From contig WFZS01000064.1 in assembly GCA_015489465.1 (NCBI GenBank), positions 1 through 42,410 of the forward strand: a stretch of 42,410 nucleotides of DNA, written 5' to 3'. Below the pieces are notes generated by a model. It saw only the letters and a list, made by a program, of their open reading frames with translations. It was not told where the DNA came from and made no database searches. Each line of letters begins with the position of its first letter. Within the stretch, counting starts at the first letter, position 1. This document shows positions 1 through 42,410 of the stretch, piece by piece. The DNA is from Bacteroidales bacterium. GTDB lineage: Bacteria > Bacteroidota > Bacteroidia > Bacteroidales > F082. A program made the position numbers and the translations under genes.

Positions 1-63
1 ATTAAAACGGTTGTTTTTCCTTACTTTCACTTAAATTTTTTTTTTAACCTAAAATAAACAATT

Positions 64-543
64 ATGAAAACCCTTAAAAAAATGAGATTTTTACTCTTAG
101 TAACTGTTGTTTTGTTTGCTTTGTCAAGTTGTAACAAAAAGGATTCCGGTCCGGGGAATTTCGGTTCCGGTACGGTTAAAGCAAAAATTGACGGCACTTC
201 CGTTACATTTAAAAATGTTACCGCTACAAAAGGTATCGGTTTAATATCAATTTCAGCCATTGATAAAGATGATAACAGTTTGTCTTTTACCATGCCTGCA
301 GATATCACCGAAGGAACTTATAATTTAAGTGATGAAAACAATGAAATTGTAATGATTTATGATACTAAAAATTCTGATAACGGTAGTTATTTTTCAGTTT
401 CAGGTGAAATGAAGATTACAAAACACAATAAAAACAGTAATAAATTACAAGCAACTTTTAATTTTACCGGCGAAAATTTTAACTCAAGTGCAGTTAACAT
501 AACCGACGGTAATATAGACGTAAAATACGAAGAAGCAAATTAA
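64..543 (+). CDS. Small exported lipoprotein (DUF6252-like), first of a tandem pair
   Basis: A 159-residue protein with a lipoprotein signal: a basic start, a hydrophobic stretch and lipobox LSSC with Cys23, so probably anchored in a membrane facing the periplasm or surface. The mature part is beta-rich and starts with a GTVKAKIDGTSVTFKN segment like that of small Bacteroidota DUF6252-type lipoproteins (recognised from memory). The next gene is a clear paralogue with the same order of motifs (VKAKI-G-SVTFKN, LSFT-P--I-EGTY-LSD, GGYF/GSYF, DIKYEEA/TEA). A second Met at residue 7 is a possible start. Function unknown; no catalytic motif is seen. It ends just before a strong terminator. Confidence 0.85.
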   Translation: MKTLKKMRFLLLVTVVLFALSSCNKKDSGPGNFGSGTVKAKIDGTSVTFKNVTATKGIGLISISAIDKDDNSLSFTMPADITEGTYNLSDENNEIVMIYDTKNSDNGSYFSVSGEMKITKHNKNSNKLQATFNFTGENFNSSAVNITDGNIDVKYEEAN

Positions 544-565
544 CTTTTTTATGTATTTAATTTAC

Positions 566-597
566 AAGGCTGTCTAAAAAGGGCAGCCTTTTTTGTT
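566..597 (+). terminator. Rho-independent terminator after first lipoprotein gene
   Basis: Stem AAGGCTG / CAGCCTT with a short A-rich loop, followed by a T-rich run (TTTTTTGTTTT). It separates the two paralogous lipoprotein genes, so they are probably transcribed independently. Confidence 0.8.
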
Positions 598-607
598 TTA
601 AGTTTTT

Positions 608-615
608 TAACTTTG
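608..615 (+). promoter_or_regulatory. Putative -7 promoter box for second lipoprotein gene
   Basis: TAACTTTG matches the Bacteroidota -7 consensus TAnnTTTG and ends 27 bases before the ATG at 643. No TTG lies at the preferred distance of about 19 bases, so the assignment rests on the -7 box and on its place between a terminator and a gene. Confidence 0.45.
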
Positions 616-642
616 TTTATAATTACCTAAAAACAAACCATT

Positions 643-1113
643 ATGCTTAATTTAAAGAATTTTAAAATTTTGCTTTTTATTACAGTAACTCTATTTGTTT
701 TAACAAGTTGCAACAAAGATGATAACCCGGGAACAGGAACGGTAAAAGCTAAAATCAACGGTTCTTCCGTAACATTCAAAAATATTACCGCTATAAAAGC
801 AAGTGAATTGATAACCATATCCGCCGAAAACAATAAAAAAGACAAATCTCTGTCTTTCACAATTCCGGGGAAAATTTCAGAAGGAACTTATGATTTGAGT
901 GACGACAATGATGCCATTTTAATTATTTACGAAAACGGCAACAGTGAAACCGGAGGTTATTTTGCAACTTCCGGAGAATTAAAAATAACCAACCACGACA
1001 AAAACAAAAATAAATTAGAAGGGAGTTTTCACTTTAAAGGTGAAAATTTTGCCGGTAACAGCGTAGAAGTAACCGATGGCAAATTAGACATAAAATACAC
1101 GGAAGCGAAATAA
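643..1113 (+). CDS. Small exported lipoprotein (DUF6252-like), second of a tandem pair
   Basis: A 156-residue paralogue of the gene just upstream. Lipobox LTSC with Cys23, then a short Asp/Asn-rich linker and the same beta-rich domain (GTVKAKINGSSVTFKN; LSFTIPGKISEGTYDLSD). The leaders of the two genes also look alike (ACCTAAAA, then ATAAAC or ACAAAC, then ATTATG), so the duplication probably included the 5' region. Likely membrane-anchored; function unknown. Its own terminator follows. Confidence 0.85.
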   Translation: MLNLKNFKILLFITVTLFVLTSCNKDDNPGTGTVKAKINGSSVTFKNITAIKASELITISAENNKKDKSLSFTIPGKISEGTYDLSDDNDAILIIYENGNSETGGYFATSGELKITNHDKNKNKLEGSFHFKGENFAGNSVEVTDGKLDIKYTEAK

Positions 1114-1136
1114 CTTTTTCGGTGTAATAAAAATCA

Positions 1137-1171
1137 AAGGCTGCCTTTTACTGACAGCCTTCTTTCTTTTT
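1137..1171 (+). terminator. Rho-independent terminator after second lipoprotein gene
   Basis: Stem AAGGCTG / CAGCCTT with an 11-base loop, then a pyrimidine-rich tail. The stem is identical to that of the terminator after the first paralogue, so the terminator was probably duplicated with the gene. Confidence 0.75.
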
Positions 1172-1174
1172 AAG

Positions 1175-1246
1175 TGACCCCGACGGGATTCGAACCCATA
1201 TCATCAGAACCGGAATCTGACATTCTATCCGTTGAACTACGGGGCC
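1175..1246 (-). tRNA. tRNA-Arg (anticodon CCG)
   Basis: On the minus strand the 72 nt fold as a tRNA: acceptor GGCCCCG pairs with CGGGGTC, the D arm holds AACGGATA, the anticodon stem TCAGA/TCTGA encloses TTCCGGT (anticodon CCG), and the T loop is TTCGAAT. The discriminator is A and CCA is not encoded. It reads the Arg codon CGG. Confidence 0.95.
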
Positions 1247-1263
1247 GTAATATTAACGGGATG

Positions 1264-1271
1264 CAAAAATA
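1264..1271 (-). promoter_or_regulatory. Putative -7 promoter box for tRNA-Arg
   Basis: Read on the minus strand the bases are TATTTTTG, matching TAnnTTTG, 17 bases before the tRNA. The nearest TTG upstream is 24 bases away, a little too far for the usual -33 element. Confidence 0.4.
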
Positions 1272-1318
1272 ACAAATAAAAGATTTTTTATTTTACAAAT
1301 AAGACAAACTTATTAAAA

Positions 1319-1356
1319 ATAAAAAAACCACTGAAATTTAGCATAACAGTGGTTAA
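1319..1356 (-). terminator. Minus-strand terminator downstream of the ssrA tail copy
   Basis: Stem AACCACTG / CAGTGGTT followed on the minus strand by a run of T residues. It lies beyond the second copy of the ssrA 3' tail (1371-1386). A likely reading is that this is the original ssrA terminator and that the terminator at 1420-1445 belongs to the sequence lying between the two tails. Confidence 0.65.
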
Positions 1357-1370
1357 AAAATATTTTTACG

Positions 1371-1399
1371 TGGAGCCGGAGGGATTAATTTCATTGATC
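1371..1399 (-). repeat. Second copy of ssrA 3' tail with junction palindrome
   Basis: Read on the minus strand this is GATCAATGAAATTAATCC followed by CTCCGGCTCCA. The last 16 bases (1371-1386) match the ssrA 3' end (1534-1549) at 15 of 16 positions. The first part, GATCAATGAA(A/G)TTAATCCCTC, recurs with one mismatch downstream of tRNA-Ser at 4889-4909. The spacing from tail to tail is 163 bp. The 17-base core GATCAATGAAATTAATC is an imperfect palindrome, as recombinase binding sites often are. No integrase gene is nearby. Confidence 0.7.
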
Positions 1400-1419
1400 A
1401 CGGTATTGGGGGAGTGCAA

Positions 1420-1445
1420 TAAAAAAAAAGACCGCTTTGCGGTCT
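1420..1445 (-). terminator. Minus-strand terminator downstream of ssrA
   Basis: Stem AGACCGC / GCGGTCT with a three-base loop. On the minus strand the hairpin is followed by nine or more T residues. It lies about 90 bases past the tmRNA 3' end, inside the segment flanked by the two ssrA tail copies. That segment also holds hairpins GTACAC/GTGTAC (1507-1523) and AGTTTTTAAAA/TTTTAAAAACT (1454-1498). Confidence 0.85.
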
Positions 1446-1533
1446 CGTCTAATAGTTTTTAAAACACTTACAAGCAAGCCGGAGACTTTTTAAAAACTTT
1501 TATCCGGTACACTTAGTGTGTACTTTCTTATTG

Positions 1534-1930
1534 TGGAGCTGGAGGGATTCGAACCCTCGTCCACACAAGGAACAGACATGCTTTCTACATGCTTAGCTTG
1601 TTATTGATTTTCGTGTGGAAACCGGGAACAAGCACCCAATTTTCCACCTTAGCCTCTTAAATTCTCGTTTCGCTTTAGAGGCGTCAGCGAAACCAGCCTG
1701 AACTTACTTGCGATCCGTTTACCGGGCCGGAATCAGGCATCTCCACCCGCGGACCGTCTCGTCCCGCTACCTTGTAACGGGATAAAGCCAATCTACTATA
1801 CTTCGATTAGGCTGCGAGAGCGTAATTTGATTCGCCAATTATTTTTTTGCGACACTGATTAACGAGCTTTATCGCATTGCTCGGCATGCTTACATGACCA
1901 TTCATCTTGCTGTCAAAACCGGTCAGCCCC
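1534..1930 (-). ncRNA. ssrA: Transfer-messenger RNA (tmRNA)
   Basis: Rescues stalled ribosomes by adding a degradation tag to unfinished proteins, with SmpB. On the minus strand the 5' end is GGGGCTGACCGGTTTTGACA, a standard tmRNA start, and the 3' end is a TTCGAAT T-arm followed by CAGCTCC, which pairs with GGGGCTG, then discriminator A. CCA is not encoded. The tag frame (1807-1836) reads GESNYALAA-stop with resume codon GGC, in line with the G-first tags known in Bacteroidota. The frame through the upstream GCA, which would be the resume codon in E. coli, reaches a TAA after two Lys codons, so GGC is the sensible choice. Length 397 nt. Confidence 0.97.
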
Positions 1931-1960
1931 TTATGTCAATTATTTTAAAAGAACACGGTG

Positions 1961-1991
1961 CAAAGGTAATAAATCTTCGCACCCTCAACAA
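1961..1991 (-). promoter_or_regulatory. Promoter of ssrA
   Basis: On the minus strand TACCTTTG (1961-1968) matches TAnnTTTG, and a TTG lies 20 bases upstream (1989-1991; another at 17 bases). Predicted transcription start is about 25 bases before the mature 5' end, leaving a short leader for RNase P to remove. Confidence 0.65.
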
Positions 1992-2014
1992 TCAAATATC
2001 GTGCCTGTTTTGAC

Positions 2015-3034
2015 TTATGAAAATTTATCCGGTGCCAATTCGGAAAAATATTTTTTACCTTTCAAATACCGGTCAATAACTATATTGCCATTATAAATTT
2101 TTGACACCTTGGTTTGTTTTATATTTTTTCTTTTCCGTCTTAATTTTCCCAGACCGGAATAAAAAGCAAAATGAGCTTTTATTACTGCTAAAGTATCCTT
2201 ATAATGACCTTCCGTTAAAAATTTAATTCCGGCTAAACCGTCAAGAAAAAGTCTTGCGATAATAACTTTCCATATCCTGTCGGAAGGCAAATTTTTGTAT
2301 AACAGATAAAAATTATTTCTGAAATTCAAAAATGTTTTTCGCGCCGAACTTTTAGGGAGTGTTCCTCCTCCTACATGATAAACCAACGATTCAGGAGTAA
2401 ACATAACCTTGTAACCGTTGTTTTTAAGCCTCCAACAAAAATCTATTTCTTCCATGTGGGCAAAAAAATCATCATCAAGTCCGCCTATTTTATGATATAC
2501 ATCGGACCTGACAAACATACAAGCACCCGTTGCCCAAAATATCTCGGTAATATTATCATATTGCCCCTCGTCCTTTTCAAGGTTCATGAATATTCTCCCC
2601 CGGCAAAAAGGATATCCGTAGTTATCGATAAATCCTCCTGCCGCTCCTGCATATTCGAATTTATCTCTTTCAAAATAAGACAAAAGTTTGGGTTGGCAAG
2701 CTCCTATAGTTTCATCGGATTCCATAAGGTCAATAACGGGTTTTATCCAGTTATCAGTAACCTCAACATCGGAATTAAGTAAAACATAATAACCGGCTTT
2801 TATTTTTTTTAAAGCCATGTTATATCCGCCGGCAAAACCGTAATTTTTATCATGTATCAGCAAGTTAACTTCCGGAAACTCGTTTTTCAAAAGTTCCACG
2901 GAGTTGTCGGATGAGTTGTTGTCGGCAACCCAAATTTCAGCATCATTCTTGCTTTTTTCAATAACAACAGGGAGAAATTCTTTTAAAAATTTCTCCCCGT
3001 TATAATTTAATATGACTACGGCTACTTTTGTCAA
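2015..3034 (-). CDS. Family 2 glycosyltransferase (rhamnosyltransferase-like)
   Basis: A 339-residue GT-A fold enzyme predicted to move a sugar from a nucleotide donor onto a surface glycan acceptor. It opens with VAVVILNYNG, has ADNNSSDNS near residue 38, NYGFAGGYN near 64 and the metal-binding NSD at 87-89, then a second conserved block with ATGACMFVR and EEIDFCWRLKNNGY, typical of WbbL/rhamnosyltransferase-type GT2 proteins. The C-terminus is basic with hydrophobic stretches that may attach it to the inner face of the membrane. The start codon is TTG: the frame is closed by TGA two codons upstream and no ATG fits the conserved N-terminus. It follows the GWxTD gene on the same strand; donor and acceptor cannot be told. 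Confidence 0.9.
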   Translation of the reverse strand: MTKVAVVILNYNGEKFLKEFLPVVIEKSKNDAEIWVADNNSSDNSVELLKNEFPEVNLLIHDKNYGFAGGYNMALKKIKAGYYVLLNSDVEVTDNWIKPVIDLMESDETIGACQPKLLSYFERDKFEYAGAAGGFIDNYGYPFCRGRIFMNLEKDEGQYDNITEIFWATGACMFVRSDVYHKIGGLDDDFFAHMEEIDFCWRLKNNGYKVMFTPESLVYHVGGGTLPKSSARKTFLNFRNNFYLLYKNLPSDRIWKVIIARLFLDGLAGIKFLTEGHYKDTLAVIKAHFAFYSGLGKLRRKRKNIKQTKVSKIYNGNIVIDRYLKGKKYFSELAPDKFS

Positions 3035-3082
3035 TTGTCAACTTTTTTTAATCGGTATGCGGCAAATTTAACCTAAATTGAT

Positions 3083-4540
3083 TTATCGCGGATGATAATA
3101 ATAATCCGAAGATTCGTTACCCCAAGCATCCGGTTGATTTACCTTATCCGCAACGTTTACCGGATATAAAACACGTTTATAAACAATATACTGCCATTGA
3201 TAATTTGATAATTCACCCAAAGCATCCGAATGTATCAACACAAAGTCATTGGTAACAATATCACGTGAATAAAATACAAACTTTTTATTTCTCTGCCCTT
3301 TTAAGTTGTAATAATGCCATATTTCATAAGGATATGCCGCCGGTTCGTTATAATGCTGCGAAACAACATCAGGCTGGCCGTATTGCAAAAACACACGTCC
3401 TCTATCCGTCAGGAAACCCGGACGTGAAACGGATTTAAATTTCTTATTTGCATAGTCAACCAATTTTTTATAATCATCCCAAGCTTTCTCGGGGTTATTT
3501 TTATCACGTGTTATCCAAAAATTCAAAAAATATTTTTTCATGGTTTCAATATCACCGTCTTTTATTAGGGATTCGGCATATTTTTTCTCAAAATCAGTAG
3601 AAATGGGAAAAGTAAATCTGATATATTGTGCAAGGGTATCCATATTATTTATTTTTCCGGCAAAAGTATTATCGGTATTAAATGCCAAAAGTGACGGAAG
3701 ATTGAAATTAACATTTGGATTAAACCGTTGAAAAAATGTACTCTTCGTAGCCAAAACATCATTTTTTTTGTTACGCACTTCCAATATCAGAAGGTAATTT
3801 CCGGTAGGCAATTTGGAAATGTCAAAAGTTTTCAAAACAGGTTGAACAACAGAAGGATTCATTCGTTTATACTGGAAATAATCATCAAGTTTTTTGTCAA
3901 TTTCATAAGGTCTTATATAGGTAAACAAGGCATAACTTTCATTATTTAAAACCTTTTCGGTATTATATATTTCAGCATAAAAAGAGAGATTATTTACATC
4001 TTCAGGATAATAATTGAAAACATACGGAATAATTTTATACCCGCTTTTTGTCAATATCGATTCATTGTCCGATTTTTCGTAATTCGCCACAAACTCAACA
4101 TCGGAAAATGCAATACTATCGGGGAGCTTTTTGATAGTAACCATAGTATTTACCTTGAAAGGATCTTTATCTGAATTGGCATCACTAATTTTCAAGTTCA
4201 TTTTATATTCACCGGGAGAAAGTCCATACCTCTGTACATCCAAAAAGTTTAATGGCGGTGTCAACGTATCTTTTCTGGGAGGACTTTTCAATTCGTATTT
4301 GTTAAAATTTACTACGCTGTCGTTTTTTGAAAATATTATTTGTATATCGATTTTACCGTACCATTTACCGTCTTCTCCCTTTACATATTTGATACTGCTG
4401 CCTTTTACGGTTAAATATGTCTCCAAATAACTTTTCCCTTCGGGGGTATAAAATGAAGCGTATGACATGTATGCTTTAAGACCCGCAGCATAAATATTAA
4501 GGTTTAAAAGCATAAATATTAATAAAGCAAAAACTCTCAT
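3083..4540 (-). CDS. Exported GWxTD-domain-family protein
   Basis: 485 residues with a signal peptide (hydrophobic to about residue 18, AAG cleavage region), so periplasmic or outer-membrane associated. Residues 1-280 look like beta-sandwich repeats (SPGEYKMNLKISD and LPTGNYLLILEVR are repeat-like). The C-terminal block from about 335 (YFLNFWITRDKNNPEKAWDDY, DYANKKF, TDRGRVFLQYGQPD, YEIWHYY) matches the GWxTD family found in Bacteroidota and Acidobacteria. The family signature is GFLTD (375-379), with Phe replacing Trp. No biochemical role is established for the family to my knowledge. Possibly co-transcribed with the glycosyltransferase 48 bases downstream. Confidence 0.85.
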   Translation of the reverse strand: MRVFALLIFMLLNLNIYAAGLKAYMSYASFYTPEGKSYLETYLTVKGSSIKYVKGEDGKWYGKIDIQIIFSKNDSVVNFNKYELKSPPRKDTLTPPLNFLDVQRYGLSPGEYKMNLKISDANSDKDPFKVNTMVTIKKLPDSIAFSDVEFVANYEKSDNESILTKSGYKIIPYVFNYYPEDVNNLSFYAEIYNTEKVLNNESYALFTYIRPYEIDKKLDDYFQYKRMNPSVVQPVLKTFDISKLPTGNYLLILEVRNKKNDVLATKSTFFQRFNPNVNFNLPSLLAFNTDNTFAGKINNMDTLAQYIRFTFPISTDFEKKYAESLIKDGDIETMKKYFLNFWITRDKNNPEKAWDDYKKLVDYANKKFKSVSRPGFLTDRGRVFLQYGQPDVVSQHYNEPAAYPYEIWHYYNLKGQRNKKFVFYSRDIVTNDFVLIHSDALGELSNYQWQYIVYKRVLYPVNVADKVNQPDAWGNESSDYYYHPR

Positions 4541-4561
4541 AACGTAAACTTATTTGTTTGA

Positions 4562-4569
4562 CAAAGATA
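4562..4569 (-). promoter_or_regulatory. Putative -7 promoter box for the GWxTD gene
   Basis: Minus-strand TATCTTTG matches TAnnTTTG and ends 21 bases before the ATG. No TTG lies at the favoured upstream distance. Confidence 0.4.
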
Positions 4570-4651
4570 ATGTTATAAACATACAAAAACCGGGCAATTT
4601 TCATGATATGAAAAAAATTTTTAAAATTTATTTTCGGAATAAAAAAAGTTC

Positions 4652-4659
4652 TATTTTTG
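4652..4659 (+). promoter_or_regulatory. Promoter box placing tRNA-Ser start at its 5' end
   Basis: TATTTTTG matches TAnnTTTG and ends 4 bases before the first base of mature tRNA-Ser. With the usual spacing between -7 box and transcription start, the transcript would begin at the mature 5' end, needing little or no 5' trimming. No clear TTG -33 element. Confidence 0.5.
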
Positions 4660-4663
4660 CCGC

Positions 4664-4748
4664 GGAGAGTTGGCAGAGTGGTCGAATGCGGCGGTCTTGA
4701 AAACCGTTGACCCGCAAGGGTCCGGGGGTTCGAATCCCTCACTCTCCG
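4664..4748 (+). tRNA. tRNA-Ser (anticodon TGA)
   Basis: 85 nt with acceptor GGAGAGT / ACTCTCC, discriminator G, an anticodon loop CTTGAAA giving anticodon TGA, the long variable arm expected of tRNA-Ser (GACCCGCAAGGGTC), and a TTCGAAT T loop. CCA is not encoded. Its last 16 bases plus the next base recur exactly at 4902-4918. Confidence 0.96.
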
Positions 4749-4888
4749 CAAAAAGAAACCTACGACGACAGTCGTGGGTTTTTGTTTTTTAAGCGTGCCG
4801 AACAAGTTCGGTTAAGTATAAAAAAATAAAAACCCGAAAACCTCGTCAGAGGTTTAAGTTTCTATGCTTGCTCAGGACATCCAAACGG
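4749..4888 (+). other. Hairpin-rich spacer between the two tRNA-Ser tails
   Basis: Non-coding sequence bounded by the tRNA-Ser gene and a perfect copy of its tail. After the terminator it holds two more hairpins: CCGAAC/GTTCGG (4798-4811) and AAACCTC/GAGGTTT (4838-4855). No open reading frame fits it. The matching segment after ssrA is of similar size and also has three hairpins, but I see no long sequence identity between the two interiors. Confidence 0.5.
4758..4790 (+). terminator. Terminator after tRNA-Ser
   Basis: Nine-base-pair stem ACCTACGAC / GTCGTGGGT (one T-G pair) with loop GACA, followed by TTTTTGTTTTTT. Confidence 0.85.
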
Positions 4889-4918
4889 GATCAATGAAGT
4901 TAATCCCTCACTCTCCGC
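4889..4918 (+). repeat. Second copy of tRNA-Ser 3' tail with junction palindrome
   Basis: GATCAATGAAGTTAATCC followed by CTCACTCTCCGC. Bases 4902-4918 are a perfect 17-base copy of the tRNA-Ser 3' end (4733-4749), 169 bp away. The preceding GATCAATGAAGTT matches the junction beside the ssrA tail copy, while each tail matches its own upstream gene. A weak stem TGTAAA/TTTACA with T-rich sequence (4949-4980) follows and may be the original terminator. I see nothing else between here and 5100. Confidence 0.7.
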
Positions 4919-5100
4919 CAACTGACAAAGAATACAAAAGCAAACCGCTGTAAACACCACATTTACATTGATTTTTGTTTTTAGCAAAACCAATTAAATG
5001 CATTTAAAAGCAAAATTTTTACTGGTAAATAGGTGGACGAAAAAATAAAGACGAAAAATTAAACAGGATAAAAAAAACCGAGAAATTCCTCCTCGTAATT

Positions 5101-5841
5101 TTACTCTCGTAATATACGCTTTAAAAACAGTTCTTTTTTACGGCGTGATATTTCCACTTCCGAACCGTCGCTCATAACGGCTGTTCCACCATCACCCTTT
5201 ATGTATTGTTCTACATGGTTGAGATTTATAAGGTGTGATTGATGTACCCTGACAAAAGAGTCGTTTTTAAGCATCTCCTCATATTCTTTAAGGGTCCGTG
5301 TTACGATAATTTTTTCGTTGGTTTGTAAATAAAAAATGGTGTAATTATTATCCGACTCGCATCTTACTATATACTGAACCTTCACAAACCGGTATCCGTT
5401 CAATGTTGGCAATGCTATTTTCGAGATGTTTTTACTGTTTTTAAGCAGGTTATTAATTCGTTCAAAAGCCTGATTTTTTTCCGGCGACAATTTTTTAACC
5501 TTTTCCACCGCTTCAATAAGCAATTGCGGATCAATGGGTTTTAAAATGTAATCTATGGCGCTGAATTTAATGGCTTTTATTGCATATTGTTCGTAAGCGG
5601 TAACAAAAATGACTTGAAATGTAATTTTAGCAAATTTTTCAAGCAATGTAAACCCTGTACCGTCCGGCATTTGAACATCCAGAAATACAAGGTCAGGGTT
5701 GGTTTTTTTAATCAACTTGACTCCCGAAGCAACATTATCCGCTTCCCCGGCAATTTCTATATCCGTGCCGTAATTTTTTACTATGTTGGATATTACATTC
5801 CGGCTTTCAGCTTCATCGTCTATTATTACCGCTTTTATCAT
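5101..5841 (-). CDS. LytTR-family response regulator
   Basis: 246 residues. Residues 1-120 form a receiver domain: acidic pair DD at 8-9, phospho-acceptor Asp55 in LVFLDVQMPDG, then FVTAYEQYAIKAIKF carrying the conserved Thr and Lys. Residues from about 145 to the end form a LytTR DNA-binding domain (RFVKVQYIVRCESDNNYT, VRVHQSHLINLNHVEQY). Such proteins bind DNA as phosphorylated dimers and control transcription. The gene begins 29 bases after the kinase gene on the same strand, so the two form a cognate pair. Targets cannot be read from the sequence. Confidence 0.95.
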   Translation of the reverse strand: MIKAVIIDDEAESRNVISNIVKNYGTDIEIAGEADNVASGVKLIKKTNPDLVFLDVQMPDGTGFTLLEKFAKITFQVIFVTAYEQYAIKAIKFSAIDYILKPIDPQLLIEAVEKVKKLSPEKNQAFERINNLLKNSKNISKIALPTLNGYRFVKVQYIVRCESDNNYTIFYLQTNEKIIVTRTLKEYEEMLKNDSFVRVHQSHLINLNHVEQYIKGDGGTAVMSDGSEVEISRRKKELFLKRILRE

Positions 5842-5870
5842 AACTTGTAAAGATAAAAAATATCGGAGAA

Positions 5871-7844
5871 CTATACATTTTGCGGTACAGTAATCACTAC
5901 TTCAGTGCCAACAGGACGGTTGTTCCCGTCTTTCAGGTCGTTTATAACAAACGAAACGGCGGCTTTTGCTTTTTTACCCATTAGTGTTAATCTTTCCCGT
6001 GTAAGTTTAACACCCAGTGACTTGTGTTTATTTTCCGTATCCGTTTTCAAAAGTGAAGATTGTTCTCTTCCGACACCGTTATCTGTTACTTTAATTATAA
6101 GATTGTTGTTTTTTTTACGGAACGATACGGTTAATTTACCGTTTTTACCTTTGGGACTTAAACCGTGAACAATAGCATTTTCCACAAAAGGTTGAATGAT
6201 TAATGGAGGAATAAAGGTGTTTTCCGTGTCAAGGTTGTCGTCAACAATAATCTCGTAATCAAAAACATCTTTAAATCTCAATTTTTCCATTTCAATGTAA
6301 AGTCTGAGGGTTTCGATTTCATTTTCCAGGGTGATAAAATTTTCACGGCTGTTTTCCAGTATTCTCCGTATCAAATGACCGAACTTGGATAAAAATCCCA
6401 TAGCTTTAAAACTGTCGTTAGCCGAAATAAAACCCTGTATAGAGTTGAGGGAGTTAAAGATAAAGTGAGGGTTCATCTGACTACGTAAAAGTTTTTGTTC
6501 ATTTTCGAGGTTTCTCTTTTCCAGCTCGGCTTGTCTATGTTTTTGTTTGGCTTTTATCTTACCTATAAGCAAAACGGTTATTATAATAACAAGGATAAAA
6601 GAGGCTAGAAAAACAAATTTTATACTTTTTTGCTTTTCCAGTTCGGCTTCTTTCAGTTGCTGGTTCTTTTTGAGAATTGTGATTTGCTTTTCCTTTTTTT
6701 CGGTTTCATAACGGGCTTGCATTTCAGCCAGTTTGGATGTTACTTCCGAATTTATCAGCGAATCGTTCAGTTGAATATACTTTTGTTGATAATAATATGC
6801 TTTCTTGTAATCGGAAATTTGCGCATAATATTCCGATAATAACCGGTAACTTATTGTAATCATGTCAAGTATTTTTGTTTCCTTGGCCATTTCCAGGGCT
6901 TTTTTAATTGCCGGATAGGCTTTATCGGGTTTATTGAGCATTAAAAACAGGTCGGCGCTGTTAGCATACATTATTGTCAAAGTACGACCGTTAAAATATG
7001 GTTTAAATATTTTTACGCTGTCGTAATAGGTAAGTGCTTTTTTGAAGTGTTTACGTTTTATGTAAAGCTCCCACTTATTAAATAAGGTTTCAGAAAGTCC
7101 GGTACTGTCGTGTAATTTTGAAAGAATGGATATTGATTTGTCATAATAATCATCGGCTTTGTTAAAATCGCTGTTTTCGGCATAAATCAACCCGATATTA
7201 TTCAACATGTTTGCTACACCGGCCGAGTCGCCCAATTTACTTTTAATGTTCAGGCTTAACCGGTAATAATATAATGCTTTTTCTTTATTTCCGATTCGTT
7301 TATACAATGTGCCCACATTGTTGGTTATGAATGCGAGGGGACGAATGATTTCTAGCGAATCACCGTTATCATATTTTTTTTCAACTATTTGAAGCGCTTT
7401 TAAAAGATACTTCAATGCCTGCTCATATTGCCCCTTTTCCGTATAGGTAGTACCAAGTTCAAAATAAGCACGGGCAATTAACATACTGTCACCTATTTCA
7501 TAAGCCTTGTTTAATGCAAGTTTGTTATATTTAATCGTTAAATTCAAAGTATCCATTTTTGAATAAGCCATGGCAAGATTACATAAAGCATTGTAGGTTT
7601 CTTCAGGTTGGTTGTACTTTTCCGAAAATTCTTTTGCTTTTTGTGCATATTCTATACTTTTCTCAGCATTAACCATCCATAAGCGGTGTGAAAACTTATT
7701 TAAAACAGATGCTTTTTTTGAGTCCTCAACGGTGGAAAGAATATTTTCCAAACTGTCAACGTTGATGACATCAGCTTTTATTGTTGTAAAAAAGCAGGGT
7801 ACTAAAAAAATCAGAATACTAAATAAAGGTTTAAGGAAGTACAT
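5871..7844 (-). CDS. TPR-containing sensor histidine kinase (LytS/YehU type)
   Basis: 657 residues. A signal peptide or N-terminal anchor (about 1-24) leads into a periplasmic region of TPR repeats to about residue 365 (ARAYFELGTTYTEKGQYEQA, VANMLNNIGLIYAE and others), a coiled coil (370-407), one transmembrane helix (about 409-430), a second short coiled coil, then the His_kinase domain with QMNPHFIFNSLNSIQGF (His460) and an ATP-binding part with QPFVENAIVHGL and DNGVG. This is a common Bacteroidota layout in which the TPRs sense an unknown signal or protein partner. The partner regulator is immediately downstream. Confidence 0.95.
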   Translation of the reverse strand: MYFLKPLFSILIFLVPCFFTTIKADVINVDSLENILSTVEDSKKASVLNKFSHRLWMVNAEKSIEYAQKAKEFSEKYNQPEETYNALCNLAMAYSKMDTLNLTIKYNKLALNKAYEIGDSMLIARAYFELGTTYTEKGQYEQALKYLLKALQIVEKKYDNGDSLEIIRPLAFITNNVGTLYKRIGNKEKALYYYRLSLNIKSKLGDSAGVANMLNNIGLIYAENSDFNKADDYYDKSISILSKLHDSTGLSETLFNKWELYIKRKHFKKALTYYDSVKIFKPYFNGRTLTIMYANSADLFLMLNKPDKAYPAIKKALEMAKETKILDMITISYRLLSEYYAQISDYKKAYYYQQKYIQLNDSLINSEVTSKLAEMQARYETEKKEKQITILKKNQQLKEAELEKQKSIKFVFLASFILVIIITVLLIGKIKAKQKHRQAELEKRNLENEQKLLRSQMNPHFIFNSLNSIQGFISANDSFKAMGFLSKFGHLIRRILENSRENFITLENEIETLRLYIEMEKLRFKDVFDYEIIVDDNLDTENTFIPPLIIQPFVENAIVHGLSPKGKNGKLTVSFRKKNNNLIIKVTDNGVGREQSSLLKTDTENKHKSLGVKLTRERLTLMGKKAKAAVSFVINDLKDGNNRPVGTEVVITVPQNV

Positions 7845-7916
7845 ATGTTTGTTTACTCGATTATTGTAAAATTAATAAAAATTACAAAAAAACCGTTTTA
7901 ATCGTTTTGCCATTTT

Positions 7917-8000
7917 CCGAATTCTAATTCATAATTACCGTTTTTGTATCGGAATTCACCGAATTCTAAGTACAACTTGATTTCCTTTTTATAATTACCG
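7917..8000. repeat. Short interspersed direct repeats
   Basis: CCGAATTCTAA occurs at about 7917 and 7960, and ATAATTACCG at 7931-7940 and 7991-8000. The words alternate, suggesting decayed tandem units of roughly 40-60 bp. They could be binding sites for a regulator of either flanking gene; the sequence alone does not decide. Confidence 0.45.
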
Positions 8001-8253
8001 AATTTCGAAATGCATTTGAAATTAATCGCATATGAAACCAAATAATATTCTACCTTTTAAAAACGTTTTTGTCAGTTACTCTAACAAACTCGAATTACTA
8101 TTTTATCTACCAAATTCCGGAATTAATAAAACAAATAAACTGTCACTTTTCTTTAGAACGCAAACTGACAGATTTAATCACTGTTTTAATATTAAAAACC
8201 GGATTTACTAAAAATACTCTGAACTAAAGGTAGAATTTGGTTTCAGACCACCC

Positions 8254-8281
8254 GCTGCCCCTTCCTTACGGTCGGGGCAGC
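8254..8281. repeat. GC-rich hairpin
   Basis: Perfect 8-bp stem GCTGCCCC / GGGGCAGC around loop TTCCTTACGGTC. It is far more GC-rich than its surroundings and has no T run, so it is unlikely to be a terminator. It may be an end of a small mobile element or a REP-like sequence. Confidence 0.5.
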
Positions 8282-8370
8282 AGTGTGGAAGGCAAGGTAA
8301 GATAAAAATTAAAGGTCAAAAGTGTAAAGTATAGGTTGAATATTTTAATGCGGTTAAAAAAACATATAAG

Positions 8371-10068
8371 ATGAAAAAGTTAACTTTTTTTACACTGATT
8401 TTACTTCTTACTCACGCACTTAACGCGCAGGTAGCCATTAACAACGATGGTTCAAGTCCTGATCCTTCTGCAATGCTAGATATAAAATCCGGTACGAAGG
8501 GTTTGTTGGTTCCGCGACTTACAACTTCAAATCGTAATGCTTTATCGGCTCTTGCAAAGGGGGGACTGATTGTTTATGATTCGGATCAAAACAAATTTTT
8601 TCTGTTTAACGATTCCGTTTGGCAAGATGTGTCAACAGGCAATTTATGGACCAGAAACGGTTCCGTTACATATATTTCCAATATCAGTGACTTTGTCGGT
8701 ATCGGCACTACATCGCCATTGAAAAATCTTCATATAGTAGGAGCTGATACACTTGCATCTCTATTAATAGCACCTAACGTCTCCTCCGTTTTGTCAAATG
8801 AAAGTTCTGAAATATTGTTGGCGGAAAACAAGATCTATTCTTCAGGTATGTCTATTCGCTACGAAGGTTCCGACGATAAATTGTATTTTTTCGGTAAAAA
8901 CGGTTCCGCTACCTACGGTCCTTTGCTTACGGTAAAACGGAACGGAGGAGTGGGAATAAACACATCAAATCCTCAAAAAGAGTTGCATATAATGGGATCG
9001 GATACATTGGTTTCCCTTCTTTTAACGCCTGATAAATCAAACGGAGCTAATTCGGAAATCATATTTGCCGAAGATAAAAACAATTATTACGGCATGTCTA
9101 TCAGGTATGACGGTAATGGTAACCGTATGTATTTTTATGGTAAAAACACCTCAACAATCTACGGACCTAATCTTACCATTAAACGTGATGGTAATGTTGG
9201 CATTGGTACCGGTAACCCTTCGGAATTGTTTCAGGTTGTTGCAACTGGTGATAAGGCCGCCGCTTATTTTCAGGGAGAAGGAACGGGCGGTAGTGATGCC
9301 GTGATACATGCGGTAAATACTTCCTCGGGAACAGGAAATGCAGGATATTTTAAATCAAACGGTACCGGAACAGCCTTGATCATAGAACACGCTGGCTCGG
9401 GTTCTTTATTGAAGGGATACGGTGAAAACGGTGGAAATGAAGAAATTAATATAGCAAATGACGGTTCCATTTCCATTTTTAACTCCAACCATAACAAAAC
9501 CATTTATATTCAACCGTCGGAAAGCGGTTCAACGGATGCAGGTCAAATAACATTATACAGTGCTGATGGAGGGACGGCAACCATAGAAATCGACGGGAGT
9601 TACGGAGGTAAAGGCAGAATCACGACAAATGAGTTACAAATTACGGGAGGCAGCGACCTTTCTGAGTTTTTCCCTCTTTCCGATAACAACAATATCGAAA
9701 AAGGAATGGTGGTTTCCATTGATGAAAACCATCCGGGATATTTGAAAATATGCAATGAATCTTATGACAAAAAAGTTGCGGGTATAATTAGCGGAGCCAA
9801 CAATATAGAACCCGGATTAATTATGAGCCAAAAAGGAAGTATTGCGGATGGTGAACACCTTATTGCGCTGTCGGGAAGGGTTTATTGCAAAGCTGAAGCT
9901 TTTTCAAACCCTATTGAAATCGGCGACATGCTTACGAGTTCTACTCTGCCCGGTTATGCCATGAAAGCAGTTGACGGAAAACGTTCAAAAGGAGCTATTA
10001 TCGGAAAAGCCATGACACCATTGAAGTCAGGTAAAGGAGTTGTTTTGGTATTGGTAACTTTACAATAA
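8371..10068 (+). CDS. Exported fibre-like protein with C-terminal chaperone-like domain
   Basis: 565 residues with a signal peptide cut near ALNAQ (about residue 20). The mature N-terminus, VAINNDGSSPDPSAMLDIKS followed by KGLLVPRLT, is a common opening in exported Bacteroidota proteins of the tail-fibre or adhesin kind. Two similar units of about 85 residues follow (about 110-275), each with VGI(G/N)T--P--LHI-G-DTL-SLL, GMSIRY-G and YGP-LT-KR. The C-terminal part from about 430 (GGSDLSEFFPL, KGMVVSID, KKVAGIISGAN, ALSGRVYCKAEA, IEIGDML, KGAIIGKAMTPL) recurs in many secreted bacterial proteins and resembles fibre-type trimerisation or intramolecular chaperone ends. I see no catalytic residues and no type IX secretion tail. 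Likely co-transcribed with the next gene, 7 bases downstream. Confidence 0.75.
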   Translation: MKKLTFFTLILLLTHALNAQVAINNDGSSPDPSAMLDIKSGTKGLLVPRLTTSNRNALSALAKGGLIVYDSDQNKFFLFNDSVWQDVSTGNLWTRNGSVTYISNISDFVGIGTTSPLKNLHIVGADTLASLLIAPNVSSVLSNESSEILLAENKIYSSGMSIRYEGSDDKLYFFGKNGSATYGPLLTVKRNGGVGINTSNPQKELHIMGSDTLVSLLLTPDKSNGANSEIIFAEDKNNYYGMSIRYDGNGNRMYFYGKNTSTIYGPNLTIKRDGNVGIGTGNPSELFQVVATGDKAAAYFQGEGTGGSDAVIHAVNTSSGTGNAGYFKSNGTGTALIIEHAGSGSLLKGYGENGGNEEINIANDGSISIFNSNHNKTIYIQPSESGSTDAGQITLYSADGGTATIEIDGSYGGKGRITTNELQITGGSDLSEFFPLSDNNNIEKGMVVSIDENHPGYLKICNESYDKKVAGIISGANNIEPGLIMSQKGSIADGEHLIALSGRVYCKAEAFSNPIEIGDMLTSSTLPGYAMKAVDGKRSKGAIIGKAMTPLKSGKGVVLVLVTLQ

Positions 10069-10075
10069 ATCTACC

Positions 10076-12565
10076 ATGAAAACAATAGTCCATTATATAC
10101 TTATGCTGATTATTTTTTCATTTTTGTTTGAAAATAATCCGCATAATAAAGAAACGGAACATAAAGAAAACAAGGCTGACGGTTTGAAAGGTTATCTTGA
10201 ATACAGGAGGCTTTCCAGAGTCGATTCAACCGGGAGCATTCCCATAAATGCACTTTTAAATGCAAAAAAACATATTAAAAATATGCCATCGTACAAGTCG
10301 AAAGATGCAGGTTTATGGGAATGGGAATGGCTTGGTCCGGGTAACATAGGAGGCAGGATACGCTCTATTTTATGTGACCCCGATGATCCCAACACAATTT
10401 GGATCGGTTCCGTTGCAGGAGGGATTTGGAAAACCACCGACGGAGGAAACCATTGGAATAATATCAATGATTTTTTGCCTTCATTGGCAATTTCTTCCAT
10501 GGTATATAATTCACAAAATAAAAATATCATGTATGCTGGCACGGGTGAGTCTTATACATCATTGGGTCTACCCGGGGCGGGAATATTTAAAAGCACTGAC
10601 GGCGGAATTCATTGGTTGCAACTTCCTTCAACAGACAATGGTGATTTTAAATATGTAAACCGTTTATGTGCCCATCCCGACAGTGGAGATGTTATTTATG
10701 CAGTAACCAATGCCAATACTTTGTATAAAACTACCAATGGAGGTGCAAGCTGGGATTCAATCGGTGGGTTTGACAGCAGACCCTTGGATGTTAAGCTTGA
10801 CCCATCAAATGTTAACGAAATTTATGTTGGGTGTAGCAATGCTCTTTATATTTCTTACGATTACGGAGCGACCTGGGAGTTGCAATCAACAGGAACAAGT
10901 GGAAAATTACCTTCTGATCCCGGACGTTGTGAAATAGGAATATGCCAATCTTCGCCTAATAAAATTTATGTAAGCATAGATAGAAATAAAGGAGAACTAT
11001 GGAGATCAACTAACAACGGTTCTACCTGGTCGTTAATAAACACGGGCAAAGAATATCTTGGGGATCAGGGAGATTATAATAATGCTATTTGGGTTGCTCC
11101 CGACAATTCCGACAGGCTTATTGTAGGAGGTATTGATGTTTATCATAGTCGTAACGGTGGTTCATGGCTTAGAAAAATCAGTAATTGGAATAATTATCAT
11201 AATGGCGGAATTGCAAACTCCGCTCATGCAGACCAGCATTGTATTGTCCCCGTATCTAATTATGATAGTGATGATAACCCCGTTATATTTGTAGGTAACG
11301 ACGGCGGTATTCAAAAGAATACTAATGTTTGGGGGTTAAACGCACCTTATAGATGGGTAAATCTTGCTAACGGCACATTGGGAATTACTCAATTTTACGG
11401 CGGGTCAGCCACTTCTACGGGAAGTGTTATAATTGGAGGAGCCCAGGATAACGATAAACTCAGGTATCGTGCAACCGGAAGTTGGAGCGGACCTTCAAAC
11501 TGGTATCAGGCTACAACCGGGGACGGAGGTTATTGTGCTATTAATTATAATAATCCGAGTATTATGTACGGTGAATACGTCTATTTATCGGTTCAAAAAA
11601 GTACTGATAATGGTGACAGTTATTCAGATGCTTATTCAGGTATAACCGATGTTGATTCCAATGCCACAGCACTTTTTATTGCCCCTTTGGTAATGGATCC
11701 GAATAATCCGGACATTCTGGTAGCCGGTGGATCTAAAATTTGGAGAACCGTGAATGGTGCTAGTTCATGGTTTGAGATACGGGATACAATAGGTTCGTAT
11801 AATAATTCCGATGGAGATAAAATCTTTTATCGTTGCAGTGCCATAGATATTGCAAAAGACTACTCGTGGTTAATTTGGGTTGGTTATCAAAATGGTCATA
11901 TTGCCAGAACATATAACGGCGGAGATACCTGGGAAAGAGTTGATAATAATTCTGCAGAATTGCCTAACAGATTTGTTACGGATATTGCTATAAATCCCAA
12001 CAATCATGATGAAGTATGGGTAACATTTGGAGGTTATGACTACAACAGAGTATGGTTCACGGATGATGCGGGAGACACCTGGCAAAACAGAAGCGGTACA
12101 GCACCAAATAACCTGCCTGCAATTCAAGTAAACACTATTAGGGTGCATCCGTCAAACGGTAACTATATCTATGTCGGAACCGATATGGGTGTTTTTGCTT
12201 CACAAGATAAAGGCCTTACTTGGAGTGTTACTTCACATTATCCTGATAATGAAGGACCGGTTAACACCGAAGTGCATGAACTGTTTTGGCAGGGTAACGA
12301 GTTTTTAGTAGCCGCTACTTTCGGTAGAGGAATGTTTAGAACCGCAACACCTTTGCTAAACGTATATGTTGATCGTGATGCTTCTTCCGGAGGAAACGGA
12401 AGCCAATCAAACCCTTTTAATAATATTTATGATGCTGAAAATAATCGTGGACCGGGTTCTAATATGATAATCGAAACAGGGAATTATCAAGTTACATCCC
12501 CACTTCTATTGCACAAACAGGGAATGATTAAGGCACATAACGGAGAGGTAACTATTAAGAAGTAA
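10076..12565 (+). CDS. Exported Asp-box (sortilin/BNR-like) beta-propeller protein
   Basis: 829 residues beginning with a hydrophobic export signal. Many Asp-box turns of the S-D-G-TW type occur across the protein (TDGGNHW, STDGGIHW, TTNGGASW, SYDYGATW, STNNGSTW, YNGGDTW, DDAGDTW, SQDKGLTW), each after a beta strand, as in VPS10/sortilin-like and BNR propellers. The last 70 residues (VYVDRDASSGGNGSQSNPF) look like the start of a right-handed beta-helix that ends early, with no type IX sorting domain after it. The reading frame stops cleanly, so a shortened C-terminus is possible but not proven. It may bind or cut glycans or proteins outside the cell. The likely partner is the fibre-like protein directly upstream. 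Confidence 0.8.
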   Translation: MKTIVHYILMLIIFSFLFENNPHNKETEHKENKADGLKGYLEYRRLSRVDSTGSIPINALLNAKKHIKNMPSYKSKDAGLWEWEWLGPGNIGGRIRSILCDPDDPNTIWIGSVAGGIWKTTDGGNHWNNINDFLPSLAISSMVYNSQNKNIMYAGTGESYTSLGLPGAGIFKSTDGGIHWLQLPSTDNGDFKYVNRLCAHPDSGDVIYAVTNANTLYKTTNGGASWDSIGGFDSRPLDVKLDPSNVNEIYVGCSNALYISYDYGATWELQSTGTSGKLPSDPGRCEIGICQSSPNKIYVSIDRNKGELWRSTNNGSTWSLINTGKEYLGDQGDYNNAIWVAPDNSDRLIVGGIDVYHSRNGGSWLRKISNWNNYHNGGIANSAHADQHCIVPVSNYDSDDNPVIFVGNDGGIQKNTNVWGLNAPYRWVNLANGTLGITQFYGGSATSTGSVIIGGAQDNDKLRYRATGSWSGPSNWYQATTGDGGYCAINYNNPSIMYGEYVYLSVQKSTDNGDSYSDAYSGITDVDSNATALFIAPLVMDPNNPDILVAGGSKIWRTVNGASSWFEIRDTIGSYNNSDGDKIFYRCSAIDIAKDYSWLIWVGYQNGHIARTYNGGDTWERVDNNSAELPNRFVTDIAINPNNHDEVWVTFGGYDYNRVWFTDDAGDTWQNRSGTAPNNLPAIQVNTIRVHPSNGNYIYVGTDMGVFASQDKGLTWSVTSHYPDNEGPVNTEVHELFWQGNEFLVAATFGRGMFRTATPLLNVYVDRDASSGGNGSQSNPFNNIYDAENNRGPGSNMIIETGNYQVTSPLLLHKQGMIKAHNGEVTIKK

Positions 12566-12656
12566 CCATTATTAATATAAAGTGACAAGAATCGTGAAAC
12601 ATGAAAATTTGAAAAAATAAAAACCGGAGGTAAAAATATCGGTTTTAACCTGTCAA

Positions 12657-12694
12657 AAGGAGGCTGTCTCAAAAGTAATAGAGACAGCCTCCTT
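12657..12694. terminator. Bidirectional terminator between propeller gene and tRNA
   Basis: Perfect 14-bp stem AAGGAGGCTGTCTC / GAGACAGCCTCCTT. On the plus strand TTGTTTT follows; on the minus strand TTTT follows. It can stop transcription from the propeller operon and from the tRNA gene opposite. Confidence 0.85.
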
Positions 12695-12705
12695 GTTTTA
12701 CTGTG

Positions 12706-12779
12706 TGGGCCCACCAGGACTTGAACCTGGGACCACCTGATTATGAGTCAGGTGCTCTAACCAACTGAGCTATGGGCCC
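12706..12779 (-). tRNA. tRNA with CAT anticodon (Met or lysidine-type Ile2)
   Basis: 74 nt on the minus strand: acceptor GGGCCCA / TGGGCCC, D arm AGCTCAGTTGGTTAGAGC, anticodon loop CTCATAA (CAT), T loop TTCAAGT, discriminator A, CCA not encoded. The acceptor pairs C4-G69 and C5-G68 resemble E. coli tRNA-Ile2, the substrate of TilS, more than elongator tRNA-Met, but the identity cannot be settled by eye. It is not an initiator: the first acceptor pair is a normal G-C. Confidence 0.93.
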
Positions 12780-12818
12780 TAAATCCCGTTTGACAGAACT
12801 TCCCTCAAAAAGGGAGTG

Positions 12819-12848
12819 CAAATTTACACATAAGTTGGAAATTATCAA
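12819..12848 (-). promoter_or_regulatory. Promoter of the CAT tRNA gene
   Basis: Minus-strand TAAATTTG (12819-12826) with TTG (12846-12848) exactly 19 bases upstream: a full match to the Bacteroidota -33/-7 pattern. The predicted start is about 33 bases before the tRNA. Confidence 0.7.
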
Positions 12849-12937
12849 GCCAAATATTAAAAAAAATCGGATTTTTTTTCTTTTATCCAATCTTTAAATA
12901 AAAAGTGATAATTTTACTATTCAAAAATCAGAATTTA

Positions 12938-13393
12938 ATGAAAAGAGCAATATTTCCGGGTTCGTTCGACCCGATAACTTTAGGGCATGTTTCGGTAATA
13001 AAACGCGGATTACCTCTTTTTGACGAACTTATTATTGCAATAGGTGTCAACTCCAACAAAAAGGCAATGTTCAGCCTCGAAAAACGCAAAAAATGGATTG
13101 AAGAAATTTTTGCAGGTGAACAGAAAATAAAAGTTGAAACTTACGAAGGGTTAACAGTAGATTATTGTAAAAAAATCGGAGCAAAATTCATCTTAAGAGG
13201 TTTACGGACTTCTGCCGATTTTGAATTTGAACGCGGAATAGGTCAGGTAAACAGAATGCTTGCCGAAGAAATAGAAACAATATTTATTTTAACGGAAGCC
13301 AAATACACTCCGGTATCATCTTCTATTGTAAGGGATATCATAAAACACGGCGGAGATATCACGGGTTTGGTTCCCGACACAGTTAAACCGTAA
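12938..13393 (+). CDS. coaD: Phosphopantetheine adenylyltransferase
   Basis: Penultimate step of coenzyme A synthesis: 4'-phosphopantetheine plus ATP gives dephospho-CoA. 151 residues, normal for CoaD. The N-terminal nucleotidyltransferase signature FPGSFDPITLGH holds the catalytic T/H pair; ILRGLRTSADFEFE and the C-terminal YTPVSSSIVRDI block, which binds nucleotide, are present. The frame is open to 12905, but the ATG at 12938 places the conserved MKRAIFPGSFDP at the N-terminus and is chosen. comEC follows after 17 bases. Confidence 0.96.
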   Translation: MKRAIFPGSFDPITLGHVSVIKRGLPLFDELIIAIGVNSNKKAMFSLEKRKKWIEEIFAGEQKIKVETYEGLTVDYCKKIGAKFILRGLRTSADFEFERGIGQVNRMLAEEIETIFILTEAKYTPVSSSIVRDIIKHGGDITGLVPDTVKP

Positions 13394-13410
13394 CTTTTAA
13401 CTTCATATAA

Positions 13411-15477
13411 ATGCACTGGTCGGCAAGACCGTTTGTAAGAATAGTTTTAATTTATATTACGGGGATTTATCTTTATTCCGGTACAGTATTTTTAAAAGAA
13501 ATTCCCGGATACATCTTTCTTTTTACCTTTTTCCTTCTACTGATTGCAAGCATATTTATCACCAATCTAAAAACAGATATAAAATACAACCCTTTGAAAG
13601 GTTTGCTGTTTGCAAGTTTAATTCTTTCATTTGCTTTCATGGTATCGGCATTCCGTTTTCCATCATTTGATTTACCGGAAGAAATAAGAGGAACACTTTA
13701 CGGAAATGTTACGGGTATTCCCGCTGAAACAGAAAACAACATCAAAGCCGTAGTAAATATTGAGAAAATCAATGATTCTATTTTAGACCAGCCATTTAAA
13801 GCACTGGTTTATTTTGATAAAGAAAACGGAAAGCGGGTTAATTACGGCGACATTGTTATTTTTAATACCCTTTTGAAAACACCGGAACCTCCCAAAAATC
13901 CCGGAGAATTTAACTACAAACGCTTTCTGAATCTCAAAGGAGTTGAAAAAATAGCTTTTGTTAAGAAAAACAGGTTTATTATACCGGGCAATAATCCGGC
14001 AAATCCGATAAAATATTTCGCAATAAAACTTCGAAACAAACTTTTGCTGTCACTGAAAGTCAACGGAATTACCGGTAAAGAATTTTCGGTTGCCGCCGCC
14101 ATGATTTTAGGATATGACGATTTGATGGATGACGAAATAAGACAAAACTACCAAACTGCCGGAGCCATGCACATTTTATGTGTTTCGGGTTTACATGTGG
14201 GTATTGTTTATTTGGTTCTGAACTTCCTTTTGGGATTTTTGAATAAGAATAAAAAACAAAAGATAATAAAAACAATATTAATGCTTTCAGCGGTTTGGTT
14301 TTATGCTTTTTTAACCGGTCTTTCCCCTTCCGTTTTAAGAGCTTCGGTAATGGTAAGTTTTTTCATTATCGGTAATGAAATAAACCGTGACAAAGATTCG
14401 TATAACACCCTGGCAATGTCGGCATTCTTTTTACTGGTTCTGAATCCCGCATTCCTATTCAATACCGGATTTCAACTTTCATACGCAGCCGTATTGGGTA
14501 TTATAACATTTTACAAACCTTTTTATAATATCTTTTGGATACGGAACAAATTTGTCGATAAAATATGGTCGGTTATTTCTGTATCACTAGCGGCTCAACT
14601 CGGTACATTCCCTTTGGCAATACATTATTTTAATATATTTCCGACATATTTTATAATTACCAACCTCATTGTATTCCCTTTCTCCTTTTTAATAATTTCA
14701 GGAGGATTGCTGTTCATCGTTGTTTCGTGGGTTCCGTATATCTCACACATTGTGGCAACATTAATATCGGGTATGATATACCTTATGAATTTTCTTGTTG
14801 AAAGTGTTTCGAAATTACCCGGATCTACCGTAAAAGACTTATATTTTCCGTGGTCAAAAGTATTTATTGTTTATGCATTAATTATTTCACTTTTTCTGTT
14901 AATATCCAAAAAACAAAAATATTCTGTTTTTGCCGTTTTATTCTCCGTATTGACTTTAATTTCATTACAAATCATACACAAAATCAATGTCTTAAAACAA
15001 AACAAGATTCTAATTTATAGTGCAGGCAAAAACAATATTGCCATAGATTTTATCGCTGGAAATAAACACGTATTGCTAACCGATGTTAAAAACCTGCATC
15101 AACTTGAATATCATACGGAAAAGAACCGTATTAAATCGGGGCTCAAAAAGAATTATCTCCCTTTTGACACATCGTTTTATGATAAAAATTACGGTATTGC
15201 GAAAATATCGGATTTTGTGGTTTTCAACGGAATAACATTAGTATTACCCGGTAAAAAATATTTTGCTACAGACGACCAACCAAACATAGATTATCTGTTA
15301 ATTACGAACAAGTTCAAAATACAACCGGATTCCTTAAACATCCTTTTTAACGCAAAAAAAGTCGTATTAAATGATATTTCAAGTAGAAATTTTGTAATAA
15401 ACTTCCTAAATAAAAAAAGCATCCCGTTTTACGATGTTTTCGAAAATGGATGCCTTGAAATCAATTTGAACGAATAA
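13411..15477 (+). CDS. comEC: ComEC/Rec2-type DNA uptake channel, without metallo-beta-lactamase motif
   Basis: 688 residues. Two or three N-terminal membrane helices and a soluble domain (about 90-200, DUF4131/OB-like), then the Competence domain (about 210-500) with GAMHILCVSGLHVGIVY, LTGLSPSVLRASVM and FNTGFQLSYAAVLGI. Further membrane helices run to about residue 530. The last 150 residues are soluble but lack the HxHxDH metal site found in many longer ComEC proteins, as in other short Bacteroidota versions. It is predicted to pass single-stranded DNA across the inner membrane. Its 3' end meets that of typA, with two bases between the stop codons and no terminator hairpin. Confidence 0.88.
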   Translation: MHWSARPFVRIVLIYITGIYLYSGTVFLKEIPGYIFLFTFFLLLIASIFITNLKTDIKYNPLKGLLFASLILSFAFMVSAFRFPSFDLPEEIRGTLYGNVTGIPAETENNIKAVVNIEKINDSILDQPFKALVYFDKENGKRVNYGDIVIFNTLLKTPEPPKNPGEFNYKRFLNLKGVEKIAFVKKNRFIIPGNNPANPIKYFAIKLRNKLLLSLKVNGITGKEFSVAAAMILGYDDLMDDEIRQNYQTAGAMHILCVSGLHVGIVYLVLNFLLGFLNKNKKQKIIKTILMLSAVWFYAFLTGLSPSVLRASVMVSFFIIGNEINRDKDSYNTLAMSAFFLLVLNPAFLFNTGFQLSYAAVLGIITFYKPFYNIFWIRNKFVDKIWSVISVSLAAQLGTFPLAIHYFNIFPTYFIITNLIVFPFSFLIISGGLLFIVVSWVPYISHIVATLISGMIYLMNFLVESVSKLPGSTVKDLYFPWSKVFIVYALIISLFLLISKKQKYSVFAVLFSVLTLISLQIIHKINVLKQNKILIYSAGKNNIAIDFIAGNKHVLLTDVKNLHQLEYHTEKNRIKSGLKKNYLPFDTSFYDKNYGIAKISDFVVFNGITLVLPGKKYFATDDQPNIDYLLITNKFKIQPDSLNILFNAKKVVLNDISSRNFVINFLNKKSIPFYDVFENGCLEINLNE

Positions 15478-15479
15478 AT

Positions 15480-17288
15480 TTACTGCTCTTTATTTCGCTG
15501 TCTTTTTCTTTCTATCTCACTCAAAATTATTTTTCTCATTCTCAACGAACGCGGTGTAACTTCGAGATATTCATCTTTTCTAATGATTTCCATGTACTCT
15601 TCCAACGAAAATTTTACAGGCGGTGCCAATAGAACTTTATCATCCGAACCCGAAGCACGCATATTGGTAAGCTTCTTTGTTTTACAAACATTAACGACAA
15701 GATCGCCTTGTTTTGTATGCTCTCCTATAACCTGACCCGCATAAACTTCTTCTCCCGGAGAGATAAAAAATTTACCTCTGTCCTGAAGTTTAAAAAGAGC
15801 AAATGGAATAGCCGTTCCCGTGTCCAAAGATATCAAAGCTCCGTTTCTCCGGCTTCCTATTTCACCTTTCCAGGGAGCAAACTCTTTAAATCTGTGAGCT
15901 ATAATTGCCTCTCCCTCTGTGGAGGTAAGAATACTGTTACGCAAACCTATGATACCTCTCGAAGGTATTACAAACTCCAAATACATCCTGTCGCCTTTCG
16001 GTTCCATATTCAGCATCTCCCCTTTTCTGAAAGTAACTATATCGATTACTTTTCCTGCAAAATCTTCCGGAACCAAAACCGTCAAACTTTCAACGGGCTC
16101 GTGTTTGACACCGTTAATTTCTTTTATTATAACCTTTGGTTGCCCGAGCTGAAATTCGTAACCTTCACGACGCATGGTTTCAACAAGTACCGACAAATGA
16201 AGTATTCCCCTGCCGTAAACAAGATACGAATCGGCAGAGTCGGTCTCTTCAACACGAAGTGCAAGATTTTTTTCCGTTTCTTTAAAAAGCCTGTCTCGTA
16301 AATGACGTGAAGTAACATATTTCCCTTCTTTACCGAAAAAAGGCGAGTTATTAATGGTAAAAAGCATACTTATTGTGGGCTCATCGATTTTTATACGCGG
16401 CAGAGCTTCAGGATTTTCAAAATCGGCAATGGTATCACCGATTTCAAAATCTTCTATACCCATCACGGCAACAATATCACCGGCATATACAGGTGTTTTT
16501 CTTTTCTCTTTACCGAGCCCTTCAAAAGTGTAAAGCTCTTTTATTTTTTGTTTTTGAACCGAACCGTCTTTTTTCATCAACGACACATTCATTCCGGGTT
16601 CAAGAATTCCCCTTGTCAAACGCCCTACGGCTATCCTACCCACATAAGAGGAATAATCCAACGACGTGATTTGAAGCTGCGGTGTTCCTTCTACAAATTC
16701 GGCGGGAGGAATTGTTTCCAAAATAACATCGAGAAGATAAGAAACATCGGTTGAAGGTTTATTATAATCACCCGACATCCAACCCTGTTTTGCCGAGCCG
16801 TAAACCGTAGGAAAGTCAAGCTGGTCATCGGTTGCACCCAAATTAAACATCAACTCGAAAACCTCTTCCTGAACAACATCGGGATGACAATTTGGTTTAT
16901 CAACTTTATTGATAACAACTATTGGTTTTAAGCCCAATTCAATGGCTTTTTGCAACACAAAACGCGTTTGAGGCATCGGACCTTCAAAGGCATCAACTAC
17001 CAACAAAACACCGTCGGCCATATTCAAAACACGCTCCACTTCTCCCCCGAAATCGGAGTGTCCGGGAGTATCAATTATATTAATCTTGGTTCCTTTATAA
17101 CTTATCGATACGTTTTTCGATAGTATTGTTATCCCTCTTTCCCGTTCCAAGTCGTTGTTGTCGAGTATCAGGTCTTCAACCTCCTGATTATCCCTGAACA
17201 GTTTAACCTGATGTAACATTCTGTCAACCAATGTGGTTTTACCGTGGTCAACGTGAGCAATAATAGCTATGTTTCTTATCTCTTTCAT
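15480..17288 (-). CDS. typA: Ribosome-associated translational GTPase TypA/BipA
   Basis: 602 residues, standard length. GTPase motifs: G1 [11 protein letters not shown]2 region [10 protein letters not shown]3 [15 protein letters not shown]4 NKVDKP. EF-G-like domains III and V and the TypA-specific C-terminal domain follow ([52 protein letters not shown]). It binds 70S ribosomes and helps large-subunit assembly and growth under stress or cold. An in-frame ATG at 17303 would add MKNLF; the ATG at 17288 gives the usual [16 protein letters not shown] start. Confidence 0.97.
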
Positions 17289-17497
17289 AAACAAATTTTT
17301 CACTTTTAAAAGCGCGCAAAGGTACTCATAAAAATGCCGTATCTTACATTTTTGGTTATTTTAACATTACCGGCTTAAAATCAGAAGGTTAAATATTACA
17401 GGGCGATATCCAAGTAATAAAATTCACAATTATCTTCTTTTACTATAAATTCTTATTTTTGATTTTGCAATTTTTCAATTTAACAAACCAAAAAATT

Positions 17498-18667
17498 ATG
17501 AAAAAACTTTTCCTTTTTATTTTTCTTTTCAGCGCCATTTTTGCATATCCGCAAAAGTTTCAAGGGCTTGCCTTAACACCGCCAATGGGATGGAACAGCT
17601 GGAATAAATTCGGCTGCGATGTCAGTGAAAAACTTATTAAAGAAATTGCCGACGCCATGGTTGAAAGCGGTATGAAAGATGCCGGTTACCAATATGTGAT
17701 TATCGATGACTGTTGGCAAATAGGACGCGATGATCAGGGTAACATTATCCCCGATCCCGTAAGATTCCCTTCCGGCATGAAAGCTCTTGCCGATTACGTT
17801 CATTCCAAAGGACTTAAATTCGGGATATATTCCGATGCCGGAAGTAAAACATGCCAGCGGAGACCAGGCAGCCGCGGTTACGAATTTCAAGATGCAAGAA
17901 CTTATGCCTCGTGGGGTGTAGATTATGTCAAATTCGACTGGTGCTACACCTCAACACAAGATGCCAAAGCTTCATACACAACAATGCGAGATGCCATTTA
18001 TGCGGCGGGACGCCCTATGGTTTTCAGTTTATGCGACTGGGGATTAAGCAAACCGTGGTTATGGGCAAAAGATGTGGGGCATCTGTGGAGAGCCACCGAC
18101 GACATTATGGACTGTTGGGACTGCCAGGATAACCGTAACAATGCCGGGTTCACAATTCTTTTGGACAGGGTTGCCGATTTATACTCTTATTCGGGTCCCG
18201 ACCATTGGAACGACCCCGATATGCTTGAAGTTGGTAACAAAGGATTAAACAATACCGAAAGCAGAGCCCATTTCAGCCTTTGGTGTATCCTTGCTGCCCC
18301 TCTAATTGCAGGCAACGACCTGCGCAGCATGAGCGACGAAACAAAAAATATTTTAACAAACAAAGAAGCCATAGCCGTTGATCAGGACCCTTTGGGTAAA
18401 CAAGGAGTAAAAGTACGTGACGACGGTGATTACGAAGTATGGGTAAAACAGTTGGCTGACGGGTCGAGAGCCGTTGTTCTTTTTAACAGAAGTTTGAAAG
18501 AGAAAACGATGAAGGTAAAATGGGAAGAAATGGGATACCCTTCATATATTCAGGCAAATGTACGTGACCTTTGGCAACATAAAGATATGGGCAAATTCAC
18601 AGGCAAATATTCGGACATTGTTCCCGCACACGGTGCCATTATGATAAAAGTGGTTCCCGAAAAATAG
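17498..18667 (+). CDS. Secreted alpha-galactosidase, GH27
   Basis: Removes terminal alpha-1,6-linked galactose from galactosides or galactomannan. 389 residues with a signal peptide (MKKLFLFIFLFSAIFAYPQ). GH27 motifs in order: LTPPMGWNSWNKFGC, YVIIDDCWQ, KFGIYSDAG, YVKFDWCY with the nucleophile Asp147, WRATDDI with acid/base Asp202, PDHWNDPDMLEVGN, and an all-beta C-terminal domain. The ATG at 17498 is chosen because it begins the signal peptide; the frame opens at 17459. No transporter, SusC/D pair or other glycosidase sits beside it, so it is not part of a polysaccharide utilisation locus here. Confidence 0.95.
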   Translation: MKKLFLFIFLFSAIFAYPQKFQGLALTPPMGWNSWNKFGCDVSEKLIKEIADAMVESGMKDAGYQYVIIDDCWQIGRDDQGNIIPDPVRFPSGMKALADYVHSKGLKFGIYSDAGSKTCQRRPGSRGYEFQDARTYASWGVDYVKFDWCYTSTQDAKASYTTMRDAIYAAGRPMVFSLCDWGLSKPWLWAKDVGHLWRATDDIMDCWDCQDNRNNAGFTILLDRVADLYSYSGPDHWNDPDMLEVGNKGLNNTESRAHFSLWCILAAPLIAGNDLRSMSDETKNILTNKEAIAVDQDPLGKQGVKVRDDGDYEVWVKQLADGSRAVVLFNRSLKEKTMKVKWEEMGYPSYIQANVRDLWQHKDMGKFTGKYSDIVPAHGAIMIKVVPEK

Positions 18668-18690
18668 ATTTTATAATAATCCTTAATTTT

Positions 18691-18726
18691 AAAAGGCGCT
18701 TCCGATAACCAAAGGAGCGCCTTTTT
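18691..18726 (+). terminator. Terminator after GH27 gene
   Basis: Stem AAAAGGCGCT / AGCGCCTTTT followed by further T residues. Confidence 0.85.
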
Positions 18727-18728
18727 AC

Positions 18729-18736
18729 TACCTTTG
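18729..18736 (+). promoter_or_regulatory. Putative -7 promoter box for the M16 operon
   Basis: TACCTTTG matches TAnnTTTG, directly after the terminator of the previous gene and 28 bases before the ATG at 18765. No clear -33 TTG. Confidence 0.5.
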
Positions 18737-18764
18737 CAAACTCATTATGCAATAATTACCCGAT

Positions 18765-20012
18765 ATGGTTGAATTCGAAAAATTTATATTGAACAACGGT
18801 TTGACGGTTATAGTCCATAAAGACAAAACCACTCCCATTGTCGCAATGAACATAATATATAAAGTAGGTTCAAGGGATGAAAAACCCGACAAAACCGGCT
18901 TTGCTCATCTTTTTGAACACTTGATGTTCGGAGGTTCGGAAAATATTCCCAGATACGACGAACCTTTACAACTTGCCGGAGGTGAAAACAACGCATTTAC
19001 CAACAACGATTACACCGATTATTACCTTACCATACCGAAAAACAACCTGGAAATTGCATTTTGGCTTGAATCGGACAGGATGTTAAATTTGGCATTCACC
19101 GAAAAAAGTCTGGAAGTTCAACGTCAGGTGGTCATTGAAGAATTCAAACAAAATTATTTGAATCAACCTTACGGAGATGTATATCTCTTGTTAAATCCTT
19201 TGGTTTATAAAGTTCATCCTTACCAATGGCCTACCATAGGCAAAGATATCAGCCATATTGAAAAAGCAACAATGGAAGACGTCAAAGCTTTTTACGGTAA
19301 ATTTTACAATCCGGATAATGCTATCCTTACCGTTGCAGGGGATGTTGATATAAAGGAAATTGAAAAGCTTGCCAATAAATGGTTCGGGACAATCAACAAA
19401 CAAAGCAATCTTAAAAACCGCAAATATCCCGAAGAGCCTGAACAAAAGGAACCCCGAACAAAATCGGTTCGCAGGGACGTTCCTCAAGATGCTATATATA
19501 TGGCATGGCTTATGCCGGAAAGATTAAACAAAGATTATTACACTTGCGACCTTATCTCCGATATTCTTTCCAACGGTGATTCCTCCAGACTTTACCAAAC
19601 GCTGATAAAAGATAAAAAACTTTTCTCCGAAATAAACGCTTTCATCACCGGAGATGTTGACAAAGGCAGATTCATAGTTACCGGAAAGCTAATGGAAGGT
19701 GTAAGCATGGATGATGCGGAAAACGCGATAGATATAGAATTAAGGAAAATAAGCACGGAAAATGTTAAGGACGAAGAATTGAAAAAGGTAATAAATAAAA
19801 TAGAGGCATCTTGGATATTTTCCCGTTTATCGGTTTTGAACAAAGCCATGAACCTAGGTTATTATGAAATGTTAGGCAACGCCTCGATGTATAATAATGA
19901 ACTCGACAATTACGGGTCGGTTAACAAAGAAAGGATACGGGAAACCGCCCGGCAACTGTTTGCCCCGCACCGCAAAAACGTTTTATATTATTACTCAAAA
20001 AAAAGTAAATAA
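18765..20012 (+). CDS. M16 family zinc metallopeptidase, catalytic subunit
   Basis: 415 residues, pitrilysin/processing-peptidase family. The inverted zinc motif HLFEH is at residues 48-52 (GFAHLFEHLMFGGSENIP), with the downstream acidic helix VVIEEFKQNYLNQPYGDVY supplying the third ligand. It has two M16 domains (about 1-190 and 200-400). No signal peptide is visible, so it may act in the cytoplasm or leave by another route. The stop overlaps the start of the next M16 gene (TAATG), so the two are translationally coupled. Such pairs form heterodimers with one active and one inactive subunit. Confidence 0.93.
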   Translation: MVEFEKFILNNGLTVIVHKDKTTPIVAMNIIYKVGSRDEKPDKTGFAHLFEHLMFGGSENIPRYDEPLQLAGGENNAFTNNDYTDYYLTIPKNNLEIAFWLESDRMLNLAFTEKSLEVQRQVVIEEFKQNYLNQPYGDVYLLLNPLVYKVHPYQWPTIGKDISHIEKATMEDVKAFYGKFYNPDNAILTVAGDVDIKEIEKLANKWFGTINKQSNLKNRKYPEEPEQKEPRTKSVRRDVPQDAIYMAWLMPERLNKDYYTCDLISDILSNGDSSRLYQTLIKDKKLFSEINAFITGDVDKGRFIVTGKLMEGVSMDDAENAIDIELRKISTENVKDEELKKVINKIEASWIFSRLSVLNKAMNLGYYEMLGNASMYNNELDNYGSVNKERIRETARQLFAPHRKNVLYYYSKKSK

Positions 20013-21295
20013 TGAATATCGACAGAAAAACAATGCCCCCTTTGGGTAACATACCCGATTTAGCTTTAAAAAATCCGGAAAATATCAGACTTAATAACGG
20101 GCTCGATTTATACATTATTGACGGGGGATATGAAAAAGTAACCCGTTTGGATATTGTTTTTGAAGCAGGTTCGGCATATCAAAAAAAGAAACTTACGGCT
20201 GCAAGTGTAACCAATTTACTTAAAGAAGGAACCAAAAACAAAACCTCTGTCGAAATAGTCGAAATTCTGGATTACCACGGTGCTTACCTTAACATCGGCA
20301 ACAACAAAGATACAGCCACTTTAACACTTTTTTCACTTACAAAACACCTTGACAAATTATTGCCTTTGATTAATGAAATATTAACGGAATCCGTTTTTCC
20401 GCAAAGGGAACTTGAAATATTTTTAAATCGCAAAAAACAAAGATATCTGGTCGATATTCAAAAAGTAAAATATCTGGCATCTCTTGAATTTAACAAAACA
20501 ATTTTCGGTGACGGAACCGCTTACGGACAAGTTTTAAATGAAAACGATTTCAACTCTTTAACGAGGGACGACGTTGTAAATTTTTTTAAAAAACGCTATC
20601 GTCCGGAAAATGCGTATGCAGTTCTGAGCGGTTTTGTGGATAAAAAAACCGAAGAGCTGATAAATAAATTTCTCGGAAACATAAAATGTAGCGGTAAAAG
20701 TCCGGAATCGGAAAATATAAAATTCTTTTCGGAACAAGAAACCGGTAAAAAATACATTGAGAAAGAAAACTCTCTGCAGTCTGCCATAAGAATAGGCAAA
20801 CAAATGATAAACCGCACACACCCCGATTTTGCATATGTTTCGCTTTTAAACATGATTTTGGGAGGTTATTTCGGTTCGAGGCTAATGTCTAATTTACGGG
20901 AGGACAAGGGTTTGACTTATGGCATTCACTCTTTTGTTCAAACGCATAAAAAAGCTGCGTATTTTGCCATTGCCACCGAAGTAAATGCAGAAGCCACTAA
21001 AATGGCAGTGGAAGAAATAATAAAAGAGATAGAACGGTTAAGGACAGAACCTGTTAAGGAAGACGAACTTAAACTTGTTTTGAACTATTTATCCGGCAGT
21101 TTTCTGAGAAGCTTTGACGGACCGATGATTCTGGCCGAAAGATTTTTACTGGTTAAGGATTTCGGATTAACTTTTGAACATTACAAAGATATTTTGAGAA
21201 AAATGTCACTTTCAACACCCGAACAACTTTTGGAAACCGCGGATAAATATTTTGCCACGGACAAAATGGTAGAGCTTATTGTTGGAAAAGAGTAA
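20012..21295 (+). CDS. M16 family peptidase-like protein, non-catalytic partner
   Basis: 427 residues with the M16 fold (DIVFEAGSAYQKKKLTAAS, YLASLEFNKTIFGDGTAYGQ, SRLMSNLREDKGLTYGIHS) but no HxxEH; the region where it should lie reads VTNLLKEGT. The Arg/Tyr motif LREDKGLTYG, typical of the inactive half, is present. It overlaps the catalytic gene by one base and most likely makes up the second half of the proteolytic chamber. Confidence 0.92.
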   Translation: MNIDRKTMPPLGNIPDLALKNPENIRLNNGLDLYIIDGGYEKVTRLDIVFEAGSAYQKKKLTAASVTNLLKEGTKNKTSVEIVEILDYHGAYLNIGNNKDTATLTLFSLTKHLDKLLPLINEILTESVFPQRELEIFLNRKKQRYLVDIQKVKYLASLEFNKTIFGDGTAYGQVLNENDFNSLTRDDVVNFFKKRYRPENAYAVLSGFVDKKTEELINKFLGNIKCSGKSPESENIKFFSEQETGKKYIEKENSLQSAIRIGKQMINRTHPDFAYVSLLNMILGGYFGSRLMSNLREDKGLTYGIHSFVQTHKKAAYFAIATEVNAEATKMAVEEIIKEIERLRTEPVKEDELKLVLNYLSGSFLRSFDGPMILAERFLLVKDFGLTFEHYKDILRKMSLSTPEQLLETADKYFATDKMVELIVGKE

Positions 21296-21486
21296 GTTAC
21301 ATCTAATTAATTTCTCAATTTTAACGTAAAATCATTGTGCCACTATGTCAGGTTAATTTAGTGGTATATTAATTGATTTACAAAATGCGAAGTTGCAAAA
21401 AGCCGGTTAAAATCCCGCGACAGGGATAAAAAGTTATAAGGCTTATGCATTTCCCAATCATTTACGTGGTTGTTAAATTTAGAATG

Positions 21487-21494
21487 AAGGAGGA
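21487..21494 (+). promoter_or_regulatory. Strong Shine-Dalgarno for the dnaJ-like gene
   Basis: AAGGAGGA, 10 bases before the ATG at 21505. Most genes in this window have no such sequence, as expected for Bacteroidota. The next gene in the operon also has one (AAAGGAGAA before 22494). Confidence 0.6.
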
Positions 21495-21504
21495 TTAAAG
21501 GAAT

Positions 21505-22476
21505 ATGGAATATAAAGATTATTATAAAACATTAGGGGTTTCAAAGAATGCTACGCAAGACGAAATCAAAAAAGCTTACAGGAAATTGGCAATAAAATAT
21601 CACCCCGATAAAAATAAGGGTGACAAAGCCAAAGAAGAGAAGTTTAAAGAGATTTCGGAAGCTTACGAAGTATTGGGAGACCCCGAAAAACGAAAAAAAT
21701 ACGATAAATTGGGTGCCAACTGGAAGCAATATGAAAACTTCCAAAGAGGAGGAGGACAAGCAAGCGATTTCGATTGGTCCGAATTTTTCGGAGGAGCAGG
21801 CGCCCAAGGAGGACAAGGAGGCGGAACTTACACCTTTGAAGGCGACCCGTCGGATTTCTCCGAATTTTTCCGTAACATTTTCGGCGGAGGATTCGGTGGC
21901 GGCGGATACAGCCGTGGAGGTTATAGCCGTGGCGGATACGGTTCGGGTTACCGTTCTGCACCAAGAAAAGGGCAAGACTACGTTTCGGAAATGACAATTA
22001 CTTTTGACGAAGCATATCACGGAACAACAAGGATTATAAACCTTGACGGTAAAAAACTTAGGATAAAACTTAAACCCGGTACAAGAGACGGACAAAAGAT
22101 TAAACTTGCAGGAAAAGGAGGTCCGGGTATTAACGGAGGTCCCGCAGGTGACCTTATTTTAACCATCAAGGTTCTGCCTGATCCGAGGTTTAAACGTGAA
22201 GGTAACGACTTGTATGCCGAACTTCCGATAGATGTACCTACAGCTGTTCTCGGTGGAAAAGTACCGGTTTATACACCGGACGGAAAAACGGTAAAACTGA
22301 ACATTCCGGCAGGTACATCTTGCGGTAAAAAGTTACGTTTGAAAGGTAAAGGAATGCCCGTTTATGAAAATCCCGGACAGCACGGCGATTTGTACGTTAC
22401 TACAAAAATTGTGGTTCCGCAAACTCTTACCAAAGAGCAAAGAGAACTTTACGAAAAGTTAAAACAAATAAGCTAA
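21505..22476 (+). CDS. DnaJ-class co-chaperone (CbpA-like, no zinc finger)
   Basis: 323 residues. The J domain (1-70) carries HPD in YHPDKNKGD, then a Gly/Phe- and Gly/Tyr-rich linker (about 85-155, with repeated GGYSRGGY), then two type-II C-terminal substrate-binding domains with no CxxCxGxG zinc centre. It stimulates DnaK ATPase and hands over unfolded clients. The layout matches CbpA rather than DnaJ. The downstream gene occupies the place where CbpM is found in other bacteria, 17 bases away. No CIRCE-type heat-shock operator is seen in the 209 bases upstream. Confidence 0.93.
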
Positions 22477-22493
22477 GAAAAGGAGAATAAAAT

Positions 22494-22856
22494 ATGTTAG
22501 TACGAATTATAGATAATGAGGATGTTTCACGTTTTAAGGGGCTTTTGGAATTTATTGATGCTGCAATAGATTCCAACATGCGTCATTACGCATCCGAAAT
22601 TATTGAAATGGTTGAAATGGGTAAAGAGGAAGAACTGATGGAAGCCATGCTTAGAGCTCAGGAAGCTATCAGAGCCATGGGCATTCCGGTAGAAAACCAT
22701 TTTAAAAAGATTTACCGCGAATCGCGTCATAACGTGATATGCGATTATAAAATTTCGCCCCTTGCTTTCGGACTCATTTGTATTAATGCCAACCCGTCAA
22801 ACAAAAATGTGGCAAGAATTCAAATTGAAATGATAAATAAATTACTTAACAAATAA
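22494..22856 (+). CDS. Small protein of unknown function, dnaJ-like operon
   Basis: 120 residues, mostly helical, with Met-rich amphipathic segments (IIEMVEMGKEEELMEAMLRAQEAIRAM) and a mixed C-terminal part (RHNVICDYKISPLAFGLICINANPSN). I do not recognise the family. By position it could be a partner of the DnaJ homologue, as CbpM is of CbpA, but it has no MerR-like helix-turn-helix or other CbpM feature that I can see. A good Shine-Dalgarno (AAAGGAGAA) and a terminator right after it show that it is a real gene and the last of its operon. Confidence 0.75.
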   Translation: MLVRIIDNEDVSRFKGLLEFIDAAIDSNMRHYASEIIEMVEMGKEEELMEAMLRAQEAIRAMGIPVENHFKKIYRESRHNVICDYKISPLAFGLICINANPSNKNVARIQIEMINKLLNK

Positions 22857-22882
22857 AAAAAGCCTCGTATGAGGCTTTTTTT
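22853..22882. terminator. Bidirectional terminator between convergent genes
   Basis: AAAAAAGCCTC / GAGGCTTTTTT with loop GTAT, with A and T runs on both sides. It serves the dnaJ-like operon and the class-V aminotransferase gene opposite. Confidence 0.9.
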
Positions 22883-22906
22883 ATTTGTTCCCCGTTGAAT
22901 ACAGTT

Positions 22907-24379
22907 TTATTGTAATTTAAACCATTTTTCAATAATAGAATCCCTGTTATTTCCATCCTTATGAATCCATTCATTGGTATGTTTATCATAAGTGTAATCT
23001 TTTCTCCACTCGTTGATATTTTCAACTATTTGTTTTGTTGCGTCAATAACAAAATCCAATTCTTCATCGGTCATTGTAGGATGCAATGAAACCCTGACAA
23101 AACCCGGTTTTTCAGACAAATCACCATGACTTATTTTATCAACGATTCTGTGTGATTCCTCGGGAGTAACCCCCAAAAGAAAATGCCCGTAAGTACCGGC
23201 GCAAGCACATCCCCCTCTGGTTTGAATTCCAAACCTGTCATTTAACAATTTTACCATCAAATTATAATGAATATTATCCACATAAAAGGAAAAAATTCCC
23301 AGCCTGTCTTTTATATTCTCTGCCAGAATATGCAATCCGCGTATTTTACCGAACCCTTCAAACGCCTTATCCACAAGCTGTTTTTCCCTTTCCCTGATAA
23401 GTCCGGTATCCATCTGCTCCTTGACTTCTATTGCCATAGCCGCCCGCATTGCCTGCAAAAATCCGGGAGTTCCGCCGTCTTCCCTCAACTCAATATCTTC
23501 AAAATATTTATGCTCGCCCCACGGGTTTGTCCACTCTACCGTTCCGCCACCGGGGTGATCGGGAACGGTCCTGTTGTAAAGATGTTTGTTAAAAACCATC
23601 ACACCCGAAGTACCGGGTCCACCCAAAAATTTGTGCGGTGAAAAAAATATTGCATCAAGATAAGCCTCCGGATCATCGGGATGCATGTTAATATCCACAT
23701 AAGGACCTGCTCCCGCAAAATCAATGAAAGCATATCCACCGTGACGGTGCATAATTTTTGCCATTTCATGATAAGGAGGTTCAACACCGGTAACGTTGCT
23801 GGCTGCAGTGAAAGCCCCGAATTTAAATTTCCGGTTTTTGTATTTGGTTAACTGTTTTTCAAGTTCCGCAGGGTCAACTTTGTTTTCCGAATCGGGATTT
23901 AAAATTATAACATCACAAATAGTTTCTTCCCACGATGTTTGGTTTGAATGATGCTCCATATGGGTTACAAATACAACAGGCTTTTCCGTCTGAGGTAAAC
24001 AATTGCCTTTTTCGTCAAGACGGGCACAACATTTTAGTCCTAAAATTCTTTGAAATTTATTCACAACGGCAGTCATACCACTTCCTGCCATTATCAAAAC
24101 ATCATCGGGACCTGCATTTACATGTTTTTTTATCTTTTTCTGTGCATAATGATAAGCTTTGGTCATCAACGTGCCGGTTTCGGAAGTCTCGGTATGTGTA
24201 TTGGCTACAAAAGGTCCGATAACTTTTTGCATCCGCTCTTCAATAGGACGGTACAACCTGCCGCTTGCAACCCAGTCTGCATAAATCATCTTTTTCTTGC
24301 CGTATGGCGTTTCAAAGTAAACATCGTTACCTATTGTATTTTTTTTAAACTTTTCAAAATGCCGTTCAAGATTATTCAT
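22907..24379 (-). CDS. Class-V PLP-dependent enzyme, cysteine-desulfurase-like
   Basis: 490 residues, longer than typical SufS (about 410). The class-V fold is clear: MEHHSNQTSWEE (His143/144), AGAGPYVDI after Asp220 (pyridine N contact), and FFSPHKFLGGPGTSG with the PLP Lys250. Near residue 400 is TRGGCACAGTYGH, in the position of the catalytic Cys loop of desulfurases, so it may release sulfur from cysteine or selenocysteine. It has a distinctive N-terminus (YFETPYGKKKMIYADWVASGR). No suf or isc genes are nearby, so its role may differ from Fe-S cluster assembly. Monocistronic. Confidence 0.85.
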   Translation of the reverse strand: MNNLERHFEKFKKNTIGNDVYFETPYGKKKMIYADWVASGRLYRPIEERMQKVIGPFVANTHTETSETGTLMTKAYHYAQKKIKKHVNAGPDDVLIMAGSGMTAVVNKFQRILGLKCCARLDEKGNCLPQTEKPVVFVTHMEHHSNQTSWEETICDVIILNPDSENKVDPAELEKQLTKYKNRKFKFGAFTAASNVTGVEPPYHEMAKIMHRHGGYAFIDFAGAGPYVDINMHPDDPEAYLDAIFFSPHKFLGGPGTSGVMVFNKHLYNRTVPDHPGGGTVEWTNPWGEHKYFEDIELREDGGTPGFLQAMRAAMAIEVKEQMDTGLIREREKQLVDKAFEGFGKIRGLHILAENIKDRLGIFSFYVDNIHYNLMVKLLNDRFGIQTRGGCACAGTYGHFLLGVTPEESHRIVDKISHGDLSEKPGFVRVSLHPTMTDEELDFVIDATKQIVENINEWRKDYTYDKHTNEWIHKDGNNRDSIIEKWFKLQ

Positions 24380-24620
24380 ACTCTTAATTTTTTAAAAACC
24401 AAGCAATAAAATATCGGGAAATATATTTTTTGAAATAATAACCGAAATAAAAAAGAAACCGGAGAATGAATAATATGTAAAAAAGATAGACCGCCGCGCA
24501 AGCGGCAACAACCTTCAACACGACAATTTGTTACACAATCACTCTCCATCGTAAGATTTTAATGCACTTTTTTTGTTTTGCAAAACAACAAAAAAGTAAT
24601 TTATAAAAGTCAAATCTAAC
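24380..24620. other. Non-coding sequence upstream of the PLP enzyme gene
   Basis: No gene seen. It contains a small GC-rich stem, GCCGC / GCGGC with loop GCAA (about 24493-24506), and AT-rich sequence. It must hold the promoter of the minus-strand PLP gene, but no TAnnTTTG match is obvious. Confidence 0.4.
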
Positions 24621-24656
24621 AAAAAAACCCGATTCAAAATTAATTGAACCGGGTTT
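24621..24656 (-). terminator. Terminator after rplS
   Basis: On the minus strand AAACCCGGTTCAA pairs with TTGAATCGGGTTT (one mismatch or bulge), followed by a run of T. Confidence 0.88.
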
Positions 24657-24681
24657 ATTAAATCTTTTTTCCGAGAATTTT

Positions 24682-25035
24682 TTACATCCTTTTTTCTTTG
24701 ATACGTGCTTTTTTACCGCGAAGTTTACGGAAGTAAAAAATACGTGCTCTTCTGACTACACCTACTTTATTAACTGTGATATCTTCAATAAACGGTGATG
24801 AAACAGGGAATATTCTTTCTACTCCGATATTTCCTGAAATTTTTCTGATAGTAAATGTTGCTGTAGGTCCGCTTCCTGCTCTTTGCAATACTACTCCTTG
24901 AAATTTCTGTAAACGTTCTTTGTTTCCTTCTTTTATCTTATAGGTAACGGTAATAGTGTCACCGGCTTTGAATGCCGGAAATTGTTTTACTTCTACACTA
25001 TCTTCAACTAACTTTATTAATTCTTTCTTGCCCAT
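24682..25035 (-). CDS. rplS: 50S ribosomal protein L19
   Basis: 117 residues, typical for L19. Family blocks are present: [56 protein letters not shown] and a basic C-terminus [21 protein letters not shown]. It lies at the interface of the two ribosomal subunits. Unlike in many bacteria it is alone here, without rpsP, rimM or trmD, and has its own promoter and terminator. Confidence 0.98.
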
Positions 25036-25073
25036 TTTATTATAGTTTGGAGTGGTTTCTCAAAAAATGAGTG

Positions 25074-25103
25074 CAAATATACTACTATTTATTTATTCAC
25101 CAA
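25074..25103 (-). promoter_or_regulatory. Promoter of rplS
   Basis: Minus-strand TATATTTG (25074-25081) with TTG (25101-25103) exactly 19 bases upstream. The predicted leader is about 34 bases. Confidence 0.7.
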
Positions 25104-25227
25104 GCAAAGATTGGTAAAAAATGTTCCAATAAATTTTATAACGCAAATAATCCCTGTAAATTTAAGTCTTCAATGTCATTAATTTATCTAATTTTACACC
25201 AAAATTAATATTAATAACAAAAGAAAT

Positions 25228-26073
25228 ATGTCAACAATAAAAGAACTGAAAGATATATCATCTCAAGTGAGGAGAGATATAATAAGGATGGTTCATAATG
25301 CTGCGTCAGGTCATCCGGGAGGCTCTTTAAGTATTACGGATTATTTGGTTGCCCTCTATTTTGAAGTGATGGACCATAATCCCGAAAAATTTGATATGGA
25401 CGGTATTGGTCAGGATTTATTTTTTCTTTCTAACGGTCATACCAGTCCGGCATTTTACAGCGTACTGGCTCGTAGCGGATATTTTCCTGTTAAGGAGTTA
25501 GCAACATTCAGGAAAATTCATTCAAGGTTACAAGGTCATCCTGCAACAATGGAAGGGTTACCGGGTGTAAGGGTTGCAAGCGGCTCCCTCGGTCAAGGTT
25601 TATCTGTTGCCATAGGTGCAGCTTTAGCTAAAAAACTGAATAATGATGATAAAACGGTTTATTGCTTGACCGGAGACGGTGAACTCGACGAAGGTCAGAT
25701 TTGGGAAGCCGTTACTTATGCCGGAGGAAAAAACGTTGACAACATCATTGCTGCGGTGGATTATAACCACAAACAAATTGATGGTGATATTGAAGATGTT
25801 CTTCCTTTGTTGGATTTAAATGCAAAATTTACCGCATTCGGATGGCATGTTCTGGAAACCGACGGCCATGATATGGAAAAACTTCTGGAAACATTATCCA
25901 TTGCTAAAAAAGAAACGGGAAAAGGCAAACCCGTCATGATACTTCTTCATACCGTTATGGGTAAAGGTGTTGACTTTATGGAAAACGATCATAAATGGCA
26001 CGGCACTGCACCCAATGACGAACAAACGGAAAAAGCTTTGGCTCAGTTACTGGAAACATTAGGTGATTTTTAA
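25228..26073 (+). CDS. Transketolase, N-terminal (TPP-binding) subunit
   Basis: 281 residues covering the thiamine-diphosphate domain: HPGGSLS near the start, GHTSPAFYSVLA, SGSLGQGLSVAIGAA, and the TPP motif GDGELDEGQIWEA...N. With the next gene it makes a two-subunit transketolase, moving two-carbon ketol units in the non-oxidative pentose phosphate pathway. The split form occurs in archaea and in several anaerobes. The gap to the second subunit is 22 bases. Confidence 0.95.
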   Translation: MSTIKELKDISSQVRRDIIRMVHNAASGHPGGSLSITDYLVALYFEVMDHNPEKFDMDGIGQDLFFLSNGHTSPAFYSVLARSGYFPVKELATFRKIHSRLQGHPATMEGLPGVRVASGSLGQGLSVAIGAALAKKLNNDDKTVYCLTGDGELDEGQIWEAVTYAGGKNVDNIIAAVDYNHKQIDGDIEDVLPLLDLNAKFTAFGWHVLETDGHDMEKLLETLSIAKKETGKGKPVMILLHTVMGKGVDFMENDHKWHGTAPNDEQTEKALAQLLETLGDF

Positions 26074-26095
26074 AAACTAAAATTCAGATTATACC

Positions 26096-27046
26096 ATGAA
26101 ATACGATATATTAAATTATGCCGACACCCGTTCGGGCTTTGGAGCGGGCCTTTTGGAAGCGGGCAAAAGAAACGATAACATTGTAGCCTTATGCGCTGAC
26201 TTAACAGGTTCTTTAAAGATGAATGCTTTTGCCTCGGAATTTCCCGAAAGATTTTTTCAAACCGGAATTTCGGAAGCCAATATGATAGGTATGGCTGCCG
26301 GGTTAACCATAGGTGGTAAAATACCGTTTACGGGAACTTTTGCCAATTTTTCAACGGCAAGGGTTTACGACCAAGTTCGTCAGGTTGTGGCATATTCACA
26401 AAAAAACGTTAAAATTTGTGCATCACACGCCGGGATATCTCTGGGTGAAGACGGTGCTACACATCAAACCTTAGAAGATATTGCCTTGATGAAGGCACTT
26501 CCGGGAATGACGGTAATCAACACTTGTGATTTTAATCAAACAAAACAGGCAACAATAGCAATTGCCGACTACGAAGGTCCTGTTTATTTGCGTTTCGGAA
26601 GACCCAAAGTTCCTAACTTTATTCCCGAAGACATGCCTTTTGAAATAGGTAAAGCAATTGTTCTCGAAGAAGGAACGGATGTCACCGTTATTGCAACGGG
26701 TCACCTTGTTTGGGAAGCCTTACTTGCATTTGACGAGCTTGCCAAAGAAGGAATAAGTGCCGAAATTATAAATATCCACACCATAAAACCTCTTGACGAA
26801 GAAGCAATCTTTAAATCTCTGGAAAAAACCAAGTGTGTTGTTACTGCCGAAGAGCATAATATTTTGGGCGGTTTGGGAGAATCCGTTGCCGGTGTACTTG
26901 CCAGGAATAAACCTTATCCGATGGAAATGGTTGCGGTAAAAGACACCTTCGGTCAAAGCGGAAAGCCTGATGAATTAATGGAATATTACGGTTTAAAAAG
27001 TAAAAATATCGTTGAATCGGTAAAAAAGGTTTTAAAACGTAAATAG
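26096..27046 (+). CDS. Transketolase, C-terminal (pyrimidine-binding) subunit
   Basis: 316 residues covering the Pyr domain and the C-terminal transketolase domain: ADLTGSLK, FFQTGISEANMIGMAAGL with the catalytic Glu that activates TPP, ASHAGISLGEDGATHQTLEDIALM, YLRFGRPKVP, and TAEEHNILGGLGESVA. Same operon as the N-terminal subunit; the two together match a full-length enzyme. A terminator follows. Confidence 0.95.
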   Translation: MKYDILNYADTRSGFGAGLLEAGKRNDNIVALCADLTGSLKMNAFASEFPERFFQTGISEANMIGMAAGLTIGGKIPFTGTFANFSTARVYDQVRQVVAYSQKNVKICASHAGISLGEDGATHQTLEDIALMKALPGMTVINTCDFNQTKQATIAIADYEGPVYLRFGRPKVPNFIPEDMPFEIGKAIVLEEGTDVTVIATGHLVWEALLAFDELAKEGISAEIINIHTIKPLDEEAIFKSLEKTKCVVTAEEHNILGGLGESVAGVLARNKPYPMEMVAVKDTFGQSGKPDELMEYYGLKSKNIVESVKKVLKRK

Positions 27047-27068
27047 TTCGAAAAAGCAAATAAAAAGC

Positions 27069-27106
27069 AAAAAGCCGTCCGTGATTAATTCCCGGCCGGC
27101 TTTTTT
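27069..27106 (+). terminator. Terminator after transketolase operon
   Basis: Stem AAAGCCGTCCG / CGGCCGGCTTT with one mismatch, then TTTTTT. On the minus strand it lies just past the stop of the porin gene and may also serve that gene. Confidence 0.8.
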
Positions 27107-27112
27107 ATGTCT

Positions 27113-28582
27113 TTAATGTTTAAAAGTAAGTGTTAAGACGGCTTGATAATTTTTCGATGTTATCAAAGACGGATTTGCCGACCCGTAATCGGAAGTATAT
27201 AAATAGTAGTCTTCTTTTCTTTTACCGTAAACAAATGCCAAATCGATAGCAAAATTACCGGTGGAATATCCTAGTCCCCCACTGATTTTTTGCATGGCTC
27301 CGTCGTTAATGTTATTTTTATAAGGACTTGCATATAACTGATAACCTGCTCTTATACTAAACGGTCCGGGACGATATTCCACACCAGCTCTTATATTATG
27401 AGTTGTTGTAAAAAAGTCTTTTATATCCTTGTTTACTCCCATTGAATAATCAACACCTCTTGCTCTAAACTCGGCATTACCGAAATCTACAAATTCATAT
27501 TCAACGGTTACAAAACCTTGCTTTTTAATAATAAAAGCCGCATCACCTATTATTCTGTAAGGTGTATTCAAATGATAATCAAACACTCCGTTCGGCGAAC
27601 TTGCCGAATAAGAGCCGAATTGTTCAAGATCGGAAGTATAAACACTATACCAATAATCGTGTAAACTATACCATGTAGGTGAGTGAAACGCAAAGCCCAA
27701 CCTCATCCAGTCGGTGGCACGGTATATAAGTCCTAATTTTATATTTACCCCGACTCCTGTTGTAGTGAGGTCTTCATAAACAGACCAACTGTTAAAATAA
27801 GGAATAGTATCGGCAGCATCATATTCCCGGTATGTGGACTCTTTATAATATCTGAGCATCGGCATTCCAAGAGTCACACCTAAATACAGTTTATCCGAAA
27901 AATTTCCTCCGGCAGTAATAACCCATTCGTTAACAGAACCCCAAGTTCTCATTCTCTCGGATTGATGTACTCCTCCCCAAGGAACCGGTGAAAAATACCA
28001 ATCCTGATACCCCGGAACAGTATCTATAAGATATGTATCCCAAGCAGGTTTCAAATCATACGAATACATTCCGTAAGAATCGTTTTCTATGTCAGAATAA
28101 TTGACACCGTCAGCATTGGCAAGGTACGCATCCAATCTGGAATTATCCTTACCGGTTCCCTGTATCGTTCTTTCCACATTAAAATTATTCAACCTGTTTA
28201 AACCGAGTCCCAGTTGAAAAAAATGAAATTTATTTTTTTCATTTCCCATGTAAGTCGATGAAATCAAACCGAAGCTGCTTAAATCAAAAACGGTTCTTGA
28301 ATCATCCGCGCTACCGTCATTATAAATCGTTGAAGTATTGCGGGTATAAACTTCCGGAGTTATTGAGTAACAACTCGACCTGTAAAGACCTATTCCAGCA
28401 GGATTTGTACTCAACGTCAAAACATCTGCACCGAGAGCCCCGAATGCACTTCCCACAGCCATACTTCTTGCCGTTCCTTGATAATATTGCTCCGAAAATC
28501 TCAATGCATCTTCTGCGTACTGCGCATAATTATTCAATGACAACAGTATCAATGCTACTGTTAATAATCTTCTTAATTTCAC
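27113..28582 (-). CDS. OmpP1/FadL-like outer-membrane transport protein
   Basis: 489 residues with a signal peptide cut after about NNYAQ. The start of the mature protein, YAEDALRFSEQYYQGTARSMAVGSAFGALGADVLTLSTNPAGIGLY, is the plug and hatch-like region of the FadL/TodX family in Bacteroidota. Regular amphipathic strands rich in Tyr, Trp and Phe follow, ending in an aromatic/His C-terminus (AVLTLTFKH), as in outer-membrane barrels. It probably takes up hydrophobic substrates; none can be named. It is 26 bases after the Gly/Tyr-rich lipoprotein gene, probably in one operon. Confidence 0.9.
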   Translation of the reverse strand: MKLRRLLTVALILLSLNNYAQYAEDALRFSEQYYQGTARSMAVGSAFGALGADVLTLSTNPAGIGLYRSSCYSITPEVYTRNTSTIYNDGSADDSRTVFDLSSFGLISSTYMGNEKNKFHFFQLGLGLNRLNNFNVERTIQGTGKDNSRLDAYLANADGVNYSDIENDSYGMYSYDLKPAWDTYLIDTVPGYQDWYFSPVPWGGVHQSERMRTWGSVNEWVITAGGNFSDKLYLGVTLGMPMLRYYKESTYREYDAADTIPYFNSWSVYEDLTTTGVGVNIKLGLIYRATDWMRLGFAFHSPTWYSLHDYWYSVYTSDLEQFGSYSASSPNGVFDYHLNTPYRIIGDAAFIIKKQGFVTVEYEFVDFGNAEFRARGVDYSMGVNKDIKDFFTTTHNIRAGVEYRPGPFSIRAGYQLYASPYKNNINDGAMQKISGGLGYSTGNFAIDLAFVYGKRKEDYYLYTSDYGSANPSLITSKNYQAVLTLTFKH

Positions 28583-28608
28583 TTTAGTAAATTTTTAGTA
28601 GTTAAATA

Positions 28609-30159
28609 TTATCTGCGACCGCCTGTTCTTCCCGACGATCTGGAAATTGATGAACCGCTGCTGCTCCTCGAACTTGAACCGCCACTTCTAAAACCGCTTC
28701 CTCCGCTGTAACTGCCTGAACTTCTGAAAGAACTGCTTTTCGAAGGAGTATATGTTGATCTTGAACGCGAATAAGAACTACCCGAAGAAAATCCGGAACT
28801 CCTTGTCCTTGAAATAGAAGGTCTGGTTTTTGTAGTTACAGGTCTTCTGCTATATCTAACCGAATTAGATGACCTTGGTGTGCTTTTCGATTTACTATAG
28901 CTTCTGGTTGAGGACGGTTTTACTTTATGAACACCCGAAGAAGGTTTCGAATAAGGTCTTACATATTCTCGACTTGACCTCGGCTGCTGGGAGGGTAAAG
29001 TTCTGTAGGCCTTAGGCTTTGAATATCTGGGAGCCATTCTTGCATTTCCGGCAACACCTTTTCCGTAACTTCTGCTTCTATTTGCACGAATGGTATTATT
29101 ACTCGGCTTATTTAATGAAGGTTTTGACCTTAAAACGGTATTCTTATTAACTTTATGTTGTCCGTCAGCTTTTCTATACCTTGACGGCTGAGATTTTTTA
29201 GCGTTGGTAACACCATTTTGTTTTTTCTGTACTACCGCTTTATTTTGAGGTATCCTTTTAGAATTAACGGCTACACGTCTTCCACCCGAAGGTCTTCCGG
29301 TTACAGTATTACCGGAAATACTTTTTCCTGAATTTGCAGCCCTGTATCGCCCGGTACTACCTGCACCGTTACTACCGTAACCACCCGGTGAAACCGAAGC
29401 CATTTCATTCCTGCTTCCCGAATAAGGTATGCTACCTCCACCGGTTCTACCCCTGCTTCCTCTACTTCCTCTGGGTCCGTAATGTGCAGGATAATATCCG
29501 TAATCGGGATAATAAGGATAGCCGTAATAAGGATAACCGCAACCACAACCCGGATTGTAAGGATAACCGTAGAAACCGTCCCAATAACCGTGATTATAGC
29601 CTGCCCAATAGCTTCCACCGTATCCGTAATAGGGGTATCCGAAATACGGATAGCCGTAATACGGGTAACCGTAATACGGGAATCCCCAACCAAATCCGTA
29701 ATAAGGGTAACCCCAAGCGAAACTCATTCCGTAACCGTAATAAGGCATTCCGAAACCGAAACCCATACCGAAATTTATATTAACGTCAGGCGACGAAGTA
29801 TAAACCACTCCTCCGCCGTCATCAAAATAATCGTCACTGTAATTATCATCACTGAACTTTCTTAAACGGGCAGCATAATCAATGTTGTAATAAGCATCTT
29901 CGTCCAGATAAACCGTGTCTTGTCCTTCATCCGTTAAATTCGCATAAGGATCAACTTCTCCACCATTGGTAACCGTTCCTTCGTAAACGGTACCCTTTTC
30001 AGGTTTCGTATTTTTTACGGTTACGTGAACATGATTATTTTGAACCTCTCCCGGAACATAATATACATCGTCGTTAGCCAAATTATTTGTTGAGGCACAT
30101 GAACTGAAAAGAACAGAGGTTATTAAAATTACTGCCAGGTTGTAAAGGTTATATTTCAT
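28609..30159 (-). CDS. Gly/Tyr- and Ser/Arg-rich lipoprotein
   Basis: 516 residues. A lipoprotein signal with lipobox FSSC (Cys21) is followed by an acidic region (about 30-125), a Tyr/Gly/Pro-rich block (about 130-240, repeats of YPYYGY), and a long basic, low-complexity tail rich in Ser, Arg, Gly and Lys (about 250-516) ending GRTGGRR. The tail is disordered and strongly positive, so it could bind polysaccharide, peptidoglycan or nucleic acid at the cell surface; this is inference from composition. No enzyme domain is visible. It is first in an operon with the OmpP1/FadL-like porin. Confidence 0.82.
   Translation of the reverse strand: MKYNLYNLAVILITSVLFSSCASTNNLANDDVYYVPGEVQNNHVHVTVKNTKPEKGTVYEGTVTNGGEVDPYANLTDEGQDTVYLDEDAYYNIDYAARLRKFSDDNYSDDYFDDGGGVVYTSSPDVNINFGMGFGFGMPYYGYGMSFAWGYPYYGFGWGFPYYGYPYYGYPYFGYPYYGYGGSYWAGYNHGYWDGFYGYPYNPGCGCGYPYYGYPYYPDYGYYPAHYGPRGSRGSRGRTGGGSIPYSGSRNEMASVSPGGYGSNGAGSTGRYRAANSGKSISGNTVTGRPSGGRRVAVNSKRIPQNKAVVQKKQNGVTNAKKSQPSRYRKADGQHKVNKNTVLRSKPSLNKPSNNTIRANRSRSYGKGVAGNARMAPRYSKPKAYRTLPSQQPRSSREYVRPYSKPSSGVHKVKPSSTRSYSKSKSTPRSSNSVRYSRRPVTTKTRPSISRTRSSGFSSGSSYSRSRSTYTPSKSSSFRSSGSYSGGSGFRSGGSSSRSSSGSSISRSSGRTGGRR
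29500..29760 (-). repeat. In-frame tandem repeats encoding YPYYGY-type units
   Basis: Short degenerate repeats of the kind AATACGGGTAACCGT, read on the minus strand as Tyr-Gly-Tyr-Pro-Tyr units. Such DNA is prone to slippage, so the length of the block may vary between strains. Confidence 0.65.
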
Positions 30160-30194
30160 AATTTGCGGTATATATATTATTATTCAATAAAAAA

Positions 30195-30224
30195 TTGTGC
30201 ATTTAATAACATTAAATAACTTTG
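30195..30224 (+). promoter_or_regulatory. Promoter of proS
   Basis: TTG (30195-30197), a 19-base spacer, and TAACTTTG (30217-30224): a full -33/-7 match. The leader to the ATG at 30266 would be about 37 bases. Confidence 0.7.
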
Positions 30225-30265
30225 CACCATTCAAAAATTTGCAAATACTATACCAAAAATAAAAA

Positions 30266-31738
30266 ATGGCCAAACAACTTACAAAAAGAGAAGAAAATTA
30301 TTCACAGTGGTATAACGACATTGTGATTAAAGCCGAGTTGGCGGAAAACTCTGCAGTCAGAGGTTCAATGGTTATAAAACCGTACGGATACGCTATTTGG
30401 GAAAAGATGCAGTCGGTACTTGACAAAATGTTTAAAGACACGGGACATCAAAATGCATATTTCCCTCTTTTTATACCGAAATCTTTTTTCAGCAAAGAAG
30501 CCGACCATGTCGAGGGATTTGCCAAAGAGTGTGCCGTAGTAACCCACTACAGACTTAAAAATGATGAAAAAACGGGTAAGGTTGTTGTTGACCCCGATGC
30601 AAAACTTGAAGAAGAATTAATAGTAAGACCAACATCGGAAACCATAATTTGGGATACATACAGCAGATGGATTCAATCGTACAGGGATTTACCTCTATTA
30701 ATAAACCAATGGGCAAATGTTGTCAGATGGGAAATGCGAACACGCCTTTTCCTAAGAACTGCTGAATTTCTTTGGCAAGAAGGGCATACTGCACATGCAA
30801 CAAAAGAAGAGGCTGTTGAAGAAGCCGAAAGAATGATAAACGTTTATGCCGATTTTGTTGAAAACTGGCTTGCCGTTCCGGTTCTTAAAGGTGTTAAATC
30901 GCCGAACGAAAGATTTGCCGGAGCTGTTGAAACATACTGCATTGAAGCAATGATGCAAGACGGCAAAGCACTTCAAGCGGGTACATCACACTTTTTAGGA
31001 CAAAACTTCGCCAAAGCTTTCGACGTAAAATTCCTTAATAAGGAAAACAAACTTGAATACGTTTGGGCAACGTCATGGGGTGTTTCAACACGTCTTATCG
31101 GTGCTTTAATAATGTCGCACAGTGATGATAACGGCTTGGTACTTCCTCCCAAACTTGCTCCTATACAGGTTGTAATTGTTCCCATATACAGAAAAGAAGA
31201 ACAACTGAAAGCAATAACAGAGAAAGTTGGCGAAATAATAAAAGACCTCAAAGCCAAAGGTATTACCGTTAAATACGATGATCGTGACACTTTCAAGCCG
31301 GGTTATAAATTTACCGAATGGGAGATGAAAGGTGTTCCGGTACGTTTGGCAATGGGTCCGCGGGATCTTGAAAACGGTACTATCGAAGTTGCCCGAAGAG
31401 ACACTTTGGAAAAAGAAATTTTATCCGTAACGGATATTGCAAACAAAGTGGAGAGCCTTCTAAACCAAATTCAAGATAATATTTATCAAAAAGCTATTGC
31501 TTTCCGTGAAGCCAACACATCCAAAGCGGACACTTGGGAAGAGTTTAAGGAAAAGATTGAAAAAGGAGGTTTTGTTTGGGCACACTGGGACGGCACTCCG
31601 GAAACGGAACAGAAAATAAAAGAGGAAACAAAAGCAACTATAAGACTTATACCCATTAACGGTGAAAAAGAAGAAGGTAAATGTATATACACGGGAAAAC
31701 CTTCGGAACAAAGAGTCGTTTTTGCAAGATCTTATTAA
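30266..31738 (+). CDS. proS: Prolyl-tRNA synthetase (archaeal/eukaryotic-like type)
   Basis: 490 residues. Class II synthetase motifs: motif 1 region [18 protein letters not shown], motif 2 [24 protein letters not shown], motif 3 [14 protein letters not shown]. No editing (INS) domain lies between motifs 2 and 3, and a C-terminal extension ends in Tyr (VVFARSY), both marks of the shorter archaeal/eukaryotic-like ProRS. It charges tRNA-Pro. It has its own promoter and terminator. Confidence 0.97.
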
Positions 31739-31762
31739 AAAAACAAAGTCTTCACCTATTTA

Positions 31763-31791
31763 AAAGCTGCTCTTGACGGGCGGCTTTTTTT
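31763..31791 (+). terminator. Terminator after proS
   Basis: Stem AAAGCTGC / GCGGCTTT (one T-G pair) followed by TTTT. It touches the stop codon of the convergent CPBP gene. Confidence 0.8.
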
Positions 31792-32728
31792 ATTCGGTAT
31801 CGGGATATTTAAACATTAAATCGGACCTTTCCTTATTATACAACATAGTAAAAAGCCAAATGGTAATAAACAAACTTCCCCAAACGTAAATCTGATTCGG
31901 CGAACTTCCCAAATCATCGGCGGAAACTTTTATTATCCCTTTGTAATGCAGGAAAAACACTACTACGGTTGATGCATTATTAACAAAATGCAACCATATT
32001 GAACTCCATAACGATCCTGTCATCACCATGGAATATCCCAACATCAACCCCAGTAAAAACCTTGGCAAAAAGCCCAAAAACTGAAAATGAAAAGCGCTGA
32101 AAAGAAAAGCCGTTATTATTATTCCCCAATGAACATTTTTTGTTATTGTGATAAGTTGACGTTGTAACACACCTCTGAACAACAACTCTTCTCCTATAGC
32201 GGGTATCAGTGCCATTACCACAAGATTAACAATCAATCCCCAAAAACTTTTGGTTTTTAAAAAAGCTTCCGTAAGCTCCTTTGCCTGCATCTCTTTGTTT
32301 CTCATCCACTCTTCCACTCCCCGAAAAGCTACCGGCAGATGAATATTTTGATTTATTTCCGACAGATAATTTAAAAAAGGCAAAACGGTATAAACGGAAA
32401 GAAAAATAATCGTCAAAGCTACTGCCGAGGGCTTTTTGTTAAACTTGAAATATTTGTTAAAACCTCCGGCAACAAGGTATGAATAAAGTATTGCCGGTAA
32501 GATAAAAATTCCCAATTGATTAAGAAACTGATAAAAAATAGCGAAATCACGAACTTTCCCGGTAGGATGAGATAACGACATTGCCAATTGCGAAATACTC
32601 ATTCCCAAATACAACTTTCCTAAAAAAAGTCCCAAAAAAGAAAATAATATTGCCGATATTAAAATAAGACCTACAAAAAGTAAAAGTCTGCCCCACGGCG
32701 ATAAATAAATAAAAACAGGATTTTTCAT
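31790..32728 (-). CDS. CPBP-family intramembrane metalloprotease
   Basis: 312 residues with about eight hydrophobic helices. Conserved CPBP (Abi/Rce1) motifs: EELLFR (Glu180, Glu181, Arg185), SAFHFQFLGFLPRFLLGLMLG (His214), and WLHFVNN (His247, Asn250). These form the metal site inside the membrane. In bacteria the family includes proteins for bacteriocin self-protection and for processing of membrane or prenylated peptides; which applies here is unknown. Divergent from dusB, sharing a compact promoter region. Confidence 0.92.
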   Translation of the reverse strand: MKNPVFIYLSPWGRLLLFVGLILISAILFSFLGLFLGKLYLGMSISQLAMSLSHPTGKVRDFAIFYQFLNQLGIFILPAILYSYLVAGGFNKYFKFNKKPSAVALTIIFLSVYTVLPFLNYLSEINQNIHLPVAFRGVEEWMRNKEMQAKELTEAFLKTKSFWGLIVNLVVMALIPAIGEELLFRGVLQRQLITITKNVHWGIIITAFLFSAFHFQFLGFLPRFLLGLMLGYSMVMTGSLWSSIWLHFVNNASTVVVFFLHYKGIIKVSADDLGSSPNQIYVWGSLFITIWLFTMLYNKERSDLMFKYPDTE

Positions 32729-32744
32729 AAACCTTGATTTGTTG

Positions 32745-32761
32745 CAAAAGTAGTATTTTTG
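32745..32761. promoter_or_regulatory. Back-to-back -7 boxes for CPBP gene and dusB
   Basis: Minus-strand TACTTTTG (32745-32752) and plus-strand TATTTTTG (32754-32761) are separated by one base. Each ends 16 bases before its start codon (ATG at 32728, TTG at 32778). RNA polymerase could probably not occupy both at once. Confidence 0.5.
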
Positions 32762-32777
32762 CCACTCATAAACTTTA

Positions 32778-33767
32778 TTGCATTTGGTAAAAATAGGTCA
32801 TATAGAAATAGAAGGCGTTCCGCTGCTTTTGGCACCGATGGAAGACGTTACCGACCCTCCGTTCAGGTATGTTTGTAAAATGTTCGGAGCCGACATCATG
32901 TACACCGAATTCATTTCATCGGAAGGACTTATTCGCGATGCGGCAAAGAGCGTGAAAAAACTTGATTTTGAAGAATTTGAACGGCCCGTAGGAATTCAAA
33001 TTTTCGGTCATAATATCGACTCTATGGTTAAAGCGGCTCAATATGCCGAAGAAGCGGGTCCCGATATTATAGACATAAATTTCGGATGCTCGGTAAAAAA
33101 GGTTGTATCGAAAGGAGCAGGTGCAGGTATTTTAAACGACATTCCGAAAATGGTTAAAATGACCGAAGCGATAGTTAAATCGGTAAAAACCCCGGTAACG
33201 GTGAAAACACGCCTGGGATATGACGACCGTCACAAACAGATAGTGGAAATTGCCGAGCGACTTCAAGACACAGGTATCAAAGCATTGTCAATACACGGGA
33301 GAACACGTACTACAAAATATTCGGAGCCGGCGGACTGGACGTTGATTGGCGAAGTAAAAAACAATCCCAGGATGCACATACCTATTTTCGGAAACGGAGA
33401 TATAACCGATGCCGTAACAGCAAAAAAATTATTGGAGAAATACGGCGTTGACGGTCTTATGATAGGTAGAGCCACATACGGAAACCCATGGATTTTTAAA
33501 GAAATAAAACACTACCTTGAAACCGGAGAATTGCTTGAAAAACCTGATGTCACCGAACGAATAAGAGTAATAAAAATACAGTTGGAAAAGTCCGTTGACC
33601 GGAAAGGTGAAAAGCGCGGGATTATAGAGATGAGAAAGCACTGGGGAAACTACTTTAAAGGTTTCCCTAACTTCAAACAGTTTAAATTAGAACTTATGTC
33701 GGTTGAAACAAAAGATGCTGTATTGGATATTTTGGAGAAGATAGAAGAGTTTTATAAAGAAAAATAA
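32778..33767 (+). CDS. dusB: tRNA-dihydrouridine synthase
   Basis: 329 residues. An FMN enzyme that reduces uridine to dihydrouridine in the D loop of tRNA using NAD(P)H. TIM-barrel motifs: LLLAPMEDVTDPPFR at 17-30, YTEFISSEG, IQIFGH, IDINFGCSVKKV with catalytic Cys104 (the usual GCP here reads GCS), VKTRLGYDD, SIHGRTRTTKY, FGNGDI and GLMIGRATYGNPWIF. No ATG fits: the frame is closed at 32769-32771, so the start is the TTG at 32778 or the TTG at 32784. Confidence 0.93.
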   Translation: MHLVKIGHIEIEGVPLLLAPMEDVTDPPFRYVCKMFGADIMYTEFISSEGLIRDAAKSVKKLDFEEFERPVGIQIFGHNIDSMVKAAQYAEEAGPDIIDINFGCSVKKVVSKGAGAGILNDIPKMVKMTEAIVKSVKTPVTVKTRLGYDDRHKQIVEIAERLQDTGIKALSIHGRTRTTKYSEPADWTLIGEVKNNPRMHIPIFGNGDITDAVTAKKLLEKYGVDGLMIGRATYGNPWIFKEIKHYLETGELLEKPDVTERIRVIKIQLEKSVDRKGEKRGIIEMRKHWGNYFKGFPNFKQFKLELMSVETKDAVLDILEKIEEFYKEK

Positions 33768-33774
33768 ACTTTTA

Positions 33775-33897
33775 TCATATACGCCTCAAATCGAGTAAAT
33801 CCGGGTTGAAATTTCTAAAAATTGTGAATTGTAAAAGGTCGTCAACCGATATTAAGTTTTCAATAATGACCAAATCCACAATATGGACAACAACTGT
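33775..33897 (-). pseudogene. Decayed tail of a DUF434-like gene
   Basis: On the minus strand the last 40 or so codons of the neighbouring DUF434 gene can be read again: VDLVIIENL..., then FTIFRNFNPDLLDLRRI and a stop, against TIFKNFNPDLLDLRRM in the intact gene. A 33-base block is identical (33782-33814 and 34225-34257, 443 bases apart). Upstream of the fragment the similarity ends and a repeat-like sequence begins. It is either the remains of a tandem paralogue or a copy made during insertion of that element. Confidence 0.75.
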
Positions 33898-33930
33898 TTT
33901 TATGTTTTAAATATAAGGTATAGTATTTTT

Positions 33931-34130
33931 CATGTTCATTTCTTGTTTCGCCAAGAAACGAACCAAAGAAATCGACCCAAAACAATGCTTCCAACCGCTC
34001 TGATAAAAGGCAACATCCACGGTAAAAGAGTCGCATTCAAACGCCTCCCCTCCTATCTTCCCTAAGCGTTTGAAGCCGAAACGACAAGCGCTTTCACACG
34101 TATCTGTAAGCCTTTTATCATTCACTCTAA
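33931..34130. repeat. Probable dispersed intergenic repeat
   Basis: Contains the hairpin TTTCTTG / CAAGAAA (33939-33958) followed by CGAACCAAAGAAATCGACCC, a sequence type I remember as recurring between genes in many Bacteroidota genomes. A 72-codon minus-strand frame runs through it (FGSISLVRFLAKQEMN), a peptide that looks like a by-product of the repeat. No transposase. The rest of the 33768-34217 gap shows nothing else. Confidence 0.5.
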
Positions 34131-34217
34131 CACCGGCTCACAGTTTTGGGAACCCGCCCGCATTCAATCAAAATATTTTAATTTTAACTTCACAATTCTA
34201 TTAATGTAAATTGCGCA

Positions 34218-34880
34218 TCACATCCGCCTCAAATCGAGTAAATCCGGGTTGAAATTTTTAAATATTGTCAATTGTGCAAGGTCAACAACCGGGACGTGAG
34301 AGCTTTCAATAACGGCGGAATCTGCGGTTGCTATGACTCCTTTTTCCGTTTTTTTAAGTTCGAAATCGGCGGAATGCACCGTTAAGGCTTGTCCTTTAAT
34401 ACCGTACTCTTCTAAAACTTCATTAATCATTTTTGCCGTCTCTCCGCTGTAACTAACGGGAGAATCAAGCCAAAAAACAGTTTCAACGGATTTTTCTTTG
34501 ATAGTGTCAAGTACCAACCTCAAAGCTTTTTCCCTTACTTCAAGTGTTAAAGGTTTGCCGTGAAGTTCGGAGGCATCCCTCAGAAATCCGTCCATGGCAA
34601 TGTAAACGGGTCTGCCTAGAAAATAGCTCGCAACGGTGCGCAAAACATTAAAACCGTCAACAGATAATAAACCACCGTTAGGCACTTTATCTACTCTTTT
34701 GATTTCTCGCATTTGCCTGTAACTATCGGGCATTACTCCCCTGAAAAGGGCACTCCTCTCCTCACCTCTCAACCTGTATCTGTCACCCACAAGTTTTAAA
34801 GATGCTTTTTGCGGATAGCCTTTATTCAATAAAAAAAGATAGTCATTTATTGCAATTTTGAACTCTTCGCGCAAACGCAT
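34218..34880 (-). CDS. DUF434/DUF5616-like protein, PIN/NYN-type fold
   Basis: 220 residues. The N-terminal 55 residues (NDYLFLLNKGYPQKASLKLVGDRYRLRGEERSALFRG) fit DUF434; the rest (LLSVDGFNVLRTV, AMDGFLRDASELHG, VFWLDSPVSYSGETA, ATADSAVIE) has spaced acidic residues at strand ends as in PIN/NYN nucleases and fits DUF5616, both from memory. It may be an RNA-directed nuclease; not shown. A decayed copy of its 3' end lies 443 bases downstream. Divergent from aroQ. Confidence 0.8.
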   Translation of the reverse strand: MRLREEFKIAINDYLFLLNKGYPQKASLKLVGDRYRLRGEERSALFRGVMPDSYRQMREIKRVDKVPNGGLLSVDGFNVLRTVASYFLGRPVYIAMDGFLRDASELHGKPLTLEVREKALRLVLDTIKEKSVETVFWLDSPVSYSGETAKMINEVLEEYGIKGQALTVHSADFELKKTEKGVIATADSAVIESSHVPVVDLAQLTIFKNFNPDLLDLRRM

Positions 34881-34892
34881 TGTAAGATTGTT

Positions 34893-34916
34893 TAATTTTG
34901 CTTTAAAACAAAAGTA
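34893..34916. promoter_or_regulatory. Face-to-face -7 boxes for aroQ and the DUF434 gene
   Basis: Plus-strand TAATTTTG (34893-34900) faces minus-strand TACTTTTG (34909-34916). They point across each other and the transcripts would overlap by a few bases. The minus box touches the aroQ ATG. Confidence 0.5.
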
Positions 34917-35342
34917 ATGAATATATTAATCATAAACGGCCCGAACCTTAACCTGTTAGGTAAAAGAGAGACAAGCATTTACGGCAAACTGTCTTTTGAA
35001 GAGTTTTTTGAAAAACTTAAACAAAAGTACCCCGGTCATAATTTCAGTTATTTCCAGTCAAACGTGGAAGGCGAACTCATCAACCGCCTTCATCTTGCAC
35101 GAGAAAAAGAGGATGCCGTAATAATAAACGCAGGGGCTTATACACACACGTCAATTGCTATTGCCGATGCTATCAAAGCAATAGAAAAACCGGTTATCGA
35201 AGTTCATATCAGCAATATACTTACACGAGAAGATTACAGGCATAAATCATTGATTGGTCCTGTTTGTATAGGAAGTATTATGGGATTCGGTTTGGAATCG
35301 TACAGATTGGCAGTGGAATATTTTACGAATAAAACAGTTTAA
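34917..35342 (+). CDS. aroQ: Type II 3-dehydroquinate dehydratase
   Basis: Third step of the shikimate pathway. 141 residues, the usual size. NGPNLNLLGKRE at 8-18, catalytic Tyr22 (SIYG), substrate loop NAGAYTHTS with Asn71 and His77, and EVHISN with His97. The SDR gene starts one base after its stop, so they form an operon. Confidence 0.97.
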   Translation: MNILIINGPNLNLLGKRETSIYGKLSFEEFFEKLKQKYPGHNFSYFQSNVEGELINRLHLAREKEDAVIINAGAYTHTSIAIADAIKAIEKPVIEVHISNILTREDYRHKSLIGPVCIGSIMGFGLESYRLAVEYFTNKTV

Positions 35343-35343
35343 A

Positions 35344-36105
35344 ATGAACAGAATAGTATTGATTACGGGAGCTACAAGCGGAATAGGTATGGCTTGTGCT
35401 TATAAATTCGCCAAAGAAGGTGATAACCTGATAATAACCGGAAGAAGAAGTGACAGGCTTTTTAATGTTAAAAGCGATATTGAAAAAACCTACGGCGTTA
35501 AGGTGCTGACTTTAAATTTCGATGTTCGTGACAAGGAGCAAGTTTTTAAAAATCTGGAAAATTTACCGGAAGAATGGTCGAATATTGACGTATTAATCAA
35601 TAATGCGGGTCTGGCAGTCGGACTTAACACAATTCAAGAAGGAGTCATTGATGACTGGGAACGTATGATTGACACCAATATCAAAGGTTTGCTTTATGTA
35701 ACGCGTGTTATTTTACCGAAAATGATAGAAAGGAAGAAAGGGCATGTAATAAATATCGGTTCCATTGCGGGAAAAGAGGTTTATCCCAACGGAAATGTTT
35801 ATTGTGCCACCAAGCATGCCGTTGATGCCTTGACAAAAGCCATTCGTATTGATGCTGTTCATGCGGGTATAAAAGTAACCCAAATAGCACCCGGAGCTGT
35901 GGAAACGGAATTTTCCATAGTAAGATTTAAAGGTGATAAGCAAAAAGCCGACAGCGTTTATAAAGGGTTTGAGCCTTTGCATCCCGAGGATATCGCCGAA
36001 ACAACATATTACGTAACCACACTTCCGGCGCATGTTAACATTAATGACCTTTTAATTATGCCAACGGCACAAGCCAATGCGGTAATATTTCACAAAGAAC
36101 TTTAA
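35344..36105 (+). CDS. Short-chain dehydrogenase/reductase (YdfG-like)
   Basis: 253 residues of the classical SDR fold. Cofactor motif TGATSGIG (8-15), Arg34/Arg35 after the second strand pointing to NADP(H), NNAG (87-90), catalytic Ser140, Tyr153 and Lys157. The sequence style (PEEWSNIDVLINNAGLA, QIAPGAVETEFS) is that of YdfG-type 3-hydroxy acid dehydrogenases acting on serine or malonic semialdehyde, but the substrate is not certain. Second gene of the aroQ operon; the pairing has no obvious pathway logic. Confidence 0.92.
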   Translation: MNRIVLITGATSGIGMACAYKFAKEGDNLIITGRRSDRLFNVKSDIEKTYGVKVLTLNFDVRDKEQVFKNLENLPEEWSNIDVLINNAGLAVGLNTIQEGVIDDWERMIDTNIKGLLYVTRVILPKMIERKKGHVINIGSIAGKEVYPNGNVYCATKHAVDALTKAIRIDAVHAGIKVTQIAPGAVETEFSIVRFKGDKQKADSVYKGFEPLHPEDIAETTYYVTTLPAHVNINDLLIMPTAQANAVIFHKEL

Positions 36106-36107
36106 TG

Positions 36108-37043
36108 TTAATACAGTTTTTTCCTCTTTAACAGATACGAAACCAAAACATTGTCAAAACCTTTGTTAATATCGGCTTCAACATAATCTATCCGGTACAT
36201 TGAACAACGTTCTTTAAGTTCTTTTTTCAGGGCAGCAAATTGTTCGATGTACCGCTCTTTTATTTCTACCGGATTTAATTTTATCTCTTCTCCGGTTTCC
36301 ATATCGGTAAATCTGTATGGTCTGTTGTCAAGATCAAGTTCTTCCTCCAAATTTTTGTCGGTCACATGAAAAAGTACAACTTCGTGTTCGTAATGTCTTA
36401 AATGCTGCAACGAACCGAAAACTTCATCAAGATTATTAAAATCATCCAACATATCGCTGAAAATTATCACCAATGATCGTTTATGAATAAGTTCCGCTAT
36501 TGAATGTAACGACCGTGAAATATCCGTTTCAACAGATGATGGAGGCTTTCCGGAAATCAACAATTTCTCAAGTTCGTTGTATAAATATTTTGTATGAACC
36601 GTACTTGAACGTTCGACTGTATGAAAATCAATATCTTCCGAAAACAGAGAGAGTCCGACCGCATCACGTTGTTTGTTCATCAAATGTATTAAAGCGGCAG
36701 CCGAATATACCGAGAACAAAATCTTATTGGGACTTTCAAAGCCCAAATTTTTTCTTACCGGAAAATACATTGACGAAGAGTTATCTATAATAATCCTGCA
36801 TCTTAAATTGGTTTCCTCTTCAAATTTTTTGACAAACAGTTTATCGGTACGTGCAAATAATTTCCAATCGATAAAACGTGTTGCCTCTCCGGGATTATAC
36901 AATCTGTGTTCGGCAAACTCCACCGAAAAACCGTGAAAAGGGCTTTTATGAAGTCCGGTGATAAACCCTTCCACCACTTGTTTTGCAAGAAAATCAAGTG
37001 AGTTAAACTGCTGAACACGTTCTATGTCAATGGATTTACTCAT
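36108..37043 (-). CDS. DUF58-domain protein (von Willebrand A-like)
   Basis: 311 residues. The DUF58 signature is clear: HKSPFHGFSVEFAEHRLYNPGEATRFIDWKLFARTDKLFVKKFEEETN, then IIIDNSSSM, a DxSxS metal site of a vWA-like domain. DUF58 genes usually sit beside a MoxR AAA+ ATPase and batI/vWA genes; none is within this window. A GTG at 37049 is also in frame; the ATG at 37043 is chosen. It converges on the SDR gene with two bases between stop codons and no terminator. Confidence 0.92.
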   Translation of the reverse strand: MSKSIDIERVQQFNSLDFLAKQVVEGFITGLHKSPFHGFSVEFAEHRLYNPGEATRFIDWKLFARTDKLFVKKFEEETNLRCRIIIDNSSSMYFPVRKNLGFESPNKILFSVYSAAALIHLMNKQRDAVGLSLFSEDIDFHTVERSSTVHTKYLYNELEKLLISGKPPSSVETDISRSLHSIAELIHKRSLVIIFSDMLDDFNNLDEVFGSLQHLRHYEHEVVLFHVTDKNLEEELDLDNRPYRFTDMETGEEIKLNPVEIKERYIEQFAALKKELKERCSMYRIDYVEADINKGFDNVLVSYLLKRKKLY

Positions 37044-37055
37044 TATCACAACAAA

Positions 37056-37086
37056 TAAAAAAGGCTGTTAAAGATAACAGCCTTTT
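37056..37086 (-). terminator. Terminator after trxA
   Basis: Perfect 12-bp stem AAAAGGCTGTTA / TAACAGCCTTTT, followed by T on the minus strand. It separates trxA from the DUF58 gene. Confidence 0.88.
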
Positions 37087-37111
37087 CAATACCTTTTAAT
37101 AAATTTAAAAA

Positions 37112-37429
37112 TTAAAGAAGTTTTTCCAATTTCTCAACCAAAACTTGTTTCGGAACGGCTCCTACTTGTTTGTCAACAACTTCTCCGTTTTTAAAGAAAA
37201 GAATGGTAGGAATATTTCTAATACCGTATTTACGGGCAACTTCAGGATTATGGTCAACATCGAGTTTACCCACCAAAACTTTATCACCGTATTCTTCACC
37301 TATTTCCTGAACTATAGGTCCTACCATACGGCAAGGTCCGCACCAAACAGCCCAAAAATCAACGATAACAGGTTTGTCCGAACTTAAAACCAATGCATTA
37401 AAGTTAGCATCTGTGAATTCTAAAGCCAT
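37112..37429 (-). CDS. trxA: Thioredoxin
   Basis: 105 residues, normal size. Active site WCGPC with Cys30 and Cys33, cis-Pro region IRNIPTILFFKNGEVV, no signal peptide, so cytoplasmic disulfide reductase fed by thioredoxin reductase. Single-gene unit. Confidence 0.98.
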   Translation of the reverse strand: MALEFTDANFNALVLSSDKPVIVDFWAVWCGPCRMVGPIVQEIGEEYGDKVLVGKLDVDHNPEVARKYGIRNIPTILFFKNGEVVDKQVGAVPKQVLVEKLEKLL

Positions 37430-37466
37430 AATATTTATTTTTTCAGTGTTTCTATTAATACAGCCG

Positions 37467-37474
37467 CAAATATA
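37467..37474 (-). promoter_or_regulatory. Putative -7 promoter box for trxA
   Basis: Minus-strand TATATTTG, 37 bases before the ATG; no TTG at the usual -33 distance. Confidence 0.45.
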
Positions 37475-37598
37475 ATTAAACTATATTGTAATTATTACCT
37501 TCTATGAAAAATAATTATTCTAAAATGGATGACAGCACCACCGTTATCAATCAACTAACGGTTAATGAAATACATAATATTTAATACTTAAAATTTTA

Positions 37599-38471
37599 TC
37601 AAACATCAATATTGAAAACGGCTTTTATAAAGGTACCTATTCCAAAAGAAATAAGTGATACGGTTAAAGATATGGCAACCATATTAAAAAACCGTTTACC
37701 GAATTTCACGTTTTTGGCAACCGAAATATAATGTGTGTATAATGCTATTATCCCTACTGTTATAATCAACATTCCCGCTAACGCAATGTAAGGGTCACTT
37801 TGGATAAGATACGGAAAAACCAAAAACGCTACCGTAACGATATAAGCAACACCTGTAAATATTGCCGATTTAACAGGGTCTAGGTCATCGCGTTCATCTT
37901 CTTGAGATGCCAGATATCCCGATGCCGCCATGGACAGTGATGCTGCAACGCCCATTACAAGTCCGGTAATTCCGATAACTTTATTGTTACCGAAAGCAAA
38001 AGTAAGTCCCGCCAATGTTCCCGTAAATTCAACCAAGGCGTCGTTTAGTCCCAAAACTACTGCACCGGCATAATTAAGCCTTTCATCATTAAGAACTTTC
38101 AAAAGTTGTTTTTCGTGAAGTTCTTCATCTTCCTTTATTTTTAAAACTTCAGGAATATCTTTGGCAACACGTTCATAAAACACGCCTGCATCCTCCTCCC
38201 CTTTTTCCATAAGCTGCAAAGAATATGACAAACCGAACATCTTTGCCATTAACACATATTTATTAACCTTTCTTTTGTCCGGTTTAAGTTCCTTTCCGGT
38301 TATTTGTTTCCAAAATTCATAGTGCTTTTTCTCGTCGGCAGCTATTTTTTGCAATATTTCGGCATTTTTTCTATCCTTGGTAATGTGAGCCAACTTTTTA
38401 TAAATAACGTATTCGGTTATTTCATTCTGCTGCTGCTCGATATATTCCGGTTTTATTTCGTATTTTGTCAT
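37599..38471 (-). CDS. Ferritin-like/VIT1 fusion membrane protein
   Basis: 290 residues. An N-terminal rubrerythrin-like helical domain (about 1-135), with helix pairs carrying Glu and ExxH (NEITEYVIYK, AADEKKHYEFWK, ERVAKDIPEVLKIKEDEELHEKQL), is joined to five hydrophobic helices of the VIT1/CCC1 type (AGAVVLGLNDALVEFTGTLAGLTFAFG, GVAASLSMAASGYLASQ). This layout is that of membrane-bound ferritin-like exporters (MbfA type) that move iron or manganese. It is divergent from birA. Confidence 0.93.
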   Translation of the reverse strand: MTKYEIKPEYIEQQQNEITEYVIYKKLAHITKDRKNAEILQKIAADEKKHYEFWKQITGKELKPDKRKVNKYVLMAKMFGLSYSLQLMEKGEEDAGVFYERVAKDIPEVLKIKEDEELHEKQLLKVLNDERLNYAGAVVLGLNDALVEFTGTLAGLTFAFGNNKVIGITGLVMGVAASLSMAASGYLASQEDERDDLDPVKSAIFTGVAYIVTVAFLVFPYLIQSDPYIALAGMLIITVGIIALYTHYISVAKNVKFGKRFFNMVAISLTVSLISFGIGTFIKAVFNIDV

Positions 38472-38521
38472 ATATAAATTTTTGAATATTCAAAAATAGG
38501 AAATTAACGCTATGCAATACA

Positions 38522-38529
38522 TATATTTG
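38522..38529 (+). promoter_or_regulatory. -7 promoter box next to the birA start codon
   Basis: TATATTTG matches TAnnTTTG and ends 4 bases before the GTG at 38534, so transcription should begin at or within a base or two of the start codon. A minus-strand box TATTTTTG (38491-38498) sits close by and probably serves the ferritin-VIT1 gene. Confidence 0.5.
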
Positions 38530-38533
38530 TATC

Positions 38534-39274
38534 GTGAATCTCAAAATAAAACATATTGAAGATACCGGTTCAACCAATGAAACGGTTATCGAGTTAATTA
38601 ACAAACGGAAAGCCGAACCCCCTTTTGTATTATGTGCCGGACACCAACTTTCGGGCAAAGGCTATCATAATAATTATTGGGAAGATGAAAAAGGGAAAAA
38701 TATTCTTTGTTCATTAGTTATCCGTCCGGAAACTATTTTACCGCAAGATCAATTTGTCATAACTCAAATTATCTCTCTTGCCGTAGCTTCGACAATTACA
38801 AGTTATTTTGATAACAGAGACGTAAAAATAAAATGGCCAAACGACATTTATGTTAACGACAAAAAAATTGCTGGAATACTTATCAAAAACTTTATCAAAG
38901 GAAACTCGATAGATTACTCGGTAATAGGTTTGGGGTTAAATGTAAATCAAAAGGATTTTTTAGAAAAAACCCCCAACCCGACCTCATTGCTCTTGGAAAC
39001 CGGGGAATATTTTGACAAAGAAGAAATTCTGAGAAATATTTTATTGAAATTCAACTATTATTATTCAATAGCGGAAAACGACAGAACAATTCTGAAAAGG
39101 AAATATATTAAAAACCTCTACCGTTACGGCAAAGTTTCCACATTCACCGACGAAAACAACAATATCTTTAAAGGAAAAATAACGGATGTTACGCCTTACG
39201 GGCAATTAATTATTGAAACACCGGATAATAAACTTCTGACTTTCGACTTTAAAGAAGTGAAATTTATAATTTAA
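38534..39274 (+). CDS. birA: Biotin-[acetyl-CoA-carboxylase] ligase
   Basis: Activates biotin with ATP and attaches it to the carrier-domain lysine of biotin enzymes. 246 residues. The catalytic domain has DTGSTNETV, the biotin/ATP loop region QLSGKGYHNNYWEDEKGKN, KWPNDIYVNDKKIAGILI, and VIGLGLNVNQ; a small C-terminal SH3-like domain follows. The DNA-binding N-terminal domain of E. coli BirA is absent, so it is not a repressor. The start is GTG, in the right place for the conserved N-terminus, with a promoter box only 4 bases before it. Confidence 0.95.
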   Translation: MNLKIKHIEDTGSTNETVIELINKRKAEPPFVLCAGHQLSGKGYHNNYWEDEKGKNILCSLVIRPETILPQDQFVITQIISLAVASTITSYFDNRDVKIKWPNDIYVNDKKIAGILIKNFIKGNSIDYSVIGLGLNVNQKDFLEKTPNPTSLLLETGEYFDKEEILRNILLKFNYYYSIAENDRTILKRKYIKNLYRYGKVSTFTDENNNIFKGKITDVTPYGQLIIETPDNKLLTFDFKEVKFII

Positions 39275-39290
39275 CCACTCGGTTGAAAAT

Positions 39291-39321
39291 AAAAAACCGT
39301 TAAAGAAATATCCCTTAACGG
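39291..39321 (-). terminator. Terminator of the pyrE operon
   Basis: Stem CCGTTAA / TTAACGG followed on the minus strand by TTTTTT. Confidence 0.8.
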
Positions 39322-39346
39322 CTCTAAAAATTCTCAAATATATTTT

Positions 39347-39739
39347 TTATAATTTACCTTGTAATTTCGATGTTATTTCATTCATCAGATTTTCAAGGGG
39401 ACGTTTTGCCATCATTGCAAGCATAGGGTTTAAATCGGCATAAATATTTCCTTCGGCAACGGTTTTACCGTCCTGCTCTTTTAAATTTATTTTTAAAGCA
39501 AAATTTAGCGGACCGCTACCGTCAGGTCCCATCTCAATCAAAGAGTAAGGCTGTTTGTTAAGATATTTCATCTTTATTTTACCTATACCGCTTATTTTAA
39601 AAGAACACGTTTCCTTATCGGATTCCCAATCTTGAACCTGTTCGGGCATCAATCCTTTAATATTGTTAAAATCGGCTAAAAATTCATAAACCTGTTGAGG
39701 ATTTTTGTTTATTATAACTTGTTTTCCTTTAATATCCAT
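39347..39739 (-). CDS. SRPBCC/START-like small protein
   Basis: 130 residues from the ATG at 39739. Helix-grip pattern: KQVIINKNPQQVYEFLADFNNIKGLMPEQV at the start, PLNFALKINLKEQDGKTVAEGNIYADLNPMLAMMAKRPLENLMNEI at the end. These proteins bind small hydrophobic ligands; the ligand is unknown. The start lies one base after the pyrE stop, so it is translationally coupled with pyrE. The ATG-like frame extends to 39763 but would overlap pyrE. Confidence 0.85.
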   Translation of the reverse strand: MDIKGKQVIINKNPQQVYEFLADFNNIKGLMPEQVQDWESDKETCSFKISGIGKIKMKYLNKQPYSLIEMGPDGSGPLNFALKINLKEQDGKTVAEGNIYADLNPMLAMMAKRPLENLMNEITSKLQGKL

Positions 39740-39740
39740 A

Positions 39741-40397
39741 TTATCTGTTTTTAAAATTATCACTCCACTTTTGAGGGTCTTTACGCCATTCCATAAGTGT
39801 TTTCACTTCATCTTGTTTAACATAATCACTTTTTAACGCCTGTTTTATCAGATGGTCGTAATCGGATAACGTAACAAGCTCGCAACTTTTATCTTTAAAA
39901 TTATTTTCCGCAATATCAAGTCCGTACGAAAAAATAGCAGCCATTCCTTTAACCGTTAATCCCGCTTTACGCAATGCATCAACGGCAGCCAAACTGCTTT
40001 TTCCCGTAGATACCAAGTCTTCTATCACCACAACTTCCCATCCCTCTTTGAAAAACCCTTCTATTTGGTTTGTCATACCGTGAGATTTTTTAGCAGACCT
40101 CACATAAATAAAAGGTAAATCCATTTCCTGGGCAACCAAAACACCTTGAGGAATACCTGCCGTTGCCACTCCCGCAATAACACCGGCATTTTTGTATTTT
40201 TCTTTTATCACCCCGACAAGCTTTTCCTTAATAAAGGTTCTGATTTCAGGATACGAAAGTGTTACCCTGTTATCACAATAAATAGGTGAACGTAATCCCG
40301 AAGCCCATGTAAAAGGATCTTTCGGATTTAATTTAATTGCGTTAACTTGCAAAAGTTTTTCAGCAACTTTGTTTGCTGTTTCCGAATTTAAAACCAT
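39741..40397 (-). CDS. pyrE: Orotate phosphoribosyltransferase
   Basis: Joins orotate and PRPP to give OMP in pyrimidine synthesis. 218 residues from the ATG at 40397. FTWASGLRSPIYCDNR near the start, YVRSAKKSHGMTNQIEG (catalytic loop region), and PRPP-binding VVVIEDLVSTGKSS. An upstream ATG at 40412 would add MYICA; MVLNSETANK fits the usual start of Bacteroidota PyrE. The promoter box on this strand lies 4 bases before this ATG, so the mRNA may be leaderless. An SRPBCC gene follows in the operon. Confidence 0.95.
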   Translation of the reverse strand: MVLNSETANKVAEKLLQVNAIKLNPKDPFTWASGLRSPIYCDNRVTLSYPEIRTFIKEKLVGVIKEKYKNAGVIAGVATAGIPQGVLVAQEMDLPFIYVRSAKKSHGMTNQIEGFFKEGWEVVVIEDLVSTGKSSLAAVDALRKAGLTVKGMAAIFSYGLDIAENNFKDKSCELVTLSDYDHLIKQALKSDYVKQDEVKTLMEWRKDPQKWSDNFKNR

Positions 40398-40401
40398 GGC
40401 G

Positions 40402-40409
40402 CAAATGTA
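40402..40409 (-). promoter_or_regulatory. -7 promoter box next to the pyrE start codon
   Basis: Minus-strand TACATTTG matches TAnnTTTG and ends 4 bases before the pyrE ATG. It overlaps the ATG of the divergent NUDIX gene (40405-40407), so the box is also coding sequence on the other strand. Confidence 0.5.
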
Positions 40410-41001
40410 CACGATTTTTTATTTAAACAGAGCCGTCTTTTTAAGCAGCAAAAAGATTGACGGCATAAAAAATATCATAATAAACGACAAAAACGATTTG
40501 TGTTTTAATATGAGAACATGGCTTGAAGAAGAGACAGATTACGATATTAATCTTTACGGACTTGACCCCGAAACACTTTTAAGCTACCTTAAAGAAATAT
40601 ACAATTACATTGAAGCTGCCGGAGGTTTGGTAAATAACAGCAAAGGCGAATATCTTTTCATTAAAAGATTCGGTATTTGGGATCTCCCCAAAGGTAAAAT
40701 AGAAGAAGGTGAGTCTCCTGAAAAAGCATCAATTAGAGAGGTTGAAGAAGAAACGGGAATAAAATACGTGGATATCACCGGAAATTTGCCGGCATCATAC
40801 CATATCTATCCTTGGAAAAACAATCATACACTTAAAAAAACCCATTGGTTTAGAATGAAAAGCGATTATAACGGCAAATTGATTCCGCAAACAAAAGAGG
40901 ATATTACGGAAGTGGTATGGCTTGAAACCGTCAAGGCGAAAAAAGCTCTTGAAAGCTCGTACAGATCTCTAAAAGAAACCCTGATAAGTTTTATCGATTA
41001 A
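40405..41001 (+). CDS. NUDIX hydrolase-family protein
   Basis: 198 residues. A full Nudix box GKIEEGESPEKASIREVEEE followed by TGI fits GX5EX7REUXEEXGU. The N-terminal 75 residues (MYTIFYLNRAVFLSS...) are a small extra domain seen in Bacteroidota members of this type. It hydrolyses some nucleoside diphosphate derivative; the substrate is not known. The frame is open to 40369, with ATGs at 40396 and 40405; 40405 gives the usual N-terminus. The start lies 7 bases from the divergent pyrE start. Confidence 0.9.
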   Translation: MYTIFYLNRAVFLSSKKIDGIKNIIINDKNDLCFNMRTWLEEETDYDINLYGLDPETLLSYLKEIYNYIEAAGGLVNNSKGEYLFIKRFGIWDLPKGKIEEGESPEKASIREVEEETGIKYVDITGNLPASYHIYPWKNNHTLKKTHWFRMKSDYNGKLIPQTKEDITEVVWLETVKAKKALESSYRSLKETLISFID

Positions 41002-41004
41002 AGG

Positions 41005-41787
41005 TTATTTTTCAAGTCTGAAGCTAAAAACATTGTGGCCGTTTTCTTTAGCGGCTTGCATAGCCTGTTGGTTTTCCATAATATGCCCTCCCCAATAATT
41101 AAAATCAAAAACGTTGGGGTCTTCAAACCATTCTTCCACATTCATTGTGATTACGGCGGTAGTAGTAACGTTTTCTTTTATCTCCAATTGTGAACCCGGA
41201 AGACTTACTTCGAAATAGTTTTGCACGAATTTTATTATGTTACCCTCATCATCATAAATCTGCCCGATACCCAAATGAAAATTGAAAGGTTGCAGAATGC
41301 CGTCCGTATCAACCCATTTACCGTTTAATTTCATATAATGGTAACCGCCACCCAGATATTCAGGCCAAAACATGTACGATTCGGGAGGGTTAACGAACAT
41401 AAAGGATTTGTTTTTTTCTTCGGTTATACCGAAAATAAAGGTAACACTGTCGTAAATATCGGGAGTAATATCATCGCCGGGATGATATTCCCAAGTTCCC
41501 GGTATATCGGTATCCACATAGTGAATATCTTCAGTTTTCCCCAACTGAACCGGGTTACCGTTTTTCCACAATTTTACATCGGAAATAAAATATTGAATCA
41601 CATTTACAAGGTAATGATTACCCGCAGCATTAACATATTTCAAAGTGTCGAATTCAATGGGATTGCCGTCCACTTTATGTTCAAATTTAAAAGACACTTT
41701 TCCGGTCTTTATTTCCGGCTCCTCATTTTGATTACATGAGGTTACCGCAAATGAAATAAGTATGAAAAAAATTATATTTCTTACCAT
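41005..41787 (-). CDS. MbnP-like copper-associated lipoprotein
   Basis: 260 residues with lipobox VTSC (Cys18), so membrane-anchored and facing the periplasm. The domain VSFKFEHKVDGNPIEFDTLKYVNAAGNHYLVNVIQYFISDVKLW, the SVTFIFGI region, the PESYMFWPEYLGGGYHYMKLNGKW block and FHLGIGQI match MbnP-family proteins, which elsewhere occur with the MbnH/MauG-type haem proteins of copper handling. No such partner is in the window. Converges on the NUDIX gene with 3 bases between stop codons. Confidence 0.85.
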   Translation of the reverse strand: MVRNIIFFILISFAVTSCNQNEEPEIKTGKVSFKFEHKVDGNPIEFDTLKYVNAAGNHYLVNVIQYFISDVKLWKNGNPVQLGKTEDIHYVDTDIPGTWEYHPGDDITPDIYDSVTFIFGITEEKNKSFMFVNPPESYMFWPEYLGGGYHYMKLNGKWVDTDGILQPFNFHLGIGQIYDDEGNIIKFVQNYFEVSLPGSQLEIKENVTTTAVITMNVEEWFEDPNVFDFNYWGGHIMENQQAMQAAKENGHNVFSFRLEK

Positions 41788-41892
41788 AGCTTTCCGTTAA
41801 CGCAAATTTTTAACAACTATTGTGCCAGTAACGTTTAATCAAAAATTATTAACTCTCTCCGGTATCTGTTTTTATAAAACACTTCTTTTAGT

Positions 41893-41900
41893 TACATTTG
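41893..41900 (+). promoter_or_regulatory. Putative -7 promoter box for the penicillin-acylase-family gene
   Basis: TACATTTG matches TAnnTTTG and ends 17 bases before the ATG at 41918. No clear -33 TTG. Confidence 0.45.
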
Positions 41901-41917
41901 TATAAAAACCTGTCATT

Positions 41918-42410
41918 ATGAAATTTATAAAACGTTTCTTTTTAGCACTACTTGTTTTTATATTTATTGTTATTGTAGGCTCAGTAATATGGCTTAAAAG
42001 CACAGCTCCCGATTATTCAGGTTCCCTGCAAATAAAAGGACTTCATAAGCCCGTAAATGTTGTTTTCGACAAATTCGGGGTTCCGCATATTCAAGCCGAA
42101 GATAATCATGATGCATACATGGCTTTGGGTTATGTAATTGCGCAAGAAAGACTTTTCCAAATGGAAATGGTGAGAAGAGTTGCAGGCGGAAGACTTTCGG
42201 AAATAATAGGAAAAGAAATGGTGCCGATAGATAAAAAATTAAGGATTCTGGACCTGTACTCAATGGCGAAAAAAGCCGTTTCACGAAATTTTAAAAATAA
42301 AAATGCCAATTTTGTAAAGGAAACCGAAGCTTATCTTCAAGGCATAAACTATTTTATTGACAACGGAACACTTCCCATTGAATTTATGATGATGGGATTT
42401 AAACCTGACC
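41918..42410 (+). CDS. Penicillin-acylase-family (Ntn) amidase, 5' part
   Basis: The first 164 residues of a gene running off the window. An N-terminal hydrophobic segment (about 4-25, signal or anchor) is followed by the alpha-chain start of the penicillin G acylase/cephalosporin acylase family: VVFDKFGVPHIQAEDNHDAYMALGYVIAQERLFQMEMVRRVAGGRLSEIIG. The catalytic Ser or Thr at the autoprocessing site lies beyond the end. Family members cut amides such as N-acyl-homoserine lactones, acyl-amino acids or penicillins; the substrate cannot be inferred here. Confidence 0.92.
   Translation, partial: MKFIKRFFLALLVFIFIVIVGSVIWLKSTAPDYSGSLQIKGLHKPVNVVFDKFGVPHIQAEDNHDAYMALGYVIAQERLFQMEMVRRVAGGRLSEIIGKEMVPIDKKLRILDLYSMAKKAVSRNFKNKNANFVKETEAYLQGINYFIDNGTLPIEFMMMGFKPD

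Follow-up and report, generated by a model that had tools for sequence, protein, structure and literature searches.

Gene-less, strongly folded cassettes abutting tRNA and tmRNA 3' ends in Bacteroidota

The rtT repeats behind tyrT of E. coli are tandem units of about 178 bp that follow a tRNA gene and each contain a tRNA tail. MITEs are likewise short, non-coding and non-autonomous, and are flanked by a direct duplication. The tDNA islands catalogued by Islander (PMC4383910) target tRNA and tmRNA genes at their 3' ends, leave a displaced tail fragment, leave the host gene intact and accrete in tandem; candidates shorter than 2 kb or lacking an integrase are rejected there. The integrase-coding mycobacteriophage Ms6 recombines within the T-loop of a tRNA gene, in a block at its 3' end (PMC1762012). 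Free-standing GIY-YIG homing endonucleases also occur beside tRNA genes, as exemplified by SegB of phages T4 and T6 (PMC2988022, PMC13096335), which is required for tandem segmental amplification of the tRNA region and is thereby a precedent for GIY-YIG-dependent amplification (PMC13096335).

The insert examined here lies behind ssrA in the window, by which we mean the whole analysed stretch of 42,410 nt (contig WFZS01000064.1, assembly GCA_015489465.1, from a Bacteroidales bacterium). A preliminary description had reported that the ssrA 3' end recurs downstream with one mismatch. This repeat is real: GTGGAGC(C/T)GGAGGGATT is present at 1370-1386 and 1533-1549, 17 nt with one mismatch and a start-to-start distance of 163 bp, and it extends one base further at the low end than first noted. 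The tail motif has only these two matches in 42 kb at ≤2 mismatches, and none in any of 100 shuffles. The features of the locus are as follows.

1533..1930, minus strand: ssrA (tmRNA), the host gene (ARAGORN; Rfam RF00023, E=1.7e-69)
1533..1549, minus strand: ssrA 3' tail, A58 to C74, 17 nt, the proximal direct-repeat copy (repeat search and tail alignment)
1370..1532, minus strand: whole insert of 163 bp, cassette plus distal tail copy (repeat spacing of 163; like units inserted at orthologous sites elsewhere)
1381..1532, minus strand: ssrA cassette (R1 covariance model, 50 bits, E about 1e-9)
1507..1523, minus strand: hairpin HA, GUACACACUAAGUGUAC (folding)
1446..1506, minus strand: long stem P2 with inner hairpin P2a (folding)
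1428..1446, minus strand: hairpin HC, an intrinsic terminator, GAGACCGCAAAGCGGTC-TTTTTTTTT (fold and terminator scan)
1402..1415, minus strand: C-rich linker (kept across alignments)
1381..1401, minus strand: P3, a T-arm-like hairpin, GTGATCAATGAAATTAATCCC (family consensus GATCANCGNAGNTAATC)
1370..1386, minus strand: distal ssrA tail copy, AATCCCTCCGGCTCCAC, 16/17 (repeat search)
1319..1356, minus strand: displaced, probably original, terminator-like hairpin of ssrA (sequence; similar hairpin at locus L043)

The host gene stays intact because the insertion adds a second copy of its last 17 nt, and the cassette supplies it with a new terminator while the old one is displaced outward. An inner terminator had been described near 1420-1445, and the terminator scan places a good one at 1428-1446 on the minus strand. 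For the outer minus-strand terminator at 1319-1356, the sequence does show a hairpin with a T-run, which is absent from the output of the simple terminator scan; at L043, a resembling hairpin (AACCACC..GGTGGTTTT) lies past the tail copy. Neither ARAGORN nor Rfam detects a tRNA gene at 1371-1386, so the tail copy is not the leftover of an ordinary tRNA gene, and that explanation was ruled out. As in tDNA islands, a tmRNA gene is followed by a displaced 3' fragment in the same orientation. In contrast to them, the insert is 163 bp long and contains no gene, and the PF00589 profile finds 0 proteins in the window contig, in agreement with the earlier statement that no integrase is encoded; the source genome has only three PF00589 tyrosine recombinases, two of a size fitting XerC/XerD. 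Islander would therefore discard such cassettes, being under 2 kb and without an integrase. Elsewhere in the window, two small neighbouring ORFs (64-543 and 643-1113) are paralogous and begin like lipoproteins (..SSCNK and ..TSCNK); a terminator-like hairpin follows each.

The block adjoining the ssrA tail copy, GATCAATGAAATTAATCCC, has a match 140 bp after tRNA-Ser(TGA), which revealed a second cassette in the window.

4664..4749, plus strand: tRNA-Ser(TGA), host of the second cassette (ARAGORN, Rfam)
4750..4907, plus strand: second cassette (R1, 69 bits; fold z = -5.0)
4889..4907, plus strand: P3 of the second cassette, GATCAATGAAGTTAATCCC
4902..4918, plus strand: distal tRNA-Ser tail copy, exact (17/17), AATCCCTCACTCTCCGC

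With the tRNA genes of the source genome checked in retrieved stretches, a third cassette was found behind tRNA-Ser(cga), with a tail of 14/17 (L219). The same block search led to tRNA-Ser cassettes in a Mucilaginibacter assembly and in another Bacteroidetes assembly, and block matches near a gene in the family follow, in most cases, tRNA-Ser, Arg, Pro or ssrA at a distance of 130-165 bp. A covariance model, R1, was built from nine tRNA-Ser cassettes of other genera, with no tRNA in the model. R1 recovers both window cassettes and, despite its tRNA-Ser-only training, also picks up ssrA, Pro, Glu, Met and Arg cassettes. Matches were obtained in 44/173 genomes of the family, 57/344 genomes of the order (41/195 genera) and 18/395 genomes of the phylum sample. 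A strict motif search over the phylum returned the source genome only; the motif alone thus underestimates the range, given these phylum matches of the covariance model. Of 92 distinct cassettes, 79 begin ≤20 nt from a gene end, 49 of them at exactly 0, and their hosts are Ser (43), Pro (10), Glu (9), ssrA (9), Arg (5) and Met (3); eight others are tandem or displaced, and for five the stretch contains no tRNA. Among 31 loci taken from the scans of the order and phylum, 25 start ≤5 nt from a tRNA or tmRNA end and one starts 14 nt after it, with the rest lying further along arrays or without a tRNA in the stretch. An exact 19-mer has no match in viral contigs and one cassette has none in phage and plasmid records by distant blastn, and phage or plasmid carriage was rejected on these results. 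The ssrA insert is thus no one-off: it belongs to a large structured family whose intact tail copies mostly match their host gene, widespread in Bacteroidota, gene-less, strongly folded and about 145-185 bp long (~165 bp). The family is apparently so far undescribed, no description of such cassettes having been found in the openly accessible literature.

All cassettes share one fold. P1, starting from the gene end, closes three branches (HA, the long P2 with P2a, and HC), and 3' of this domain a C-rich linker leads to the T-arm-like hairpin P3, which has a GNA triloop and a conserved C.A mismatch; its 3' strand doubles as the first part of the tail copy. Among the nine tRNA-Ser cassettes, two-sided changes were observed in 25 of 56 pairs, a number reached by 0/500 shuffles, and 92.7% of cells are paired in register as opposed to 37-57% when the alignment is slid. 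The window ssrA cassette folds with a z of -2.1, weaker than the Ser cassette. Departures from pairing in the stems are more often G-U (178) than A-C (54), or 147:49 without the training rows; G-U outnumbering A-C favours a single-stranded, sense-strand form, although both this excess and the later alignments were fitted to the covariance model and are therefore biased in its favour. No Rfam family matches at its gathering score, with weak sub-threshold matches inside cassettes, and no known RNA family fits. For the same reason no homology to rtT is seen. Whereas rtT is known from one E. coli locus, the cassettes occupy many host genes in many genera and have a covarying fold. They also differ from MITEs in their specificity for tRNA and tmRNA ends and in duplicating the same 17 nt of the gene as a host-matching target-site duplication. 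Terminal inverted repeats of the MITE type are absent: in P1 the pairing partner of the left end lies ~30 nt in from the right end, which itself consists of P3 and the tail.

Precise insertion is expected to leave empty sites in relatives. Within genus g3, a conserved cluster of tRNA-Pro followed by tRNA-Ser(gct) is empty in two genomes (G573 and G033), with the tRNA directly joined to TTTT...GAAAACC, and occupied in two others (G580 and G021), where a cassette and tail copy are inserted at exactly that tRNA-Ser(gct) end. The empty orthologous sites lack exactly the cassette and tail, and nothing else. The insertion that had been proposed, of a small cassette bringing its own terminator and pushing the old one outward, is supported by these sister sites, and the empty site called for in relatives is found here, behind a sister cassette rather than the ssrA one. 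At ssrA itself, the spacer from ssrA to tRNA-Arg is 35-78 nt in four empty genomes versus 182-286 nt with a cassette, but the flanks are too diverged for a base-level comparison, and two more cassette-free genomes have spacers of 202 and 239 nt of unrelated sequence. An exact ssrA tail copy that starts 141-149 bp downstream, beyond an alignable cassette, is present in three genomes of the same genus (G002, G003, G004) and in one of another genus in the same family (G036). The fourth genome of the genus (G001) yielded no full ssrA, and ssrA occurs without a cassette in other genera. ORFs resembling four-helix-bundle (S23-like) proteins by eye stand right after ssrA at four loci (L032, L040, L053 and L057).

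The tail copies alone could have been left by a large island that lost its interior, or have arisen by simple slippage. Such copies typify tDNA islands, and at one locus (L027, genome G007) a plain duplication of tail and terminator, 96 bp apart with unrelated filler, does lie behind ssrA. However, dozens of unrelated sites and hosts carry the same fold of 150 nt, which independent deletions or slippage cannot account for; this explanation is already contradicted by the family-wide data and has a negligible chance of being correct. Simple tandem duplication, which fits L027, fails on the shared fold and was rejected.

The tail repeat has constant limits. In 22 intact cases it starts at A58 (in one, a chance match puts the start two bases earlier); it is exactly 17 nt (A58 to C74) in 12 of these, and most of the longer ones run into a further unit. 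A tail match of ≥14/17 was found for 26/79 cassettes versus 4/395 displaced control places, the copy having decayed in about two thirds of cassettes. Intact copies mostly match their own host (Ser, Pro, Arg, Met, ssrA), and the copy at L126 may be another Ser tail. In G574 and G580, tga-, cga- and gct-type tails are joined to nearly identical cassette bodies, and cassettes behind different Ser genes of one genome are up to 0.90 identical. Comparison between genomes thus demonstrates, at the level of sequence, precise insertion, a 17-nt host duplication, a new terminator, arrays, and bodies shared between Ser genes.

A 17-nt duplication that is constant across different hosts is also what another staggered cut would produce, for example target-primed reverse transcription of a structured RNA with the bottom strand nicked in the T-loop and the top strand at the gene end. 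The strong single-strand structure with its G-U excess would suit such a route, but no cassette has been linked to a reverse transcriptase or transposase, and we regard it as improbable. The covarying fold could instead reflect a vertically inherited RNA trailer that functions in termination, processing or folding, its tail copy selected as an alternative 3' half. Consistent with this, the P3 5' strand tracks the host T-stem slightly more closely than with shuffled hosts (137/156 paired versus a mean of 131, p about 3e-4), and ssrA cassettes of genus g1 conserve P3 and the tail while the body has diverged. Patchy presence, empty sites, movement of cassettes between host genes within one genome and the decay of most tail copies argue against a trailer, which we consider quite improbable. 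The cassettes are instead very probably non-autonomous, gene-less mobile elements that enter precisely at tRNA and tmRNA 3' ends.

Some cassettes and related units form arrays, to which the suggested analogy with rtT applies well: at L269 and L297, tandem units behind a tRNA gene each contain a tRNA tail. At L269 (G113:C30:109268-110337), the cassette array behind tRNA-Ser(tga) is made up of units of about 177 bp that are bounded by tails, and in one of them a GIY-YIG gene replaces P2/HC. In G593, tRNA-Val precedes three 158-bp units with exact Val tails, and at L296 (G006:C1:2732800-2736600) tRNA-Met(cat) precedes a tandem row of six 356-bp units, every one of which contains a GIY-YIG gene together with an exact tRNA-Met tail copy. 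Among 45 small GIY-YIG loci, 12 follow a tRNA at a distance of up to 450 nt, and several of these have tail copies of 17/17. A unit with a GIY-YIG gene at L112 ends in P3, and in the source genome (L303, G000:C115:11600-13300) a GIY-YIG gene directly follows tRNA-Arg(cct), with a tRNA-Arg 3' half beyond it whose T-loop is split by a long hairpin. The window cassettes have no GIY-YIG gene, in contrast to these sister units at L269, L112 and L303. Most GIY-YIG units sit behind a different set of tRNAs (Asp, Val, Asn, Met, Arg-cct) from that used by the cassettes. Outside genus g14, cassette-bearing genomes have about 4.7 GIY-YIG genes each versus 4.2 in cassette-free ones (hand sum); because gene number fails to separate the two, the GIY-YIG link rests on shared architecture. 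If an autonomous relative is sought, as for MITEs, the GIY-YIG sister units at L269 and L296 are candidates that may be related to the cassettes, as their architecture suggests. Behind tRNA-Ser(gct) in G006, tandem units of ~190 bp with a terminator and a tRNA-Ser tail (L229) form another rtT-like array, since this genome has no match to the cassette model.

The case for mobility is comparative throughout. In the proposed mechanism, a nuclease would cut the T-arm or tail of an empty gene and the break would be repaired from an occupied one, so that cassettes home by gene conversion between tail-flanked copies, while unequal exchange between such copies would yield arrays. The nuclease would be one of the small GIY-YIG proteins, themselves encoded in tail-bounded units behind tRNA genes. 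P3, in place of a T-loop, would protect the tail copy from being cut and also keep it from competing in tRNA folding. SegB differs in being a phage protein; the GIY-YIG units here are chromosomal, and the cassettes encode nothing and end in P3 and the tail. The explanation as a whole, a mobile cassette family with this homing mechanism, is likely; for the GIY-YIG step, this family is the leading candidate for nuclease or mobiliser, an assignment that is possible rather than probable.

The main rival to GIY-YIG is a tyrosine integrase acting in trans, and sequence alone cannot decide between them. Crossover would take place in the T-loop (T-loop sublocation), with the tail as the attB/attP identity block, much as for genomic islands except that the interior would have shrunk to ~150 bp. 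The repeat does run from the T-loop to the gene end, as for the T-loop integrases of Ms6 (PMC1762012) and of islands (PMC4383910), and the arrays and exact insertion fit. In G033 and G573, a tyrosine-recombinase-like start (L230) and fragment (L238), recognized by eye with no HMM score, lie behind the same tRNA-Ser(gct) that bears cassettes in sister species. In G464 (L066), phage-like genes end in a T-arm and ssrA tail just before an ssrA cassette; an integrative element may lie between, because no ssrA body is present within 6.6 kb upstream. However, neither the cassette nor the window encodes an integrase, and two of the three recombinases in the genome are XerC/XerD-sized. An attP would need a matching tail each time, since intact tails match their different hosts, and P3 has 11 nt between GGGAT and ATCCC, compared with a 7-nt T-loop between the T-stem arms. 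Use of an integrase by the cassettes is therefore a candidate reading that we find doubtful.

With GIY-YIG nucleases as the preferred agents, the cassettes could tentatively be seen as a new class of mobile element: structured non-coding units that home into tRNA and tmRNA genes, would be moved by tRNA-targeting GIY-YIG endonucleases that act in trans and are encoded in sister units sharing these tail boundaries, and carry a T-arm-mimicking hairpin that would disarm the tail and adapt to each host. A common insertion class at the most used integration sites of bacteria may have gone unseen, because Islander (PMC4383910) rejects such units and Rfam holds nothing alike. The cassettes replace the terminators of important genes (tRNA-Ser, ssrA), and they bring RNA structure and tRNA genes together with small GIY-YIG nucleases in a system that is open to testing. 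The precise pairs of empty and occupied sites provide material for testing mobility.
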